From: Oscillospiraceae bacterium
GTDB lineage: Bacteria > Bacillota > Clostridia > Oscillospirales > Oscillospiraceae
Assembly (NCBI GenBank): GCA_017458065.1
Contig: JAFTGD010000003.1
Coordinates: forward strand, 1-64,000
Direction of reading: 5' to 3'
DNA: 64,000 bases
The translations under genes were made by a program, and so were the position numbers. Of the stretch, positions 1 to 64,000 are shown piece after piece. Numbering within the stretch: the first letter of the stretch is position 1; the number at the start of each line of letters is the position of its first letter. Below the pieces are notes generated by a model. That model was not told the DNA's origin. It searched no databases and worked only from the letters and a program-made list of their open reading frames with translations.

Positions 1-209
1 TGCACCAGTTGTCCTGCCAACGGCACAGCTGGGTAGCTACGTCTGGACGAGATAAACGCTGAAGGCATCTAAGCGTGAAACTCCCCCTAAGATAAGATCT
101 CCCATCCATTGGAGTAAGGGCCGAAGAAGACTACTTCGTTGATAGGCCGGCGGTGTAAGCACGGTGACGTGTTCAGCCAACCGGTACTAATAGCCCGAGG
201 GCTTGACCT
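1..209 (+). rRNA. 23S ribosomal RNA, 3' end (partial)
   Basis: The opening bases match the conserved 3' end of bacterial 23S rRNA: the stretch with GGCACAGCTGGGTAGCTA, then CTGAAGGCATCTAAG and the terminal CCGGTACTAATAGCCCGAGG helix strand. The gene begins before the window. The 3' boundary near GGGCTTGACCT is approximate. About 67 bases without a tRNA separate it from the 5S gene, so this is the distal part of an ordinary 16S-23S-5S operon. Confidence 0.96.
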
Positions 210-276
210 ACAGTATGCAGGTTGATCCTTGTATCTCCTCTTCTCTGTTCAGTTTTCAGGGTGTATCCTGAAATAG

Positions 277-393
<117 letters not shown>

Positions 394-424
394 AGAGCCG
401 CTCAAATGAGCGGCTCTGATTCTT
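394..424 (+). terminator. rRNA operon terminator
   Basis: A perfect 10-bp stem AGAGCCGCTC / GAGCGGCTCT with the four-base loop AAAT follows 5S rRNA directly and is followed by a T-rich run (GATTCTTTAT). Confidence 0.9.
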
Positions 425-432
425 TATACGGC

Positions 433-460
433 TTGACGATCGGCCGATTTGTGGTATGAT
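433..460 (+). promoter_or_regulatory. Sigma-A promoter of rubrerythrin
   Basis: TTGACG (433-438), a 16-base spacer and TATGAT (455-460). It lies just past the rRNA terminator and about 70 bases before the rubrerythrin start, so rubrerythrin has its own promoter. Confidence 0.75.
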
Positions 461-532
461 ACAGACACCGTATAAAACCTCTCCTCAGTAAGAGCGGAGA
501 GAACACCTGAAAAAACAGAGGAGGAAATGATC

Positions 533-1072
533 ATGGCAAACAAATATGCGGGCACCAAAACCGAGAAAAATCTCTGGGAAGCCTTTGCCGGTGAGAGCCA
601 GGCCAGAAACAAGTACACTTATTTTGCTTCTGTCGCCAAGAAGGCCGGCTACGAGCAGATCGCCGCGCTCTTCCTGAAGACCGCGGACAATGAGAAGGAG
701 CATGCCAAGCTCTGGTTCAAGGAGCTGAACGAGCTGGGCACTACCGAGGAGAACCTGCTGCACGCAGCTGAGGGCGAGAACTTCGAGTGGACCGATATGT
801 ATGAGCGCATGGCCAAGGAAGCCGAGGAAGAGGGCTTCCCGGAGCTCGCCGAAAAGTTCCGCGGCGTCGGCGCCATCGAGAAGGCGCACGAGGAGCGCTA
901 TCGCAAGCTTCTGAAGAACGTCGAAGAGAAGGCAGTCTTTGAGAAGAGCGGCGTCAAGGTCTGGGAGTGCCGCAACTGCGGTCACATTGTCGTCGGGACC
1001 AAGGCCCCGGATGTCTGTCCGGTCTGCAACCACCCGCAGGCGTACTTTGAAGTACACGAAGAGAACTATTAA
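533..1072 (+). CDS. rbr: Rubrerythrin
   Basis: Cytoplasmic non-haem iron peroxidase that reduces hydrogen peroxide in anaerobes, fed electrons by rubredoxin or an NADH-rubredoxin reductase. The 179-residue product has an N-terminal ferritin-like four-helix domain carrying the diiron glutamates (GESQARNKY near the N-terminus, then DNEKEHAK) and a C-terminal rubredoxin-type domain with two CxxC knuckles (WECRNCGH and DVCPVCNHP). Length and domain order are standard. There are two in-frame ATGs, 527 and 533. The Shine-Dalgarno GAGGAGG ends at 524, only two bases before the first ATG, so 533 (MANKYAG) is the likely start. It is monocistronic, with its own promoter upstream and a palindromic repeat downstream. 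Confidence 0.96.
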
Positions 1073-1175
1073 TGCTTATGCACCCCGCCTCCGGCGGGGT
1101 GCATGGCATGGCTCGGTACACGAAGAAAACGACTGATCGCAGCAAAGCTTGTGCACCCCGCCTCCGGCGGGGTGC
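1052..1175. repeat. Tandem imperfect repeat with GC-rich palindromes
   Basis: The perfect palindrome GCACCCCGCC-TCC-GGCGGGGTGC occurs at 1080-1102 and again at 1153-1175. The sequence GTACACGAAGA, which codes for the end of rubrerythrin at 1052-1062, also recurs at 1116-1126. The two units are about 64-73 bases apart and look like a tandem duplication of the rubrerythrin tail plus palindrome. Neither palindrome has a T-tract, so they are REP-like hairpins rather than clear intrinsic terminators. Confidence 0.75.
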
Positions 1176-1220
1176 GTGTCATCTTCGGCAAATGAAAAGG
1201 CAATTGATCAAGAACCACAA

Positions 1221-1263
1221 AAAAGCGGAGAGACGGCTTGCACAGCTGACTCTCCGTTTCTTT
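1221..1263 (-). terminator. Terminator of the heptad-repeat protein gene
   Basis: Stem CGGAGAG (1226-1232) / CTCTCCG (1250-1256) flanked by A-rich sequence on the left and TTTCTTTT on the right. Read on the minus strand it ends in CTTTTTT, directly after the stop of the 1281-2198 gene. It can also work for transcripts from the plus strand. Confidence 0.7.
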
Positions 1264-1280
1264 TGCGTGATAATGATCTC

Positions 1281-2198
1281 TCAGAACTCCGCCGGATTTG
1301 TGACCGGCCGGATCTCCAGCTCCAGAGTAGTGTCGGCGTCGACCTCGGCGAGAATGAGGCTTCCGTCCTCATCCCAGATAAGACCTCCCGCATTCGTTCT
1401 CGCGCCGACAATTTCGTAACTAGGCTTCGGGGTGAAGCGGCAGACGCTGTCCTCGCTGATGATCATGCGCTCGGCGCCGGGCTCGGTGATGACGCCGGAC
1501 ATGGTCACGTAGGGCTCATAATACCCGCCAAGCTTCAGCTCGTAATAGCCAAGGACCTGGTTCACCCCCACGGCGTCAGGGGTATCGGCGTTGTAAATCT
1601 CTGCCTCGTTGTTGTAGACGGTCCCGTTGTTGTTGAAGACAATGCCGCTGTTGGCATAAACGATACCGGCGTTGTTATAGACCTTACCGCCGTTGTTGAA
1701 GACCGTTCCGGCGTTGTTGTAGACGACTGCGCGATTGTTATAGACCGTCCCGCCGTTGTTGAAGACCGTCATACCCTCATAGGCGTAGAAGCTCTCCCCC
1801 TCAGCGACGGTGGCCGTGACGGTGCTGTCCGCGCCGTCAGAACTTTCCTCGCGGCCGAGGATGACGCCCTCAGCGCCGGAAACGGCATAGGGGCCGTCCG
1901 CCTCGATCTGCTCGGCAAAGGCCGCCGCTTCAGCGCGCTCCTCAGGGCTCTGTTCCGGGACTTCCGGCTCTTCCTCGTCGATGCCGTCGGGCCCTTCAAA
2001 TTCGGGCAGCTCCTCTGCGGGCACGACCGATTCCGGCAGCGCGTCTTCCGGAGCGGGCGCCTCCGACACGGTCTCCTCTTCCTCGACCCGGGGAGAGACT
2101 CCCTCGCCGGGGAGTGTGGGCGCGGCAAAGGCCGCCGCCGGGAAGAGGCAGAGCAGCAGCGCGAGAGTGAGAATCAAAACAAGCGCTTTTCTGTTCAT
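1281..2198 (-). CDS. Secreted protein with asparagine-rich heptad repeat (unknown function)
   Basis: I do not recognise the family. The 305-residue product starts with a signal peptide (hydrophobic residues about 5-20, AFAA cleavage region), then an acidic Pro/Glu-rich segment to about residue 90. Residues 145-207 are nine consecutive seven-residue units of the pattern V-[YF]-N-N-x-[GA]-x (VFNNGGT, VYNNRAV, VYNNAGT and so on). Such an asparagine ladder suggests a short-coil beta-solenoid. A compact C-terminal domain of about 95 residues follows with no membrane anchor. The start is set by the Shine-Dalgarno AAAGGAGG nine bases upstream. It is a single gene, with a terminator at 1221-1263. Confidence 0.8.
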   Translation of the reverse strand: MNRKALVLILTLALLLCLFPAAAFAAPTLPGEGVSPRVEEEETVSEAPAPEDALPESVVPAEELPEFEGPDGIDEEEPEVPEQSPEERAEAAAFAEQIEADGPYAVSGAEGVILGREESSDGADSTVTATVAEGESFYAYEGMTVFNNGGTVYNNRAVVYNNAGTVFNNGGKVYNNAGIVYANSGIVFNNNGTVYNNEAEIYNADTPDAVGVNQVLGYYELKLGGYYEPYVTMSGVITEPGAERMIISEDSVCRFTPKPSYEIVGARTNAGGLIWDEDGSLILAEVDADTTLELEIRPVTNPAEF

Positions 2199-2318
2199 CT
2201 CATGTTTCCTCCTTTCGGATGCTTGTAAGAACAGGATTATTATACCCTTTTCTCCGGAGGACTGTAAAGGCGGGGAATTCTAAAGAATTGTGAATATTTC
2301 ATGGGCTGCGGTTTTTTG

Positions 2319-2347
2319 TTGAAGCGCCGGAAAAGTAATGGTATAAT
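2319..2347 (+). promoter_or_regulatory. Promoter upstream of the lipoprotein-glycan operon
   Basis: TTGAAG (2319-2324), 17-base spacer ending in TGG, and TATAAT (2342-2347), an extended -10 promoter. It lies about 220 bases before the first lipoprotein start, and the MITE-like element at 2370-2531 sits in the leader between them. Confidence 0.65.
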
Positions 2348-2369
2348 AAGAAGTCAAATTATGACCTTA

Positions 2370-2531
2370 TACTAATATCTGATAGAAACCTTTAAAGTCT
2401 TTCGGCCAGAATTGTGCCAAATATCGTTGCCTTTCTTGACCATATATCTCCATTATGCTCTGCGAAAGTCGCCTCATCTGGCGCAATTCTGACTCGAAAG
2501 CTTTTTTAAACCTTCTTATCAGATATTAGTA
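2370..2531. mobile_element. MITE-like element with long terminal inverted repeats
   Basis: The ends form a perfect 15-base inverted repeat (ATACTAATATCTGAT at 2369-2383 and its complement at 2518-2532), continued imperfectly for about 50 bases on each side (CCAGAATTGTGCCA against TGGCGCAATTCTGA). The core is only about 60 bases and codes for nothing. A TA dinucleotide at each outer edge (2370-2371, 2530-2531) would fit the target duplication of IS630/Tc1-mariner-type elements. The family is inferred from the TA alone. This accounts for the 372-base gap between 2198 and 2571. Confidence 0.65.
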
Positions 2532-2570
2532 TTACAGCGAAAAACCGAAGGGAACAGAAGGTATTGTTCT

Positions 2571-3869
2571 ATGAAAAAGATATGGATCCCCCTTTTGACC
2601 GTGGCGCTGCTTCTTTTCTGCCTCTGCGGCTGCGGGGCGGCGGCTGTCTCGGCAGACCCGACGCCGAGCCCGGCGACCGAGCCTGAGCCGACTTCCACGC
2701 CGGAACCGACGCCTACTCCGACCCCGATGCTGAGCTTTCCGGACGGGAGCACGTACCGGGTGGATGAGACCAGACTGACGCTCCACAGCCTGACGCATAA
2801 GGACGTGGCGGCGACGGCGGAGCTGCTGAAGCAGATGCCGGATCTGGAGCGCATCGACCTCGGCACGGACGGCGCCTGGACCAGGACTGAGCGCGTTGAG
2901 CTGAACGCAGAAACCGCCTCGGTGGAGCGTCCGGCGGAAGCGACACGCGACCTCACCTGGTCCGATCTTCGGATGCTGCAGGAGGCTGCGCCGCAGGCGG
3001 ATCTGGACTACCGCTTTGTCTTCTACGGCCGCTATCTCAGCACGCTGGATAAGCAGATGGACCTCAACCACAGCGTCATGAGCGACGAGGGCGCCGCCGT
3101 ACGCGAGATTCTGCCCCTGATGAAGAATTGCCGGAAGCTGGATATGGATTCCTGCGGGGTCTCGTCGGAGGCGATGGCCAGGATCCGGGACGACTATCCG
3201 GATATGGAGGTCATCTGGCGCATCTGGTTTGCAAACGGCCAGTTCACCATGCGTACGGACTCCGAGCGTCTCTGGTGCGCCAACTTCTATCCCTATATGA
3301 CGGACGAATACACACAGGAGCTCAAGTACCTGACCAACCTGAAGTATCTGGATCTGGGTCACAATCTGGACCTGCACAACTGGGACTTCATGCGGTATAT
3401 GACGAATCTGGAAGTGTGCATCATCACGGCCAGCGGCTGGGACACCCTGGACATGCTGGAAAACTGCACGAAGCTGGAATTTCTGGAGATCGTCCCCTAT
3501 GCCCATATCGAGCTGGATCTCCATCCCCTGGCAGGCATGCAGGACCTCGAGCACCTGAACATCTGCGGCATGGGACAGACCGAGGGCTGGGAAGTCCTTC
3601 TGGGCATGCCGAAGCTCAAACGGCTCTGGATCGGAACTCACACGGCGTACTTCTTCCCGGAGGGGGCGATGGACCAGATCCTGGCCGCACATCCTGATAC
3701 GGATATCCTCTATCTGGTGGACGGGGCTGCCACGGGCAGCTGGCGGCTGAATCCCGACGGGACCGTGCCGGAGCGCTATACCCTGCTGCGGCAGCAGTTT
3801 GACTATGATCATTGGCAGCAAGTGGCACCCTATCCCTATAATGATCCCAAATACAACCCGCCCTGGTAA
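2571..3869 (+). CDS. Lipoprotein with leucine-rich-like repeats (paralog 1)
   Basis: A 432-residue predicted lipoprotein of unknown function. It has a lipoprotein signal (MKKIWIPLLTVALLLFCL, lipobox-like LCGC near residue 20) and a Pro/Thr linker (PTPSPATEPEPTSTPEPTP). A globular region follows with segments such as LSSLTH-like LHSLTHKDV, DLTWSDLRMLQEA and repeated L-x-x-L-x-L patterns (LTNLKYLDLGHNLDL, TKLEFLEI) resembling degenerate leucine-rich repeats. The Shine-Dalgarno is weak (GAAGG). It is the first gene of the plus-strand run to 12554, and four bases separate it from its paralog at 3874. It is probably exposed on the outer face of the membrane; a link to glycan export is inferred from position only. 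Confidence 0.8.
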   Translation: MKKIWIPLLTVALLLFCLCGCGAAAVSADPTPSPATEPEPTSTPEPTPTPTPMLSFPDGSTYRVDETRLTLHSLTHKDVAATAELLKQMPDLERIDLGTDGAWTRTERVELNAETASVERPAEATRDLTWSDLRMLQEAAPQADLDYRFVFYGRYLSTLDKQMDLNHSVMSDEGAAVREILPLMKNCRKLDMDSCGVSSEAMARIRDDYPDMEVIWRIWFANGQFTMRTDSERLWCANFYPYMTDEYTQELKYLTNLKYLDLGHNLDLHNWDFMRYMTNLEVCIITASGWDTLDMLENCTKLEFLEIVPYAHIELDLHPLAGMQDLEHLNICGMGQTEGWEVLLGMPKLKRLWIGTHTAYFFPEGAMDQILAAHPDTDILYLVDGAATGSWRLNPDGTVPERYTLLRQQFDYDHWQQVAPYPYNDPKYNPPW

Positions 3870-3873
3870 GAGG

Positions 3874-5202
3874 ATGAAGATACGGTCTTTGATCCCCGCG
3901 CTGATCGTCTGTTTCATGCTGCTCTGCGGCTGCGCATCGGCAAACGGTGCGGAAACACGCTCTGAGAGCGGGCAGAAAAGCCTCACGGCCGCCGAGGCGG
4001 ACTCCGGAGCGGCGGAAAGCCTCGAGCAGTCAGTGGAGACCGAGCAGGCGGAAGCAACCCCGGTCCCCGTGCGGACCCCGGCGCCTATCCCGGAGATCCG
4101 CTTCCCCGATGGGAGCATGCACAAGCTTCCCGAACGCAGGGTCAATCTCTCTTCCCTCACACACGGTGAAGTGGAAGCGTATGCGGAAGTCCTCTCTCAG
4201 ATGCCGAAGCTCCGGTACGTGAATCTTGGTGAAGAGGGCAGCGAGGAGCAGCCGCGGGATCTGAGCTGGACAGATATCCGGCGCCTGCAGGAGGCCTGCC
4301 CGGATACGGACTTTTGCTACGGCTTCACGCTCTTTGGGAAGCGCTTCACCACGCTGGACGAGGAGATGAACTTCCACCACATTGAGATGGACGACGAGGG
4401 GGCCGCGGTGCGCGAGGTGCTGCCCTGCATGACAAAGTGCCGCCTGCTGGATATGGACTTCAGCGGGGTTTCCTCCGAGGCGATGGCAGGGATCCGGGAT
4501 GACTACCCCGGGATCAAAGTCGTCTGGCGCATCTGGTTCGGGACCAACTGCAGTGTGCGGACCGATGTGGAGCGCATCCTGGCGTCCAATCTGGACCATA
4601 AACTGCAGGATACCAACACGCAGGATCTGAAATACTGCACCGAGGTCCGCCTTCTGGACATCGGGCACAACGAGATGCTGACGGATTTCAGCTTCCTGGA
4701 GTATATGCCGGATCTGGAAGTCGCCATCCTTGGCATCTCCGGTATGCGGGACTTCCATTCCCTCGCGGGATGCACCAAGCTGGAGTATCTGGAGCTGAAC
4801 ACCCTCTACTGGAATCAGGATCCGGATCTATCCCCGCTGAAGGACCTGACGAATCTGGAGCACCTGAATCTCTGCCGGCTCGGTCATCTGCAGCACTGGG
4901 AAGTGCTGAAAAACATGACCGGGCTGAAACGGCTCTACTTCGGCTGCTTTACCTATGTCCCGGAGGGGGCGAAGGAAGAACTGGAGCGGATCTTCCCGGA
5001 CACCGAGATCGACTGGAAGACGCCCACCGGCTGCGACGACGGCTGGCGCTTTGACGGCCACGGCGGATATGTCGAGCGGTATCAGCTGCTGCGGGAGCAG
5101 TTTGAATACTCCAATTACACCAATGTGAGTTCCGCATGGTGGAACGACCCGATGTATTATAAAGAGGGAGAACCCCGCTACCGGCCTTCGGACTGGTGGT
5201 AA
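3874..5202 (+). CDS. Lipoprotein with leucine-rich-like repeats (paralog 2)
   Basis: A 442-residue tandem paralog of the preceding lipoprotein, sharing long blocks (for example DLSWTDIRRLQEA, DDEGAAVREVLP, GVSSEAMAGIRDDYP and VVWRIWFG). I placed the start at ATG 3874 rather than the upstream in-frame ATG at 3799. The shorter form begins with a proper lipoprotein signal (MKIRSLIPALIVCFMLLCGC) and lies four bases after the upstream stop, which suggests translational coupling. Leucine-rich-like repeats run through the C-terminal half. The pair arose by gene duplication; no enzymatic motif is visible in either copy. Confidence 0.8.
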   Translation: MKIRSLIPALIVCFMLLCGCASANGAETRSESGQKSLTAAEADSGAAESLEQSVETEQAEATPVPVRTPAPIPEIRFPDGSMHKLPERRVNLSSLTHGEVEAYAEVLSQMPKLRYVNLGEEGSEEQPRDLSWTDIRRLQEACPDTDFCYGFTLFGKRFTTLDEEMNFHHIEMDDEGAAVREVLPCMTKCRLLDMDFSGVSSEAMAGIRDDYPGIKVVWRIWFGTNCSVRTDVERILASNLDHKLQDTNTQDLKYCTEVRLLDIGHNEMLTDFSFLEYMPDLEVAILGISGMRDFHSLAGCTKLEYLELNTLYWNQDPDLSPLKDLTNLEHLNLCRLGHLQHWEVLKNMTGLKRLYFGCFTYVPEGAKEELERIFPDTEIDWKTPTGCDDGWRFDGHGGYVERYQLLREQFEYSNYTNVSSAWWNDPMYYKEGEPRYRPSDWW

Positions 5203-5239
5203 TACGACGAACAAGAAACAAACGACAGGCGGTTTTGCT

Positions 5240-6223
5240 ATGGACGAGAAGAAAACATGCAAGGTTTCGGTCCTCTGCGCGACCTACAACCACGAGGAAT
5301 ACCTGCGGCAGACGCTGGACGGCTTCCTCTCCCAGAAGACGGACTTTCCCTACGAAGTGCTGGTCAATGACGACGCCTCCACCGACGGGACGGCGGCCAT
5401 CATCCGGGAGTATGCCGAGAAGTATCCGGAGGTGATCCGCCCCTTCTATCAGGAGGAGAACCTCTATTCCCGGCGCATCAACCTCTACGACGTCGTCTTC
5501 TTCCCGGCGGCGCGGGGCGAGTATATCGCGGTCTGCGAGGGCGATGACTACTGGAACGACCCGGAGAAGCTGCAGCTGCAGGTTGACTGGCTGGACGCCC
5601 ATCCGGAGTATTCCGCCTGTGTCCACAACAGCATCGGCCGCTTTGCCGACCAGCCGGACCGCGTTCTGTTTTCCCAGGACGGGGATCGGGATATCCCCTT
5701 CGCGCAGGTGGTACAGGGCATGTCCCACGCCTACCACACCAGCTCGATCCTGGCGCGGCGGGAATTCATTCTCGACCCGCCGGATTACCGGAATGTGGCC
5801 TATGAACAGGGCTACTTCACCGACTACGCCGTGGGTGTGCGCCTGGGCCTGGAAGGGAAGGTGCGCTTCATCGACCGTTGCATGTCGGTCTATCGCATCG
5901 GCAGCAACCCCTCCGCCTGGAGCAAGGGCGTCGGACAGGAATACGGCAAGCTCAAACGTTTTGTGAGCGGCGAGATCGCCATGCTCAGGACCGTGAAGAA
6001 GCACCCCCTGACCCCGGAGCAGGAAGCGGCGGTGGATCAGGTGCTCCTGGAGCGGGAGTACGAGCTGCTGTACATCGAGGGCAGAGTGGACGAGATGGTG
6101 AAGCCGCCCTATGACAAGATCCACAGGAGCATGGGCAGAGGCCGCGTCATTTCCACCCAGGTCAAGCGGATGTTCCCCCATCTGCACCGGCTGTACCGCA
6201 GACGCCGCGGTTATGAAGACTGA
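5240..6223 (+). CDS. Family 2 glycosyltransferase
   Basis: A 327-residue cytoplasmic GT-A fold transferase that moves a sugar from a nucleotide-sugar donor to a growing glycan. The N-terminus has the family 2 pattern VSVLCATYNHEEYLRQ, the donor-binding VNDDAST (about 42-48) and a DxD-type metal site in CEGDDYW (99-105), followed by the acceptor-side NDPEKLQLQVDWL. There is no membrane segment, so it probably acts at the membrane surface on a lipid-linked acceptor. It begins 37 bases after the lipoprotein pair and eight bases before the flippase, which fits a surface-glycan operon. The sugar specificity cannot be read from the sequence. Confidence 0.9.
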   Translation: MDEKKTCKVSVLCATYNHEEYLRQTLDGFLSQKTDFPYEVLVNDDASTDGTAAIIREYAEKYPEVIRPFYQEENLYSRRINLYDVVFFPAARGEYIAVCEGDDYWNDPEKLQLQVDWLDAHPEYSACVHNSIGRFADQPDRVLFSQDGDRDIPFAQVVQGMSHAYHTSSILARREFILDPPDYRNVAYEQGYFTDYAVGVRLGLEGKVRFIDRCMSVYRIGSNPSAWSKGVGQEYGKLKRFVSGEIAMLRTVKKHPLTPEQEAAVDQVLLEREYELLYIEGRVDEMVKPPYDKIHRSMGRGRVISTQVKRMFPHLHRLYRRRRGYED

Positions 6224-6231
6224 GAGGCGGC

Positions 6232-7689
6232 ATGGGTAACGGAAGCAAGGTCGCCAGCAATTTCCTCTGGCGCTTCTTTGAGCGATTCGGCGCGCAGATG
6301 CTCAATATTATCGTAGGCATCATCCTCGCCCGTAAGCTCGGCCCCGGTCCCTCGGGGCAGATCGCGGTGGTGCTGGCGGTTATCAACATCCTGAAGGTCT
6401 TCGCCGACAGCGGCATGGCCAACGCCCTGATCCAGAAGAAGGAGCCGGACGATCTGGACTATTCCTCGGTGTTCTTCTTTAACCTGGGCTTCAGCCTGCT
6501 GCTCTATCTGGGGCTGTTTTTCGCAGCGCCCGCGATTGCCAGGTTCTACCGGGAGGACAGCTATGTGGCCATCCTCCGGGTGCTCGGCCTGCTGGTGGTG
6601 ATCTCGGGCCTCTATAACGTACAGCTTGCGTATGTGTCCAAGACCATGCAGTTCAAGCGCTTTTTCTTTGCGACTCTGGGCGGGACGGTCTTCTCCGGCA
6701 CGCTCAGCATTGGGATGGTCTATCTCGGCTTCGGCATCTGGTCTCTGGTGGCGCTGCAGCTCAGTAACTTTGCGGTCAACACGCTGATTCTCTGGTTCAC
6801 GGTCAACTGGCGGCCAAAGAAGCTGTTTTCCGTCGAGCGGCTGAAGAAGCTGCTCTCCTTCGGCTGGAAGCTGCTGGCGGCGTCCTTCCTGGACACGCTG
6901 TATCTGCAGATTTATTCTCTGGTGATCGGCAGACGCTATCCGAAGGAGGAACTGGGCCAGTTTGATAAAGGCCGCAACTGGCCGGATCAGATCACCACCA
7001 GCATCAACGCCTCCCTGGACAGCGTGCTGCTGCCGGTGCTCTCGGCGGAGCAGGACAACGTGCGCAGCCTCCGGGAGATGACCCGCCGCGCGATCAAGAC
7101 CAGCTCCTTTGTCATGATGCCGATGATGGCAGGGCTTGCCGCCTGCGCAGCGCCTCTGGTGCGGCTGCTGCTGAAGGACCAGTGGCTGCCCTGCGTGCCC
7201 TATATGCAGATCTTCTGCGCGATCTATGCTTTCTACCCGCTGCACACGGCCAACCTCAACGCCATCAAGGCCATGGGCCGCAGCGACATCTTCCTCAAGC
7301 TGGAACTGGTGAAGAAGGCTGTGGAGACCAGCGTCCTGCTGATCACCCTGCGCTACGGCGTTCTCGCCATGGCGCTTGGGCAGCTGTTCTGCGACATCCT
7401 GGCCCAGCTCATCAACGCCTGGCCCAACAAGAAGCTGCTGGACTATCCCTACTGGACCCAGCTGCACGATCTGCTGCCCTGCCTGCTGCTGTCGCTTGCG
7501 ATGGCGGGCTGCGTGCTGGCAGTACAGCTGCTGGGCTTGCCTGACCTGCTGACGCTGCTGATCCAGGTCCCGCTCGGTGTCGGGATCTACGTCCTCGGAT
7601 CGAAGCTTTTGAAGCTGGACAGCTTTGACTATATCCTCAAAACCGCAAAGAACATGATCTCCAGAAGAAAGGCGGGCGGTGCCCAGTGA
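6232..7689 (+). CDS. Polysaccharide flippase (Wzx/MurJ superfamily)
   Basis: A 485-residue polytopic protein with about 12-14 hydrophobic helices. It starts with the typical flippase opening (SNFLWRFFERFGAQMLNIIVGIILARKLGP). It matches the WzxC-type branch of the polysaccharide biosynthesis family, which moves undecaprenyl-linked oligosaccharides across the cytoplasmic membrane. A conserved central loop with a QFDKGRNWPDQ segment is present. Its neighbours are a glycosyltransferase upstream and sugar-modifying enzymes downstream, which supports a glycan substrate. The last codons overlap the next gene, whose GTG start lies inside GTGA. Confidence 0.9.
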   Translation: MGNGSKVASNFLWRFFERFGAQMLNIIVGIILARKLGPGPSGQIAVVLAVINILKVFADSGMANALIQKKEPDDLDYSSVFFFNLGFSLLLYLGLFFAAPAIARFYREDSYVAILRVLGLLVVISGLYNVQLAYVSKTMQFKRFFFATLGGTVFSGTLSIGMVYLGFGIWSLVALQLSNFAVNTLILWFTVNWRPKKLFSVERLKKLLSFGWKLLAASFLDTLYLQIYSLVIGRRYPKEELGQFDKGRNWPDQITTSINASLDSVLLPVLSAEQDNVRSLREMTRRAIKTSSFVMMPMMAGLAACAAPLVRLLLKDQWLPCVPYMQIFCAIYAFYPLHTANLNAIKAMGRSDIFLKLELVKKAVETSVLLITLRYGVLAMALGQLFCDILAQLINAWPNKKLLDYPYWTQLHDLLPCLLLSLAMAGCVLAVQLLGLPDLLTLLIQVPLGVGIYVLGSKLLKLDSFDYILKTAKNMISRRKAGGAQ

Positions 7690-8894
7690 AAAAACTATTA
7701 TTGCTCGGAGGCGCCCGCTATCTGCTGCCTGTGATCCGGGAGGCAAAGGCTTTGGGCTGTCATGTGATCACCTGCGATTACCTCCCGGACAACATCGCCC
7801 ACCGCTATTCCGACGAATACCACAATGTGAGTATCACCGATCTGGACGCGACGCTGAAGCTTGCAAGAGAGCTGCAGGTGGACGGCGTGATGTCCTTTGC
7901 CTGCGACCCGGGGGTGGTGACCGCGGCCTATGTGGCCGAGCAGATGGGCCTTCCCAATGTTGGGCCCTACGAGTCGGTCTGCATCCTGCAGGACAAGGGG
8001 CGCTTTCGGACCTTTCTGAAGGAACACGGCTTCAATGTCCCGGAGGCGCGGAGCTTTGACCGTATCGACGATGCGCTGGTGCAGGCGGATACCTTCCGCT
8101 ATCCCCTGATCGTAAAACCGGTGGACAATGCCGGCAGCAAGGGCGTCGGCCGTGTGGACAGCCCGGAGGCACTGGAAGACGCCATCCGCTATGCCCTGGG
8201 CTTTACCCGCTGCGGACGCTTCATCCTGGAGGACTTTATCGAGAAGGACGGCTTCTCCTCCGACACCGACTGCTTTTGCGTCAACGGGGAGCTGCGCTTT
8301 GCCTCCTTCGACAACCAGTATTTTGACCGGAAGGCCAACAACCCCTACGCGCCGGACGGCTATACCTGGCCATCCACGATTCCGGCCGAGAAGCAGAAGG
8401 AGCTTAGACGCGAGCTGCAGCGCCTGCTGCACCTGCTGCATATGGAGACCTCGGTATACAACGTGGAGGTGCGTCTCGGCACCGACGGCAAGGCCTACCT
8501 GATGGAGGTCTCGCCCCGCGGCGGCGGAAACCGCCTCAGCGAGATGCTGGAATACACCACCGGGACGAGATTGGTGCACAACGCCGTGCGGGCGGCCCTC
8601 GGCCTGCCGGTGGAGGAGATGCACGACCCGGTCTATCACGGGCACTGGTCCATCGTGATTCTGCACGCTGAACAGGCGGGCGCTTTCCGCAGTCTCCGGA
8701 TCGCGGAGGATGCACGGCCCTCGGTGGTCGAGGAAGACCTCTGGGTGCAGCCGGGCGACCGGGTCGAGGCCTTTTCCGGCGCGAACAAGGCCATCGGTAC
8801 GCTGGTGATGAACTGGCCCAGCGAAGAGGAGCGGGATGCGCGCATGTCGGACGTCTCCGCCTGGGTACAGGTCGAGGTGGACGCCGATGCATAA
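7686..8894 (+). CDS. ATP-grasp domain ligase
   Basis: A 402-residue cytoplasmic protein of the ATP-grasp superfamily, which joins a carboxylate to an amine or thiol through an acyl phosphate. It has an N-terminal Rossmann-like preATP domain (KKLLLLGGARYLLPVIREAKALG), then an ATP-grasp core with the glycine-rich strand KPVDNAGSKGVGRV and metal-binding residues in the YNVEVRLG and LMEVSPRGGGNR segments. It starts with GTG and overlaps the flippase by four bases. In surface-glycan clusters such enzymes often attach an amino acid or other acyl group to an amino sugar. That role is inferred here from the two aminotransferase-like neighbours. Confidence 0.85.
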   Translation: MKKLLLLGGARYLLPVIREAKALGCHVITCDYLPDNIAHRYSDEYHNVSITDLDATLKLARELQVDGVMSFACDPGVVTAAYVAEQMGLPNVGPYESVCILQDKGRFRTFLKEHGFNVPEARSFDRIDDALVQADTFRYPLIVKPVDNAGSKGVGRVDSPEALEDAIRYALGFTRCGRFILEDFIEKDGFSSDTDCFCVNGELRFASFDNQYFDRKANNPYAPDGYTWPSTIPAEKQKELRRELQRLLHLLHMETSVYNVEVRLGTDGKAYLMEVSPRGGGNRLSEMLEYTTGTRLVHNAVRAALGLPVEEMHDPVYHGHWSIVILHAEQAGAFRSLRIAEDARPSVVEEDLWVQPGDRVEAFSGANKAIGTLVMNWPSEEERDARMSDVSAWVQVEVDADA

Positions 8895-9837
8895 GGAGAT
8901 CGGGGGATATCTGGAGCTGGAGCGCTTCACCGGCCCCATGCTGCACGGGGAGGCTCTGGCGCTCTCCAGCGGGAGAGCCTGCCTCAGCTATCTGATCGAG
9001 CAGCGCGGGATCCGGAAGATCGTTCTGCCGGATTATAACTGCGACGTGGTGGAGAAGGCCTGCCGGGACCATCGTATCGAGGTCCGTTTTTATCCGGTCG
9101 GTCTGGATCTCCGGCCGAAGGATCTGCAGGTCGGAGAGGACGAGTGGCTCTACCTCGTGAACTTCTACGGGCAGCTGACGGAGGAAGAACTGCGCAGCTT
9201 TGCTGCGCGGTATCCCAGGCTGATCGTGGACAACGCCCAGGCCTATTTTACGCCTCCGATCCCGGGGGTGGACACGCTCTATACCTGCCGCAAGTTCATC
9301 GGGGTCGCGGACGGAGGCTTCCTCTATACCGATGCCCCGGCGCGGGAGCTGGAACGGGACGAGTCCCGGGAGCGCATGGACTTTGTCCTCGGGCGCTTTG
9401 AGCGCTCGGCAGGGGAATTCTTCGCCGCATCAACCAGGAACAACGACGAGCTGACGACCAGCCCGCTGCAGATGTCCGCCGTGACGCGGAACCTGCTGCA
9501 CGCGGTCGACTATGAGCGCGTAAAGGCGGTACGGACGGAGAACTTCCGTCAGCTGCACGAGGCGCTGGGCGGGCGGAACCTGCTGAAGCTGCGTCTGTCG
9601 GAGGGACCCTATGTCTACCCCCTGATGCGGCCGGAAGGACAGCAGCTCCGCTGGAAACTGATCGAGAAGAAGATCTTTATCCCTCAGCTCTGGGGCAATG
9701 TCCCGGAGGAACAGCCGGGGGACTCGGATGCCTGCAGGCTTGCCGGGCAGATCATCCCGCTGCCCTGCGACCAGCGCTATGGCGCAGAAGAGATGGCGTT
9801 TATCATCGAGGCCGTGAAAGACTGCCTCGGCCTTTGA
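8887..9837 (+). CDS. DegT-like PLP-fold protein (divergent)
   Basis: A 316-residue protein related to the DegT/DnrJ/EryC1 aminotransferases but shorter and divergent. Visible family features are the entry ALSSGRACLSYLI, the strand RLIVDNAQAYF (D/Q pair that contacts PLP in the family) and a lysine in CRKFIGVADGGFLY (K136) at the place of the Schiff-base lysine. The start is ATG 8887, inside the last codons of the ATP-grasp gene; the longer ORF upstream lacks a ribosome site. It may be an active transaminase or a degenerate partner of the canonical enzyme encoded next. Confidence 0.75.
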   Translation: MHKEIGGYLELERFTGPMLHGEALALSSGRACLSYLIEQRGIRKIVLPDYNCDVVEKACRDHRIEVRFYPVGLDLRPKDLQVGEDEWLYLVNFYGQLTEEELRSFAARYPRLIVDNAQAYFTPPIPGVDTLYTCRKFIGVADGGFLYTDAPARELERDESRERMDFVLGRFERSAGEFFAASTRNNDELTTSPLQMSAVTRNLLHAVDYERVKAVRTENFRQLHEALGGRNLLKLRLSEGPYVYPLMRPEGQQLRWKLIEKKIFIPQLWGNVPEEQPGDSDACRLAGQIIPLPCDQRYGAEEMAFIIEAVKDCLGL

Positions 9838-9852
9838 GAAGGAGAACCCAAC

Positions 9853-10950
9853 ATGGCGATCAATGTAACACGTTCCTCCATGCCTCCCTTTGAGGAGTAC
9901 TGCGAGGAGATCCGGGAGCTCTGGGACAGCCACTGGCTGACCAACATGGGGGCAAAACACCGGCAGCTGGAGGAGGACCTGAAACGCTATCTCGGCTGCG
10001 GGGAGCTGACGCTTTTCACCAACGGTCATCTGGCGCTGGAGAACGTGATCGAGGCCTTCGAGCTTGAGGGAGAGATCATCACGACGCCCTTCACCTTCGC
10101 CTCCACAACCCATGCTATCGTGCGCTGTGGCTGTCAGCCGGTGTTCTGCGATATCGACCCGGTCAGCTATACGCTGGACCCGGAAAAGCTGGAAGCGCTC
10201 ATTACCGACCGGACGGCGGCGATCCTGCCGGTGCATGTCTACGGCAATCTCTGCGACGTCGACCGGATCGGGGAGATCGCGGCCCGGCACCATCTGCCGG
10301 TCATCTACGACGCGGCCCACAGCTTCGGCGTGTTCCGCAGGGGCGTGAGCTCCGCCTGCTTCGGCGATGCGGCGATGTTCAGCTTCCACGCGACCAAGGT
10401 CTTCAACACCATCGAGGGCGGTGCGGTCTGCTGCCGCAGCGAGGAGATCCGCCGCAGACTCTGCGATCTGAAGAACTTCGGCATCCACGATGAGGAGAAC
10501 GTCCCCTATGTGGGCGGCAACGCGAAGATGAATGAATTCTGCGCGGCAATGGGCATCTGCAACCTGCGGCACCTGGAGACGGAGATCGAAAAGCGCCGTC
10601 TGGTGGCCGAGCGCTATGACGAGCGCCTGAAGAACGTGGAAGGCCTGCGTGTGAACGCTCCGCAGGCCGAGACCAAGCCCAATTACGCCTATTATCCGGT
10701 GGTGTTTGACGGCTTCCGTCTGACGAGGGACGAGGTCTTTGCCCGCCTTGCGGCGGAGGGGATCATCCCCCGGAAGTACTTCTACCCCCTGACCAGCGCC
10801 TTCGCCTGCTATGAGGGACAGGACGGCTTTGACCCCGCGGCGACGCCGATCGCGGCGCACATTGCGGCGCGGGTGCTGACCCTGCCCATGTACGCCGACC
10901 TCCCGCTGGAGACCGTTGACCGCATCTGCGATATCATCCTGAAACCATGA
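9853..10950 (+). CDS. DegT/DnrJ/EryC1/StrS sugar aminotransferase
   Basis: A 365-residue PLP-dependent transaminase that puts an amino group on a keto sugar nucleotide. The N-terminus (VTRSSMPPFEEYCEEI, SHWLTNMGAKH) resembles VioA-type dTDP-4-keto-6-deoxyglucose aminotransferases. Family motifs are TTPFTFASTTHAI, PVHVYGN, YDAAHSFG and the Schiff-base lysine in FHATKVFNTIEGG (K182). It has full family length. The Shine-Dalgarno AGAAGGAGA precedes ATG 9853 and its 3' end overlaps the next ATG. It implies that the glycan contains an amino sugar, which the ATP-grasp ligase could then acylate (inference). Confidence 0.9.
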   Translation: MAINVTRSSMPPFEEYCEEIRELWDSHWLTNMGAKHRQLEEDLKRYLGCGELTLFTNGHLALENVIEAFELEGEIITTPFTFASTTHAIVRCGCQPVFCDIDPVSYTLDPEKLEALITDRTAAILPVHVYGNLCDVDRIGEIAARHHLPVIYDAAHSFGVFRRGVSSACFGDAAMFSFHATKVFNTIEGGAVCCRSEEIRRRLCDLKNFGIHDEENVPYVGGNAKMNEFCAAMGICNLRHLETEIEKRRLVAERYDERLKNVEGLRVNAPQAETKPNYAYYPVVFDGFRLTRDEVFARLAAEGIIPRKYFYPLTSAFACYEGQDGFDPAATPIAAHIAARVLTLPMYADLPLETVDRICDIILKP

Positions 10951-12554
10951 GGCCGATACTCAGAAACAAATATTACCTCTACCTGACCGAGTTCTTCGCC
11001 GGGATGGCGGTGATGGCGGTGGAGCTGGGAGCGAGCCGCCTGCTGGCGCCCTATTTCTCCTCCTCGCAGATCGTCTGGACCATCATCATCGGCACCATCA
11101 TGATCGCCATGGCCCTCGGCAACATCTACGGCGGGCGAAGCGCCGACAAAGACCCGAACCCGGACCGGCTCTACCGGCGGATCGTCATCGCGGCGGTCTG
11201 GATCGCGCTGATCCCGGTGGTGGGGAAGTATATCATCCTCGGCATTTCGGCGCTGCTGATCTTCTCCGTGAATGCCAATTACCTGATCTGGGCGGCCTTC
11301 GGCGCCTGCATGCTCATCTTTGTCTTCCCGCTCTTCCTGCTGGGCACGGTGACGCCGTCCCTCGCCAAGTACACGATGGAGAACCTGGAGGACAACGCCC
11401 GCATCGTAGGGACACTGGGCGCTGCCAACACCGTCGGCAGCATTATCGGAACCTTTGTACCGACTTTTGTCTCGATCCCCGCGGTGGGGACCTCCGCCAC
11501 CTTCCTGATCTTTGCGGGGATCCTGCTGGCGCTGGCGCTGATCTACTTCATCAGCGCTAAAGTCAGAAGCACCGCGGCCGTCGTCGGGACGCTGCTCTTC
11601 CTGCTCAGCTGCGCGCTGGGCTTCCGGTCCAACTTTGCGTTCTGGAAGGACAACCTGCTGTATGAAGGGGAGTCGGTCTACAACTATCTGCAGGTGGAAG
11701 ACACCGATGACAGTGTGATCCTCTCCACCAATGTGCTCTTCGGCGTCCAGTCCATCCTGAGGAAGGACGCGGGGCTCACCGGTATGTATTACGACTATGC
11801 GATGGCCGCGCCCTTTATGGCGGGGGCAGAGGAGAAGCTCGCAGCAGGAGAGGACTTTGATCTCCTGATCCTCGGCATGGGGACCGGGACCTACGGCAGC
11901 CAGTGTGCGCGTTATTACCCCTCCATGCGCATCGAGGGTGTGGAGATCGACGAGAAGATCACCAGTCTTGCGAAGGAATACTTCCGCATGCCGGAGGAGA
12001 TGACGGTCACAACCTATGACGGCCGGGCCTATCTCAACGCCGTCGACCGGAAGTACGATGTCATCATGGTGGATGCCTACCAGGACATCACCATCCCCTT
12101 TCAGATGTCCTCCGTGGAGTTCTTCACCCAGGTGCGGGAGCACCTGAAGGAAAACGGCGTCATGGTGGTCAACATGAACATGCGCGGGGAGAAGGAAGGA
12201 AACATCAACCAGTACCTCTCCGACACCATTGCGGCTGTGTTCTCCGAGGTCTGGACCGCGGATGTCCCGGGCAGCACCAACCGTGAACTCTTTGCCTCCG
12301 ATCATCCGGAGATGCTTACTGAGATGGAGCGCAACACAGTGCTTTGCAGGGACGCGGAACTCCGCGGCCTGCTGCAGCGTGTTCGCGAGAAACTCACCGC
12401 CTATGAGGCGGGGGACTACCTGATGACCGATGACCGCGCCCCGGTAGAGCTGCTGGGGATGCGGGTCATTGACGATCTGATCCGCGACGAGGTTCAGTGG
12501 TACAAGCGGATCTATGAAGAATACGGCATCGAAGGCGTCATCGGCAGCCTGTGA
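10947..12554 (+). CDS. Membrane-fused spermidine-synthase-like methyltransferase-fold protein
   Basis: A 535-residue two-part protein. Residues about 1-225 are six to seven hydrophobic helices that resemble the membrane half of fused MFS/spermidine synthases. Residues about 250-500 form a Rossmann fold of the spermidine synthase family, with the nucleotide loop LGMGTGTYGSQ, the acidic strand end GVEIDEKI, and VDAYQDITIPF where spermidine synthases have their catalytic Asp-Tyr. An aminopropyltransferase role is possible but unproven. The placement at the end of a glycan operon (ATGA overlap with the aminotransferase) suggests it could modify a membrane-bound glycan precursor. Confidence 0.8.
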   Translation: MRPILRNKYYLYLTEFFAGMAVMAVELGASRLLAPYFSSSQIVWTIIIGTIMIAMALGNIYGGRSADKDPNPDRLYRRIVIAAVWIALIPVVGKYIILGISALLIFSVNANYLIWAAFGACMLIFVFPLFLLGTVTPSLAKYTMENLEDNARIVGTLGAANTVGSIIGTFVPTFVSIPAVGTSATFLIFAGILLALALIYFISAKVRSTAAVVGTLLFLLSCALGFRSNFAFWKDNLLYEGESVYNYLQVEDTDDSVILSTNVLFGVQSILRKDAGLTGMYYDYAMAAPFMAGAEEKLAAGEDFDLLILGMGTGTYGSQCARYYPSMRIEGVEIDEKITSLAKEYFRMPEEMTVTTYDGRAYLNAVDRKYDVIMVDAYQDITIPFQMSSVEFFTQVREHLKENGVMVVNMNMRGEKEGNINQYLSDTIAAVFSEVWTADVPGSTNRELFASDHPEMLTEMERNTVLCRDAELRGLLQRVREKLTAYEAGDYLMTDDRAPVELLGMRVIDDLIRDEVQWYKRIYEEYGIEGVIGSL

Positions 12555-12565
12555 TTGCCATAACT

Positions 12566-12609
12566 GAACAAGGACTGCGTCACCTTTACCGGCGACACAG
12601 TCCTTGTTC
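12566..12609. terminator. Hairpin between convergent operons
   Basis: A 16-bp stem with one mismatch (GAACAAGGACTGCGTC / GACACAGTCCTTGTTC) lies between the end of the glycan operon and the convergent Na/Pi symporter gene. No strong T-tract follows on either strand, so it is a terminator by position and stem strength. Confidence 0.6.
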
Positions 12610-12649
12610 GTATATGCTTGTATGGATATTCAGCTTTTGTTCTCCTGGC

Positions 12650-14416
12650 TCAGTCCAGGGAATATTTGGCCTTGAAGCGGGCAAAGTATTTGTCGAACTC
12701 CTCGTCTTTGCGGCTCATGAGGCTCTCCACATAGTCGTGGGTATCGAAGGAGTCCTTCTCCAGCTCGATCATGGCGACGGCGATGTTAGAGCAATGGTCA
12801 GAGATACGCTCAAAGTTGGTGATCAGGTCATTGAACACAAAGCCGTGCTGCAGGGTACAGATGCCCTTCTGCAGGCGGTCGATGTGGCGGTGCTTCATCT
12901 CGTCGCTGAGATCGTCGATGAGCTCTTCCAGCGGCTCCACCATGTGGGCGCTCTCCTCATCCTGCTCTGTCAGAGCGCGGAGAGCGAGGCTCAGGACCTC
13001 TTCCACGGCGGACTGCATGACCTGGATCTCACGGACGGCATCGGGACTGAGCTCGATCTGCTTGTCGTAGATCTCTCTGGCGTTCTCCGAGATGTTGGTC
13101 GCGTGGTCCGAGATGCGCTCCAGGTCGGTGATGGCGTGGAGGAAGCGGTACAGATCCTCGTTCTGCCGGGTGGTGAGCTCGGAGGAGCTGACCTTGACCA
13201 GGTAGGTGCCGATCCGGTCCTCATAGTGGTCGACCTTTTCCTCCAGGTCCTGGACCTCGGCAAAGCCTTCTTCGGTGTAGCGGGGGAGCAGAGCCAGGGC
13301 CTTCTCAAGGTTCTCCTGAACATGGGCGGCCATGGAGCAGACGACGATGCGGCTCTGTTCGATGGCGATGGTCGGGTGGGCCAGGAAGCGCTCGTCCAGC
13401 AGATCCCAGTCCCCGGGCTCTGCTTTTTCCTCGGTAGCGGGTTCGTCCTTCATGATGAGACAGGCGAGCTTCCCGAGCAGATTGATGGCCGGCGTCAGGA
13501 TCAGGACGGTCACGATACGGAACACCGTGTTCAGCGCCGCCACCCGCACCGGGTTCATGGTGGCGTTCAGGAACGAGAAGGGATGGGCGGCGTTCAGCGC
13601 GTAGAACACCACGCCGCAGAAAAGCGCACCGAAGATATCGATGATCAGATGCACGAGAGCGGTCCGGCGGGCATTCAGCGAAGCGCCCATGGCGCTCAGC
13701 AGCACGGGGAGCGCGCCGCCGACGGCAATACCCAGGATGATGGGATAGGTCTCGGCGAAGGAAAGCGTCCCCGTCATACTGATGGCCTGGAGAATACCGA
13801 CCGCGGCGGCGGAGGACTGGATGATCGCCGTGAAGACGATCCCGACCAGCACGCCCAGCAGGGGATTGGAAAAGCGTGTCAGCAGAGAGAGAAAGGCTTC
13901 GTTCTCGCGGAGCGGCGTCACGGAGCTGCTCATGGCGTTCATGCCGAACATCAGCACCGCAAGCCCCAGCAGAATAGAGCCGAGATGGGTGCGGACCGGC
14001 TTCTTGCTGAACTTGTAGAGGCAGATGCCCACGATGGCCAGAACACCGGTGATGAACGTCATCGAGAAGATCATCATGATGCCCTCGCCCTGATCCAGGG
14101 ACGAGAGACTGACAATCCAGCCGGTGATGCTGGTACCGACGATGGACCCGAGGATAATGCTGACAGCCTCATTGAACTGCATGAGGCCGGAATTGACGAA
14201 GCCGATGGCCATGACGCTGGTGGCGGAAGAAGACTGGATCAGCGCCGTCACGGCAATCCCCAGCAGAATCCCCTTGACGGGGTTGCTGGTCAGACGGTAG
14301 AGGACCTTTTCCAGCTTGTCTCCGGCGACCATGCTGAGGCCGTCGCCCATCAGCGAGATGCCGTACAGGAACAGCGCCAGACCGCTCAGAAGCCCGATCA
14401 GGTTCAGCACATTCAT
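12650..14416 (-). CDS. Na/Pi cotransporter family protein with PhoU domain (copy 1)
   Basis: A 588-residue membrane protein. The N-terminal half holds two inverted PNaS-type repeats with the QSSSATSV signature (IQSSSATSVMAIGFVNSG and IQSSAAAVGILQAIS), which build the Na+-coupled phosphate pathway. The C-terminal third (from about residue 340) is a PhoU-like helical domain with EVQDLEEKVDHYEDRI and ERISDHATNI repeats, expected in the cytoplasm. Full family length. The Shine-Dalgarno GGGGGAA precedes ATG 14416. A paralog lies at 43768-45519 beside a PhoB/PhoR-like pair. Confidence 0.92.
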   Translation of the reverse strand: MNVLNLIGLLSGLALFLYGISLMGDGLSMVAGDKLEKVLYRLTSNPVKGILLGIAVTALIQSSSATSVMAIGFVNSGLMQFNEAVSIILGSIVGTSITGWIVSLSSLDQGEGIMMIFSMTFITGVLAIVGICLYKFSKKPVRTHLGSILLGLAVLMFGMNAMSSSVTPLRENEAFLSLLTRFSNPLLGVLVGIVFTAIIQSSAAAVGILQAISMTGTLSFAETYPIILGIAVGGALPVLLSAMGASLNARRTALVHLIIDIFGALFCGVVFYALNAAHPFSFLNATMNPVRVAALNTVFRIVTVLILTPAINLLGKLACLIMKDEPATEEKAEPGDWDLLDERFLAHPTIAIEQSRIVVCSMAAHVQENLEKALALLPRYTEEGFAEVQDLEEKVDHYEDRIGTYLVKVSSSELTTRQNEDLYRFLHAITDLERISDHATNISENAREIYDKQIELSPDAVREIQVMQSAVEEVLSLALRALTEQDEESAHMVEPLEELIDDLSDEMKHRHIDRLQKGICTLQHGFVFNDLITNFERISDHCSNIAVAMIELEKDSFDTHDYVESLMSRKDEEFDKYFARFKAKYSLD

Positions 14417-14549
14417 CGATTGGTTCCCCCAATCCGATTATTAGCCCTATAAAAGACCATTTTATAGTATAGCATAAAAGCGCGGCCCTGACCACTGGCG
14501 AAATGCCTAAAACAGGGCGTTCAGAGCGCTCAAAAACTGCAATTTCCGG

Positions 14550-14578
14550 TTGCCGAACGGAACATTCGCTGTTATACT
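14550..14578 (+). promoter_or_regulatory. Promoter of the nitrilase gene
   Basis: TTGCCG (14550-14555), a 17-base spacer and TATACT (14573-14578), about 33 bases before the GTG start of the nitrilase. Confidence 0.65.
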
Positions 14579-14610
14579 GAGTTTATACAAAAACAGAAGG
14601 GGGCTTTCCC

Positions 14611-15528
14611 GTGAGAGATGTGAAAAAAACCTGCCGGGTCGCGCTTGTACAGGCCGAGCCGGTGATGTTCGACAAATCTGCCGGCGTCAAGAAGGCATTG
14701 CGCTGCATCCGAAGCGCCGCGGCGGAGAAGGCGGAGCTGATCGTGTTTCCGGAGCTTTTCATCCCGGGCTACCCGATCGGGATGAACTTCGGCTTCAGCA
14801 TGGGGAAGCGCACCGAAGCCGGCAGAGCGGACTGGATGCGTTACTATAACGCCTCGCTGCTGGCGGACGGGGAAGAGCTCGGGGAGCTGGCGGACGCCGC
14901 CAGGGAGGCGAAGGCCTATGTCAGCATCGGCTTCTCGGAGCGGGACGCCGTGAGCGGCACGCTCTACAACAGCAACGCGATCATCTCTCCCGATGGCAGC
15001 ATCAGCATCCACCGCAAGCTGAAGCCCACCGGCTCGGAGCGCGTGGTCTGGGGCGACGCCAACAAAGATTACTTCCCCGTGGTGGACACGCCCTGGGGGC
15101 CCATCGGCAGCCTGATCTGCTGGGAGAGCTACATGCCGCTTGCCCGCGTCGCGCTGTATCAGAAGGGGATCACGATCTATATTTCCCCCAACACCAACGA
15201 CAATCCGGAGTGGCAGGCGACCATCCGCCACATCGCCATAGAGGGCAAGTGCTATTTCATCAACAGCGACATGGTGGTCCGCAAGTCCTCGTATCCCGCA
15301 GATCTGAAGACCATCGACGACATCAAAGACCAGCCGGACATGGTCTGCCGCGGCGGCAGCTGCATCATCGACCCCTACGGGCACGCCATGATGTCCGCCG
15401 TGTGGGACGAGGAGACGATCCTCTATGCCGACCTCGACATGACGCTCCCGGCAGCCTGCAAGATGGAGCACGACGCCGTCGGACACTATGCCAGGCCGGA
15501 TGTGCTGGAGCTGATTGTCCACGAGTAA
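14611..15528 (+). CDS. Nitrilase / carbon-nitrogen hydrolase
   Basis: A 305-residue cytoplasmic enzyme of the nitrilase superfamily. The catalytic triad is visible: E48 in VFPELFIPG, K136 in IHRKLKPTGSE and C170 in GSLICWESYMPLARVALY. The CWE(N/S)YMPLAR form around the cysteine is typical of branch 1 nitrilases, which turn organic nitriles into acids and ammonia, rather than of amidases. The start is GTG 14611, with AAGGGGG eight bases upstream. It is monocistronic, between its own promoter and the terminator at 15578. Confidence 0.88.
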   Translation: MRDVKKTCRVALVQAEPVMFDKSAGVKKALRCIRSAAAEKAELIVFPELFIPGYPIGMNFGFSMGKRTEAGRADWMRYYNASLLADGEELGELADAAREAKAYVSIGFSERDAVSGTLYNSNAIISPDGSISIHRKLKPTGSERVVWGDANKDYFPVVDTPWGPIGSLICWESYMPLARVALYQKGITIYISPNTNDNPEWQATIRHIAIEGKCYFINSDMVVRKSSYPADLKTIDDIKDQPDMVCRGGSCIIDPYGHAMMSAVWDEETILYADLDMTLPAACKMEHDAVGHYARPDVLELIVHE

Positions 15529-15577
15529 GGCCAAAAAAGCTCTTAACGGGTTCTTAACGAAATATTGGATTTCTTTG

Positions 15578-15609
15578 GGCGCTGCGTACAAAAACGCAGC
15601 GCCTTTTTT
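15578..15609 (+). terminator. Nitrilase gene terminator
   Basis: A perfect 10-bp stem GGCGCTGCGT / ACGCAGCGCC with a six-base loop followed by TTTTTT. Confidence 0.92.
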
Positions 15610-15649
15610 GTGCACTATGCAGAAAAACTTGTGAAAGAAATGGCAAAGC

Positions 15650-15678
15650 TTGACGAAGTATTTGGCATATTGTATAGT
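15650..15678 (+). promoter_or_regulatory. Promoter of the oxidoreductase-TRAP operon
   Basis: TTGACG (15650-15655), a 17-base spacer and TATAGT (15673-15678), about 46 bases before the oxidoreductase start. Confidence 0.75.
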
Positions 15679-15723
15679 TGTATTACAAGATTACAACCTG
15701 ATCAATTCACAGGAGGAATTATA

Positions 15724-16746
15724 ATGAACGTACTAATGATCGGCGCCGGCGATATCGCCAAATCCCATGGCCGCGCAGTGGTCAAGCTCGGCGGAAAGGT
15801 TTTTGCCGCGTATGATGTCAGCGAGGCGGGCCTGAAGCGCTATGCGGACGAGTTCGGCTGCGAGATGCTCACCTACGATCAGATCGAGGAGAACGTCCCC
15901 AAAGCGGATTACGTCGTCCTCAGCACCCCTCCCACGAAGCGTCTGGACTATGTAGAGATGGTCCTGAAGCACCATGTGCCCCTGTATATGGAAAAACCCA
16001 TCGGCACCAGCCTGGACGACGCCGCCAAGCTCAAGGAGATGGAACAGAAGTATGACGGCAAAATCATCGTCGGCTTTGCCCACTTCTACCGCCCTGCCTT
16101 CCAGAAGATGCTTGAGCTGGTTGAAAGCGGCGTCCTCGGAGATCCGATCAATGTTTTCGACAATCGCGTGGGACCGGGTTACGGCTTCCGCGGCACCTAC
16201 TTCCAGCCCTCCTGGCGCACCGACCCGAAGCTGGCCTGCGGTTTCACCATCGAGTCCATCTCCCATGAGTGGAATCTGCTGACCGCGCTCTGCGGCGAGT
16301 TTGAGACCCTCACGGCCAATACCTGGTGCACCATCGAGTCCCTCCCGACCTATGACACCAACTTCTCTGCCACGATGAAGATCAAAAAGGGCGGCGTCGC
16401 CACCATCAACGCCAGCTGGAGCGCCGACCTGGGCGGCAACTTCAAGGGCTACATCGGCACCCTGGGCAGCTGCTTCCTCCGCGGCAGCGACATGTTCGAG
16501 TTTGATGAAGTGACCTGGAAGACCTCCGACATGGCCCAGGCGGAAACGCTCCACTTCAACGATTCGTACAAATACAACCAGGACGGCGTCATCTTCAACA
16601 TCCATCAGTACTTCCAGGACTGCCTGAAGTCGGGCAAGCCCATCCGCACCCCGCTGGACGAGGGTATCAAGGTCCTGAAGCTCTCCACCCTGGCGCTGGA
16701 GTCTTCCCGCGACCACAAGGAGATCATCCTCGAAGAGAGAATGTAA
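15724..16746 (+). CDS. Gfo/Idh/MocA family oxidoreductase
   Basis: A 340-residue NAD(P)-dependent dehydrogenase of the Gfo/Idh/MocA family. The N-terminal Rossmann domain begins MNVLMIGAGDIAKSHG and holds the family lysine in MEKPIGTS. The second, sheet-rich domain starts near residue 115 (GKIIVGFAHFYRPAF). Such enzymes oxidise sugars, sugar acids or inositols. I set the start at ATG 15724 behind AGGAGGAATT; the open frame extends further upstream but through the promoter. It is first in the operon with the TRAP transporter, so it probably acts on the imported substrate. Confidence 0.9.
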   Translation: MNVLMIGAGDIAKSHGRAVVKLGGKVFAAYDVSEAGLKRYADEFGCEMLTYDQIEENVPKADYVVLSTPPTKRLDYVEMVLKHHVPLYMEKPIGTSLDDAAKLKEMEQKYDGKIIVGFAHFYRPAFQKMLELVESGVLGDPINVFDNRVGPGYGFRGTYFQPSWRTDPKLACGFTIESISHEWNLLTALCGEFETLTANTWCTIESLPTYDTNFSATMKIKKGGVATINASWSADLGGNFKGYIGTLGSCFLRGSDMFEFDEVTWKTSDMAQAETLHFNDSYKYNQDGVIFNIHQYFQDCLKSGKPIRTPLDEGIKVLKLSTLALESSRDHKEIILEERM

Positions 16747-16819
16747 AACCGTATGATCCCGGAGCAGGAATCCGGTATCAAATAGAAATCCCATTTCAAA
16801 AATTGAAGGAGGAAACAAA

Positions 16820-17806
16820 ATGAAGAAATTCCTGGCTATCGTCCTCGCACTTGTGATGGTTGCGTCCTTCTCCGTCACCGCGTTTGCGGCCGACAAGACC
16901 TACACCATCAGCATCGGACACTCAGACACCACCCAGAACCTGATCCACATCTCCCTCGAGCACTTTGCCGAAGCCGTCAATGAGCGCAGCGACGGCAAGG
17001 TCAAGATCCAGATCTTCGCCGCCGAGCAGCTCGGTTCCAACGCCGAGATGATCGAGATGGTCGAGATGGGCAACCTCGACGCCATGATGCTCCCCTCCGG
17101 CCAGCAGGCTTCCTACTGCCCGAAGTTTGCCGCTCTGAGCCTTCCGTTCCTGTTCTCCGACTACGATCACGTGTACAAGGTCCTCGACGGCGAGATCGGC
17201 CAGGAGCTTCTGGAAGGTCTGGAAGAGCACAACATGATCCAGCTTGCCTACTGGGAGAACGGCCTGCGCCAGTTCACCAACTCCAAGCGCGCCATTGAGA
17301 AGCCTGAAGACCTGCAGGGCCTGAAGTTCCGCACTCCGGAAGACAAGATGACCATGGCCATCTTCGCCGCCTACGGCGCCAGCGCCTCTCCGTTTGCTTT
17401 CTCCGAGCTGTACCTCGCTCTCCAGCAGGGCACCTTTGACGGCCAGGAGAACCCCGTCTCCAACATCTATGCCAACAACTTCCAGGATGTCCAGAAGTAC
17501 CTCACCATGGTGAACTATCAGTATCAGCCGAAGGACATGATCTTCTCCCTCAGCACCTGGAACAAGCTGCCCGCCGATGTGCAGGAGCTCCTCCTCGAGT
17601 GCGCCAAGGAGTTCGGTGCTGAGCACCGCCAGGCCATCCGCGACAACGAGGCCACCTATCTCGCCGAGCTTGAAGCCGCCGGAATGGAAGTCGGCTATCC
17701 CGACACCGCCCCCTTCATCGAGCAGGCACAGAGCGTCTACACCGACTTCTACGCCGAGAACGACTGGGCCGAGGATCTGGTTGCCCGCATCAACGAGCTC
17801 AAGTAA
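16820..17806 (+). CDS. dctP: TRAP transporter substrate-binding protein (DctP family)
   Basis: A 328-residue extracytoplasmic solute receptor. It has a signal peptide (MKKFLAIVLALVMVASFSVTAFA) and DctP-family motifs: GHSDTTQN at the N-terminus, GNLDAMMLPSG, and LQGLKFRTPEDKM containing the arginine that binds the ligand carboxylate. Later come ALQQGTFDGQENP and YLTMVNYQY. The ligand is therefore probably an organic or sugar acid. The Shine-Dalgarno GAAGGAGG is strong. It is followed by a hairpin before dctQ, which would let the receptor be made in excess over the permease. Confidence 0.93.
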   Translation: MKKFLAIVLALVMVASFSVTAFAADKTYTISIGHSDTTQNLIHISLEHFAEAVNERSDGKVKIQIFAAEQLGSNAEMIEMVEMGNLDAMMLPSGQQASYCPKFAALSLPFLFSDYDHVYKVLDGEIGQELLEGLEEHNMIQLAYWENGLRQFTNSKRAIEKPEDLQGLKFRTPEDKMTMAIFAAYGASASPFAFSELYLALQQGTFDGQENPVSNIYANNFQDVQKYLTMVNYQYQPKDMIFSLSTWNKLPADVQELLLECAKEFGAEHRQAIRDNEATYLAELEAAGMEVGYPDTAPFIEQAQSVYTDFYAENDWAEDLVARINELK

Positions 17807-17829
17807 TCCCGCATCCCTTGTCATTATCC

Positions 17830-17864
17830 GGGGAGGCACAGCGTGTGCCGTGCCTCCCCTTTCT
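17830..17864 (+). terminator. Intra-operon terminator/stabiliser between dctP and dctQ
   Basis: A perfect 10-bp stem GGGGAGGCAC / GTGCCTCCCC followed by TTTCTT. It lies inside the TRAP operon and is probably a leaky terminator or mRNA-stabilising hairpin that raises receptor over permease levels. Confidence 0.75.
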
Positions 17865-17891
17865 TATTGAGAGAGGTGGAGTACAGAATCT

Positions 17892-18410
17892 ATGAAAGCT
17901 GCCATTCATAAGCTCAGCAAGTTTCTGGACACGATCTCGAGTATCGTTTGTGCGACGATCCTTGCGGGACTGTGCCTGATCATCGTCTATTCCGTTATCA
18001 TGCGCTTTATCTTCAACAACCCCGTCACCTGGCAGTACGAGCTGACCCTGGTCGGACTCTGCTGGGCCATTTTCATCGGCATGCCGATGACCTTTCATAA
18101 GCAGGAACACCTGCGCCTGACCTTCGTGACTGACAAGCTCTCTCCGAAGACCTGGCGTGTATATATGGATGTGATTGACCTGATTTTGATCGCCTTCCTG
18201 ATTGCAGGCATCGTCTGCAGCCAGTCCATCATCCAGACAACCTGGAAGACTTTCTACAAGACCATTGCCATCCGGAAGGGCGTTTACTACCTCTCCTTCC
18301 CGATCGGATGCGCGTTCTCCATCGTCCATCTGGTGGATCTGATCCTCAACCGTAAGCCCGAGGATGCGCCGAAGGCGAAGAAAACAGAAGAGGAGGTTGT
18401 AGCAGCATGA
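17892..18410 (+). CDS. dctQ: TRAP transporter small permease (DctQ family)
   Basis: A 172-residue four-helix membrane protein with DctQ features: the first helix ICATILAGLCLIIVYSVIMRFIF, the conserved TWQYELTLVGLCWAIFIGMP and the loop HKQEHLRLTFV. It pairs with the large subunit to form the Na+-coupled TRAP permease. The charged tail is lysine- and glutamate-rich. Its last codons overlap the dctM start by four bases. Confidence 0.92.
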   Translation: MKAAIHKLSKFLDTISSIVCATILAGLCLIIVYSVIMRFIFNNPVTWQYELTLVGLCWAIFIGMPMTFHKQEHLRLTFVTDKLSPKTWRVYMDVIDLILIAFLIAGIVCSQSIIQTTWKTFYKTIAIRKGVYYLSFPIGCAFSIVHLVDLILNRKPEDAPKAKKTEEEVVAA

Positions 18411-19693
18411 GTTTTGCAGGATATGTTCTGTTGCTGGTCGGCGGCTTTCTGCTGCTGATGATTCTGGGTGTGCCCATTGCCTTCTCCCTCTCCATCTCTG
18501 CAATCTTTACCGTGCTGGTCACCGGCAACTTCACCGTCACGGCCATCTTCCACCGCATGATCGGCAACGCCAGCGGCTACACCCTGCTCGCGATCCCGTT
18601 CTTCATTCTGGCGGCCAAGCTGATGAACACCGGCGGCGTCACACGAAAAATCTTCCGTGCCTGCTCGGCATGGGTCGGTTCGATCCCCGGCGGTCTCGGC
18701 CACGCCAACGTCGTGGCTTCCATCGTCTTCTCCGGCATGAGCGGCTCGGCGGTCGCGGATGCCGGCGGCCTCGGCCAGATCGAGGTTGACGCCATGATCA
18801 AGGATGGTTTTGACCCGGACTTTTCCGCGGCTGTCACGGCGGCCTCCGCCACCATCGGCCCCATTATCCCACCCAGCATCCCCATGGTCGTCTACGGCAT
18901 GATGACTGAGGTCTCGGTCGGCGCGCTGTTCATCGGCGGCATCGTTCCCGGCCTGCTGCTCGCCATCGCGACCAGCATCCTCGTCTTCTTCATGGCGAAG
19001 AAGCGCAATTATCCGGTCAAGAAGTTCAGCTGGAAAGAAGTCGGCCAGTCCACCAAGGAGGCGCTGCTCTCCCTGCTCACCCCGATCATCATCATCGGCG
19101 GCATCTGGACCGGTATCTTCAGCCCCACTGAGGCAGCCTGCATTGCGGCAACCTATGCCTTTATCCTGTCGGTCCTCGTCTATCGCGAGCTTGGCTGGAA
19201 GGATGTTGCAAAGGCTCTTGTTGAGACAGCCCGCGACAGCGCCGGCATCCTCTGCCTGATCTGCGGCGCGGCCTCCTTCTCCTGGCTGGTCACGATGCTT
19301 GGCATGACCCAGGCGCTCAGCGATTTCCTTGTCACCCTGACCGACAACAAGTATGTCATGCTGCTCATCGTGAACATCGCCTTCCTGCTCATCGGCATGT
19401 TCATGGAGGCGCTGGCGGCCATGACCATCACGCTGCCCTTCCTGGTGCCGCTGATGGCGGTCTACGGCATCGACCCGCTGCACCTCGGCGTGGTGCTGGT
19501 GCTGAACCTGATGATCGGCCTCTGCACCCCGCCGGTCGGAACCAGCCTCTTCATCTGCGCCAAGACGGCGAACATCACCATCGAGCGGATGTACAAGGCG
19601 ATATTGCCTTTCCTGGTGCCGCTCATTATCGTCCTGTTCCTGATCACCTATGTGCCGGGCTTCGTCACCTGGCTCCCGGGTACGCTGGGCTGA
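18407..19693 (+). CDS. dctM: TRAP transporter large permease (DctM family)
   Basis: A 428-residue protein with about 12 hydrophobic helices that forms the transport domain of the TRAP system. Typical segments are LGVPIAFSLSISAIF, SAVADAGGLGQIEVDAM, ATIGPIIPPSIPMVVYG and LNLMIGLCTPPVGTSLF. The ATG overlaps the dctQ stop (ATGA). A terminator follows at 19716. Confidence 0.94.
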   Translation: MSFAGYVLLLVGGFLLLMILGVPIAFSLSISAIFTVLVTGNFTVTAIFHRMIGNASGYTLLAIPFFILAAKLMNTGGVTRKIFRACSAWVGSIPGGLGHANVVASIVFSGMSGSAVADAGGLGQIEVDAMIKDGFDPDFSAAVTAASATIGPIIPPSIPMVVYGMMTEVSVGALFIGGIVPGLLLAIATSILVFFMAKKRNYPVKKFSWKEVGQSTKEALLSLLTPIIIIGGIWTGIFSPTEAACIAATYAFILSVLVYRELGWKDVAKALVETARDSAGILCLICGAASFSWLVTMLGMTQALSDFLVTLTDNKYVMLLIVNIAFLLIGMFMEALAAMTITLPFLVPLMAVYGIDPLHLGVVLVLNLMIGLCTPPVGTSLFICAKTANITIERMYKAILPFLVPLIIVLFLITYVPGFVTWLPGTLG

Positions 19694-19715
19694 TCCGGAA
19701 TTCGTAGCGAAACTG

Positions 19716-19752
19716 ACAGGGAGCCCGTCAAAGTACGGACTCCCTGTTTTCT
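19716..19752 (+). terminator. Terminator of the TRAP operon
   Basis: Stem ACAGGGAG / CTCCCTGT extended by CCGT / ACGG across one mismatch, followed by TTTTCT, 22 bases after dctM. Confidence 0.85.
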
Positions 19753-19802
19753 GAAAATGATTATAATTGCGCGAAAAAGCGGGCAGAAACGAAGTAAGCG
19801 GT

Positions 19803-19831
19803 TTGACAGCAGAATAAGGCTGTGATATACT
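19803..19831 (+). promoter_or_regulatory. Promoter of the GntR regulator
   Basis: Near-consensus TTGACA (19803-19808), a 17-base spacer and TATACT (19826-19831), about 30 bases before the start codon. Confidence 0.8.
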
Positions 19832-19861
19832 TGACAAATCCGATTCAGAGGGGTTTTGACA

Positions 19862-20545
19862 ATGCAGGGATTCAGCCCGGTTTCCAGCAACAAGCTGTAT
19901 ATTCAGATCTATAATCAGCTTCATGACGCGATCATCAGCGGCCATTTTCAGGTGGGAGACAAGCTCCCCAGCGAGAAGGAACTCTGCCAGATCTTCAACG
20001 TCAGCCGTGTCCCTGTGAGAGAAGCACTCTGCGCGTTGGAGCTGAACGGCATGGTGGATTCGATCCAGGGCGGCGGCGTCTATGTCAAGGCGCAGGCCAC
20101 GGCGGAGGATCTGCCCCAGATCGTGGAGCCTCAGGAGATCATCCGTGCCCGTATGGTTCTGGAGCCGGATATCGCCCGGGAAGCGGCGCTCCATTTGGAC
20201 GCCGAAAACCGCAAAATTCTTGAGGATATCCAGAGAAAGTTCCTGGAAGAATCCAAGGTCGGCGTCATCACCAAGGAGACGGACAGAGCGTTCCACCTGG
20301 CGCTGGCAAAGGCCAGCGGCAGCACCATGTATGTGATGATCATGGACCTCGTTTTCAAGGCGATGGAGCAGGAGCTGTGGGCGCTGATCCTCAGCCGCAC
20401 CATCGCGACGCAGAAGTACCGCGACCAGAACAACATGGAGCATATCCGGATCTGCGAAGCGATTCTCGACGGCAGAGCGGACGACGCGCATGAGTTTATG
20501 AAATCGCACATGGCGATGCTCTACGAGCGCTACTGGAGCGAATAA
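19862..20545 (+). CDS. GntR family (FadR/FCD type) transcriptional regulator
   Basis: A 227-residue regulator. Residues about 10-75 are a GntR winged helix (SNKLYIQIYNQLHDAIISGHF, then GDKLPSEKELCQIFNVSRVPVREAL). The rest is an all-helical FCD ligand domain with a likely metal/acid-binding set (DRAFHLALAKAS, HIRICEAILDGRADDAHEFM). FCD regulators commonly respond to sugar acids and similar metabolites. It lies directly downstream of the TRAP operon with its own promoter, so control of that operon is likely. The start is ATG 19862; the alternative TTG at 19856 sits too close to the Shine-Dalgarno GAGGGG. Confidence 0.9.
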   Translation: MQGFSPVSSNKLYIQIYNQLHDAIISGHFQVGDKLPSEKELCQIFNVSRVPVREALCALELNGMVDSIQGGGVYVKAQATAEDLPQIVEPQEIIRARMVLEPDIAREAALHLDAENRKILEDIQRKFLEESKVGVITKETDRAFHLALAKASGSTMYVMIMDLVFKAMEQELWALILSRTIATQKYRDQNNMEHIRICEAILDGRADDAHEFMKSHMAMLYERYWSE

Positions 20546-20613
20546 CCGCAAGCGCGGGAACGGTCCGCATTGCGCGAACAGGAAAGAACCGCTCATACGT
20601 CCGAATATACAAC

Positions 20614-20664
20614 AATCCCCCTGACACAGTGATGGGAAACGCAATCACTGCTTCAGGGGGATTT
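20614..20664. terminator. Bidirectional terminator between gntR and nitroreductase
   Basis: Outer stem AATCCCCCTGA / TCAGGGGGATT with inner stem CAGTGAT / ATCACTG, flanked by A-rich sequence on the left and TTTT on the right, between two convergent genes. Confidence 0.85.
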
Positions 20665-20675
20665 TGCTGTGCTGA

Positions 20676-21500
20676 TTACAGAATTCGGTAGCTTGCGATA
20701 TAAACCGTGCCGGCGGGCGCCGGGATGCCGGGGTCTTTCAGGGAGAATTCGACCCGGCGCTGCTGCGCTTCCATGCCGCAGGCAAAGTGGCACAGCGCAA
20801 TGCCCATGTCGATCTTCTGCATGTCCCAGCCCTTTCCGTCCACAAAGCCCTTGCTTTGCTTTTCGTAAAAATGGACCGTATCTCCGCAGATCACGAGGCG
20901 CCAGGGCTGTTTGTTCACGGCGGAGGGCGCCCACTGCACCATCTCCAGCGTGTCTTTCAGATCGCTCGCATCCGCTTCCTGCAGGGGCGTGTCAAAGCTG
21001 TCCCGGAAAAACAGCTCTTCGAACTTGAGCCGCACATCCGCCTTGACGCCCTTGCGCATCATGCTCTCACGCAGAGACATCCTTGCGGCAGGATAGCCCA
21101 GAGGGCTCACAATGGGCATGACCTCGTCCTCTCCCAGCTTCATGGCGCGCTCAAACGCGGCCCGGTCCATGGTCCCGCCGATCCAGGTGGTCCCGATCCC
21201 TTTGGACTGGATATACAGGACGATCCGCTCAAAGGCATAGCCGAAGGCCTCTTCGGCACAGGGAACGCGCACCATCTTGCCGGCAATATAGGTGTCCGTC
21301 CCGGTGATCACGGGGCTTGACAGGCCGTTTTCCTTCGCATTCAGAATGCGCCAGGTAAAGGGAAGGTCATAGGGCGTTTCGACGGAATTGGCAAAGCCCA
21401 GGATATCGTCCAGCTCGGCACTGCTCAGCGCGCGGCCGTCGAAGGTGCGCACGCTTCTGCGGCTGCGGACCAGGTCCAGGGCGTTTTTGATATCACTCAT
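20676..21500 (-). CDS. Nitroreductase family protein
   Basis: A 274-residue predicted FMN-dependent oxidoreductase. The N-terminal RSRRSVRTFDGRAL is the phosphate-binding start of the nitroreductase fold. A second characteristic segment, QWAPSAVNKQPWRLVI, appears late in the chain, and GIALCHF plus the C-terminal strand follow. This layout with the S-x-x-NxQPW motif in the second half matches the putative TM-nitroreductase subgroup rather than NfsA/NfsB. The substrate is unknown. The start ATG 21500 has AGGAGGAGCAAC upstream. It is a single gene, convergent with gntR. Confidence 0.85.
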   Translation of the reverse strand: MSDIKNALDLVRSRRSVRTFDGRALSSAELDDILGFANSVETPYDLPFTWRILNAKENGLSSPVITGTDTYIAGKMVRVPCAEEAFGYAFERIVLYIQSKGIGTTWIGGTMDRAAFERAMKLGEDEVMPIVSPLGYPAARMSLRESMMRKGVKADVRLKFEELFFRDSFDTPLQEADASDLKDTLEMVQWAPSAVNKQPWRLVICGDTVHFYEKQSKGFVDGKGWDMQKIDMGIALCHFACGMEAQQRRVEFSLKDPGIPAPAGTVYIASYRIL

Positions 21501-21823
21501 ACTGTTGCTCCTCCTGATAAAAATTAATGTGTAACAACGGAAAAATACCTTATGCTCATTGTAAAAGGACAGAGGAGTTTTGTCAATGACGCAACTTTAT
21601 GTGAGTAGGAAAACAAGAGATTATCTGGCAGAATCCTCATAAAGACAACACAACTGCTGAATAATGCCACCGTGTAGCAATGCTCTCAGAATTGATCAGC
21701 ATTCCGGGGATGCGGGAGATAATAAACCCACTCGTCGGTGAAAACGAGTGGGTTTTGAGTACGTGTTGTCTTGTGTGGCCCTTGAAAGCTAAACGATTGT
21801 AAAAGTCGATTAATGAACATGAT
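21501..21823. other. Intergenic region of 323 bases
   Basis: No credible gene is visible. It contains the leader of the nitroreductase gene (right of 21500), the terminator hairpin at 21725-21757, and a 10-base inverted repeat AAGACAACAC (21642-21651) / GTGTTGTCTT (21763-21772) around that hairpin. Confidence 0.6.
21725..21757 (-). terminator. Terminator of the mntA-hepT pair
   Basis: An 11-bp stem AACCCACTCGT / ACGAGTGGGTT with a T-rich run on either side. It lies downstream of the hepT stop on the minus strand. Confidence 0.75.
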
Positions 21824-22170
21824 TTATATATTATCTAATAGTATTTTGCAATAGCTTTTCAATGTCGGAATGTCTGTCAAAACTGTGTTCCATACGATAT
21901 CCAGTTGGATACTGCCATAGTGATGGACAACAATGTTTCTCATGCCTTTCATCTGGCCCCAGTCCAGGGCATCTGATGATGAAGAGCGCAGTTCCGGCGT
22001 GAGCTGTCCCGCGAGCTCCCCAATCTGCAGAAGGTAAAAACAAATCAGATCATGATAAGCTTTGTCCGAACGGAAGGCGTCGAAGTCATTCCCGAAACGA
22101 GTAACCGTCTTTTAATGTCCTCACAGTAATCCAGGATGTGCTCCAAGCGCTGTTCATCACGCGGCTGCAT
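21824..22170 (-). pseudogene. hepT: HepT-like HEPN toxin, frameshifted
   Basis: The gene would encode a HEPN-domain RNase toxin of the HepT family. It starts MQPRDEQRLEHILDYCED, then loses frame at the A-run 22110-22113 (T-run on the plus strand). In the -1 frame the protein continues KTVTRFGNDFDAFRSD, LICFYLLQIGELAGQL and ends LKSYCKILLDNI. The RX4HXY active-site motif is intact after the break (RNIVVHHY). One extra A would restore a normal protein of about 115 residues. Its start overlaps the end of mntA by 14 bases, the usual arrangement. The break is either a true inactivating mutation or a homopolymer sequencing error. Confidence 0.85.
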
Positions 22171-22486
22171 AGATCATCTTCCTTTCCTTCGCTACAGCCT
22201 CGCGAAAACGGATCTGGCTGCGGCGATCAGTAGGTTCTTCCATCGAGTCGATGGTCACGAGGTCGATCGGAGCTTCCAGAGCGTTTTCGAGATCACTGTA
22301 TAGTCCTCCGAGTTTGAATAAGCTGTCTATTCCGGTTCCGGAAAGATCAACAAGAAGATCAATGTCACTGTCGGCTCTGGCTTCACCCCGCGCATAAGAG
22401 CCAAACAGATAAACAGCAGGAAGACCGTATTTCCTTGCAATCGGCGCAATTCGACACCCGATTTCTTCTGTTGAATAGGGAAGCAT
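22157..22486 (-). CDS. mntA: MntA-like minimal nucleotidyltransferase antitoxin
   Basis: A 109-residue minimal nucleotidyltransferase. The GSX10DXD signature reads GSYARGEARADSDID (near residues 28-42) and is complete. MntA antitoxins neutralise HepT by adding AMP units to its active-site tyrosine. Here the toxin gene directly downstream is frameshifted, so the antitoxin may now stand alone. Start ATG 22486 with GAGGTGA upstream; the promoter is at 22520-22548. Confidence 0.9.
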   Translation of the reverse strand: MLPYSTEEIGCRIAPIARKYGLPAVYLFGSYARGEARADSDIDLLVDLSGTGIDSLFKLGGLYSDLENALEAPIDLVTIDSMEEPTDRRSQIRFREAVAKERKMIYAAA

Positions 22487-22519
22487 AGGATCACCTCACT
22501 CTCATTTAACACAGTTACT

Positions 22520-22548
22520 ATTATAGTCAAAATAAAGGAGAGAATCAA
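22520..22548 (-). promoter_or_regulatory. Promoter of mntA-hepT
   Basis: On the minus strand TTGATT (22548-22543), a 17-base spacer and TATAAT (22525-22520), about 34 bases before the mntA start. Confidence 0.75.
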
Positions 22549-22624
22549 CCGTATTTTGTGACTATATTTGAAGACTACGCCGCCCGCGGCGTCTTCGCTG
22601 TGGGCGGGGTATATCATGATCATG

Positions 22625-23179
22625 TTATACCAGCGGAACGAGTCCGGTCAATGCTGCTTTCAGACGATCCGGATGATCCACCGCGTAGAACGCAAAGCTG
22701 TCACATTCGGTATCATCACCAATCAGCGCGTCAAGGCCGACAACAGTGCGTTCGCGGTAACTGTTGTCGCTGCCGGAAAGCGCTTTTTTCCCACAGAGCA
22801 GAGACATGTGGTTCGACCGGTCGCCCTTCAGGGATGCCTCCCGGATACGGAAGAGTTCCACATCCTTGACTGTGCGGTTCACAACGGCAAGCCGCCGGTC
22901 AGTGACGTAATACCGGGTACGGCGCAGCTTGATCACATCCGTGATCAGGAAAAAAATCGGAACACAGACCAGAATCGCCGGGATCCAGAAGATCGCGGGA
23001 CTCAGGGACCGACGCCCACTGCAGAGCCAATATTCGGCCACAATGAACGCGCCGCCAAGGAGCGAAACAATCATGTTTTTTACCAGAGCAGGGGTAACAC
23101 TTTTATCCAGCGCCTTAAAGGCTTCCGGAACACCCTGCCAGAGAATTGTTTCATCTGCCTGTAGATTGAGCTTAGCCAT
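22625..23179 (-). CDS. Membrane protein with bacterial PH-like domain
   Basis: A 184-residue protein. The N-terminus carries the PH-domain-type strand ETILWQGVPEAF. Two hydrophobic helices follow (NMIVSLLGGAFIVAEYWL and AIFWIPAILVCVPIFFLITDVI), then the typical RRTRYYVTDRRLAVVNRTVKDVELFRI segment of bacterial bPH domains. Function is unknown; such proteins are membrane-associated and often stress-related. The start ATG 23179 has GGAGG 11 bases upstream. The stop falls in a 24-base near-palindrome (22608-22631). Confidence 0.75.
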   Translation of the reverse strand: MAKLNLQADETILWQGVPEAFKALDKSVTPALVKNMIVSLLGGAFIVAEYWLCSGRRSLSPAIFWIPAILVCVPIFFLITDVIKLRRTRYYVTDRRLAVVNRTVKDVELFRIREASLKGDRSNHMSLLCGKKALSGSDNSYRERTVVGLDALIGDDTECDSFAFYAVDHPDRLKAALTGLVPLV

Positions 23180-23293
23180 GCCCTTGATACCTCCGTTTCC
23201 GTGAATAGAACCATGCTATCACAGAAGGAGATAAAAATGTCGCTCAGTACTTGGGAAAAACGGTTAAGAAAAAGTACAGATCACCAAAGAGTG

Positions 23294-24520
23294 TTATGAA
23301 ATGAGCCGACGGTGTTTTCGCATATATTCCACAGTGCGGTGGAGGGTCTGAGAGTGATACAGCTGGTCCAGATGTCCGGCGAAATCCAGATGATATCGCT
23401 CGCCCAATGCGGCGAGCAGCCGGTTCTGCTCTTCCGCCAGGGGATCGGTCTCATGACCGAGCAGATCCTCAAAGGACAGCTGACGTTCTTCCTCGTCGGA
23501 CAGGTTGTACAGACTGACGCCGATGAGACGGACAGGCCGCTTTTCCACTTGATCCAGCAGCTTGCAGGCCTCTTTGTAGATCGTGACAGAGGAATCACAG
23601 GCGGGGACAATGTGCGAGCGGGTAATGCCCTTCATGTTCGCATAGGTCAGCTTCAGGGTGACGCCCTTCCCATAGAGGTCTACCCGTTTCGCCCGGTACT
23701 CCACCGACAGACTGAGCAGAAACAGGACCTCTTTCAAAAAGTCATAGTCGCTGACATCTTCCTGAAAGGTGAGTTCCCTGCCGATGGACTTGGCATCCTC
23801 GGGCCGGTAGGGCGTGACCCGGCGGTCGTCGATGCCAAAGGCAATCTGCGTGATCCACTGCCCCTGCTTGCCCAGCAGACGGACGACCTCCGCCTGCTTT
23901 TCCTGAACGTCGCGGACGGTGCGGATGCCGGCGGCATGGAGCTTCTCCGCCGTCTTCTCACCGACGGTGTACAGCACCTGCACATCCCGGTCCAGGATGA
24001 GAGCCACAAAATCCTGCGGTGTGGGGATCTCAAAGTACCCGTCCGGCTTTTTCTCTTCGCTGGCCGTTTTTGCCGCGGTCTTGGAATAGGCGAGACCGAC
24101 GGAGCAGGTGAGGTGCAGCTCGTCCCGCGTCCTGCGCTTGATGGTCCGGGCGATCTCTCGAGCCCCCTCCCAGTCCCCGGCGCGTTCCGTCACGTCCAGA
24201 TACGCCTCATCCAGTGCAACGGCCTCAGCCGCGGAGGCATAGGTCTCCCAAATCTGATGCAGCTGGCGGGAGACCTCCCGGTACTTGTCAAAATTCGGGT
24301 GCATATAGACGCCCTGCGGACACAGGAGATAGGCGTCCTTGATGTTCATGCCGGAGTGGACGCCGAACTTCCGCGCCTCATAGCTGCAGGTGGCGACAAC
24401 ACCGCGCTCGGTCGGCAGCGAGCCGATGATCAGGGGCTTTCCGCGGAGGGAGGGATCGTCCCGGATCTCGACCGAGGCGTAGAAAGCGTCCATATCCACA
24501 TGAAGGATGATCTGGTCCAC
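23294..24520 (-). CDS. dinB: DNA polymerase IV (Y family)
   Basis: A 408-residue translesion polymerase of the DinB family, which copies past damaged template bases. Catalytic acidic residues appear in HVDMDAFYASVE (D9) and VALDEAYLDVT. The fingers motif SYEARKFGVHSGM and the HhH segment VGEKTAEKLHAAGIRTVRDV follow, then the little-finger domain. There is no obvious C-terminal clamp-binding QLxLF box; the tail has RQLSFEDLLG, which may serve. GTG start at 24520; promoter TTGCCA-17-TAGGAT upstream. Confidence 0.93.
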   Translation of the reverse strand: MDQIILHVDMDAFYASVEIRDDPSLRGKPLIIGSLPTERGVVATCSYEARKFGVHSGMNIKDAYLLCPQGVYMHPNFDKYREVSRQLHQIWETYASAAEAVALDEAYLDVTERAGDWEGAREIARTIKRRTRDELHLTCSVGLAYSKTAAKTASEEKKPDGYFEIPTPQDFVALILDRDVQVLYTVGEKTAEKLHAAGIRTVRDVQEKQAEVVRLLGKQGQWITQIAFGIDDRRVTPYRPEDAKSIGRELTFQEDVSDYDFLKEVLFLLSLSVEYRAKRVDLYGKGVTLKLTYANMKGITRSHIVPACDSSVTIYKEACKLLDQVEKRPVRLIGVSLYNLSDEEERQLSFEDLLGHETDPLAEEQNRLLAALGERYHLDFAGHLDQLYHSQTLHRTVEYMRKHRRLIS

Positions 24521-24557
24521 TCTCTACGCCTCTTTTCCGCATCATATTCACTTGGCT

Positions 24558-24586
24558 ATCCTACCATGTTTATGCTCCTTTGGCAA
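24558..24586 (-). promoter_or_regulatory. Promoter of dinB
   Basis: On the minus strand TTGCCA (24586-24581), a 17-base spacer ending TGG, and TAGGAT (24563-24558). The -35 directly abuts the T-tract of the upstream gene's terminator. Confidence 0.6.
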
Positions 24587-24587
24587 C

Positions 24588-24626
24588 AAAAAGCAACAGG
24601 CCGCCGGTCAATAAACCGGCGGCCTG
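24588..24626 (-). terminator. Terminator of the ECF S-component gene
   Basis: A perfect 12-bp stem CAGGCCGCCGGT / ACCGGCGGCCTG with a six-base loop, followed on the minus strand by TTGCTTTTTG. Confidence 0.9.
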
Positions 24627-24692
24627 CGCGCTGAAGAGGAATACTGTTATTTGATCAGAAAGAGGATACAGATGACATGATCATGAGCGGCT

Positions 24693-25304
24693 TCACATAG
24701 CCTTGACGGTACCGTCGTGGCTGTAACCCGTGCTCCAGGGCAGCATATTTGCCTTGCCGAGAGCCTTGTACAGCGCGGGCCAGAGAATCACCACCGCAAC
24801 CGTCGAGGCGACGGCGTTCACCAGCGTGGTGACGGAGCCGATCTTTGCCAGCGCGGCAGAGAGATCCTGCGGGATGCCGAAGATATAGGCCTTGTAGAAG
24901 TAGCCGAACAGCGGGTCCAGCACCACGTTAAACCCGAGAGAGACGATGGCGGCCAGCAGAGAGATCTTGGCCTGATTCTTGATGCTGGGCTCCCGGTCAA
25001 TATGGTAGAGCTTTCTTGAAATAAGCGTTGCGATCAGGCCGATCACCAGCTTCAGAATGAAGGTCTTCGGCGCGCTGGTGATGTAGCCGCTGGTGAGATC
25101 GGCAAGGGTCAGACCCAGTGCTCCGGCAAAGCCGCCCCAGCCGCCCAGGAGCAGCGCCCCCAGCACGACCATGGTGTTGCCGAGATGGATGGCGGTGCGT
25201 TCGGTCCCGACCGGGATGTCGATACGCAGAAACTGGAAGCCCACATAGGCGAGCGCCGCGATCAGCGCGGCCTGCGTCAGCGTCAAAATTCTTTTATGTT
25301 CCAC
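24693..25304 (-). CDS. ECF transporter S component
   Basis: A 203-residue membrane protein with about six helices. It resembles the substrate-binding (S) subunits of energy-coupling-factor transporters: an N-terminal helix LTQAALIAALAYVGFQFL, then TERTAIHLGNTMVVLGALLLGGWGGFAGA and LTSGYITSAPKTFI. Such subunits bind a vitamin or related cofactor and use a shared ATPase module encoded elsewhere. The ligand is not evident and I see no riboswitch in the short leader. I prefer the GTG at 25304 because the Shine-Dalgarno AAGGAAG is only one to two bases from the alternative GTG at 25313. Confidence 0.8.
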   Translation of the reverse strand: MEHKRILTLTQAALIAALAYVGFQFLRIDIPVGTERTAIHLGNTMVVLGALLLGGWGGFAGALGLTLADLTSGYITSAPKTFILKLVIGLIATLISRKLYHIDREPSIKNQAKISLLAAIVSLGFNVVLDPLFGYFYKAYIFGIPQDLSAALAKIGSVTTLVNAVASTVAVVILWPALYKALGKANMLPWSTGYSHDGTVKAM

Positions 25305-25342
25305 AGGGATCACTTCCTTCTTGATGGTGATCTCATGATAGC

Positions 25343-25374
25343 AAAAAACTGACCATATGAAAATGACCAGTTTT
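25343..25374. terminator. Terminator downstream of the macrodomain gene
   Basis: Stem AAAACTG / CAGTTTT extended by G-T and G-C pairs, with a T6 run on the minus strand (…CAGTTTTTTGC). It separates the macrodomain gene from the ECF S component. Confidence 0.7.
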
Positions 25375-25423
25375 AATTATTTTTTACATGCCAGACTTGA
25401 TCAAACCAGTTATAGATGCCAAA

Positions 25424-26131
25424 TTACCAGGGAGAGGCTTCATAGATGCTGCGCAGACGCTCCACTTCTTCCGCGGGGAGCGGCACGCGCTGCGGGTCGG
25501 TTTCCGCCAGATAGCAGGAATCGTAAAAGGCCCGCAGAGAGACATCGTTCTTTTCCGGGCGGAGGTCCACAAAAGCGAACATCCCATTGCTGAGTTCAAA
25601 GACCCCGTGGTCCCGATAGTGGCCGATATAGGAGAGGATGCGGGGTTTCTGCTTCGCCTGCTGGCAGATGTCGTACTGCGCGGAGGTTTCCGCAAGGAAA
25701 ACGGTCTCAAGCTCTCGCCGGGACGCCTCCGCGAAAGCGATTTGAATCGCCTCTCTCTGGGGGAAGCGATAGTAATCAATGGATAAAAATGGCATGGCGA
25801 GACGCCGGACGCCGAGGCGTTCCGCCAGCGTGTAGATGCTCTGGTAGCAGATGCGCAGGACGGTGAGCTCGTTTGCCTCGCCGTTCTGCCAGCGGGGAGC
25901 GGCGCTCAGAATCAAATGCTGAAACGGCAGCCCGCAGGGGTCCACCGCCGCGGCACGGCCGACGGAGAGAAAACGAAGTTTGCGCATTTCCCGGAGCAGT
26001 GGCTCGCCCCCGGCTGCAGCAAGCCGATCAAAGACAGGTCCGGAAGAAGGGACGACCGGGTTCTCGATCCCGAGGACCGCCGTGTCCGCCTGAACGGAAA
26101 AGACATCCTCCTGCGTAATGAAATAGGACAT
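25424..26131 (-). CDS. Macrodomain-like protein
   Basis: A 235-residue protein with features of an ADP-ribose-binding macrodomain. The start is SYFITQEDVFSVQADTAVLGIENPV, where macrodomains have the strand and loop leading to N-A-A-N. Then come FQHLILSAAPRW (the H-[AV]-VGP-x-W-like strand) and an N-terminal-half helix ELTVLRICYQSIYTLAERLGVRRLAMPFLS. The glycine-rich loop is not canonical, so ADP-ribose binding is uncertain. The C-terminal 90 residues are an extra domain of unknown role. Start ATG 26131 (Shine-Dalgarno GGAGG nine bases upstream) rather than the longer frame from 26170. Confidence 0.65.
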   Translation of the reverse strand: MSYFITQEDVFSVQADTAVLGIENPVVPSSGPVFDRLAAAGGEPLLREMRKLRFLSVGRAAAVDPCGLPFQHLILSAAPRWQNGEANELTVLRICYQSIYTLAERLGVRRLAMPFLSIDYYRFPQREAIQIAFAEASRRELETVFLAETSAQYDICQQAKQKPRILSYIGHYRDHGVFELSNGMFAFVDLRPEKNDVSLRAFYDSCYLAETDPQRVPLPAEEVERLRSIYEASPW

Positions 26132-26271
26132 GCTGCAAAACCTCCGGGGACTCCGCATCAGCAGATGCACTTACATAGTATGCGGATAGGATTATGGAGC
26201 TATTCTACCATTCCCGGCGTACTGAGGCAATAGACAGTTTTCGTGCAGGTGTTATAAATCCTTCAAGATAC

Positions 26272-26300
26272 TGGACATTTCCCGAGCGGGATGGTATAAA
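26272..26300 (+). promoter_or_regulatory. Promoter of the WalJ-like hydrolase
   Basis: TGGACA (26272-26277), a 17-base spacer ending TGG, and TATAAA (26295-26300). The whole module is close in sequence to the promoter at 31829-31857. Confidence 0.7.
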
Positions 26301-26355
26301 ATAGAATCATACAGGAGTCCTTACTCCGCGGGAACGGAACGAAGGAGATCATCAA

Positions 26356-27111
26356 ATGATCAAGATCCTCCCTATCGCCAGCGGTTCCACCGGGAACTGC
26401 ATGCTGGTGGATGTCGACGGCAGAAAAGTGATTGTGGACCTGGGCGTCACGGCCTCGGCATTGCGGACAGCGTTAGCTGCCAACGGTTATGAGTGTGCGG
26501 ACATCGATGCCGTCCTGATTACCCACACGCACACAGACCATGTGAAGGGTCTCGACGTCTGCATGAAGAGGCTCGCTGCGCCGCTCTTCATGAGCAGCAC
26601 CTCGAAAGCGACCCTGCTGCGGGAGGACGCCGTCGGGCTGAACTACAATACGCGCTGTGAGATTCTGCAGGGGCTGTGGCTGACGGCCTTTCCGACCGCC
26701 CATGACTGCCCCGGCAGCGTGGGCTATCTGATCGAGACCGAAAACCACCGCTTCGGCTATGCGACAGACCTGGGTGTGGTCACGGATAAGATCATGGACC
26801 TGCTCGCCGGGGCCGATTGTATTGTGATCGAATCCAACCACGACGAGGAAATGCTCCGCTACGGCCGGTATCCCGTGTTCCTCAAAAAGAGGATCCTCTC
26901 GGAGCATGGGCATCTCTCCAACGAAGCCTGCGCAGAGGCGGTGGCCTGGTTCGCGGACAGAGGGACAAAGCACTTCCTGCTTGCCCATCTCAGCCAGGAG
27001 AACAACCGGCCGGACCTCGCCCTCGCCTGCGCGGAGAGGGCCGTTGCCGGGATGGATGTCACGATCGACGTTCTTCCCGTCTCCGGGGATCGTCTGATCC
27101 AGGTTGTATAG
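26356..27111 (+). CDS. MBL-fold metallohydrolase, YycJ/WalJ-like
   Basis: A 251-residue cytoplasmic metallo-beta-lactamase-fold protein. It begins IKILPIASGSTGNCMLVDVDGRKVIVDLG and has the zinc motif THTHTDHVKG, a second histidine in TAHDCPGSVGYLI, the aspartate in YATDLGVV and the late histidine in LLAHLSQENN. This is the pattern of YycJ/WalJ, a putative exonuclease linked in other Firmicutes to cell-wall control and DNA repair. No walRK genes are near, so the name is by family only. It has its own promoter and ends before a strong terminator. Confidence 0.88.
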   Translation: MIKILPIASGSTGNCMLVDVDGRKVIVDLGVTASALRTALAANGYECADIDAVLITHTHTDHVKGLDVCMKRLAAPLFMSSTSKATLLREDAVGLNYNTRCEILQGLWLTAFPTAHDCPGSVGYLIETENHRFGYATDLGVVTDKIMDLLAGADCIVIESNHDEEMLRYGRYPVFLKKRILSEHGHLSNEACAEAVAWFADRGTKHFLLAHLSQENNRPDLALACAERAVAGMDVTIDVLPVSGDRLIQVV

Positions 27112-27126
27112 AGAACAAAAGACAGA

Positions 27127-27175
27127 AAAAACCGACTCGGGGGATCGAATACGAATCGATCTCCGAGTCGGTTTT
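27127..27175. terminator. Bidirectional terminator
   Basis: Stem AAAACCGACTCGG / CCGAGTCGGTTTT with an inner GATCG / CGATC stem, between two convergent genes. Confidence 0.9.
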
Positions 27176-27185
27176 ACATCAAAAT

Positions 27186-27464
27186 TCAGCAATAATAACG
27201 GATATCTTCAAAATAGTCCAGCCAACGCGTTTTAATCTCATCAGTATTGGCTTCGATGATGCGAATCAGCTTACGCAGGTCTCGATCGCTGATTTTTGAC
27301 CGGTTGTTAGCGACCAAAGCTTTCCCTGATTTCAGAATCCAGATCTTTGTTGAATCCGGTTGGGGAGTGCCAGTTGAGATGTGCACATGGATTGGTTCTA
27401 AAGGTTTGCCTTCGTCGAGCCAGAAAAAGATGACATAGGAGCCGACTTTAAAAACTTGAGGCAT
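27186..27464 (-). CDS. DUF4160 domain protein
   Basis: A 92-residue protein matching the DUF4160 pattern: MPQVFKVGSYVIFFWLDEG, then EPIHVHISTG (the conserved P-x-H-V-H segment) and SDRDLRKLIRIIEANTDEIKTRWLDYF. DUF4160 proteins usually occur with a DUF2442 partner and are suspected toxin-antitoxin components. The start is ATG 27464 behind AGGAAGGTGGG. It overlaps the upstream small gene by 17 bases, so the two form a translationally coupled pair. Confidence 0.85.
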   Translation of the reverse strand: MPQVFKVGSYVIFFWLDEGKPLEPIHVHISTGTPQPDSTKIWILKSGKALVANNRSKISDRDLRKLIRIIEANTDEIKTRWLDYFEDIRYYC

Positions 27465-27720
27465 GTTCAAACCCACCTTCCTGAGAAAAAGCAAGGATTA
27501 AATGGGCATTGTTCTCCAGGAAACGGCTGAAATGGTCAATATCGGTTTCCGTGAAACCATGATTGTTTTCCCAGCGGTATGCTGGAAGATAGCAGGTTGC
27601 ATCCAAAAATCCGCCATCGACAGGCCGTTCAAAATATACTTTCACAGATCCGTCGGATTTCATATCAGAATGAGCAACGCCGGTACCGTCCGAGAGCGTC
27701 ATATATCCGTACATCATCAT
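27448..27720 (-). CDS. Small protein of unknown function, partner of DUF4160 protein
   Basis: About 90 residues, beginning with three consecutive ATGs (27720, 27717, 27714) behind GAGGAGGG; which is used is unclear. The sequence includes YGYMTLSDGTGVAHSDM, VYFERPVDGGFLDATCYLP and DHFSRFLENNAHLILAFSQ. I do not recognise the family; it is not DUF2442, the usual DUF4160 partner. It overlaps the DUF4160 gene and is probably its functional partner. Confidence 0.7.
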   Translation of the reverse strand: MMMYGYMTLSDGTGVAHSDMKSDGSVKVYFERPVDGGFLDATCYLPAYRWENNHGFTETDIDHFSRFLENNAHLILAFSQEGGFEHASSF

Positions 27721-27895
27721 GGATCCCTCCTCGAAAATCAGATACAATACTGTTAAATACGCTTATCTCTTCATATTTGTTAGATTATCACAGAGCAAGC
27801 GCTTTTACAAGATATCAATCGTAAATTCTGTATTTGCGCCCTTTTCGTCCAGCCTGCCGGTGACCATATTGAGGGGATTCGTCATTGCTTTTTTA

Positions 27896-27924
27896 TTGAA
27901 TGGATCGAGGGTTTCTGGTATACT
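27896..27924 (+). promoter_or_regulatory. Promoter upstream of HNH remnant and secreted protein
   Basis: TTGAAT (27896-27901), a 17-base spacer ending TGG, and TATACT (27919-27924). It now drives a transcript that begins with a gene remnant and reaches the 28159 gene. Confidence 0.6.
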
Positions 27925-27944
27925 GTAACTTGTGATTTTATGGG

Positions 27945-28127
27945 TTGAAGAATGATGCCAATAAAACCCGGATCTGGAAAATCAACGAAATGGATGCCGA
28001 CCATGTGACCGCATGGAGCAATGGCGGTGCGACGGATATCAATAACTGTCAGATGCTCTGTAGGACGCATAACAGAACACGGGACTTGAATATTCTTCGA
28101 TTGGGGAAGCAGATGTTCTTTACGTGA
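27945..28127 (+). pseudogene. HNH endonuclease C-terminal remnant
   Basis: An open frame of about 60 codons (TTG at 27945) encodes EMDADHVTAWSNGG and INNCQMLCRTHNRTR, the typical C-terminal half of an HNH nuclease motif (D-H, then N, then C/H-N-R). A stop codon lies nine bases upstream and no N-terminal part is found nearby, so this is a fragment of a larger nuclease, probably from a DUF262-type protein (inference). Confidence 0.65.
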
Positions 28128-28158
28128 AAAGGGGCTATGACGGGAAAGGAAAAGCACA

Positions 28159-29079
28159 ATGAACAGAACAATTTCAATTCTTCTGAGCGCGCTTCTATTG
28201 CTCACGATGGTTCCCGCCGCCTGCGCGGAGCGGCAAAACGCCATCATTGAACTCTACAGTGTCGATGGATACTATGAAGACGGCGTGGGAAACCGGGATA
28301 CCTATTCCTATCATGTTCCGCAGATCAACGCGGACACTCCCGCGGCAGAGGAGATCAATGCGGAAATCGCCGAGAACTTCGGACAACGGGTGGAAACCCA
28401 TTTTCGTTACATGGAAGACGGCTATTCCCTGTGGTCACGGCATACGGCATGGGAAGCCTACTGGAACGGCTCGCAGGTCTTTCTTCTGGTTACAGCCGAC
28501 GGAGACGGCGATTACAGGGAATACGGCGCTTACGGATACGATTATGAATCCGGGAACAGAATTACCAACGCGATGATCCTGGAACAGAAGGGAATCAGCG
28601 AAGAGCAGTATCTGGAGAAGCTGAGAGAAGCTGTTTCAGCTCTGTTTGAGGAGCTGTACGTGCCGATCCCGGAAGGGGTGGAGACGACGCTCACACACGA
28701 CAGCCTGCTGGAAGATACCCTGGGATGGCTCAGTGCGGATCAGCCGATCTTCCTCAACCGCTATGGAGAGATTGAAACCTGGGTTTCGATTGCAAGTCCC
28801 GCCGGTGCCGGAAGGTATGATCATCTGGTTGCGCTGCCTGACGCCAAGTCTTATGAAATCCATCTTTCCGGCGATACTTATCTGGTCGAGTCCTGCCCGG
28901 AAACAGCCAGAGCGGGGGAGACCGTGACGGTGCTGACTTATGACGTCACGGACGGAGACAAAGAGATCAGCGTCATTGGGGCTGACGGGGAGAATATCAA
29001 CTGGTTTGAATATCAGTTTGTCATGCCGGATCATGATGTGGAAGTGCACTTGGAGTTCATCGGAAACGGGCTGGCGTAA
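28159..29079 (+). CDS. Secreted protein of unknown function
   Basis: A 306-residue exported protein with a signal peptide (MNRTISILLSALLLLTMVPAACA). The middle region has DTYSYHVPQINADTPAAEEIN and GYDYESGNRITNAMIL, which resembles DUF3298/RsiV-like periplasmic domains (inference from pattern). The last 60 residues (ARAGETVTVLTYDVTDGDKE, then YQFVMPDHDVEVHLEF) look like an InlB B-repeat-type module. No catalytic motif is visible. It begins 32 bases after the HNH remnant and heads a run of small genes on the plus strand. Confidence 0.7.
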   Translation: MNRTISILLSALLLLTMVPAACAERQNAIIELYSVDGYYEDGVGNRDTYSYHVPQINADTPAAEEINAEIAENFGQRVETHFRYMEDGYSLWSRHTAWEAYWNGSQVFLLVTADGDGDYREYGAYGYDYESGNRITNAMILEQKGISEEQYLEKLREAVSALFEELYVPIPEGVETTLTHDSLLEDTLGWLSADQPIFLNRYGEIETWVSIASPAGAGRYDHLVALPDAKSYEIHLSGDTYLVESCPETARAGETVTVLTYDVTDGDKEISVIGADGENINWFEYQFVMPDHDVEVHLEFIGNGLA

Positions 29080-29103
29080 GCGTGATTAGAGAGGCGAATT
29101 CGG

Positions 29104-29574
29104 ATGATTACACAGGACGACAGGGGAAGATATCAGTGGAACGGCACTGTTGACGTTTCCTATGAGCACAAGGTCTTTAAGATCTTGTTCATTGTGATCG
29201 GCGCAGTCTGCATCCTCTTTCTCATTTTGGCCCTGCTCATGGCCAGAGATATGCTCGGAGTAGTTCTTCTCTCGGACCTCGGCGTTATGGCGGTTGTCGG
29301 CGGCGTGTGTTTCCTCTTCAATCTGAATGCCGGGAACCGGAAGCAGGCTTACACCATGACGGAGGATTGTATTATATTTGGCGTGGGAAGGACGCAGAAC
29401 CCGTTCTTCTATAAAAGCATTCGGAAGGCTGTCGTCTGTACCGGCCGCAACATGATCGAGCTGCATACGCTGGTTGGCCACGGACCGGTGTTTGTTGACC
29501 ACAATGAATTTGGTTTTGTAAGGGACTATATTCTTCGGCGGCTGCCGGAGAGCGCGGAAGTGGTGTGGGAATAA
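29104..29574 (+). CDS. Small membrane protein of unknown function
   Basis: A 156-residue protein with two hydrophobic helices (ILFIVIGAVCILFLILALLM and LLSDLGVMAVVGGVCFLF). A soluble C-terminal part starts AYTMTEDCIIFGVGRTQNPFFYKSIRKAVV, reminiscent of PH-like domains attached to a membrane hairpin. Function unknown. Its stop overlaps the next small gene (TAATG). Confidence 0.7.
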   Translation: MITQDDRGRYQWNGTVDVSYEHKVFKILFIVIGAVCILFLILALLMARDMLGVVLLSDLGVMAVVGGVCFLFNLNAGNRKQAYTMTEDCIIFGVGRTQNPFFYKSIRKAVVCTGRNMIELHTLVGHGPVFVDHNEFGFVRDYILRRLPESAEVVWE

Positions 29575-29774
29575 TGTTCTTCATCATTCCTGTAACCCGT
29601 ATCTTCCGCAGTCTCCGCAAGGGGGCTGCAACAATCCTCGGCGAGAGGGAAGTCCGGTCTCTGGAAAATGATGCGGCGGACTTCATCAATGAAGTCTATG
29701 ATGACACGGTAGGGGATGTGATCAATAGAATAAAAACAAACGGGGAAGAGCATAAACATGTGAAGATGCGATGA
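29574..29774 (+). CDS. Small protein of unknown function
   Basis: A 66-residue basic protein (FFIIPVTRIFRSLRKGAAT, then ENDAADFINEVYDDTVGDV). The ATG shares its A with the preceding TAA, so it is translationally coupled. A degenerate copy of its C-terminal part appears at 30964-31032. I do not recognise it. Confidence 0.55.
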   Translation: MFFIIPVTRIFRSLRKGAATILGEREVRSLENDAADFINEVYDDTVGDVINRIKTNGEEHKHVKMR

Positions 29775-29841
29775 GAAGAATAAACTTCATTTGTAAGGTA
29801 CGAGGGAGGAACGGTCTGCACAAGCCAAAAGGAGGCGCAAT

Positions 29842-30963
29842 ATGAAAAAACTGTATTCTGTCATTCTGGTCATGGTATTGATTCTGTCCTTGGCACCGGT
29901 ATGTCTGGCGGTCAACACGGACACCCTGACAGACTGGAATATCAGGATCACTGTCCCGGAGGGGAAGACAGCGGTTCTAAAAGGAAGCGAGTATTATATC
30001 TACGGCCAGCATGAGGGGTCTATCCCTTATGTGATGCTGAGGCCCTACCGCTATGATGACCCTGAGAAATTCATCGCGGATTTTACGGAGTTCATGCAGG
30101 GGCAGTATTCCGATCTGGCGGTGACATCCCCAGCCGTACAGAAAACAATCGGGAATAAGCGATGCTATGAGGTTGATTACACCTACAAGGTCAGCGGATA
30201 TGATGTGCGCGACCGCCGTGTGGTGATCACGGTAGACGGTCTCACATACATGTTTGCCTCCAAAGAGATCGAATCCAACGGCATGACCATTGGGAGCATG
30301 CTGGATGATGTGGTCGCCGATTGCGAGCTTCTGGGACCCGGAGCGGCCAGCGTGCTGGTAACCGGAGATTCCGGAGAGGACTATCTTGCCATCTATGCTC
30401 CTGTGCTTGACACCTATCAGGCCTTCCTTGACGGAGCGGAACCGGAGGAGATGGATACCACAGAGCGGGGAGACTATTATTTCGTCCTGGGTGAAACCGG
30501 TATCAGCGAATTGGCACGAAGCGGCGGGGAACTCGGCTACAGCCTGAAAGATCTTGATAGGAACGGGATCCCGGAACTGCTGATCGGAGCATCAGGGTCG
30601 GAATACTACGATGAAACACTGATCTATGATCTGTTCACCGTGGAAGACGGAGTACCGGTTCGCGTTCTGGCTAGCAGCGCCAGAGTCCGGTATTATCTTG
30701 CCGAAGAGGATCTGATTCTGCACGAGGGGTCCGGAGGCGCGGCATACAATATGTCCCTACTGTACTACCTTGCAGGAAGCAAGCTTGAGCTTGCCACCGG
30801 CATTGTGATGGCAGATGCCGAATGCTTCGAAGTCTATGAAGACCGGGAAAGCTATTTTTCAGAGCGGAAAGCAAGTGACCGGGTCATCACGCAGGAATAC
30901 TATTATGACCTTATGGAGAAGATGGAAGACCTGACGGTTCCTATGGACCTGACAGCGTTTTAA
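29842..30963 (+). CDS. Secreted protein of unknown function
   Basis: A 373-residue exported protein with a signal peptide (MKKLYSVILVMVLILSLAPVCLA). Residues about 30-165 form a domain of mixed strands (RITVPEGKTAVLKGSEYYI, KFIADFTEFMQGQYSDL). Further on LKDLDRNGIPELLIG is a calcium-binding-like D-x-D-x-N-G loop often seen in Clostridial secreted proteins. No catalytic motif. The Shine-Dalgarno AAAGGAGG is strong. Confidence 0.72.
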   Translation: MKKLYSVILVMVLILSLAPVCLAVNTDTLTDWNIRITVPEGKTAVLKGSEYYIYGQHEGSIPYVMLRPYRYDDPEKFIADFTEFMQGQYSDLAVTSPAVQKTIGNKRCYEVDYTYKVSGYDVRDRRVVITVDGLTYMFASKEIESNGMTIGSMLDDVVADCELLGPGAASVLVTGDSGEDYLAIYAPVLDTYQAFLDGAEPEEMDTTERGDYYFVLGETGISELARSGGELGYSLKDLDRNGIPELLIGASGSEYYDETLIYDLFTVEDGVPVRVLASSARVRYYLAEEDLILHEGSGGAAYNMSLLYYLAGSKLELATGIVMADAECFEVYEDRESYFSERKASDRVITQEYYYDLMEKMEDLTVPMDLTAF

Positions 30964-31032
30964 GGTGGAGACTCCGCCCATGAAGTCGATGACGATACGG
31001 TCGGGGACGGGGTAAAGAAGGTGAGAAAGTGA
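30964..31032 (+). pseudogene. Remnant of a duplicated small gene
   Basis: Directly after the stop of the 30963 gene, in the same frame, the bases encode EVDDDTVGDGVKK and then a stop. This matches EVYDDTVGDVINR of the 29574-29774 product, and the DNA is also alike (ATGAAGTC-x-ATGA-x-GA-x-ACGGT-x-GGGGA). It is best read as the leftover 3' end of a second copy. Confidence 0.5.
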
Positions 31033-31388
31033 CCAGACCGGAACTGCTGGCTTATGTCCGCGATTACTATTCCGTCGATCCGGATTACCCCTGGGAGGAT
31101 GAGAATTATGTCCTCCGGCACGGGAACAACAGAAAATGGTTTGCAGTCGGGATGAACATTTCCTATGAGCGCCTCGGGATGAACCGGGAAGGAAGTGTGG
31201 ACATCATAGACGTCAAATGCAGTCCGCTGATGATGGGGCCGTATCTGCAGCTTCCCGGGATCCTTCCCGGCTATCACATGAACAAAGACCACTGGCTGAC
31301 GATTCTGCTGGACGGATCGGCGGCAAATGATACGATAACAGAACTGCTGGAAATCAGCTATGAAATGACGAAAGGAAGAAGAAAATGA
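31029..31388 (+). CDS. MmcQ/YjbR family protein
   Basis: A 119-residue protein of the MmcQ/YjbR family (double-wing CyaY-like fold): RPELLAYVRDYYSVDPDYPW at the start, then NRKWFAVGMNI, VDIIDVKCSPLMMG and the typical C-terminal GYHMNKDHWLTILLDGS. The biochemical role is unsettled; some members bind DNA. GTG start with AAGAAGGTG upstream. It overlaps the flavodoxin gene by four bases. Confidence 0.85.
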   Translation: MTRPELLAYVRDYYSVDPDYPWEDENYVLRHGNNRKWFAVGMNISYERLGMNREGSVDIIDVKCSPLMMGPYLQLPGILPGYHMNKDHWLTILLDGSAANDTITELLEISYEMTKGRRK

Positions 31389-31804
31389 GCAAACTGGTAG
31401 TATATTTTTCCTATAGCGGAGCCACGAAAAGAAAGGCTGAAAAGCTGGCCAAAGAGGTCGGGGCGGACACTTTTGAGATCAAACCGAAAGTACCGTATAC
31501 CGTAGCGGATGTGAACTGGCAGGATAGTTCAAGCCGGAATGTGAAAGAGCATGAGGATCCCTCCTGCAGACCGGAGATCGCGGAAATGCCGAACCTGTCC
31601 GGCGTCGAGGAAATCTGGATCGGATATCCGATCTGGTGGTATACGCATCCGAGAATCATCGAGACCTTCTTTGATCAGGCGGATCTGAAAGGGAAAACAG
31701 TTCACCTTTTTGCAACGTCCGGAGTTACCGGGATTGAAGACAGTGTGAGTGAACTGAAGACAGCGTATCCGGATGTGAATATTGCGGATGGAAAGAGACT
31801 TTGA
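31385..31804 (+). CDS. Flavodoxin-like protein
   Basis: A 139-residue FMN-binding electron carrier. The phosphate loop is seen in VYFSYSGATKRKAEKLA, and the flavin-contacting aromatic segments in WIGYPIWWYTHPRIIETFF and FATSGVTGIEDS. It ends rather soon after the last strand, slightly shorter than most family members, but with no sign of a frameshift. Cotranscribed with the YjbR gene (ATGA overlap). Confidence 0.88.
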   Translation: MSKLVVYFSYSGATKRKAEKLAKEVGADTFEIKPKVPYTVADVNWQDSSSRNVKEHEDPSCRPEIAEMPNLSGVEEIWIGYPIWWYTHPRIIETFFDQADLKGKTVHLFATSGVTGIEDSVSELKTAYPDVNIADGKRL

Positions 31805-31828
31805 AGCGGGGGAGAAACCTTGCAGCGT

Positions 31829-31857
31829 TGGACATTTCGCGGGCGGAGTGGTATAAC
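31829..31857 (+). promoter_or_regulatory. Promoter of the M13 peptidase
   Basis: TGGACA (31829-31834), a 17-base spacer ending TGG, and TATAAC (31852-31857). The spacer is almost the same as in the promoter at 26272-26300. Confidence 0.65.
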
Positions 31858-31961
31858 TTGTCACAGCATGATTCCGGCCCGGATATGTCCTGCCGCAGCG
31901 CGGGATGAAAACGGGGCTGACTTAAAAAAGAAACAACGGATCAGCACAAGGAGGAGACGGA

Positions 31962-34025
31962 ATGAAGAAATGGATCAGCATGCTGCTGACTGCGGCTTTG
32001 CTTTTGTCGCTGGGGACGGCGGCTTTCGCCGAGGCGGCGGAAGAATTGCAGGAGCCGGATTACAGCACCGGGACGCCCTGGATGGACATTGACCTGGAAG
32101 GCGTCGTGACGGAAGAGACCGAGACCTCGCCCAAGGAGGACTTTGCGCTCTATGCCAACAAGGACGCGCTGCTCACGCTGGAGATCCCGGAGGGATATCC
32201 CTACGGCGGCACGGTCATGGACGCGGTCCTGCAGAACGCCGACGACATGAAGAACATGTTCTTAAACGGCAGCCCCTCTTCCCACGACGGGCAGCTCGCT
32301 TTTGACCTGTTCGCCCTGATGATGGACTGGGACAGCCGCAACGCGCTGGGGGTTGCTCCGCTCAAAGAGCAGGTCGACATCGTGGAGGCGATCTCAACGC
32401 TGGACGAGCTGACGGCGTACTTCCTCGAGGTGCCCACGGCGGACCAGCTCGCCGGCCTCTGGGGCAGCGGCGCGACGACGGACCTTGACGATTCCAACCG
32501 CAAGATTCTGGCGGTCTCCGGCATCGGCCTGATCCTGGGCGATTCGGCGGAATACAGCGAGCTGACCGACTACGGCGCCATCAAGAAGGCCGCTTACACC
32601 GAGCTTGCCGAAAAGATGCTCGGGAAGCTGGGATACACCGCGGAGGAAGCGGCACAGAAGATCGAGAACGCGTATGCCTTTGAGACCTTGCTGGCGCCCG
32701 GCCTTATGACGAATGAGGAGCAGCGCCGCCCAGACTATATCGTCCGCATCAACAACCACTATACCCGGGACGAGCTTCTTGAAGCGCAGGGGAAGCTTCC
32801 GATCCTGGAAGAGCTGGAGCAGGTCATCGGCTTCCCGGAGACGGACGACTATCTGGTCATGATGCCGGACTATCTGGCAAAGATCAACGAGCTCTACACG
32901 GAAGAGAACCTCCCGCTCATGAAAGACCTGATGATCGTCAAGGGCGTACTGAACACGGCCGGATCACTGGACCGCGAGTGCTACGAGTGGGCCTATGAAT
33001 GCAGCAACGCGATCTCCGGCTCCACGGGGATGCTGGACGACGAGACTGTTTTCTCCTCTTCCGTCGCGGGGATGCTGCCATGGCCGGCGGCCCAGCTCTA
33101 CACCGACACCTATTTGAAGCAGGAGGACAAGGACCGCATTTCCGCCATGGTGGATGAGATCATTGCTGCCTATCACGGGATCCTGGAAGAGGCAGACTTC
33201 CTCTCGGAGGAGACGAAAGCAAAGGCGATTGAAAAGCTGGACGCCATCGACAAGCGCATTCTCTTCCCGGACAGCTGGGAGAAGTATGACTGCGCGGAGC
33301 TGAACTTTGCCGCCCCGGCGGACGGCGGGACGCTGTGGGAGGCCAGCCGCGCCAACACGGAATACTGGATCCGGAAAGAGGTCAAAGAGTTCTCCGATCC
33401 GGTGGACAAGGAAGAATGGGGCGCGACGCCCGACACCGTCAACTGCTTCTACGACGCCCAGACCAACAGCATCTATATCCTGGGCGGCTTCGCACAGGGG
33501 AAGATCTATCACGCCGATATGAGCGATGAGGAGCTCTATGCCAAGCTAGGCGCCGTTATCGGGCATGAGATCTCGCACGCCTTCGACTCCACCGGGGCGC
33601 AGTTTGACAAGGAAGGCAACTTTGCCGACTGGTGGACGGAAGAGGACTATGCGGCCTTCCAGGAGCGGAACGCGAAGATGGAGGCATACTACAGCGCCAT
33701 GCATCCCTGGGAGGGACAGGACCTCTACGGCAGCATCATGACCGGCGAGGCCTGCGCCGACATGGCCGGCATCAAGGTCATGCTGAGGCTTGCGGCGGAG
33801 AAGGAAGATTTCGATTACGACGCCTTCTTCCGGGCCTATGCCGACATCTGGCTGACCAAGGACACGCTGCAGATGGCCTACGCCCGCATCAACGACAACC
33901 ACCCCATGGCGTACCTCCGCATCAACGCCACGCTGCAGCAGTTTGACGAATTTCTGGATTATTACGGCATCACGGAAGGGGACGGCATGTACCTCGCTCC
34001 CGCCGACCGGGTAAATATCTGGTGA
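31962..34025 (+). CDS. M13 family zinc metallopeptidase (PepO/neprilysin-like)
   Basis: A 687-residue endopeptidase. It has a signal peptide (MKKWISMLLTAALLLSLGTAAFA), so it acts outside the membrane, unlike cytosolic PepO. The N-terminal helical M13 domain (DFALYANKDALL, then MMDWDSRNALG) is followed by the catalytic domain with VIGHEISHAFDSTG (zinc H535, E536, H539) and MTGEACADMAG (zinc E596). The substrate-binding NCFYDAQTNSIYILGG replaces the usual N-A-x-Y-x-P-x-x-N-x-I strand. Full family length. Monocistronic with its own promoter. Confidence 0.93.
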   Translation: MKKWISMLLTAALLLSLGTAAFAEAAEELQEPDYSTGTPWMDIDLEGVVTEETETSPKEDFALYANKDALLTLEIPEGYPYGGTVMDAVLQNADDMKNMFLNGSPSSHDGQLAFDLFALMMDWDSRNALGVAPLKEQVDIVEAISTLDELTAYFLEVPTADQLAGLWGSGATTDLDDSNRKILAVSGIGLILGDSAEYSELTDYGAIKKAAYTELAEKMLGKLGYTAEEAAQKIENAYAFETLLAPGLMTNEEQRRPDYIVRINNHYTRDELLEAQGKLPILEELEQVIGFPETDDYLVMMPDYLAKINELYTEENLPLMKDLMIVKGVLNTAGSLDRECYEWAYECSNAISGSTGMLDDETVFSSSVAGMLPWPAAQLYTDTYLKQEDKDRISAMVDEIIAAYHGILEEADFLSEETKAKAIEKLDAIDKRILFPDSWEKYDCAELNFAAPADGGTLWEASRANTEYWIRKEVKEFSDPVDKEEWGATPDTVNCFYDAQTNSIYILGGFAQGKIYHADMSDEELYAKLGAVIGHEISHAFDSTGAQFDKEGNFADWWTEEDYAAFQERNAKMEAYYSAMHPWEGQDLYGSIMTGEACADMAGIKVMLRLAAEKEDFDYDAFFRAYADIWLTKDTLQMAYARINDNHPMAYLRINATLQQFDEFLDYYGITEGDGMYLAPADRVNIW

Positions 34026-34079
34026 GAGCGGCCCGGTAAATCCTCAAAGCCATCAGAAAAACAGAAAAGACAATGATAA

Positions 34080-34109
34080 TGAGGGCAGGAGCCGCGGCTC
34101 CTGCCCTCG
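34080..34109. terminator. Terminator between convergent genes
   Basis: A 13-bp stem GAGGGCAGGAGCC / GGCTCCTGCCCTC with a two-base loop, between the M13 gene and the convergent VTT gene. On the minus strand it is followed by a T-rich run. Confidence 0.75.
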
Positions 34110-34146
34110 TATATCAGGCTGTTTTCACTTGTAATGCTAAAAGCGA

Positions 34147-34827
34147 TCAGGCGATGCCCTTTTTCTTTTTATACCAGCGGTAGAGGAAGTAGGCGCTGAC
34201 ACAGGCAATGATGTTGACCAGGACCGTGATCCGGAAGGCGGAAGAAGTGAAGTCCTCAATCTGCTGGCCGAGAAGCGTGGCGCAGATGAGGTCCGGCATA
34301 AAGCCCAGCACCGCGCCGGAGATGTAGGGCAGGTACGGCATTTTGATGCTGCCGAAATACATGCTGACCACATCGCAGGGGAGCACGCCGATGGCGCGCA
34401 TCAGAAAAGAGAGGAAGAAGCTGCTGTTTTCCCGGATCCTGCGCAGATCCTGCAGCTTCGGGTATTTTTGAACAAGCTTGTCAGAGAAGCCAAGCTCCGA
34501 TGCCCGGCCCAGCAGATAGGGCAGCGTCATGGTAATCGCCACGCCCACCGTGTTGACCGCAATCGCCACCGGGAGAGGGAAGAGCTGCCCGCTCACGGCA
34601 AAGAGCGCATAGATCGGGAAGACCAGAGACAGGCTCTTGAGCGCAAAGCCCAGCCAGAGGAACAGCGCCGCCAGCAGAGGCTCGGAGGGAGTGTAGTTCA
34701 GGATATCCTCCACCGTGATCGAGCGGCCGGAAAACAGAATCAGACCGCCCGCCGCAGCCAGGCCCAAAAGCGGCAGGATGCGGGCGATCCACATGATCAT
34801 TGTTCGGCTTCGTTCATTCATCGTCAT
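34147..34827 (-). CDS. VTT/SNARE-associated (TVP38/DedA-type) membrane protein
   Basis: About 226 residues with five to six hydrophobic helices. The family signature is seen in LFAVSGQLFPLPVAIAVNTVG and in the re-entrant segment FFLSFLMRAIGVLPCDVVSMYFG, followed by MPYLPYISGAVLGFMPDLI. VTT-domain proteins move lipids or keep the proton gradient. Start uncertain: ATG 34827 or 34821 lies just after a promoter (TTGCAA-17-TACACT), leaving a very short leader and no clear Shine-Dalgarno. The longer frame from 34866 would begin in the promoter. Confidence 0.82.
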   Translation of the reverse strand: MTMNERSRTMIMWIARILPLLGLAAAGGLILFSGRSITVEDILNYTPSEPLLAALFLWLGFALKSLSLVFPIYALFAVSGQLFPLPVAIAVNTVGVAITMTLPYLLGRASELGFSDKLVQKYPKLQDLRRIRENSSFFLSFLMRAIGVLPCDVVSMYFGSIKMPYLPYISGAVLGFMPDLICATLLGQQIEDFTSSAFRITVLVNIIACVSAYFLYRWYKKKKGIA

Positions 34828-34954
34828 AGCGGTTGTGAGTGTATCACAACGGAGGGCGAATTGCAAGGCGGGCGAAAAAGAAACTGACAGAGGGTTAAAA
34901 TCCTGAATGTTTTCCTAACAACCTATTTATTTTATAGTTTTTATTCGTTTTCTG

Positions 34955-34984
34955 TTGAAAGCTCCCCTGGCGCCGTGGTATAAT
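34955..34984 (+). promoter_or_regulatory. Promoter of the methionine synthase operon
   Basis: TTGAAA (34955-34960), an 18-base spacer ending TGG, and TATAAT (34979-34984). The leader of about 55 bases is too short for a SAM or cobalamin riboswitch and shows no such structure. Confidence 0.7.
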
Positions 34985-35047
34985 CCTGCATATTTCCGAA
35001 ACAATATTCGCTTCGGGACCGAAAACCGTCAGGAAGGAGGCGCAGGC

Positions 35048-35719
35048 GTGGAAGCGAGGCTGACCGGCATCGACCGGCGGGAAACGCTGCAGTATCTGGG
35101 CTATCTGGGCAGCCCGATCCCCGCGGAGCTGGAGGCGGAGATCGCCCGCTGCGAGGGAGAGATCCTGCGCACGGCGAGACCCAGAGCCCACTGGCGGCTT
35201 TACGGCCTGCTGCCGGACGGGAGCCTGGAGGGGACCACCTTCACCCCGCAGGGGCAGGATGTGCCGGAGCTGCTGAAGGACTGCTCCCGCGTGATCCTGA
35301 TGGCGGCGACGCTGGGGAGCGAAGCGGAACAGCTGCTGAGACGGAGTCAGGTCCGGGATATGTCGGACGCGGTGATCCTGGACGCGGCGGCCAGCGCCGC
35401 CATCGAAAACGTCTGCGACAACCTCTGCGAGGACCTGGCCGCACGCTTTGCCCCGGCTTACCTGACCGACCGCTTCAGCCCGGGCTATGGGGACTTCCCT
35501 TTTGCGCAGCAGAGGGAGTTCTTTGACGTGCTGGACATCACAAGGCAGATCGGCGTCAGCCTCTCGGAGAGCGGCCTCATGCTGCCGCAGAAGTCTGTCA
35601 CCGCGCTGATCGGCGTCGCCGACCGGCCGCAGGAGCACCGTCACCGCGGCTGTCCGTCCTGTACGCTGTTTGAGACCTGCAGATTCCGGAAGGAGGGCAA
35701 AACCTGTGGAGCTTTCTGA
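35048..35719 (+). CDS. Methionine synthase reactivation-domain protein
   Basis: A 223-residue stand-alone version of the MetH activation domain, which binds S-adenosylmethionine and remethylates cob(II)alamin formed by accidental oxidation. The core includes VILMAATLGSEAEQLL, DAVILDAAASAAIENVCDNLCEDL, the family strand RFSPGYGDFPFAQQREFFDVLD (SPGYGDxP) and LPQKSVTALIGV, ending in GCPSCTLFETCRFR with a cysteine cluster. Start GTG 35048 behind GGAGG. Its end overlaps metH by 14 bases, so the protein is coupled to its target. Confidence 0.88.
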   Translation: MEARLTGIDRRETLQYLGYLGSPIPAELEAEIARCEGEILRTARPRAHWRLYGLLPDGSLEGTTFTPQGQDVPELLKDCSRVILMAATLGSEAEQLLRRSQVRDMSDAVILDAAASAAIENVCDNLCEDLAARFAPAYLTDRFSPGYGDFPFAQQREFFDVLDITRQIGVSLSESGLMLPQKSVTALIGVADRPQEHRHRGCPSCTLFETCRFRKEGKTCGAF

Positions 35720-38072
35720 TCTGATCATTCTGGACGGGGGCATGGGCACCCAGCTCCAGGCTCTGGGCCTCCCGATGGGGCAGGCGCCGGAGCTGTGGAA
35801 CCTGACCGACCCGGACAAAGTCACCTCTGTGCACCGCCGCTATGTGGAAGCGGGGAGCCGCGTTCTCTATACCAACACCTTCGGCGTCAACCGGATGAAA
35901 GCTGCCCGGATCGGACACAGCGTGGACGAGCTGGTCCGGGGCGGGATCCGCTGCGCCAGAGCGGCGGCCGCCGGAGAGAAGGTCCGGGTCGCGCTGGACG
36001 TGGGCCCTCTGGGACAGATCCTGGAGCCGCTGGGGACGCTGCGCTTTGAAGAAGCCTATGACATCTTCCGCGAGATCATGGTCGCCGGTGCGGATGCAGG
36101 GGCGGACCTCATCATCATCGAGACCATGAGCGACCTCTATGAGGTCAAGGCGGCGGTCCTCGCGGCTAAAGAGAACACCTCCCTCCCGGTCTGGGTGACG
36201 ATGACCTTCGAGGCGAGCGGGCGGACCTTCGTCGGGACGACGGTCCCGGCCATGGGTCTCACGCTCTCCGGTCTCGGCGTGGACGCGATGGGCTTCAACT
36301 GCAGCCTTGGACCCAAGGAGCTGCTGCCCATGATCCGTGAGCTGCGCCGCTGGACGGACAAGCCCCTGATCCTCAAGCCAAACGCGGGTCTGCCGGACCC
36401 CGCCACCGGCGAATACCACATCACGCCGGAGGAATTCGCCGCCGAGCTGGTATCCGCGCTGGGAGACGATGTGCGGATCCTGGGCGGCTGCTGCGGCACC
36501 ACGCCCGAGTTCATCCGTGCGCTGAGCGCGGCGTGTGCCGCGGCCCCGGCCGAGACGCAGGGCGTCCCGCCGGTCCCGAGACAGAGCGGCGTCAGCTCCG
36601 CCACGCGCACGGCCCCGTTCGGCGGGGTGCGGGTCATCGGCGAGCGCATCAATCCCACAGGCAAGAAGCGCTTCCAGCAGGCGCTGCGGGAGAACGACAT
36701 CGACTACATCGTCGCCCAGGGGATCGAGCAGCAGGACGCCGGCGCCGACATCCTGGATGTGAACGTCGGTCTCCCCGGCATCGACGAGCCGGAGATGATG
36801 ACCCGTGTGGTCAAGGCGCTGCAGGCGGTGGTCGATCTGCCGCTGCAGATCGATTCCTCCAACCCCGCGGCCATCGAGGCCGGGCTGCGCGCCGTGAACG
36901 GCAAAGCCATTGTAAACTCCGTGAACGGCAAGGCCGAGGTCCTCTCGGCCGTTCTGCCGCTGTGTAAAAAATACGGGGCCGCGGTCGTCGGCCTCTGCAT
37001 GGACGAAAACGGCATCCCGCCCACCTGGCAGGAGCGCGCCGCCATCGCGGAGCGGATCCTGAACGCGGCGCTGGCCGCCGGGATCCCGAGGGAAGACGTG
37101 CTGATCGACTGCCTGACGCTGACGGTCTCGGCGCAGCAGGACCAGGCGGTCGAGACATTGAGAGCGCTCCGCTATGTACGGGAAGAGCTGGGTTTGCACA
37201 CGGTGCTGGGCGTCAGCAACATCTCCTTCGGTCTCCCCGCCCGGGAGAAGATCACCGTCAGCTTCCTGACCCAGGCGCTGGGCGCCGGGCTGGACCTGCC
37301 CATTGTCAATCCCAACCAGGGCGCCGTCATGGACGCCATCGCCGCGCACCGGGTCCTGTCCGGGGAGGACCGGGACTGCGAAGCTTATATCCGCCGCTTC
37401 ACCTCCGCCGAGGCGGAAGCGAAAACACCGGACAAACCGAAGCAGGGCGGCAGCATGAGCCTTGCCGACGCCGTGCTGCGGGGGCTGAAGGCGGAGACGG
37501 CCTCGATCACCGAGCGGGAGCTGGAAACCCGCGGCGAGATGGAGGTCATCAACGAGCTGCTGATCCCGGCGCTGGACCGGGTGGGAGAGCTGTACGAGAA
37601 GCAGGAGATCTTTCTCCCGCAGCTCATCAACGCGGCCAACGCCGCCTGCGGCGGCTTCGACGTGATCCGGGCGCGCCTTGCCAGATCCGGTGAGCAGTCG
37701 GTATCCAAGGGGAAGATTGTCCTGGCCACCGTCTTCGGCGACATCCACGACATCGGCAAAAACATTGTCCGCGTGGTGCTGGAAAACTACGGCTATACCG
37801 TCATCGACCTCGGCCGGGACGTGCCGGCGCAGAAGATTGTGGACACGGTCATCCGCGAGGATGTGAAGCTGGTGGGCCTCTCGGCCCTGATGACCACCAC
37901 CGTCGCCAGCATGGCGGACACCATCGCGGCGATCCGCCGGAGCGGACACGACTGCCGGATCATGGTGGGCGGCGCGGTCCTGACACCGGAATACGCCGAG
38001 AGCATCGGCGCGGACTATTACGCAAAGGATGCCAAGCAGAGCGCGGATATCGCGAAGCTGGTGCTTGGCTGA
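35706..38072 (+). CDS. metH: Cobalamin-dependent methionine synthase (without activation domain)
   Basis: A 788-residue enzyme that transfers a methyl group from methyltetrahydrofolate through cobalamin to homocysteine. Domains in order: homocysteine-binding (zinc cysteines in MGFNCSLG and GGCCGTTPE near residue 262); pterin-binding from about 310 (ERINPTGKK, DVNVGLPGIDE); four-helix cap from about 580; cobalamin domain with the axial histidine motif GDIHDIGKN near 678. The C-terminal activation domain of the classic enzyme is missing and supplied by the overlapping gene upstream. GTG start with AAGGAGGG seven bases before it; the longer upstream frame has no ribosome site. Confidence 0.95.
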   Translation: MELSDLIILDGGMGTQLQALGLPMGQAPELWNLTDPDKVTSVHRRYVEAGSRVLYTNTFGVNRMKAARIGHSVDELVRGGIRCARAAAAGEKVRVALDVGPLGQILEPLGTLRFEEAYDIFREIMVAGADAGADLIIIETMSDLYEVKAAVLAAKENTSLPVWVTMTFEASGRTFVGTTVPAMGLTLSGLGVDAMGFNCSLGPKELLPMIRELRRWTDKPLILKPNAGLPDPATGEYHITPEEFAAELVSALGDDVRILGGCCGTTPEFIRALSAACAAAPAETQGVPPVPRQSGVSSATRTAPFGGVRVIGERINPTGKKRFQQALRENDIDYIVAQGIEQQDAGADILDVNVGLPGIDEPEMMTRVVKALQAVVDLPLQIDSSNPAAIEAGLRAVNGKAIVNSVNGKAEVLSAVLPLCKKYGAAVVGLCMDENGIPPTWQERAAIAERILNAALAAGIPREDVLIDCLTLTVSAQQDQAVETLRALRYVREELGLHTVLGVSNISFGLPAREKITVSFLTQALGAGLDLPIVNPNQGAVMDAIAAHRVLSGEDRDCEAYIRRFTSAEAEAKTPDKPKQGGSMSLADAVLRGLKAETASITERELETRGEMEVINELLIPALDRVGELYEKQEIFLPQLINAANAACGGFDVIRARLARSGEQSVSKGKIVLATVFGDIHDIGKNIVRVVLENYGYTVIDLGRDVPAQKIVDTVIREDVKLVGLSALMTTTVASMADTIAAIRRSGHDCRIMVGGAVLTPEYAESIGADYYAKDAKQSADIAKLVLG

Positions 38073-38090
38073 ACAGGAGACAGCGGAACA

Positions 38091-39860
38091 ATGGAAGACA
38101 TACGGTCATATCTGAAGGAGCACACCCTGCTCTTCGACGGGGGCATGGGCACCTATTACGGCGAGCGCAACAACACCGCCGCGGATGCCTGCGAGTGGGC
38201 TAACCTCACAAACCCCAAAGAGGTGGAGGCGATCCACCGGGCCTATCTGGAGGCGGGTTGCAGGGCCATTAAGACCAACACCTACGCCGTCAACCGGCTG
38301 AGAATGCCGGAAGGCGACTGCCGGGCGCTGATCCGCTCCGCCTGCGAGATCGCAAGACGGGCCGCGGGGGACGAGGCCTTTGTGTTCGCCGCCATCGGCC
38401 CCATCGAAGTGCAGGACAACCGGGACCGGCTGGTGGAATACTGCTTTGTCGTGGACCAGTTCCTGGAACTCGGTATACAGCATTTCCTGTTTGAGACCCA
38501 CAGCAGCGATCAGTACCTTCACGAGATCACGGCCCACATCAAGATGCGTGCCCCGGAAGCCTTTGTGATCCTGTCCTTCAATGCGCAGCCGGACGGCTTT
38601 ACAACCGAGGGCCGGCTGGTCCGCGACCTCTGCCGGGACGCCGCGGCGGACCCCAACGTCGACGCCGTGGGCATGAACTGCATGACCACCGCCCGGCACA
38701 TGGTGGATCTGGTACGCAAGATCGGCCCGCTGGCGATCCCGCTCTCCGTGATGCCGAACGCCAGTTACCCGACCGTGCGCGGAAACCGCAGCATCTACGA
38801 CGGCAACCCTGCCTATTACGCCTCCCAGATGGCAGTCCTGCGGGATGAGGGCGCAAGGATCTTCGGCGGCTGCTGCGGCACCACGCCCGCTTACATTGCC
38901 GCGACGGCAGAGGCGCTGAGGGCCCCGGCACACCTGCGCATCGAGCTGCCGGACGTACAGGAAGAGCGCCCGCCCCGGACACAGGCCGACCCCTTCTGGG
39001 ACACGCTGTGCGATCCGGACCGCAAGGCCGTCGCCGTCGAGCTGGATCCGCCGGAGGGCGCGGACCTGAGCAAGTTCATGGACGGTGCGCGCGAGCTGCA
39101 GAGCAAGGACATCGACATCATCACCATCGCCGACTGCCCGGTGGCCCGGGTGCGGGTGGACTCCAGCCTGGTGGCCTGCAAGCTGCGCCGCGAACTCGGC
39201 ATGAACGCCCTGCCGCACATGACCTGCCGGGACCGGAACCTGAACGCCACGCAAGCGCTGCTGCTGGGCCTCTGCGCCGAGGGCATCGGGAACGTGCTGG
39301 TGGTCACCGGCGATCCGATCCCCAGCGCCAGCCGTGACGAGGTCAAGAGCGTGTATAACTTCAACTCCCGGCGTCTGATCCGGTATATCAAAGGTTTGAA
39401 CGAGACAATTTTGCCCACGCCGCTGCATATCTTCGGCGCGCTGAACGTCAACGCCCGCAACTTCCGGATCCAGCTGGATATCGCGAAGACGAAGGAAGAG
39501 AACGGCGCCGTCGGCTTTCTGACCCAGCCGGTGCTGAGTCCGCAGGCGGTCGAGAACCTGAAGCTCGCCCGCGAGACGCTGGACGGCAGGATCCTCGGCG
39601 GGATCATCCCCGTCGTCAGCCAGCGCAACGCCCTTTTCATGAACAGCGAGATTGCCGGCATCCGGGTGGACGACGAGATCATCAGGCGCTATGAGGGCGC
39701 GGACCGCGCCCGGGGCGAGGAACTGGCCGTCGAGATCTCCACAGAGTATGCCAGGCAGATCGCCCCGTATGTGGACGGATTCTACCTGATGACGCCCTTT
39801 GGGCGCACGGGCCTGATCGCCAGGATCCTGGACAGCTTCCGCCAGGAGGGGCTTATCTGA
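38091..39860 (+). CDS. Homocysteine S-methyltransferase / methylenetetrahydrofolate reductase fusion
   Basis: A 589-residue bifunctional protein of the YitJ type. Residues 1-290 are a homocysteine methyltransferase-like domain (LLFDGGMGTYYGER, VGMNCMTTARHM, zinc pair in GGCCGTTPAYI). Residues from about 310 are a methylenetetrahydrofolate reductase barrel (AVELDPPEGAD, MTCRDRNLNATQALLLGL, VLVVTGDP, GAVGFLTQPVL). The reductase makes the methyl-tetrahydrofolate used by MetH encoded just upstream. It completes the operon reactivase-MetH-MetF, 18 bases after metH. Confidence 0.93.
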   Translation: MEDIRSYLKEHTLLFDGGMGTYYGERNNTAADACEWANLTNPKEVEAIHRAYLEAGCRAIKTNTYAVNRLRMPEGDCRALIRSACEIARRAAGDEAFVFAAIGPIEVQDNRDRLVEYCFVVDQFLELGIQHFLFETHSSDQYLHEITAHIKMRAPEAFVILSFNAQPDGFTTEGRLVRDLCRDAAADPNVDAVGMNCMTTARHMVDLVRKIGPLAIPLSVMPNASYPTVRGNRSIYDGNPAYYASQMAVLRDEGARIFGGCCGTTPAYIAATAEALRAPAHLRIELPDVQEERPPRTQADPFWDTLCDPDRKAVAVELDPPEGADLSKFMDGARELQSKDIDIITIADCPVARVRVDSSLVACKLRRELGMNALPHMTCRDRNLNATQALLLGLCAEGIGNVLVVTGDPIPSASRDEVKSVYNFNSRRLIRYIKGLNETILPTPLHIFGALNVNARNFRIQLDIAKTKEENGAVGFLTQPVLSPQAVENLKLARETLDGRILGGIIPVVSQRNALFMNSEIAGIRVDDEIIRRYEGADRARGEELAVEISTEYARQIAPYVDGFYLMTPFGRTGLIARILDSFRQEGLI

Positions 39861-39916
39861 AAAGCCTTCCCATCAAGGGGGAGATATCTCCCGGCGACGG
39901 ATGAAGGGAAAAGCGC

Positions 39917-39957
39917 AGCACACCCGCTTTCCGCAATTTGCGGAAAGCGGGTGTGCT
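39917..39957. terminator. Terminator between convergent metH operon and DUF364 gene
   Basis: A long, perfect stem of 19 bp (AGCACACCCGCTTTCCGCA and its complement) with a three-base loop. No strong T-tract, but it sits exactly between two convergent genes. Confidence 0.75.
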
Positions 39958-39975
39958 CTGCAATGATGCCCTTTC

Positions 39976-40743
39976 TCAGCGGGGAAAGTCTTCGCGGCCG
40001 AGCTGGAAGGTGGCGGACCAGTTGTTGACCGAGGTGCGCTTTTCCGTGATCGCCTGCAGCATTGGCGCCGGATCGGTGATGGCGCGGCCGTTCAGCCGGT
40101 CGATGCCCAGCTCCAGCAGGGCGGGGCAGCAGCTGACGCTGGGGCCGGTGAGGATCACGCGGGCGTCGCGGCTCAGCTCCAGCAGGCGGGGGAGCGTCTT
40201 GTTGATGGCGGCGCTGCCGGTGATGATGACCACGTCGCACTGAGGCAGGAAGAACTCCGCCGCGCTGTCGGGATAGGCGCCGGGCTTCTCCTCCCGGTCC
40301 ATGATCCAGAGCTGCGCCGCAGGCGCGAGGAGGCTGGCGGTGATGTTGCTGTGCCCTACCATGTACCCGATCATGCCGACCTTTTTGCCGCTGAGGGCCA
40401 CGGCATCCAGCGTTTTGGACACGGGGCGGACCCAGACGCTTTCCGGCCGGTTGTAAAAGGCGTTCACCACGGCAAAGGCCTCGCTCGCCTCCTCAAAGTT
40501 CCAGGAGAGGATCGCCTTCGCCGCCTCCGGGACCGGCAGGCCGATCAGCGTATCGTACATCCGGGGCACGGTTTCGCCGGTGGTGTGCATGGCCACGCCG
40601 CAGCTGCCGTCGCTGAGGACGGCGGCGGTCCAGGAGACGCCGTGCACCAGTCTCGCGACGGTCCCGGTGCTGCCGCTGAGACCGCGGAGCAGCGTGTCAT
40701 AGTATGCTGTCTGTTGAATGGATGTCGGGTTGGGGATGGGCAT
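39976..40743 (-). CDS. DUF364/DUF4213 putative heavy-metal chelation protein
   Basis: A 255-residue protein. The N-terminal DUF4213 part has ARLVHGVSWTAAVLSDGSCGVAM and the C-terminal DUF364 Rossmann-like part has GKKVGMIGYMVGHS, CDVVIITGSAAINKTL and LTGPSVSCCPALLELGIDRL. The family is thought to bind metals or metal chelates, from structural likeness to siroheme-related enzymes. No transporter or nitrogenase-like partners are near. Shine-Dalgarno GAGGCGGAG. Confidence 0.82.
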   Translation of the reverse strand: MPIPNPTSIQQTAYYDTLLRGLSGSTGTVARLVHGVSWTAAVLSDGSCGVAMHTTGETVPRMYDTLIGLPVPEAAKAILSWNFEEASEAFAVVNAFYNRPESVWVRPVSKTLDAVALSGKKVGMIGYMVGHSNITASLLAPAAQLWIMDREEKPGAYPDSAAEFFLPQCDVVIITGSAAINKTLPRLLELSRDARVILTGPSVSCCPALLELGIDRLNGRAITDPAPMLQAITEKRTSVNNWSATFQLGREDFPR

Positions 40744-40801
40744 GGGTTCGCTCCGCCTCTCTGAATGGGATTCTCCCCCTCGCTACCGGGCGATGGGAAG
40801 C

Positions 40802-40830
40802 TTGACAAAGCAGGGAAATTGCAGTATAAA
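40802..40830 (+). promoter_or_regulatory. Promoter of the MOSC gene
   Basis: Consensus TTGACA (40802-40807), 17-base spacer, TATAAA (40825-40830). Confidence 0.8.
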
Positions 40831-40889
40831 GAAACTGCCTATTTTATAAATAGAGTTGATAGGAAAATATCACGAAGGAGCATGAGAAA

Positions 40890-41333
40890 ATGACGTCCGG
40901 AACAGCGACCATCAAGGCGGTTTGCATCAGCACCAAAAAGGGAGAGCAGAAGCACCCCGTGGATGTGATCGAGCTTAAGCCTCATCTCGGCATTGTCGGA
41001 GACGCCCATGCGGGGGACTGGCACCGCCAGGTCAGCCTGCTGGGGCAGGAGAGCGTCGACCGCCTGCAGGAAAAGATCAACATCCGGCTCTTCCCGGGCG
41101 CCTTCGCCGAGAATATCCTTTGCGAGGGGATCACGCTGTATCAGCTGCCCGTCGGGACCAGACTGAAGGTCGGCACCGCGCTCTGCGAGGTGACGCAGAT
41201 CGGCAAGGAATGTCACGCCGACTGCGCGATCCGCCAGCAGGCTGGGGACTGCGTGATGCCGCGGGAGGGGATCTTCGCCGTCGTTCTGGAGGAGGGGGAG
41301 GCCCGCCCCGGGGACACGGTCACGGTCCTGTGA
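40890..41333 (+). CDS. MOSC domain protein
   Basis: A 147-residue single MOSC domain, the beta-barrel sulfur-carrying unit found at the C-terminus of molybdenum cofactor sulfurases. Recognisable parts are GIVGDAHAGDWHRQVSLLGQES, FPGAFAENI and the conserved cysteine in IGKECHADCAI. Stand-alone MOSC proteins are often linked to molybdopterin or reactive nitrogen compounds. Its 3' end overlaps the convergent trmO gene by 14 bases. Confidence 0.9.
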   Translation: MTSGTATIKAVCISTKKGEQKHPVDVIELKPHLGIVGDAHAGDWHRQVSLLGQESVDRLQEKINIRLFPGAFAENILCEGITLYQLPVGTRLKVGTALCEVTQIGKECHADCAIRQQAGDCVMPREGIFAVVLEEGEARPGDTVTVL

Positions 41334-42006
41334 TCTCCAGCACCCGGACTGTGCCGTCCTGAACCCGGAAGCGGATCTCCAGCCCGGCAAAGCCCATGCC
41401 GTACACCCGTTCCGGATCCTCCTGATAGCGGGGCCTGGGGTCGTGGGCCAGTACGGCCCGCAGCCCGTCCCGCTTCTCCGCCGGGACCCGTGCTTCCAGA
41501 TCCGGCGGGATCTCCACCGGCAGGAGCCGCCCCTCGTCCGGGGCGAAGCCGCCTGAGGCCTCCGGCACACAGTCGGCATAGGGAACATAGGGCTTGATGT
41601 CATAGATCGGGGTCCCGTCGACCATATCCGCGCCCTCCACCAGCAGAACAGAGCCGAGGTCTTCCTCCTTCCGCACCGCAAGCAAACGGACACAGGAGAG
41701 GCCCAGCCCGTTCGGGCGAAAGGGAGAGCGCGTAGCGAAGACGCCCATGCGTACATTGCCGCCGAGGCGCGGCGGCCGTACCGTGGGCGTCCAGTCATGT
41801 CCGGCGTTCTCCGAAAAGCCCCAGATCAGCCAGATGTGGGAAAACCCTTCCAGACCCCGCAGCGCCTCTTCGACCCGAAACTCCGGCTCAAAGACGACGG
41901 TCCCCTGAAGCCCCGCGGCAAGCCCGGCCTGCCGCGGGATCCCGAACTTGGTGGGAAAATCCGTCCGGATCCTCGCAATGGGGCGGATCTGCAGCTCAGA
42001 TGACAT
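41320..42006 (-). CDS. trmO: tRNA (N6-threonylcarbamoyladenosine(37)-N6)-methyltransferase TrmO
   Basis: A 228-residue protein of the TrmO/TsaA family, which uses S-adenosylmethionine to methylate t6A at position 37 of some threonine tRNAs. Family motifs: RIRTDFPTKFGIPRQ, GLEGFSHIWLIWGFS, MGVFATRSPFRPNGLGLSCV and GADMVDGTPIYDIKPYVPYAD. The C-terminal domain ends normally. It follows the Rrf2 gene with an 11-base overlap, so both come from one minus-strand transcript. Confidence 0.93.
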   Translation of the reverse strand: MSSELQIRPIARIRTDFPTKFGIPRQAGLAAGLQGTVVFEPEFRVEEALRGLEGFSHIWLIWGFSENAGHDWTPTVRPPRLGGNVRMGVFATRSPFRPNGLGLSCVRLLAVRKEEDLGSVLLVEGADMVDGTPIYDIKPYVPYADCVPEASGGFAPDEGRLLPVEIPPDLEARVPAEKRDGLRAVLAHDPRPRYQEDPERVYGMGFAGLEIRFRVQDGTVRVLEITGP

Positions 42007-42427
42007 AGTCGAAAGCGTCGGTGTCCCGTCTCATCAGGTCCATGACGGTGTACTGGCTGAGATAATCCGTCACGACCTTGTTCAGCCCGCTCCACAGCGG
42101 CAGCGTCTGGCAGAAGGACATGCGGTTGCAGGTCTTTGCGTCCTCTTCCAGGCAGGCGACGGGGACCAGCGTCCCCTCCATGGCGGTCAGCACATCGTAG
42201 ACGACGATCTGCTCCGGCAGCCTGCTCAGGCGGTAGCCGCCGCCCTTGCCGCGCAGACCCTCGACGAAGCCGTTCTTCACAAGGGTGTTGACAATGCTCT
42301 CCAGATATTTTTCCGAGATCTCCTGCCGGTCGGCGCTCTCCTTCAAAGGCACATAGCCGTCGGCCTGGTGCTCGGCGATGTCGATCAGAATCCTCAGGGC
42401 ATAGCGGCCCTTGGTGGAAATCATCAT
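41996..42427 (-). CDS. Rrf2 family transcriptional regulator
   Basis: A 143-residue repressor of the Rrf2 family. Winged helix at the N-terminus (STKGRYALRILIDIAEHQ, then EISEKYLESIVNTLVKNG and LRGKGGGYRLSR). Three cysteines in CLEEDAKTCNRMSFCQTLPLW are spaced as in IscR-type Fe-S binders, whereas CymR-type regulators lack them. It lies divergent from cysK, with GGTAGGT elements in both leaders, so control of cysteine or Fe-S metabolism is likely. Start ATG 42427 with AGGAGG eight bases upstream. Confidence 0.9.
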   Translation of the reverse strand: MMISTKGRYALRILIDIAEHQADGYVPLKESADRQEISEKYLESIVNTLVKNGFVEGLRGKGGGYRLSRLPEQIVVYDVLTAMEGTLVPVACLEEDAKTCNRMSFCQTLPLWSGLNKVVTDYLSQYTVMDLMRRDTDAFDYVI

Positions 42428-42457
42428 AATGGCTTCCTCCTGTTTCTCTCTTTATAT

Positions 42458-42490
42458 ACCTATTATACTGTAAGGTAGGTGGGATTTCAA
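42458..42490 (-). promoter_or_regulatory. rrf2 promoter with overlapping dyad
   Basis: On the minus strand TTGAAA (42490-42485), a 17-base spacer and TATAAT (42467-42462). The -10 lies inside a dyad ACCT-N11-AGGT (42458-42476). Together with the neighbouring GGTAGGT, it is a candidate self-repression site. Confidence 0.6.
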
Positions 42491-42521
42491 CTAAATTTTA
42501 TAAAAGTCCTGTAAAAAACTA

Positions 42522-42580
42522 TTGACAATCAGAGAAAACGTGATATAATTCCCACAAACCCATATGAGAGGTAGGTTAAA
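42522..42580 (+). promoter_or_regulatory. cysK promoter and candidate Rrf2 site
   Basis: TTGACA (42522-42527), a 16-base spacer and TATAAT (42544-42549). Downstream, GAGGTAGGTTAAA (42568-42580) shares GGTAGGT with the rrf2 promoter region (42474-42480). Confidence 0.7.
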
Positions 42581-42585
42581 TAACG

Positions 42586-42618
42586 ATGTTTCTTCTGTCC
42601 TCACGATGTCGATGTTGA
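42586..42618 (+). CDS. Cysteine-codon leader peptide of cysK
   Basis: A 10-codon open frame in the cysK leader encodes MFLLSSRCRC and then TGA. The two cysteine codons are the second-to-last but one and the last, just before the stop. A Shine-Dalgarno-like GAGGTAGG lies about 11 bases upstream. About 95 bases separate the stop from the cysK ATG, and they contain a small hairpin (TCAGG-AAAA-CCTGA, 42666-42679). This is the layout of a translation-sensing attenuator: ribosome stalling at Cys codons would report low Cys-tRNA. Too short to prove from one genome. Confidence 0.55.
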   Translation: MFLLSSRCRC

Positions 42619-42712
42619 TGCCGCAGTCCGTACATTTTTAAAACAGAGATCAGAAAAATCATCCGTCAGGAAAACCTGATATCAACATTTCATCATTTGG
42701 AGGAATACTATT

Positions 42713-43645
42713 ATGTCTAAGATCTATGCATCCGCAGACCAGCTGATCGGCAAGACCCCGCTGCTTGAGCTCACCCATGTTGAGAAGGAAGAAGGCCTGG
42801 AGGCAAAGCTCCTGGCGAAGCTGGAGTACTTTAACCCCGCCGGTTCCGTGAAAGACCGCATTGCCAAGGCGATGATCGACGACGCCGAGGAGAAGGGACT
42901 TTTGAAGGAAGGCTCCGTCATCATCGAGCCCACCTCCGGCAACACGGGCATCGGCCTGGCCTCCGTCGCGGCCGCGCGCGGCTACCGCATCATCATTGTC
43001 ATGCCTGAGACCATGAGCGTTGAGCGCCGCCAGCTGATGAAGGCCTACGGGGCCGAGTTGGTCCTCACCGAGGGCGCCAAGGGCATGAAGGGCGCCATCG
43101 CCAAGGCCGAAGAGCTGGCAGGCGAGATCCCGGGCGCGTTCATCCCCGGCCAGTTTGTGAACCCGGCCAACCCCGCCGCCCACAAGGCGACCACCGGGCC
43201 GGAAATCTGGGAAGACACCGACGGCGAAGTGGACATCTTTGTCGCGGGCGTCGGCACCGGCGGCACGCTGACCGGCGTCGGCGAGTATCTGAAGGAGAAG
43301 AAGCCCGGCGTTCAGATCGTGGCGGTCGAGCCGGCCACCTCTCCGGTCCTGAGCAAGGGCACCCCCGGCGCCCACAAGATCCAGGGCATCGGCGCAGGCT
43401 TTGTGCCCGAGGTGCTGAACACCAAGATCTATGACGAGATCATCACCGTTGAGAACGAAGACGCCTTCATCACCGGCAAGAAGCTCGGCCGGGCCGAGGG
43501 CGTGCTGGTGGGCATTTCCTCCGGCGCCGCCCTCTGGGCCGCCATCGAGCTGGCAAAGCGCCCGGAGAACAAGGGCAAGACCATTGTGGCCCTGCTGCCG
43601 GACACCGGCGACCGCTATCTCTCCACCCCGCTCTTCGCCGACTGA
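42713..43645 (+). CDS. cysK: Cysteine synthase (O-acetylserine sulfhydrylase)
   Basis: A 310-residue PLP enzyme that makes cysteine from O-acetylserine and sulfide. PLP lysine K47 in [12 protein letters not shown], the TSGNTG substrate loop (74-79) and the phosphate-binding [12 protein letters not shown] are all present; the C-terminus ends STPLFAD. Full family length. Shine-Dalgarno TTGGAGGAA. The leader of about 160 bases carries the cysteine leader peptide, and the gene is divergent from the Rrf2 regulator. Confidence 0.97.
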
Positions 43646-43709
43646 TCATCACCGCGGCGTACGCCGCAGACAACAAAAGAAAACAAGACCTCCAGTCAAT
43701 CAATCAACG

Positions 43710-43745
43710 AGGACTGCCCTGAGACGATCAGGGCAGTCCTTGTGC
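43710..43745. terminator. Terminator between cysK and the convergent symporter
   Basis: A perfect 13-bp stem AGGACTGCCCTGA / TCAGGGCAGTCCT with a five-base loop; only a weak T-run follows. Confidence 0.75.
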
Positions 43746-43767
43746 GTTATGCGCTGTCAATTCAGAT

Positions 43768-45519
43768 TCAGATGGCAAACCGCTTTCTGTACTCCGCGAA
43801 GGCTTCCCGGAACTCCGGGGTTTCCTTCTCCTGCAGCGTGCGGATATACTCATGGGTCTGGAATTCGTCTCCGGAGAGCTCGATCATGGCGAGGGCGATG
43901 TTGGAGCAGTGGTCAGAGACGCGTTCGCAGTCGGTGAGCACGTCGTTGAACACAAAGCCCTGCAGGATCGTGCAGATCCCTTTCTGCAGCCGCTCCACGT
44001 GGTTCATCTGCATCCGGTCGCAGAGCTCGTCGACGACCTCCTCCAGTGGCTCCACCCGCGCGGCGAGGTTCAGGTCCTGCTTGCAGAAAGCCGTCATGGT
44101 CATGCTGATGATCTGGCGGACGGCGGCAAAGAGCACCTCCAGTTCCTGCATGGCGGCATCGGAAAAGCGGACCTCCTTTTCCTGCAGCTCCCTGGCACTC
44201 TCGGCGAGGTTCAGCGCGTGGTCGGAGATGCGCTCAAAGTCCGAGAGAGTATGCAGATACTCGCTGACCTCTTCGTTCTGGGCGGTGCTCATCTCCTGCC
44301 GGGTGATCTTGATCAGGTAGGTGCCGAGTCCGTCCTCGTACCGGTCGGCGTCGGTCTCCAGATCCAGAACGTTATGAAACAGCAGTTCCGAGTAGTCGGC
44401 GAAGAGCGAGAGCGCGGAGAGGATCGCCCGTTCCGAGATTTTTGCCATCTCGGCGATGGCGAGTCTCGACTGCTCGATGGCGAGGGCGGGGTAGGCGATA
44501 AAGCGCTCTTCCAGCTGCAGCTCCGGGATCCCGGCCGCGTCCTCCTGCCCCGGGACGATGGCCCTGACCACGCCCTCCGTCACATCCGTGAGGGGCAGCA
44601 GAAGCAGGACCATGACCAGCCTCAGAACAGTGTTCACGCCGGCAATGGAGAAGGGGTCCATCACGTCGGAGAGGAACGGCAGATTCACCATACTGCTTAC
44701 AATGTAGAACAGGCAGGCGCAGATCAGCACGCCGAAGCCGGTCGCAAGGGGATAGACCAGCGCGGCACGTTTGCCGTCGGTGCCTGCGCCGATAGCCGAG
44801 AACAGGACCGGAGCCGACGCGCCGAAAGCGACGCCCATCAGAAGCGGCAGCGCGGCCTCAAAGCTCATGGCGCCCGTCACGCTGAGCGCCTGCACAATGC
44901 CGACCGCCGCCGAGGCGGACTGGAGCAGCGCCGTAAACAGCGTGCCGACCAGGATGCCCAGCACGGGGTGGGACATGCTGGTGAGCGCGGAGGTAAACCA
45001 CGCCTCTTCGCCGAGGCCGCTGACAGCGCCGGACATGGCGCTCATGCCGAACATCAGGATCGCAAAGCCCATCAGGATATCTCCGACGTGATGAAAGACC
45101 TGTTTCCGGAAAAAGGTCCTGAGCGAGATGCCGACGACGGCCACGACGCCGGTCAGCGTCGCGGTGGATACGAGGGCGGCCAGATCTCCGGCCCCTTCCA
45201 TATAGCTCAGGCAGATGACCCAGCCGGTGATGCTGGTGCCGAGGATCGAGCCGAGGATCACACCGATGCCCTGGCGCACCTTCATCATGCCGGAGTTGAC
45301 AAAGCCGACGGTCATGACGGCGGTTGCGCAGGAGGACTGGATCACGGCGGTCACGCCGGTGCCGAGGAGCACCCCGCGGAGCGTCGTGCCCGAGAGCTTG
45401 TACAGAATCGGCTCCAGCCTGCTGCCGGAGACTTTTTTCAATCCGTCACCCATGAGGCTCATTCCGAAGAGGAACATCGCCACACCGGTGAGCAGAGCGA
45501 GAGCGTCCAATAGATTCAT
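43768..45519 (-). CDS. Na/Pi cotransporter family protein with PhoU domain (copy 2)
   Basis: A 583-residue paralog of the 12650-14416 protein. Two QSS-containing repeats (VIQSSCATAVMTVGFVNSG and LLQSASAAVGIVQALS) form the phosphate path. The C-terminal PhoU-like part has LDLETDADRYEDGL, FERISDHALNLAES and a late CERVSDHCSNIALAMIEL. The start is ATG 45519, with CAGGTGA just upstream, not the longer frame from 45582. It is divergent from a PhoB/PhoR-like pair, which fits phosphate-regulated expression. Confidence 0.92.
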   Translation of the reverse strand: MNLLDALALLTGVAMFLFGMSLMGDGLKKVSGSRLEPILYKLSGTTLRGVLLGTGVTAVIQSSCATAVMTVGFVNSGMMKVRQGIGVILGSILGTSITGWVICLSYMEGAGDLAALVSTATLTGVVAVVGISLRTFFRKQVFHHVGDILMGFAILMFGMSAMSGAVSGLGEEAWFTSALTSMSHPVLGILVGTLFTALLQSASAAVGIVQALSVTGAMSFEAALPLLMGVAFGASAPVLFSAIGAGTDGKRAALVYPLATGFGVLICACLFYIVSSMVNLPFLSDVMDPFSIAGVNTVLRLVMVLLLLPLTDVTEGVVRAIVPGQEDAAGIPELQLEERFIAYPALAIEQSRLAIAEMAKISERAILSALSLFADYSELLFHNVLDLETDADRYEDGLGTYLIKITRQEMSTAQNEEVSEYLHTLSDFERISDHALNLAESARELQEKEVRFSDAAMQELEVLFAAVRQIISMTMTAFCKQDLNLAARVEPLEEVVDELCDRMQMNHVERLQKGICTILQGFVFNDVLTDCERVSDHCSNIALAMIELSGDEFQTHEYIRTLQEKETPEFREAFAEYRKRFAI

Positions 45520-45569
45520 ACGTTCACCTGAAATCTGATTTTTCGGAACGTATTGTAGACGGCGCAGCG

Positions 45570-45636
45570 TTAAATTCTCCACCCGGACAACGTTAAATCC
45601 AGGTAAAATCCCTGTTCACCGGGGCGCTTTTATGAT
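45570..45636 (+). promoter_or_regulatory. Pho-box-like direct repeats and -10 of the response regulator
   Basis: Hexamers TTAAAT (45593), TAAAAT (45604) and TTCACC (45615) begin exactly 11 bases apart, with another TTAAAT at 45570. They end 10 bases before a -10 TATGAT (45631-45636), and no -35 is present. An 11-base repeat replacing the -35 is typical of PhoB/PhoP-activated promoters. Confidence 0.55.
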
Positions 45637-45662
45637 AAGATGCTGCGGAAGAAGGTGGAAAG

Positions 45663-46340
45663 ATGATTTATCTGCTGGAGGATGACGACAGCATCCGCAA
45701 ACTGGTGGTCTACGCCCTGAAAAGCCAGGGATACGAGGCGGAAGGGTACGACCGGCCTTCCGCATTCCGCGAGGCCCTGCACAAGAGAACGCCCGAGCTG
45801 ATCCTTCTGGACATCATGCTCCCCGAGGAGGACGGGATCTCCGTCCTGAAGAAGCTCAAAGCCCGGTCCGAGACCGCGCAGATCCCCGTGATCATGCTCA
45901 CGGCCAAGGGCACGGAGTATGAGCGGGTGGAGGGACTGGACGCGGGCGCCGACGACTACATCGTGAAGCCCTTCGGCATGATGGAGCTGATGGCGAGGGT
46001 GCGCGCCGTGCTGCGCCGCATTGGGAAAGAGCCCTCCGCTTCGGAATACCGCATCGGGGAACTGATGATCAGCCCCGACCGCCACGAGGTCACCAAGGCG
46101 GGAAAGCCCGTGCCCCTCACCTACAAGGAGTTTGCCCTCCTGAGCCTGCTGGCGGAGAACAGAAACCGCGTCATGACCCGTTCGTGCCTGATGGACAGGG
46201 TCTGGGATCTGGGCAACGAGCCGGAAAACCGCACGCTGGACGTCCATATCCGCTCCCTGCGCCTCAAGCTGGGCGATAACGGGGAATACATCGAGACGGT
46301 ACGGGGCGTGGGCTACCGCCTGAAGGACGGAGGAAGATGA
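45663..46340 (+). CDS. OmpR/PhoB-family response regulator
   Basis: A 225-residue regulator. The receiver domain has the acidic pocket LLEDDDS, phospho-acceptor D50 in LILLDIMLPEEDG, T in VIMLTAKG and the lysine in YIVKPFG. The winged-helix output domain (about 130-223) ends YIETVRGVGYRLK, as in PhoB and OmpR. It is paired with the kinase that overlaps its end and preceded by a Pho-box-like repeat. With a Na/Pi symporter opposite, a phosphate-starvation role is probable. Confidence 0.92.
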   Translation: MIYLLEDDDSIRKLVVYALKSQGYEAEGYDRPSAFREALHKRTPELILLDIMLPEEDGISVLKKLKARSETAQIPVIMLTAKGTEYERVEGLDAGADDYIVKPFGMMELMARVRAVLRRIGKEPSASEYRIGELMISPDRHEVTKAGKPVPLTYKEFALLSLLAENRNRVMTRSCLMDRVWDLGNEPENRTLDVHIRSLRLKLGDNGEYIETVRGVGYRLKDGGR

Positions 46341-47644
46341 GAAAAAAGATTTTCCGGCATGCGTTCCTGATCGGCGCCTCCGTGCTGATACTCTGCGCGG
46401 CGCTCTTCTTTGCCCTGCAGTATAAACAGACCCTGGACGAGACCTATGACGCGCTGAAGGGGGAAGCGGCCTATGCCGCCGCCGGGCTGCAGATCGGCGG
46501 GCAGGAATACCTCGAAACGCTGGGAAGCATCAACCGCATCACCTGGATCGCCGCGGACGGATCGGTCATCTATGACAGCGAATTCCGAGAGCTCAACACC
46601 AGCCAGCGGGACTATGCCGAGGTGAAAAGCGCGCTCGAGACGGGCGAAGGGCAGGGGATCCGCAGCTCCGCCTCGGCCGGTGTGAGCACGATGTACTATG
46701 CTTTCCGCTGCGGGGACGGCACGGTGCTCCGCCTCTCCCGCCCGCTCAGCGCCGTCCGTTACGCGCTGATGGCGGTGAGCCCTATTCTGTGGATCCTGGT
46801 GCTGGTGCTGGTGATCTCCGGCGTGATGGCTTTCCGCCTCGCCGAGCGGATCCTGAAGCCGGTGAATGAGCTCAACATCGACGATCCGGACCCGGCGGGG
46901 ACCTATCCGGAGCTGACGCCGCTGGTGGAGCGCATCAAAGAGCAGAAGGAAGCGATCCGCAACGAGATCGGCATGCGCGAGAACCTGCGGAAGGAATTCT
47001 CGGCCAACGTCTCCCACGAGCTGAAGACGCCCCTGACCTCCATCTCCGGCTTTGCCGAGCTCATGCGGGACGGCGCTGTCCCGGAGGACAAGGTCCGGGA
47101 GTTCTCCGGGGATATCTACCGCGAGTCCCAGCGGATGATCACCCTGGTCGACGATATCATGCGCCTGAGCAGGCTGGATGAAGAAAAGGGCTTTCCGGAT
47201 CCGGAGACCATCGGCCTCTTCTCGCTTGCGAGGGATATCCTGTCGCGGCTGGAGAGCCAGGCGGACGCGAGGCATATCCGCCTGACGCTTGCGGGCGAGC
47301 ACGCCGAGATCCGGGGCGTGACGCCGGTGGTGGACGAGATGATCTATAACCTTGTCGACAACGCCATCAAGTACAACCACGACAGCGGTTCCGTCACGGT
47401 GCGGATCGGCAAAAGCGGGGAAGGGACGACCCTCTCCGTAGCGGACACCGGCATCGGCATCCCGCGGGAGGAGCAGGAACGGATCTTCGAACGCTTCTAC
47501 CGCGTGGACAAGAGCCACTCCAAGCAGATCGGAGGGACAGGCCTCGGCCTCTCCATCGTCAAGCACGGCGCCCAGCTGCACGGCGCCGAGATCCGTCTGG
47601 AGAGCGAACCCGGCCTCGGCACAACCGTGACCTTGGTATTCTGA
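46337..47644 (+). CDS. PhoR-like sensor histidine kinase
   Basis: A 435-residue membrane kinase. Two transmembrane helices (about 10-27 and 150-172) enclose an extracellular sensor of about 120 residues. The H-box reads FSANVSHELKTPLTSISG (H227). The ATPase domain has the N-box VDNAIKYNHDS, G1 VADTGIGIPREE and G2 GGTGLGLSIVKHG. No PAS domain or full HAMP is evident between TM2 and the H-box. It overlaps the regulator gene by four bases and forms a PhoB/PhoR-like pair with it. Confidence 0.92.
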   Translation: MRKKIFRHAFLIGASVLILCAALFFALQYKQTLDETYDALKGEAAYAAAGLQIGGQEYLETLGSINRITWIAADGSVIYDSEFRELNTSQRDYAEVKSALETGEGQGIRSSASAGVSTMYYAFRCGDGTVLRLSRPLSAVRYALMAVSPILWILVLVLVISGVMAFRLAERILKPVNELNIDDPDPAGTYPELTPLVERIKEQKEAIRNEIGMRENLRKEFSANVSHELKTPLTSISGFAELMRDGAVPEDKVREFSGDIYRESQRMITLVDDIMRLSRLDEEKGFPDPETIGLFSLARDILSRLESQADARHIRLTLAGEHAEIRGVTPVVDEMIYNLVDNAIKYNHDSGSVTVRIGKSGEGTTLSVADTGIGIPREEQERIFERFYRVDKSHSKQIGGTGLGLSIVKHGAQLHGAEIRLESEPGLGTTVTLVF

Positions 47645-47774
47645 CGGCTGTTTTCTGTTTGTATATTGGCGCGCTTTATGGTAGAATTCAGCAAAACCCA
47701 TGAAAGCGGAGCCGCTCCGTCGGACCTCGGAAGAGCCGCTCCGGGGAGATATTGAGAAAAGGAGAACAGACACC

Positions 47775-49237
47775 ATGTCCTGTACCACTGTGCTGGTCGG
47801 CAAGAACGCCAGCAACGACCGTTCCACCATGATCGCCCGGACGGACGACGGCCACTTTGACGAAAAGAAGCTGGTCGTTGTAGAACCGTCAAAGCAGCCG
47901 AAGAAATACAAATGCGTCATCTCTCATCTGGAGATCGACCTGCCGGATCAGCCCATGCGCTACACCGCCTGCCCCAGCGTCGACGAGAAAAACGGCATCT
48001 GGGCCGCCACCGGCATCAACGCGGCAAACGTCGGCATGACCGCCACCGAGACCATCACTTCCAACCCCGCGTGCTGGCGGCGGACCCGCTGGTGGAATAC
48101 CGGGAGGCGAAAAGCAGACGGGAGAAGGATGTCCCCGGCGGCATCGGGGAAGAGGACATCGTCGTGCTGGTGCTGCCGTATATCCGCAGCGCCCGGGAAG
48201 GCGTGCTCCGCCTCGCGTCTCTGCTGGAGCGGTATGGCACCTACGAGTCAAACGGCATTGCCTTCAACGACGAGAACGAAGTCTGGTGGCTGGAGACCAT
48301 CGGCGGGCACCACTGGATGGCCAGGAGGGTCCCGGACGACCGCGTGGTCATCAATCCGAACCAGTTCGGCATGGACGGGTTTGACCTGGAAGACGCCTTC
48401 GGCGCACAGAAGGCGCATCTCTGCTCCAAAGATCTGCGTGAGTTTATCGCGGAGAACGACCTGGACCTGAACCAGGGCGGCGCGTTCAACCCGCGGGATA
48501 TCTTCGGCTCCCGCCGGGATATGGACCATGTCTACAACACGCCCCGTGCATGGTTCATGGGACGGTATCTGACGCCGGAATCCCACCGCTGGGACGGTCC
48601 TGATGCGGAATTTACCCCCGAGAGCGACAACATCCCCTGGTCTCTGGTCCCGGACCGGAAGGTGGCCGTGGAGGACGTGCACTATCTGCTCTCCGGGCAT
48701 TATCAGGGCACGCCCTATAACCCCTACACCAGCCACGACACCGGAAAGCGCGGCATGTACCGTTCCATCGGCATCAACCGCACCGGCGTGACCTCCGTCT
48801 GCCAGATCCGTTCCGGTGTGCCGGAGGCGATCCGGGGGCTTGAATGGATCTGCTTCGGCTCCACCACCTTCAGCGCCATGCTGCCGGTATACCCGAACGT
48901 GCCGAAGCTGCCGGACTATCTGAGCAAGGTCACGCTGGATGTTTCCACGGAGAACCTGTACTGGAGCAGCAGACTGATCGGCGCACTGGCGGATCCGAAT
49001 TTTGCCGCCAGCATCCAGAACATTGAACGGTATCAGGACGCGGTGGCGATCCGCGGCCGTCAGCTTGTCCGCGAGTACGACCGCAAAATGGCGGAGAGCG
49101 GCGACTACGGTCTGGCCCAGGCGGCAAACCGGGAGCTGTGCGCTATGTGCCGGGAGGAGACCGTGAACGCACTGAACAAGGTCCTGCAGACCGCGAGCGA
49201 GCATATGAAAAACGGCTACAATCTGGCCGACAACTGA
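47775..49237 (+). pseudogene. C69 family dipeptidase, frameshifted
   Basis: The gene encodes a PepD-type dipeptidase of family C69, an N-terminal nucleophile hydrolase. The start MSCTTVLVGKNASNDRSTMI places the catalytic cysteine at position 3. Translation runs to about residue 98 (ETITSNP) and then loses frame at the CCCC run 48065-48068. The remaining protein continues in another frame as RVLAADPLVEYREAKSRR and onward to the normal end (HMKNGYNLADN at 49237). One extra C restores a complete gene of about 487 residues. Everything else is intact, so this is either a recent mutation or a homopolymer sequencing error. Confidence 0.88.
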
Positions 49238-49271
49238 TCAGCGAGACATACAGATATACAGCATAATAAAG

Positions 49272-49320
49272 CGGCAGGCCGGTCGGATGATCGATGACAT
49301 CCGGCTGGCTTGCCGTATCT
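49272..49320 (+). terminator. Terminator after the C69 gene
   Basis: An 18-bp stem with G-T pairs (CGGCAGGCCGGTCGGATG / CATCCGGCTGGCTTGCCG) followed by TATCTTGAT. Confidence 0.7.
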
Positions 49321-49349
49321 TGATATGATTGGCGAAAAATGAGTCCCGG

Positions 49350-49381
49350 GGGCGTCACTGCTGCCCGCGGCAGAGCTCCTG
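49350..49381. repeat. 32-bp direct repeat, left copy (att-like)
   Basis: A stretch that begins GGGCGTCACTGC and ends CAGAGCTCCTG recurs without mismatch at 51256-51287. The two copies bracket the AT-rich ATPase gene. Confidence 0.85.
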
Positions 49382-49431
49382 TTGTCTGACTGATGATTGA
49401 GCTTTGAGTCTTTGAACGTTTTTAAAGCTTT

Positions 49432-49522
49432 GAACTTCGGAATAAAACGTAATTTCTTGCTTTATTCCGAAGTTCATTATTGTTTTTATGTCATTGACTT
49501 CGGAATAAAACAATGATATCAT
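49432..49522 (+). promoter_or_regulatory. ATPase promoter with three TTCGGAATAAA repeats
   Basis: ACTTCGGAATAAA occurs at 49434-49446, inverted at 49461-49473, and again at 49497-49509. The third lies on the spacer of the promoter TTGACT (49494-49499)-17-TATCAT (49517-49522). A repressor bound there would block the promoter. The first two copies can also form a hairpin. Confidence 0.7.
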
Positions 49523-49548
49523 AGGTTCGCAACAAGGAGGGGAAATAG

Positions 49549-50979
49549 ATGGTTGGAAGAAAAAAGGAAATGCAGGAGCTGAATGACCTGTATAACAGCA
49601 ATCGTGCAGAATTTGTTGCCGTATACGGTCGTCGCAGAGTTGGAAAAACTTATTTGATTGATGAAACATTTCAAGATCGGATCACGTTCCGACATACAGG
49701 ATTATCTCCTGCAGAGCATGAGAGGAAAGGCTTTCTGAAAAAGCAACTTGATGCTTTCTACTATTCGCTGATAAAGAGCGGCATGTCGGTGGAGAAGAAA
49801 CCAAAATCCTGGATGGAAGCGTTCTTTATGCTTGAGACATTTCTTAATGATATTGATAACGGCGAAAGACAGTTGGTTTTTATTGATGAACTCCCCTGGA
49901 TGGATACACCGCGCTCAGGATTTATGACTGCGCTCGAAAGTTTCTGGAATGGATGGGCATGTCACCACAGCAACAGGATGGTGATTGTATGCGGGAGCAC
50001 AAATTCCTGGATTCTTGACAATCTGATTAACAATCATGGCGGGCTGTACAACAGAGTAACCTATCAGATCGAATTGTTTCCGTTTGATTTAAAAGAATGT
50101 GAGCAGTTCTTCCAGGACAGAGCTGTAGCTTTTTCCAGATACGATATCGTGCAAAGCTATATGGCTGTCGGCGGTATTCCATATTATCTCGGATATTTTC
50201 GGAGAGATTTCAGCCTAGCCCAAAATCTCGACTACCTGTTCTTCTCTAAAAAGGCAAAGCTCCGCGATGAGTTCAACAGGCTCTTTGACTCGATATTTGA
50301 CAAACCAGAGTTCATGAAAAAGATTGTCAGAACGCTGTATAGCAGGAACACCGGTTTTACCAGAGGAGACCTGATCAAAACAACAGGCGCAACAGAGGGA
50401 GAGACAATGTCAAAATGTCTGAATGCTCTCGTTGCCAGCGAATTTGTTGCAAAGTATATTCCGTTTGGAAGGAAAGAAAGCGAGCCGTACTACAAATTAA
50501 TTGACCCGTTCTGCCTGTTTTATCTGCATTTTGTGGACAGTCAGAAAGAAACCAATGAACAGTTTTGGGAACAGAATGTTACGTCACAACCGGTTGTAAC
50601 ATGGCGAGGATTTGCCTTTGAAAACGTATGTTTCAACCATATTGACGAGATAAAAAGAGCGCTTGGCATATCCGGAGTTGCCTCGACATACTCTGCGTGG
50701 ACAAAAAAGAGCAATGATGAGCCTGGAACACAGGTGGATTTGCTGATTTCCAGAAACGATAACGTTATCAACATGTGTGAAATGAAGTATTACGGGAGCG
50801 ATTTTATGGTAAATAAGGATTACTTCAAAGTGTTGCTTCACCGCCAGGATCTGCTGGCGCAGGAGGTGTCAAGAAAGGTGTCCGTAAGAAACACATTGAT
50901 TACCACCTATGGTCTTAGGCGTAATGAATACAGCAGCGTGTTCACGAACGTGATTACAATGGATGATCTGTTCAATTAA
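49549..50979 (+). CDS. AAA-family ATPase with DUF234 nuclease-like domain
   Basis: A 476-residue protein of the archaeal-type ATPase group. Walker A is GRRRVGKT (27-34) and Walker B is QLVFIDELPW. Then come the sensor strand IVCGSTNSWI and a winged-helix region (GFTRGDLIKTTGATEGETM). The C-terminal DUF234 part has GTQVDLLISRNDNVINMCEMKYY, an acidic set (D, E-x-K) like PD-(D/E)XK nucleases. The function is unknown; a mobile or defence role is suspected. The gene is visibly more AT-rich than its surroundings and is flanked by 32-bp repeats. Shine-Dalgarno AAGGAGGGG. Confidence 0.88.
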   Translation: MVGRKKEMQELNDLYNSNRAEFVAVYGRRRVGKTYLIDETFQDRITFRHTGLSPAEHERKGFLKKQLDAFYYSLIKSGMSVEKKPKSWMEAFFMLETFLNDIDNGERQLVFIDELPWMDTPRSGFMTALESFWNGWACHHSNRMVIVCGSTNSWILDNLINNHGGLYNRVTYQIELFPFDLKECEQFFQDRAVAFSRYDIVQSYMAVGGIPYYLGYFRRDFSLAQNLDYLFFSKKAKLRDEFNRLFDSIFDKPEFMKKIVRTLYSRNTGFTRGDLIKTTGATEGETMSKCLNALVASEFVAKYIPFGRKESEPYYKLIDPFCLFYLHFVDSQKETNEQFWEQNVTSQPVVTWRGFAFENVCFNHIDEIKRALGISGVASTYSAWTKKSNDEPGTQVDLLISRNDNVINMCEMKYYGSDFMVNKDYFKVLLHRQDLLAQEVSRKVSVRNTLITTYGLRRNEYSSVFTNVITMDDLFN

Positions 50980-51133
50980 AACAATCCAAGACCTGTAAAG
51001 CAGATGATCCCGGAAACGACGGTTGTCGATTACGAAAAGATCGCATGAGGACCAATCTGGTTATGGTATAGTTAAACAGACAAAGAAATCTTTGTTCAAA
51101 TGGATTGTTTGTAAAACATGATATCGTGCAAAA

Positions 51134-51163
51134 CAGGGGCCGTGTCGAAAGACACGGCCCCTG
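51134..51163 (+). terminator. Hairpin downstream of the ATPase gene
   Basis: A perfect 13-bp stem CAGGGGCCGTGTC / GACACGGCCCCTG with a GAAA tetraloop. It lacks a T-tract. About 150 bases of AT-rich sequence without a gene lie between it and the ATPase stop. Confidence 0.6.
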
Positions 51164-51255
51164 CTGATACAGGCAAGTGTTAAACGGTTATGATGGAAAT
51201 GCGCCGACGATACCGGCAAAGGCCGGCACTCCGCCCCCGCACGGAGCGGGCAAAA

Positions 51256-51287
51256 GGGCGTCACTGCTGCCCGCGGCAGAGCTCCTG
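51256..51287. repeat. 32-bp direct repeat, right copy (att-like)
   Basis: Same 32 bases as at 49350-49381. This copy overlaps the 3' end of the small minus-strand gene 51261-51380 and encodes its last residues (QELCRGQQ), so it is probably the original and the left copy the duplicate. Confidence 0.85.
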
Positions 51288-51380
51288 GAGCATGGTCACA
51301 TAGTCGATATCCGGCTCCTCGGCAGGCTGCTCCTTGCGCTTTTTGAGCCAGAGTGCGGCATAGCTGTTTTCCTGTTCCAT
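51261..51380 (-). CDS. Small protein of unknown function (39 residues)
   Basis: The frame from ATG 51380 has a good Shine-Dalgarno (GGAGGG, nine bases) and encodes a hydrophilic peptide beginning MEQENSYAALWLKKRKEQ and ending MLQELCRGQQ. A longer frame to 51464 lacks a ribosome site. The last codons lie in the 32-bp repeat. The family is not recognised; it may be a target gene for integration of the ATPase islet. Confidence 0.5.
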   Translation of the reverse strand: MEQENSYAALWLKKRKEQPAEEPDIDYVTMLQELCRGQQ

Positions 51381-51573
51381 AACGATCAGCCCTCCAACAT
51401 TTTGTTCTTCGCTTTGAGAGTATACACCAGATAGAGGGAAATGTCGATTAAAGAGCGGAATCAAAAAGAAGAAGATTTGAAACAGAAAAACTGAGGAACG
51501 GTTACATCGTTATCAAGTTAGAAACCATTTGTCACCGTGTCCCCGACGCCGGGGATGCGCTCCGCCGGGAGGC

Positions 51574-51612
51574 GAAAAAAGAAAGAATGCACCCGGCCCG
51601 GATGCATTCTTT
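51574..51612 (-). terminator. Terminator of putP
   Basis: Stem AAAGAATGCA / TGCATTCTTT; on the minus strand it is followed by TTTCTTTTTT. It also serves as a stop for plus-strand transcripts. The 290 bases between the small gene and putP show nothing else convincing. Confidence 0.85.
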
Positions 51613-51673
51613 CAAAGAGAGAGGATCATACAAACAAACGATGTACGAATAAGTTTATCGGCTTTGCAGAGGG

Positions 51674-53197
51674 TCAAACGCTCTCAAAGTCCTTGACGAT
51701 CTTTTGGTCGGGAGCGGGCGTGCAGAGCGAGACGACCACGATAAAGACACAGGAGACGATGAAAGCGGGCAGCAGCTCGTAGATGTTCCAGGCGCCGCCG
51801 AGAGGACGCACCAGATACTTCCACAGGAAGATCGTCGCGCCGCCGGAGACCATGCCGGCGATGGCGCCGTACTTGTTGCAGCGCTTCCAGAACAGGGAGA
51901 AGAGCATCAGCGGGCCGAAGGCGGCGCCGAAGCCGGCCCAGGCGAAGGAGACGATGCCGAAGACCGAGCTGTTGGGGTCGCGGGCAAAGAACGCGGCGAT
52001 GATGGCGATGACCAGCACCGCGATGCGGGCGATCCGGATCTCCTGCCGGTTTTCAAGCTCGCGGTGGAACACGCCCCGGATGATGTTGTGGCTGACGCCG
52101 GAGGCCGCTGCCAGCAGCTGCGCATCGGAGGTGGACATCGTGGAGGAGAGGATGCCCGCCAGCACCACGCCGGCCAGCAGGGCGGGCAGCACGCCGTAGG
52201 TGCTCATCAGGGCCGAGATGCGTACCAGAATGGCTTCGGCCGCGGAGTTGCTCTCAAACGGGGCGATGACGCCCTTGCTGCTCATGGCGAAACCGACAAG
52301 GCCGACGATGATGGCGACGCTCATCGAGATGACCACCCAGATGGAGCCGATGCGGCGGGAGATCTTAAGCTTTTCGCCGTCGTTGATGGCCATGAAGTGG
52401 TTCAGGATATGGGGCATGCCGAAGTAGCCGAGGCCCCAGGCCATGGTGGAGACAATGGTGATGAAGCCGTACTTGCCGGGCTCGGCGCTCTGGATGGTGG
52501 TGTTGGCAAAGAGGCTGAGGTAGCCGGGCACCGACTTCGCGTTCTCGACCACGGCGTCCCAGCCGCCGGCGGAGCGGATGCCGAAGAAGAGGATCACAAA
52601 CAGCGCGACCGTCATCACGATGGACTGGATCAGGCTGGTGATCGAGGCGGCGAGGAAGCCGCCCATGGCGCAGTAGCCGACGATGACAGCGGCGGAGATG
52701 AGCATGGCCGCCATGTAGCTCATATTGGGAAAGAGGTTGGTGAAGAGCTTGCCGCAGGCGGCGAAGCCCGAGGCGGTGTAAGGCACAAAGAAGATGATGA
52801 TGACCAGCGCCGCGATGCCTTCAATCAGGCCGCTGCTGTCGCCGTAGCGGTGGGAGAAGAAGTCGGGGATGGTGATGGCGCCCAGCTTCTGGGAATAGGT
52901 GCGCAGGCGCTTCGCGACGATCAGCCAGTTCAGATAGGTACCGAGCGCAAGGCCGACGACCGTCCAGGTCGCGTCGGCGAGACCGCAGAAGTAGGCGAGA
53001 CCCGGCACGCCCATCAGCAGCCAGCTGCTCATGTCCGAGGCCTCGGTGCTCATTGCGACCACCACCGGGCCCAGCTTACGGCCGCCCAGATAGAAGTCGC
53101 TGGAGGTCTTGTTGCGCTTGGAATAGGCGGCGCCGATCGCCAGCATACCGATCAGGTACACGGCGATGGCGATGATAATCATAACGTTAGAACTCAT
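51674..53197 (-). CDS. putP: Sodium/proline symporter
   Basis: A 507-residue protein of the sodium:solute symporter family with about 13 helices. It starts VMIIIAIAVYLIGMLAIG and has the PutP signature KTSSDFYLGGRKLGP, the Na+-site region ASDMSSWLLMGVPG and the family stretch GYFGMPHILNHFMAI, ending with SSTMSTSDAQLLAAAS. Length and motifs match PutP well. Imports proline with Na+. The LysR gene is divergent and may control it. Confidence 0.94.
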   Translation of the reverse strand: MSSNVMIIIAIAVYLIGMLAIGAAYSKRNKTSSDFYLGGRKLGPVVVAMSTEASDMSSWLLMGVPGLAYFCGLADATWTVVGLALGTYLNWLIVAKRLRTYSQKLGAITIPDFFSHRYGDSSGLIEGIAALVIIIFFVPYTASGFAACGKLFTNLFPNMSYMAAMLISAAVIVGYCAMGGFLAASITSLIQSIVMTVALFVILFFGIRSAGGWDAVVENAKSVPGYLSLFANTTIQSAEPGKYGFITIVSTMAWGLGYFGMPHILNHFMAINDGEKLKISRRIGSIWVVISMSVAIIVGLVGFAMSSKGVIAPFESNSAAEAILVRISALMSTYGVLPALLAGVVLAGILSSTMSTSDAQLLAAASGVSHNIIRGVFHRELENRQEIRIARIAVLVIAIIAAFFARDPNSSVFGIVSFAWAGFGAAFGPLMLFSLFWKRCNKYGAIAGMVSGGATIFLWKYLVRPLGGAWNIYELLPAFIVSCVFIVVVSLCTPAPDQKIVKDFESV

Positions 53198-53279
53198 GGT
53201 TTTGCCCTCTTTTCAATCGGATGCTTTGCATTATAACGAAAAGAAGCTTTTCTTCAACCGCCTTTTTTCTCAAAACCGC

Positions 53280-53353
53280 TTGCAAATTCAAAAAATGATT
53301 CCTATAATAGAAAAAAGATAATTAAATTCATTTTTGCATGAAATATTTTCATG
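53280..53353 (+). promoter_or_regulatory. lysR promoter and dyad
   Basis: TTGCAA (53280-53285), a 17-base spacer and TATAAT (53303-53308). Between it and the lysR start lies a near-perfect dyad CATGAAATATTTTCATG (53337-53353), a plausible LysR binding site for self-control or for the divergent putP. Confidence 0.6.
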
Positions 53354-53373
53354 TAAATCGCAGGAGGGAACTC

Positions 53374-54261
53374 ATGGCACTGGACAGATACCAGACACTG
53401 ATGACCGTGGTCGATACCGGCAGTCTTACGCGGGCGGCCGAGCAGCTCGGCTGCACCCAGTCAGCGGTCAGCCACTGCCTCGATACGCTGGAAAAGGAGC
53501 TTGGCTTCACCGTTCTGCGGCGCAGCCGCGCGGGGGTCCAGCTCACGGGGGAAGGAGAACGGCTGCTGCCCGCGGTGCGCAGTCTTCTCGGCGCGGCGGA
53601 GCAGCTGCGACAGACGGCCTCCTCCATCCGGGGCCTGGAGTCCGGCACGGTGCGCATCGGGGCCTTCACGTCGGTCGCCGTACACTGGCTGCCGCCGGTG
53701 CTGAAGGAGTTCCAGCGGGACTATCCCAGGGTGGACTTCCGTCTCTTTAACGGCGACTATCACGATGTGGAGCAGTGGCTCACCGACGGCAGCGTGGACG
53801 TGGGCTTTGTCGCCCTGCCCTGTCCGGTCGACTGCGAGTGCATCCCCCTGATGGAGGACCGGCTTCTGGCCATCCTGCCGAAGCACAGCCGCTTTGAGAA
53901 CTATCCCAAGTTCCCCCTCATCGAGTGTGAGACCGAGCCGTTTATCAGCCTGCTGGAGAGCTCGGACCACGACGCGCGCCGCGCGCTGGAGGCGGCGGGC
54001 GTCAAACCCAACGTCCGCTTCTATACCAAGGACGACTACGCGGTCATCGCCATGGTGGAGCAGGGACTGGGCGTCAGCATCATGCCGGAGCTGCTGCTCA
54101 AAGGCAGACAGTACGACCTGCAGATCCTGCCCCTGATCCCAGAGGCAAAGCGCACCATCGGCCTTGCCACTGCGGCGGGCGACAAGGCCGGGCCCGCGAC
54201 AAGGCGCTTTTCCGACTATATCGTCCGTTACGTCACCGAGCAGGCCAGACGGGCAGAATAA
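53374..54261 (+). CDS. LysR family transcriptional regulator
   Basis: A 295-residue LysR-type regulator. Winged helix at 1-60 (YQTLMTVVDTGSLTRAAEQLGCTQSAVSHCLDTL broken into the usual helices, then LRRSRAGVQLTGEGE). The periplasmic-binding-like effector domain begins near residue 90 (SGTVRIGAFTSVAVHWLP) with YAVIAMVEQGLGVSIMPELL toward the end. The start is ATG 53374 behind AGGAGGG, not the in-frame ATG at 53338 inside the dyad. Divergent from putP, so proline uptake or a neighbouring function is the likely target. Confidence 0.9.
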   Translation: MALDRYQTLMTVVDTGSLTRAAEQLGCTQSAVSHCLDTLEKELGFTVLRRSRAGVQLTGEGERLLPAVRSLLGAAEQLRQTASSIRGLESGTVRIGAFTSVAVHWLPPVLKEFQRDYPRVDFRLFNGDYHDVEQWLTDGSVDVGFVALPCPVDCECIPLMEDRLLAILPKHSRFENYPKFPLIECETEPFISLLESSDHDARRALEAAGVKPNVRFYTKDDYAVIAMVEQGLGVSIMPELLLKGRQYDLQILPLIPEAKRTIGLATAAGDKAGPATRRFSDYIVRYVTEQARRAE

Positions 54262-54269
54262 CAGGCGGC

Positions 54270-54287
54270 GGTCACAAAAAGGTCACA
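54270..54287 (-). promoter_or_regulatory. SARP-type direct repeat upstream of the LytS-like kinase
   Basis: Two perfect heptamers GGTCACA begin at 54270 and 54281 (TGTGACC on the minus strand), 11 bases apart with AAAA between them. The same structure precedes the double-glycine peptide gene (58268-58285). Confidence 0.65.
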
Positions 54288-54397
54288 GAGTTTCGGACCT
54301 GTTTTGACTTGCATTTTTCAAAAGGAAAGCATAACATGATAGCGGCGGAGCAGGGGGCGGAGACCGTGTTCCGCATGCCGCGGAGGAGAGGAGAGCC

Positions 54398-56191
54398 ATG
54401 ACAAAGCAAAGGACAAAGGATATGCTTTTTGCAGTCCTGATGGGCTGCATCTGTGCAGGCTTTCTGGCTGTACTGCTGCTGAGCGGGTTGCGGGATCCCC
54501 GGGATTGGCCGAAAAGGGATGCGGCGTACACCGAGCTTACAGACTTCCGTCCGGAGGTCCGGAAGACGGAGGCGTATGCCGGAGCGGAAAAGCGCTATAC
54601 GACGGTGCTTCCCGAGGTGGAGACGGAAAAAGAAAACCTGTTTGTCTATTTTGTTCACGCCTATGCGCAGGTGAGTCTGGACGGAGAAGTCCTGGCTGTC
54701 ACAAATGAAGACCAGGGGCAGAGACTGGGTCACTCGCCGGGCTGCTACTGGCTTGTCGTCCCGCTGGCAGCCGCCGACAGCGGAAAAGAGCTTGAGATCG
54801 TCTCCATCCCGATCTATACCGCGGTAGAGAACCGAAATCCGCGGGTTTTTCTGGGACGATGGAATTCCGTGTTGATCGCCCTGGCGCACGAATGCCTGTG
54901 GGAGCTCATCCTGAGCATTATCTGCATGGTGTCCGGCCTGCTGGTTCTGACCTTCTCCCTGCTGCTGCACAGCAGTCGGCAGGAACGGATGCAGATGCTG
55001 TATCTGGGCGTCTTCACGCTGTCGGTAGGGCTGTGGCGCCTGAGCGATCTGCAGATTACCCCGATGGTATTGCCCCGTTTTACGGTTTTATTGTACGTCC
55101 TTGCCTTTCTCAGCACGCTGCTGTGCCCGGTGTTTTTCTGCCGCTTCCTGTACTGGCGTCATATGGGGAACCGGGAGGGCGTATACGGCTGGCTGAGCAT
55201 CCTGCTGGCGGCGGAGAGCCTGGCGCTGATCGTGCTGCAGCTTCTGGGGCTGGTCGAGCTGAGAGCGGTGTTGAGCGTACCGCTCCTGGCGATCCTGATG
55301 GTCGGCGCGGTGATTGCCGTCCACTCCGTCCGGAACCTGAGCAGAGGGTCGTATAACCGGATGTTTATCCTCGACAACTGCATGTATCTTGCCTTTGTTC
55401 TGGCCGTCCTTTTTGATCTGCTGCGTTTTCTGACGGTGGGCAATTCGCGCTTCCTGACGGGGTTTCTCACGGTCACGGTGCTGCATCTGCTGGCGATGGG
55501 GATGAGCATCCTCCGCCAGGCGGCCGAACGCCAGAGACGGGCGGGCGAGCTGGAAGCGGAGCTGGCCAAGGAACATACCAGGCTGATGCTGAGCCAGATC
55601 CAGCCGCATTTTCTGTACAACGCGCTGAGCGTGATCCGGGAGCTCTGCCACCGCGACCCGGAGAAGGCGGAGAAGGCGACAGTCCGGTTTGCCGATTATC
55701 TGCGGCAGAACATGGACTCCCTCCTGATGGAAGCGCCCGTTCCCTTCCGGGAAGAGCTCCGGCATACCCAAAACTATGCGGAGCTTGAGCAGCTGCGCTT
55801 CCAGGAGCGGCTGCAGATGGAATATGACATCCCGATTCAGGAGTTCAGCCTGCCCGCGCTGACGCTGCAGCCGATCGTTGAGAACGCAGTCAAATACACC
55901 ATGCGCGCACAGGTTGACGGAAGGATCGTCATCCGGACACGGGAGACCGAAACCGCGTTCCTGATCCGGGTGGAGGACAACGGTCCCGGCTTTGATCCGG
56001 AAGCGGTCCCCGAAGACGGCAAAAGCCATGTGGGCATCCGCAACGTCCGGAACAGGCTGAGCCAGATGTGCGGCGGACAGCTGTATATCGAATCCGTGAT
56101 CGGGGAGGGGACAACCGCGGTTATTGAGATCCCCAAGACCCCGGAGACGACGAACCGTGCCGGGGAAGAACAGAAAAAGGAGAGGGTTTGA
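54398..56191 (+). CDS. LytS-type sensor histidine kinase with 7TM region
   Basis: A 597-residue membrane kinase. N-terminal helix (about 10-30), an extracellular domain to about residue 160, then seven hydrophobic helices (about 165-385), similar in layout to 7TMR-DISM sensors. The cytoplasmic part is of the His_kinase/LytS type: SQIQPHFLYNALSVIREL with the phospho-acceptor H404, then LQPIVENAVKY and VEDNGPGFDPE, with VGIRNVRNRL. It is followed after three bases by its response regulator. The ligand may be the peptide encoded opposite (inference). Shine-Dalgarno AGGAGAGGAG. Confidence 0.9.
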   Translation: MTKQRTKDMLFAVLMGCICAGFLAVLLLSGLRDPRDWPKRDAAYTELTDFRPEVRKTEAYAGAEKRYTTVLPEVETEKENLFVYFVHAYAQVSLDGEVLAVTNEDQGQRLGHSPGCYWLVVPLAAADSGKELEIVSIPIYTAVENRNPRVFLGRWNSVLIALAHECLWELILSIICMVSGLLVLTFSLLLHSSRQERMQMLYLGVFTLSVGLWRLSDLQITPMVLPRFTVLLYVLAFLSTLLCPVFFCRFLYWRHMGNREGVYGWLSILLAAESLALIVLQLLGLVELRAVLSVPLLAILMVGAVIAVHSVRNLSRGSYNRMFILDNCMYLAFVLAVLFDLLRFLTVGNSRFLTGFLTVTVLHLLAMGMSILRQAAERQRRAGELEAELAKEHTRLMLSQIQPHFLYNALSVIRELCHRDPEKAEKATVRFADYLRQNMDSLLMEAPVPFREELRHTQNYAELEQLRFQERLQMEYDIPIQEFSLPALTLQPIVENAVKYTMRAQVDGRIVIRTRETETAFLIRVEDNGPGFDPEAVPEDGKSHVGIRNVRNRLSQMCGGQLYIESVIGEGTTAVIEIPKTPETTNRAGEEQKKERV

Positions 56192-56194
56192 AGA

Positions 56195-56986
56195 ATGCGG
56201 ATCATCGTTGTGGACGATGAAGAGCTGGTGCTCGAAGGAGAGATCAGACTGATCCGGGAATGTGCGCCGGAGGCAACCGTGAGAGGCTTCCGGAGTCCGC
56301 AGAATGCGCTGGACTATCTGAAGACCTGCGCGGCGGACGTCGCGTTTGTGGATTTTGAGATGCCGCAGTGCCACGGGCTGGTGCTGGCTAAACAGATGAA
56401 AGCCCTCTGCCCGCAGATCAACATCATCTTTGCCACGGCGTATCGGGATTATTATGCCGACGCCATCAACCTGCGCGCCTCCGGCTATCTGCTCAAGCCC
56501 CTGCACGAAGAACGGATCAAAGAGGAGCTGGACAATCTCCGCTATCCGGTGGAGACGGGCAAGCGAGGACTCTATGCGCGCGCCTTCGGCAATTTTGAGG
56601 TGTTCTATAACGGCCAGCCGATGATGTTCCGCTATCACAAGACCAAGGAACTTCTGGCGTATCTGATCGACCGGAGAGGCGCGCTTGTCAGCCGGGATGA
56701 ACTGGTCACGGCGCTGTGGGGTGGTGAGCATGAGCACAGCAGCTACTTCAAGCAGCTGCAGAAGGACCTCAGGGACACCTTCGCAGGGTTTGACTGCGCC
56801 GATCTGCTGATCAAACAGAAGGGAGCCATCGGTGTGCTGGCCGGCAAGATCGCCTGCGACTACTACGACTGGCTCGAGGGCCTGCCGGAAGGGCTGAACG
56901 CCTATCACGGAGAATATATGCGGCAGTACTCCTGGGCCGAATCGACCAGGCTCAGCCTGGAAGGAGACAGTCACATTTGGGAATAG
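56195..56986 (+). CDS. Response regulator with SARP-like output domain (1)
   Basis: A 263-residue regulator. The receiver has IIVVDDEELVLEG, phospho-acceptor D53 in VAFVDFEMPQCHG and the lysine in GYLLKPLHEE. Residues from about 128 form an OmpR/SARP-type winged helix (YARAFGNFEVFYNGQPMMF, then KTKELLAYLIDRRGALVSRDEL, ALWGG), followed by a short helical tail (YYDWLEGLPEGLNAYHGEYM) resembling the start of a BTAD domain. SARP proteins bind 11-base-period direct repeats, and one lies upstream of this operon. Paralog of the 57143-57958 regulator. Confidence 0.88.
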   Translation: MRIIVVDDEELVLEGEIRLIRECAPEATVRGFRSPQNALDYLKTCAADVAFVDFEMPQCHGLVLAKQMKALCPQINIIFATAYRDYYADAINLRASGYLLKPLHEERIKEELDNLRYPVETGKRGLYARAFGNFEVFYNGQPMMFRYHKTKELLAYLIDRRGALVSRDELVTALWGGEHEHSSYFKQLQKDLRDTFAGFDCADLLIKQKGAIGVLAGKIACDYYDWLEGLPEGLNAYHGEYMRQYSWAESTRLSLEGDSHIWE

Positions 56987-57011
56987 GAGACGGCTCCTGT
57001 CTCAAGACAGA

Positions 57012-57063
57012 AAGACAGAAAGAACAGGGCGTTATGGCGACGGCCTGTCCTTTCTGTCTTTTG
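57012..57063 (+). terminator. Terminator of the kinase-regulator operon
   Basis: A long stem (AAGACAGAAAGA…ACAGG / CCTGT…CCTTTCTGTCTT) followed by TTTG, 25 bases past the stop. Confidence 0.85.
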
Positions 57064-57142
57064 TTCGTACTCATGCGGGATACGGTGACAGCCTGTATCG
57101 GCGCGGCATGATCCCCGCGGCGTACGGATCAAAACAGAGCCA

Positions 57143-57958
57143 TCACACAGTTCTGTTATTGACCCTGTCCAGGTAGGCTTCCGTGAGACTTGCCCAGGAA
57201 TAGGAACTCATGTATTCCCCCCGATAGGCGTTGACCGCTTCGGGATCACCTTCAAAAAAGCGGTACATATCACAATCGAACCTCTCCGGAATGACGCGCA
57301 AAATGCCTTTTTTCAGTTCAAAGATCTCAGCAGCGCCGTATTCCTGCAGAGTGTCCCGCAGCGAGCGGATCACCGTATCCAGCTGCTTCTGTTTGGCGCG
57401 GTCATACTGCGCGTCCTCCCACAGGGCCGAGAAAACCGTCGACCTCGAGACACTGCAGCCCTGTCGGTCAACCAGAAACGCCAGCAGCTCCTTCGCCTTG
57501 GAGCGGGAGAAGAAGACAAGCTGCCCGTCCACATAGAGATCAAATTCTCCGAAGGTACGAACCAGAATATGCGGACCGGCCTTTTTCAGCCCCATCCGGT
57601 CCCGGATGTCGGCGACGTAATCGATCTCTTCCGCCAGCCGCTCGGCGCTGACCGGCTTAAGAAGATATCCGGAGGCACGGACGGCAAAGGCGTCAACGGC
57701 GTACTGCGAGTAGCCGGGCAGGAAGATGACGGATAAATCCGGATGCAGTTCCTTGATCCGGGCAGCCAGCATGATGCCGTCCATACCCCGCAGGCAGATG
57801 TCCAGCAGGGCAATGTCCGCCGTATTGGTTTTGAGCCAGGCCAGCGCGGCTTCCGCGTCTTCAAAGCCGGTCACTTCGGGTTTTTGGGGCAGCCCGCGGC
57901 ACAGACGAACCGTTGAGTCCAGCACAAGCGGTTCATCATCTACACAGATGATCGTCAT
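57143..57958 (-). CDS. Response regulator with SARP-like output domain (2)
   Basis: A 271-residue paralog of the 56195-56986 regulator with the same layout. Receiver: IICVDDEPLVLDS, D53 in IALLDICLRGMDG, lysine in GYLLKPVSAE. Output: VRTFGEFDLYVDGQLVFF, SKAKELLAFLVDRQGCSVSRSTV, SALWED, then RFFEGDPEAVNAYRGEYM. It has no kinase beside it on its own strand and may use the LytS-type kinase encoded convergently. The Shine-Dalgarno AAGGAGG is clear. It lies 63 bases after the double-glycine peptide gene and is probably cotranscribed with it. Confidence 0.87.
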   Translation of the reverse strand: MTIICVDDEPLVLDSTVRLCRGLPQKPEVTGFEDAEAALAWLKTNTADIALLDICLRGMDGIMLAARIKELHPDLSVIFLPGYSQYAVDAFAVRASGYLLKPVSAERLAEEIDYVADIRDRMGLKKAGPHILVRTFGEFDLYVDGQLVFFSRSKAKELLAFLVDRQGCSVSRSTVFSALWEDAQYDRAKQKQLDTVIRSLRDTLQEYGAAEIFELKKGILRVIPERFDCDMYRFFEGDPEAVNAYRGEYMSSYSWASLTEAYLDRVNNRTV

Positions 57959-58021
57959 GGTCTACAGCCTCCTTGATGCAGCAGCTCTGTTACAGCGGTA
58001 TCTTCACGCATTCCGCCTCAG

Positions 58022-58216
58022 CTATCTTTTATACCAGTACTCCGTTTTGCAGCAGGTGCAGCGGCGGTGCTCCACTCCGCCTGCCTCCATCAGGATCAGA
58101 ATGTATGCCACGCTGTGGCATTTCGGGCAGCGGTTTTCGTACTGAATGGTGACGCCTCCGGCTGCTTTTTCCAGTTCTTCGTCTTCCAGCGCTTTGGTGT
58201 TCAGGGTTTCATTCAT
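58022..58216 (-). CDS. Double-glycine leader, cysteine-rich small peptide
   Basis: A 64-residue product. Residues 1-21 look like a bacteriocin/RiPP-type double-glycine leader (NTKALEDEELEKAAGG, with the acidic ELEKAAGG ending). The remainder (43 residues) has five cysteines: CPKC (30, 33) and CTCC (53, 55, 56), spaced like a zinc ribbon or a disulfide-rich peptide. No C39-peptidase exporter or modifying enzyme is in the window. The start is ATG 58216 with AAGGAGCG upstream. It lies between the cyclase module and a SARP-like regulator and has its own direct-repeat control site. Confidence 0.72.
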   Translation of the reverse strand: MNETLNTKALEDEELEKAAGGVTIQYENRCPKCHSVAYILILMEAGGVEHRRCTCCKTEYWYKR

Positions 58217-58251
58217 GATAGATCGCTCCTTCTGTATGAATCTTGTCAATG

Positions 58252-58285
58252 ATAATAGCACGGCGTTTGTCACAAAACGGTCACA
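58252..58285 (-). promoter_or_regulatory. SARP-type direct repeat and -10 of the peptide gene
   Basis: On the minus strand TGTGACC (58285-58279), four bases, then TGTGACA (58274-58268), starting 11 bases apart. A -10 TATTAT (58257-58252) follows after 10 bases and no -35 consensus is present. This is the arrangement of activator-dependent SARP promoters, and it matches the site at 54270-54287. Confidence 0.65.
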
Positions 58286-58306
58286 CCGGCAGGCCCGTGC
58301 GGTTTT

Positions 58307-59110
58307 TCACGCGGCGATCACAATGACCTGGCCTTCTCTCGCATAAGAGGCCCTGTCGGACAGCAGCTTTTCGCCGCGCGTACGGAGGACGGAGTCCGTG
58401 CTCTTTGGATCATGATGGATCAGCAGCAGACGGCGGATGCCGGCAGCCTCCATCAGCTCCAGGCCTTTTTCGGCGGTGGAGTGACCGTAGCCCTTCTTCC
58501 GCTCATATTCCGCTGCGTCAAACTGCGCGTCATACAGCAGCAGGTCCGCACCTTGGCAGAAAGCGGTGAGCTCCGGGTCAAAGGCCCCGTGTTCATAGTC
58601 AGACGCGTAGACAAGGGACCTGCCGGCACAGCTCAGCTTAAAAACCATGCAGCCTCCCGGATGACGCCCCGGTATGGCCTCTATCTGCAGTTCTCCGACC
58701 GCAAAACGCCCCGGTAAAGGCCGTATCTGCAGCGCAGCTCCCAGCTCATCCAATTTCACCGGCCAGAGCGGCGGCGAATAGACTCGCTCCAGCTGGCTCA
58801 CGGCGGCATTTTTGTCCTCACAAAACGGCACATACAGACTGACAGGCTGGTCCTTCTGTGACAGCAGGGGAGACATGCCGAGGCCGATCACGTGATCCAG
58901 ATGCAGATGGCTCAGCAAAATCACAGGCGGTCTGGCATAGGTCTCCGGTGCGGAGAGCAGACCGCTTCCCGCGTCCAGAAACACCGTCTCGTCTCCTGCC
59001 CGGACCATATAGCAGGAGGTGCTGCCTCCAAACTCGCTGTATTCCGCCCCCCCTACGGCGATGGAGCCGCGGGAGCCCAGAACAGTCAGCTCAAATCTGC
59101 TTGTATGCAT
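58307..59110 (-). CDS. MBL-fold hydrolase, possible cyclic-nucleotide phosphodiesterase
   Basis: A 267-residue metallo-beta-lactamase-fold protein. It begins FELTVLGSRGSIAVGGAEYSEFGGSTSC and has the zinc motif LSHLHLDHVIGLGM, a histidine in IPGRHPGGCMVFKL, the aspartate in YASDYEHGA and the final LIHHDP. The GSRGS start with the GG-S-T-S loop occurs in MBL proteins found next to class III cyclases; a phosphodiesterase role is inferred from that context. Start ATG 59110 (AAGGAG upstream) overlaps the cyclase end by 20 bases, indicating cotranslation. Confidence 0.8.
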   Translation of the reverse strand: MHTSRFELTVLGSRGSIAVGGAEYSEFGGSTSCYMVRAGDETVFLDAGSGLLSAPETYARPPVILLSHLHLDHVIGLGMSPLLSQKDQPVSLYVPFCEDKNAAVSQLERVYSPPLWPVKLDELGAALQIRPLPGRFAVGELQIEAIPGRHPGGCMVFKLSCAGRSLVYASDYEHGAFDPELTAFCQGADLLLYDAQFDAAEYERKKGYGHSTAEKGLELMEAAGIRRLLLIHHDPKSTDSVLRTRGEKLLSDRASYAREGQVIVIAA

Positions 59111-60569
59111 GCCTGTCTTCTCCTTCATCCGGCTCAATGGAAGCCCGGAAAACCCGCCGGGTCCATGCCTCAAAGCACGGCGGCTTTGCCGTAAAGGCGA
59201 TCCTGTATATGCCCTCGCCGCTTTCGGTCACCTTGGCGTACAGGCTCTCTCCGATGTCAAGGCAGAGGTTTGCGTACGGAGCGAGGGGCTTCTCAGACGT
59301 CAGGTCTGCTCCGCTTTCCGAGACCGCCATGAGCTTGCCCCGGATCCGCTCCGTGCCGATCTGCTTCTCTTCTACGAGAGAGAACAAAACTTCCGCCGGC
59401 TGCGGCAGAGGCCGCAGTTGACCGGCCGTTTCGTTTATGTGCAGGCGATAGGGCGCGCCGATCCCCACGATATCATAGAGCGGGATCTCACCTGAGGCCC
59501 CTTTCGGCGAGACCTGCAGGGCCTTTCGGACTTCCAGCTCTTCTCTGATCGCGGCATGTGTCCCGGGCGAGATCAGGATCTGCCCCGCGGTGGTGTAGCT
59601 TTCGATCCGCCCGGCCAGATTGACCGCCGAGCCGAGCACGCCGTATTTGGTGCGCTTTTCCGAGCCGATGTTGCCGAGGATCATCTCATCCGTGTTGATC
59701 CCGATCCCCATGCCGAGGGAGTCATAACCGTGTTCCGCATTCCACCGGTTGACACGGTCCATGCGCTTTTGCATACCGATGGCCGCCGCGACCGCGTCGG
59801 CGGCGTGAGTCTCTCTCCAGGTGGGCGCGCCGAATACCACCAGCATGCCGTCGCCCATAAACTCGATCAGGGTTCCGCGGTATCGCTCGATCTCGGCATA
59901 CATCTCGCCAAAGTAATGGTTCAGCATCGTGATGAGATCCTGCGCCTGCATGCGCTCCGACAGAGCCGTGAAGCCCCGCAGATCGCTCATCAGCACGGTG
60001 AGCGTCTTTCTCTGCCCGCCCAACTTCCAGCCCTCGGGGGAAGCCAGAATCTCCCGTACCACATCGTCGGAGAGGTATCGGCCGAAGGTCTCCTGCAGAA
60101 GACGGTTGCGAAGCTCCAGCCGGCGATTGAGCTCCTGGATCGTTTCCATGGCGCGGACGGCGTCCCGCATCTCCGTAAGCTCGGTGATGTCGCTGATGAC
60201 AAGGATGACGCCGATCATCTCTCCCTGCTCACGCAGGCAGGAGGAAACAACACGCAGCTGCCGGACGCCCTGCGCCGTGCGATATGGGACGTAACTCTCC
60301 CTGCGAATGCCTTTTTCATACACGGCGTCGAGAACGCACTGGATAAACGCATCGTTCTCTTCATCGTCAAAAAAGGCGCGGGCGAGGGACTTGCCCTCCA
60401 GATCGTTGTTCTCTTTCCCCAGAATGGTCAAAGCAGAGTCGTTGATCAGCTCAATAACGCCGTCAAAGCGGATGGCCATGACGCCCTCTGACATGTCCCG
60501 TATGATGCTGTTGCGGAAGATCTGATCGCGCTGCATCTTATCTGCACTCCATTCAAATCTGGCTTCCAT
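59091..60569 (-). CDS. PAS domain-class III adenylate/guanylate cyclase
   Basis: A 492-residue cytoplasmic signalling enzyme. Residues about 15-130 are a PAS domain (RDMSEGVMAIRFDGVIELIN). A helical linker leads to the cyclase domain (185-350) with both metal aspartates (D196 in LMSDLRGF, D240 in EFMGDGML), the base-contact lysine K308 in RTKYG, and the catalytic N317 and R321 in SAVNLAGR. S314 stands where adenylate cyclases often have Asp, so ATP or GTP preference is not certain. Residues about 390-475 (GKLMAVSESGADL) resemble a PilZ-type barrel. Start 60569 has a weak ribosome site; M12 is an alternative. Confidence 0.88.
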   Translation of the reverse strand: MEARFEWSADKMQRDQIFRNSIIRDMSEGVMAIRFDGVIELINDSALTILGKENNDLEGKSLARAFFDDEENDAFIQCVLDAVYEKGIRRESYVPYRTAQGVRQLRVVSSCLREQGEMIGVILVISDITELTEMRDAVRAMETIQELNRRLELRNRLLQETFGRYLSDDVVREILASPEGWKLGGQRKTLTVLMSDLRGFTALSERMQAQDLITMLNHYFGEMYAEIERYRGTLIEFMGDGMLVVFGAPTWRETHAADAVAAAIGMQKRMDRVNRWNAEHGYDSLGMGIGINTDEMILGNIGSEKRTKYGVLGSAVNLAGRIESYTTAGQILISPGTHAAIREELEVRKALQVSPKGASGEIPLYDIVGIGAPYRLHINETAGQLRPLPQPAEVLFSLVEEKQIGTERIRGKLMAVSESGADLTSEKPLAPYANLCLDIGESLYAKVTESGEGIYRIAFTAKPPCFEAWTRRVFRASIEPDEGEDRHAYKQI

Positions 60570-60596
60570 CCCAATCAGGGACGGAAGCCAACGCCG

Positions 60597-61121
60597 TTAA
60601 AAACGTCTGTATATAAAGGGATCGGCGAGGAAAACCTCAGGATCTGTCTGATATGACGCGTTCATGACGTTGTCATAAAACGCAAGGTATTTTTTGACCT
60701 TTTCCAGCAGCGACGCGCTGCGCTTTTCGGTCTTGCCGGAGGTTTCCTTCAGGGCATCCCGCACCTTGCAGGCGGCCTCGTAATCCTCCGTCAGATCCCG
60801 CAGGCGCCGGCTGAGCTGACGCATGATGGCAAGCAAACGGTCGGTCCGGGTCTTAAAATAATCGGAGAATTCCTCCGCGCCGATTACCTGAAGGGAGGTT
60901 CCGTCCTCCATGGCAACCGCCGTCGCACTGCGGGGGTAGGTCTCGATCAGACCCATCTCGCCGAGAAAGTCCCCTGCCTGCAGGACCGTGAGCCGGTTCT
61001 CGTTCTCCTTGCCGTAGTCGGTATAGATGCCGACGCTGCCGGAGATAATATCGTACATGTCTTGGCTGAAATCTCCCTGCCGGAAGATCACGCTGTCCTT
61101 GTCAAACGTCCTGGTAGTCAT
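60597..61121 (-). CDS. Cyclic-nucleotide-binding domain protein (2)
   Basis: A 174-residue protein. Residues 1-110 are a cNMP-binding barrel with a complete phosphate cassette: FLGEMGLIE (54-58) and PRSATAVA (R64). A helical tail follows (about 115-174). It lacks a DNA-binding helix-turn-helix, so it is not a Crp-type regulator and probably acts by protein contact. The ATG shares a base with the TAA of the upstream paralog. The cyclase gene starts 27 bases downstream, so ligand producer and binder are coexpressed. Confidence 0.9.
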   Translation of the reverse strand: MTTRTFDKDSVIFRQGDFSQDMYDIISGSVGIYTDYGKENENRLTVLQAGDFLGEMGLIETYPRSATAVAMEDGTSLQVIGAEEFSDYFKTRTDRLLAIMRQLSRRLRDLTEDYEAACKVRDALKETSGKTEKRSASLLEKVKKYLAFYDNVMNASYQTDPEVFLADPFIYRRF

Positions 61122-61513
61122 TATGCGCCCTCCTTCTCTGACAGTTCCTTGATGCTGCGGCAGACTTCCACAAAGTCACGGGTCCTTCTGCGCAGGTTGT
61201 GGCTCATCTGCTTCACGATCATGAACACGTTTGCGGGGTTCTTCTCAAAGAATTCGCCAAAAGCGTCCTCCGTGATGACGGCGGCAGAGGTGTTGTTTTC
61301 CATGGCCACCGCTGTGGCGGAACGCGGCGCCTTTTCCAGAAGGCCCATTTCGCCGAGATACTGGTCCGGATAATACTCCGTGAGCAGCTTCTGCTCCGGC
61401 GTTCCGTACGCCGCATAGACCCCGATCTTCCCGGTGTAGACATCATACATGCAGTCGCCGGGATCCCCTTCGTTGAAAATAACGTCCCCTTTTCTGAATG
61501 TTTTGATTTCCAT
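61121..61513 (-). CDS. Cyclic-nucleotide-binding domain protein (1)
   Basis: A 130-residue single cNMP-binding domain with the same cassette as its neighbour (YLGEMGLLE, then PRSATAVA with R64) and a short C-helix (MSHNLRRRTRDFVEVCRS). No output domain at all. Start ATG 61513 behind GAGGAGG; the longer frame to 61612 would include the promoter. First gene of the minus-strand cyclic-nucleotide operon. Confidence 0.9.
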   Translation of the reverse strand: MEIKTFRKGDVIFNEGDPGDCMYDVYTGKIGVYAAYGTPEQKLLTEYYPDQYLGEMGLLEKAPRSATAVAMENNTSAAVITEDAFGEFFEKNPANVFMIVKQMSHNLRRRTRDFVEVCRSIKELSEKEGA

Positions 61514-61587
61514 ACTGACCTCCTCAATATTTGTGACCTCGTCCGGTATCCCGTGCGAGCTCTTTTTCAAAATATATGATATCAGCT

Positions 61588-61643
61588 TATGATAGCATCG
61601 GGTGTCCAACAAATGTCCGTCAAAAAGTCTTCAACAAATGTCC
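61588..61643 (-). promoter_or_regulatory. Direct repeats upstream of the cyclic-nucleotide operon
   Basis: On the minus strand CGGACATTTGTTG occurs twice without mismatch (61643-61631 and 61618-61606), 25 bases apart, upstream of a -10 TATCAT (61593-61588). No -35 consensus at proper spacing, so an activator may be needed. Confidence 0.6.
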
Positions 61644-61729
61644 GGGAAAGCGACCAGGGGGAGGGCGCATAAGAATATATACGGTTAAGCCGGAAACATC
61701 AATATTAAAGAAGCCAGAATCATGAAACA

Positions 61730-61775
61730 GAACAGAGCCGTGTGCGATATCGGTCAGGTATCGCGCACGGCTCTG
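61730..61775 (-). terminator. Terminator of the CPBP protease gene
   Basis: Stem AGAGCCGTG(T/C)GCGATA / TATCGC(G)CACGGCTCT, followed on the minus strand by GTTCTGTTTC; it separates the surface operon from the cyclic-nucleotide operon. Confidence 0.75.
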
Positions 61776-61796
61776 CTTCGGTAAGAAAACCTCTTC

Positions 61797-62624
61797 TTAT
61801 CTTTCCGGCTTGCTTTCGAGCAGCGGCTGAAGTTTTTTCCGGCGGAGAATGAACAGGGTCGGCAGCAGATAGACGGCGCCCCATGCCAGAATACCGATCA
61901 GAACCAGTTTCCCTGTCAACGCGCCTCCGCCGTAGTTGAGGATGCTGTTCAGCGCCTGCCCGCTGGCGCGTCCCTCAGAAATCAGCACCGTCAGATCATA
62001 CAGTCCGTGAAGCGCCATCATATACCATATGTTCTTGCCGGTGCGGAAATATACGGCGCCGTAGAACATTCCGGCAAAGGCATTCACCCCGGCCTGGAAA
62101 ACGGCGGGGAGAAGGCCGTTGCCCCGGTCGACGTTGAGCAGGTGCGCGCAGCCGAAGATCAATCCCGAGAGGACGATGGCGAGGAAAACGCTGCCGAAGC
62201 TGTCCTCGCCGAGGCGGTGATGAAAGGCACGCTGGATCAAGCCCCGGAACAGCACCTCCTCGCAAAAGCCGATCAGCACGGCCTGGCCCAGCAGGCAAAT
62301 CCACTGGGCGGGCGTGGCGGTGGCCTCCATCATGATGGGGATGTCCGTGAGGCCGAAATAAAGGATCGAGGCAATCAGAAGCCCCGCAGACAGCCAGCCC
62401 TTTTTCAAAAGCGAGGCGTCGCAGCGAAAAAGCGCTGTCTGCCTGATCAAAAGCACCGAGGCCATCACCAGGATCGCAAACACCAGATGCGCGAGGAAAT
62501 CACTCAAAAATGTGTCCGAAACAGCGACCTCCAGGACCTGGCCCGCTATGTGATACAGCTGGATGCAGATCACCGTCACCGCGATGGCCAACAGGCCGTC
62601 TTTCCATATTTCTCTTCTGGGCAT
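61797..62624 (-). CDS. CPBP family intramembrane metalloprotease
   Basis: A 275-residue membrane protein with about seven helices. The CAAX-protease motifs are present: FCEEVLFRGLI (E122, E123, R127), CAHLLNV (H161) and MALHGLYDL. Bacterial members cleave or process peptides and are often linked to bacteriocin immunity or surface proteins. It is last in the minus-strand surface operon. Shine-Dalgarno AGGAGGATC. Confidence 0.9.
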   Translation of the reverse strand: MPRREIWKDGLLAIAVTVICIQLYHIAGQVLEVAVSDTFLSDFLAHLVFAILVMASVLLIRQTALFRCDASLLKKGWLSAGLLIASILYFGLTDIPIMMEATATPAQWICLLGQAVLIGFCEEVLFRGLIQRAFHHRLGEDSFGSVFLAIVLSGLIFGCAHLLNVDRGNGLLPAVFQAGVNAFAGMFYGAVYFRTGKNIWYMMALHGLYDLTVLISEGRASGQALNSILNYGGGALTGKLVLIGILAWGAVYLLPTLFILRRKKLQPLLESKPER

Positions 62625-62652
62625 ATTGATCCTCCTGTTCTAATAATACACG

Positions 62653-62680
62653 CACAGGGTGGCCATATGGTCACCCTGTG
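62653..62680 (-). terminator. 28-bp near-palindrome between surface genes
   Basis: CACAGGGTGG-CCATATGG-TCACCCTGTG, imperfect at one pair. On the minus strand it follows the stalk-protein stop and precedes a short T-containing stretch, so it may be a partial terminator or a processing hairpin. Confidence 0.5.
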
Positions 62681-62687
62681 AAGCTGT

Positions 62688-63311
62688 TCACTTCTTATCT
62701 TTTTTCTTCCAAATTGCTGCAGCCGCCGCACAGCCGAGGGCGGAGACCGCCGCCAGCGCAGCCCAAAGCGAGACCGCACTTTCATCGCCGGTCTTGGGGC
62801 CAAAGGGGAAGCGCCTGGGCGTCGGCGCCGGCGTGGGCGTCGGAGCGGGTTTTTGCGTCGGCGCCGGCGTGGGCGTCGGAGCGGGTTTTTGCGTCGGCGT
62901 TGGCGTGAGCGTTGGTGTCGGCGTGGGCGTCGGGCTGGGGCTTGTATCCCGTGCAAAGCGCACCAGAAGGGTTTCATCCCGCAAAACGGCAACATCAAGT
63001 TCGCCGTCGAGCAGACGATCCAGCACGTCCTCGCCGGTGAGCGTCAGGACCGAGACGGAATAACCCTTATCCGGTGTGATGACAAAGGCCAGCTTTGTGC
63101 CGGGATCGACCTTGAAGGCGCGGATGGACGCGCCCGTGTAAGTCGTCCCGCCGACGGAAACCCTGCCGTGCTTCCCGACGTCCACGGTCACAGTGCAGGG
63201 GATGCCCAGGGACACCGTCTGCACCTGCGGTGGGGCGGCGGCAAAGGCGGGGACTGACAGTGCCATCAGCAGCGCGCAGAGGAGCAGGGCGCACAGGATT
63301 CGTTTTTTCAC
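62688..63311 (-). CDS. Stalked, sortase-type surface protein
   Basis: A 207-residue exported protein. Signal peptide (residues 1-25, PAFAAAP), a domain to about residue 120 ([34 protein letters not shown]) resembling an InlB B-repeat-like module, then a PT-rich stalk (124-165). A cell-wall sorting region follows: GPKTGDE (171-177), hydrophobic helix, KKKDKK tail. The motif reads GPKTG instead of LPxTG, an unusual first residue. No sortase is in the window. Confidence 0.82.
62825..62896. repeat. 36-bp tandem repeat coding for the PT stalk
   Basis: Two consecutive identical 36-base units (62825-62860 and 62861-62896), each encoding the [12 protein letters not shown] unit. Stalk length could change by slippage or recombination. 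Confidence 0.85.
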
Positions 63312-63342
63312 TGGCGCATCACGCTCCTTTCGTCAAGACGCT

Positions 63343-63894
63343 TTACGGCTCAACCGGGCGGGGGGCGCCATCCGCCGCGTCGTCGATCCCCGATACAAGC
63401 TCCGAGGAATAAGTGACAGGGGTGGTGTAAACCCCGCCGTCGGCGCCCTCCCAGGCCGACCTGGAGATCACGATGTTGATCTCGTTATAGCACTGGTTGT
63501 CGTGGGTATCGCTCCAATACTGGGAGGCGATCACCTTCTCACCCGCGGCGACCTCTTTCCCGAAGGCGTTCAGCTTGAAGGGGAGCGTCTTGCTCGTGTC
63601 CGCGCCCAGGGTGAAGACCCCGGTGTGGACGAGACTGGCGTTGATGGTGCTTTGGGCCGGGATATGCTTCGGATTGTTGATCTCGCAGTCGTCATGGACG
63701 ATGTCGGTCTCCTCGGTCAGATAGGGAATGGTCTGATCCGCCGGAATCACCAGCACCCAGGAGGGATCCCCGGTGACGGTGGCTTTCACGGCCTGCTTTC
63801 CTTTGGTCGAGGGGGTATCCTCCTCCGCGAAGGCGGTGACGCCCAGGCCGCACAAAAGCGCGAGCGTCAAAAGAAAACTGAGTATTTTTTTCAT
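63343..63894 (-). CDS. Secreted surface protein of unknown function
   Basis: A 183-residue exported protein. Signal peptide (MKKILSFLLTLALLCGLGVTAFA), then a beta-rich domain (VKATVTGDPSWVLVIPADQTI; INASLVHTGVFTLGAD; YNEINIVISRSAWEGADGG; TTPVTYSSELVSG). The end resembles that of the partial gene upstream (APSGSYAGTIQYTSELV), so these are paralogs. Many gut Firmicutes encode similar W-x-x-A/P-x-G-x-Y…Y-x-S-E-L proteins; their role is unknown. Shine-Dalgarno AAAGGAGGG. No wall anchor. Confidence 0.75.
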   Translation of the reverse strand: MKKILSFLLTLALLCGLGVTAFAEEDTPSTKGKQAVKATVTGDPSWVLVIPADQTIPYLTEETDIVHDDCEINNPKHIPAQSTINASLVHTGVFTLGADTSKTLPFKLNAFGKEVAAGEKVIASQYWSDTHDNQCYNEINIVISRSAWEGADGGVYTTPVTYSSELVSGIDDAADGAPRPVEP

Positions 63895-63909
63895 CCTTTT
63901 CTCCCTCCT

Positions 63910-64000
63910 TTATCCATTGGCTTCAACAAGTTCGGATGTATATTGGATCGTCCCTGCATAGCTTCCGCTGGGCGCCATGTCCCACTCGCCGGACAGGACC
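63910..64000 (-). CDS. Secreted surface protein paralog (partial, cut by window edge)
   Basis: The last 30 codons of a minus-strand gene, ending GSYAGTIQYTSELVEANG and TAA. The sequence parallels the C-terminus of the 63343-63894 product. The stop is 15 bases before that gene's ATG, so both lie in one operon. Confidence 0.7.
   Translation of the reverse strand, partial: VLSGEWDMAPSGSYAGTIQYTSELVEANG

Follow-up and report, generated by a model that had tools for sequence, protein, structure and literature searches.

A direct repeat at 58268–58285 (minus strand) of the window, the 64,000-nucleotide stretch of an Oscillospiraceae draft genome analysed here, belongs to a genus-wide class of promoters composed of a direct repeat, 10 bp and an extended -10 without a -35. 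We consider it probable (roughly 60%) that this repeat is the activator box of a -35-less promoter driving a peptide gene and the response regulator gene RR2 as part of a regulon found throughout the genus, with the response regulator RR1 as the likely binder and a second repeat copy at 54270–54287 as an operator or a relic. In the proposed mechanism, a response-regulator dimer with a SARP-like output domain would bind both repeats side by side, at about -40 to -19, and recruit RNA polymerase to the extended -10, and the peptide would be cleaved and exported via a peptidase-containing ABC transporter. The binder in this genome would most likely be RR1, phosphorylated by the neighbouring kinase, and in relatives it would be RR3, a sister clade whose receiver is degenerate. 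It is at the level of this genus-wide regulon of small, putatively exported proteins that the repeat becomes meaningful, and a two-component regulator resembling the antibiotic regulators of Streptomyces probably works the switch. A literature search, with most subscription journals outside its scope, found no description of such a regulon.

An exact direct repeat occurs twice in the window

The preliminary description had reported the repeat as occurring exactly twice, and both sequences and positions are as it gave them: TGTGACC-GTTT-TGTGACA at 58268–58285 and TGTGACC-TTTT-TGTGACC at 54270–54287, each on the minus strand. A chance origin of the pair was rejected, as the two exact matches to TGTGACCN4TGTGAC in the window compare with none in each of 100 dinucleotide-preserving shuffles. 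With two mismatches permitted, the shuffles contained a mean of 1.0 matches and 25 of the 100 reached two or more, so that the exact form alone stands out. In the whole draft genome (3.6 Mb on 83 contigs, 96.4% complete, the window lying on contig C27), TGTGACN5TGTGAC occurs four times. The genome-wide scan for TGTGACC-N4-TGTGAC that had been proposed as a check was run and returned just the two window copies; under a uniform expectation its 13 fixed bases would occur 0.11 times in the whole genome. The third exact match to TGTGACN5TGTGAC (C15:57485) is located upstream of another double-glycine peptide, and the fourth (C40:17168) has neither an in-register -10 nor a double-glycine peptide. 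The matches on C40 are explained by a different, dispersed repeat, made up of several TGTG(A/C)C...TGTGACGG motifs with GCAAGAGAATAT behind them, present on both strands (L058, G000:C40:10000-27000). On contig C68 (L048:2819), a one-mismatch repeat that lacks a canonical -10 comes after a paralogous pair of a kinase and an RR2-like gene, near the end of this 3-kb contig.

The repeat at 58268 had been described as ending 10 bases before a -10 with no -35, which is what we found: the hexamer TATTAT is situated at 58252–58257 with TG one base further upstream, giving an extended -10 (TG-C-TATTAT, 58252–58260, minus strand) that lies 10 bp past the second heptamer. This promoter scored 39.7 with a weight matrix built from 109 sites that excluded the own genome, inside the training range of 30.5-56.8, and the best of 6 mononucleotide shuffles reached -5.8.

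A genus-wide promoter class mostly precedes genes for small double-glycine proteins

Stretches around RR2 relatives were found to contain many TGTGAC-N5-TGTGAC pairs, many of them followed by an extended -10 and a small gene with a double-glycine leader. A pattern combining the repeat with the -10 gave 111 matches, the 58268 site among them, in 39 of 101 genomes of the same genus and 0 in the control, and a stricter pattern that also requires the TG was absent from all 294 genomes of the order outside the genus (295 taken, the own one included). The matches are not independent, since G027, G060 and G108 are near-identical around RR3. As the census pattern fixes both TGTGAC copies, the spacing and TATNNT, only the other positions are free evidence; among these, T at position 8 was present in 90% of the sites, the TG before the -10 in 92% and 88%, A after each TGTGAC in 74% and 70%, and G before the first repeat in 63%.

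It had also been suggested that hits might cluster before peptide, exporter or regulator genes, and this was borne out genus-wide for the promoter class, in which 84 of the 111 sites were judged by eye to precede small proteins with a double-glycine leader (90 flagged sites, minus 7 dropped by eye and plus one unflagged site). An automatic test for an ORF of at most 170 aa with such a leader was passed by 85 of the 111 sites versus 321 of 3000 random points. A domain scan of 81 of the 84 peptides (three run off their stretch) identified LysM in 40, CW_7 in 10, PepSY in 8, SH3_3 in 2 and a Lactococcin-like family in one; the double glycine is invariant in the alignment of these 81 peptides, which were themselves selected for it. 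The remaining 27 sites, again classified by eye, precede 11 genes for secreted proteins or lipoproteins, 6 for tiny membrane proteins and 10 that are of other kinds or undecided (two at a stretch end). Some canonical sites are located before large signal-peptide or lipoprotein genes (L047:2875, L116:4035, L150:4040, L110:2672, L132:4072 and L213:5688-8177), so that the regulon is wider than double-glycine peptides. Canonical sites also occur before genes for tiny, apparently membrane-spanning proteins of about 57-69 aa (L080:727, L087:1501, L109:1256, L166:4023 and L181:4055). The own genome contains four sites with an in-register -10. Two are upstream of the window peptide and of the Lactococcin-like C15 peptide; the other two, with one mismatch each, are on C58, upstream of a LysM peptide and of a lipoprotein.

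The peptide gene, its neighbours and the exporter

The peptide gene (58022–58216, minus strand) encodes 64 aa, with an N-terminal leader that ends in GG (...LEDEELEKAAGG) and a zinc-ribbon-like cargo (CPKC...CTCC). Its start was taken as the ATG at 58216; an alternative 83-aa frame from a GTG would overlap the promoter. The peptide had no match in Pfam and a weak, sub-threshold one to the zinc-ribbon family TIGR02443 (E 0.028). Homologues were detected in 8 of the other 101 genus genomes (E <= 0.01), and five of these loci were fetched, four of which were read for the repeat (the fifth, that of G007, was removed by the ORF filter). The two closest homologues are in the RR3-bearing genomes G120 and G076; there the repeat is retained, with two mismatches, and a -10-like hexamer (TACAAT and TAAGAT, respectively) stands at the same spacing. 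The repeat was not found upstream of the homologues in G033 (without RR3) and G034 (with RR3). The RR2 gene (57143–57958, minus strand; receiver and winged helix) lies 63 bp past the peptide gene and is probably in its operon; in the RR2 receiver the switch Thr is replaced by Pro.

Just upstream of the peptide promoter and on the same strand, 58307–61612 encodes a PAS-nucleotide-cyclase protein, a pair of cNMP-binding proteins that stand alone, and a protein of the metallo-beta-lactamase fold whose match to cyclic-nucleotide phosphodiesterases (NF041851, E 8e-16) stayed below threshold, a gene group that looks like a cyclic-nucleotide module. The nucleotide cyclase domain and the two cNMP-binding proteins (59091–61612) could in principle serve the TGTGA cores as half sites of the CRP/FNR type. 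We regard this reading as very improbable, given that CRP sites are inverted repeats and the window repeats are direct, that the two cNMP-binding proteins (174 and 163 aa) have no Pfam DNA-binding domain at E <= 0.1, and that the site follows RR3 across genomes.

The own genome contains one C39-type exporter, which is encoded on contig C75, not adjoining the window peptide, and shares 78% identity with the G015 exporter over 150 residues. A C39 match was obtained in 11 of the 17 genomes searched; G009 and G117, in which sites are present, gave none.

RR1 is a likelier binder than RR2

RR1 (56195–56986, plus strand) is encoded between the two repeats, directly behind a histidine kinase gene (54398–56191, plus strand; His_kinase PF06580 and HATPase_c). 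It keeps D7, D8, D53, T81 and K101 and scores above the Response_reg cut-off, as in OmpR/PhoB-type regulators, and its match to Trans_reg_C is just under the cut-off (22.9 vs 26.2 bits). With intact receiver residues and an output domain predicted to be SARP-like, it is the likeliest candidate binder here.

Across the genus, the site co-occurs with RR3, a clade of regulators with a receiver and a SARP-like domain. Among the 101 genomes, 35 have both RR3 (E <= 1e-114) and the exact site, one has RR3 alone, four have the site alone and 61 have neither (p = 1.7e-21, a value that ignores the species tree). The 101 genomes of the RR3 search, 31 of which were without a match, are assumed to be identical to the census set, and several RR3 loci were fetched on account of their sites. 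The one genome with RR3 and no exact site is G034, whose fetched stretch holds one-mismatch pairs; those with the site and no RR3 are G000, G009, G117 and G119, the last three of which are incomplete (65-83%). In a tree of the regulators, the RR2-like clade (24 rows) and a tight RR3 clade (20 rows) were each recovered with 100/100 support, and the window RR1 was placed as sister to RR3, a position that is modestly supported (82/81) and was flagged with a long-branch warning. RR3 itself was not found in the own genome, where RR1 was the best match (E 6.8e-52), and among its four regulators the recognition helix of RR1 is the most similar to that of RR3 (48% identity, versus 34% for a response regulator on C71 and 21% each for RR2 and the C68 regulator).

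The RR3 receivers are degenerate (for example L149:6407-7219 and 19 relatives). The canonical DD pocket is kept in none of the 20 (EE in five) and the phosphorylated Asp is absent from five, suggesting that RR3 may itself be regulated independently of phosphorylation; RR1 keeps both. In view of its being the best RR3 match, of its helix identity and of its intact receiver, RR1, together with the kinase, probably fills in this genome the role that RR3 has in others.

RR2 could instead bind the repeat and drive its own operon by positive feedback, with RR1 acting elsewhere, an arrangement suggested by the position of RR2 directly downstream of the peptide gene and by the C39 exporter, which is near RR2-like genes in 7 of 11 RR2 stretches fetched from the same genus (L037-L047), within the same stretch. 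The distribution of the site makes this unlikely: among 37 genus genomes it is present in 6 of 12 with RR2-like genes and in 7 of 25 without (p = 0.17), compared with p = 1e-6 for RR3 in the same genomes (species tree ignored in both cases). In four genomes that lack RR3 (G022, G023, G030 and G033), eight double-glycine genes located next to RR2-like genes have no TGTGAC pair within 260 bp upstream, and the RR2 recognition helix is, as given above, just 21% identical to that of RR3. The nearest named RR2 relatives (L092-L099) are metagenome bins, several from the ruminant gut, labelled Oscillibacter sp., Ruminococcus sp., Clostridia or Clostridiales; their fetched flanks showed no canonical site and, by the search used, no double-glycine peptide, and the two-repeat synteny was not traceable there. 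RR1 is the likelier binder of the two in this genome.

We also judge it quite unlikely that the class is bound in the own genome by the C71 response regulator or by a factor encoded on an unassembled part. The assembly is incomplete, as noted above, and over the whole winged helix C71 equals RR1 in identity to RR3 (40% vs 39%), but RR1 is the better overall match to RR3 (E 6.8e-52 vs 8.6e-43 for C71), has the better recognition helix and is encoded between both repeats.

The 54270 copy is probably an operator or a relic

The second repeat lies 9 bp past the stop codon of a LysR gene and 110 bp before the start of the kinase gene. It had been noted that its orientation points away from the kinase, and indeed a transcript from it would run antisense into the LysR gene. 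The hexamer TATTCT follows one base off the spacing of the 58268 type, an off-register -10 that is unique among 157 related sites, 111 of which owe their spacing of 11 to the way they were selected; among the remaining 46, TAYNNT is at 11 in 27 and at 10 in one, the window site at 54287. As a promoter the 54270 copy scored -14.5 with the weight matrix, within the range of shuffle maxima. A peptide gene behind it was rejected, as none was present in the ORF list or found when window ORFs of 30-170 aa were searched for the leader motif, and the scan detected no consensus promoter between the repeat and the kinase start.

These features, the off-by-one -10, the shuffle-like score and the lack of a peptide gene behind the repeat, would suit a functionless chance match. 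We find that reading doubtful, because the 13-base form is expected 0.11 times per genome and occurs here in two copies 4 kb apart around one regulator pair, and because a site upstream of the regulator and pointing away from it is also present in 4 of the 20 RR3 loci. In one of these (L165), the upstream site feeds a divergent LysM peptide. The 54270 copy is probably either an autoregulatory operator of the kinase-RR1 pair or the relic of a lost divergent peptide promoter.

A possible small-secretome regulon in uncultured gut Clostridia

We lean slightly towards the view that a regulon dedicated to the small secretome exists in this genus of uncultured gut Clostridia. In it, a receiver-SARP-like regulator would turn on, by way of one strict direct-repeat promoter, varied single-domain proteins (LysM, CW_7, SH3, PepSY and zinc-ribbon-like) that would be exported by a bacteriocin-type exporter. 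If so, double-glycine export would be a general route serving a small proteome that binds surfaces, rather than chiefly bacteriocins. The regulon is defined by sequence and comes with candidates for the regulator, the operator, the exporter and the cargo, in bacteria that lack genetic systems. It points to two-component regulators of Clostridia as further users of SARP-like activation, from a box replacing the -35, and to small wall-binding proteins as a possible load of double-glycine export; such genes would then be annotated differently.

Comparison with known systems

As full-length RR1 gave mostly receiver matches in the structural comparison, its output domain was modelled alone; the best structural matches of the model were EmbR and AfsR, over 140-142 of 146 residues. 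A sequence profile compared with solved structures had DrrB (E 0.00078) as its best match and also matched EmbR (E 0.013), which is weak alone. The model thus predicts an OmpR-type winged helix and, after it, the beginning of a BTA domain, as in SARPs. The domain is not complete, RR1 ending at the equivalent of AfsR residue 182, and Pfam BTAD matched none of 11 output domains at E <= 5, for which reasons we term RR1 SARP-like and not a SARP. The promoter arrangement of SARP targets, in which direct repeats spaced 11 bp apart replace the -35 and keep a constant distance to the -10, is present at 58268 and not at 54270. The SARP-operator interpretation of the preliminary description stands in part, its SARP idea being largely right: the promoter class, the afs-box register and the predicted RR1 fold agree with it, whereas the complete BTA domain is absent, RR1 is a likelier binder than RR2, and the 54270 copy has no canonical -10.

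The system closest in design is AfsR with the afs box, in which two 11-bp direct repeats likewise take the place where a -35 would be; numbering the -10 as -12 to -7 places the box described here at -40 to -19, in register with the afs box. The predicted output-domain fold resembles AfsR and EmbR over nearly its full length. In contrast to AfsR, a receiver domain stands in front here, the extended -10 is strong, the putative direct targets are small exported proteins of uncultured gut Clostridia, and RR1 is without most of the BTA region through which AfsR touches sigma and alpha-CTD. Response regulators of the OmpR/PhoB type share the combination of receiver and winged helix; the PhoB pho box and the PhoP boxes are described (PMC4832192) as 7-bp repeats, separated by a 4-bp spacer, to which dimers bind in tandem, and 7-bp repeats with such a spacer are found here too. 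The cargo side resembles double-glycine peptides with peptidase-containing ABC exporters of the class II bacteriocin type, with a leader ending in GG and a conserved C39 exporter in the own genome, but differs from them in that the cargo here is often a single wall-binding or PepSY domain.
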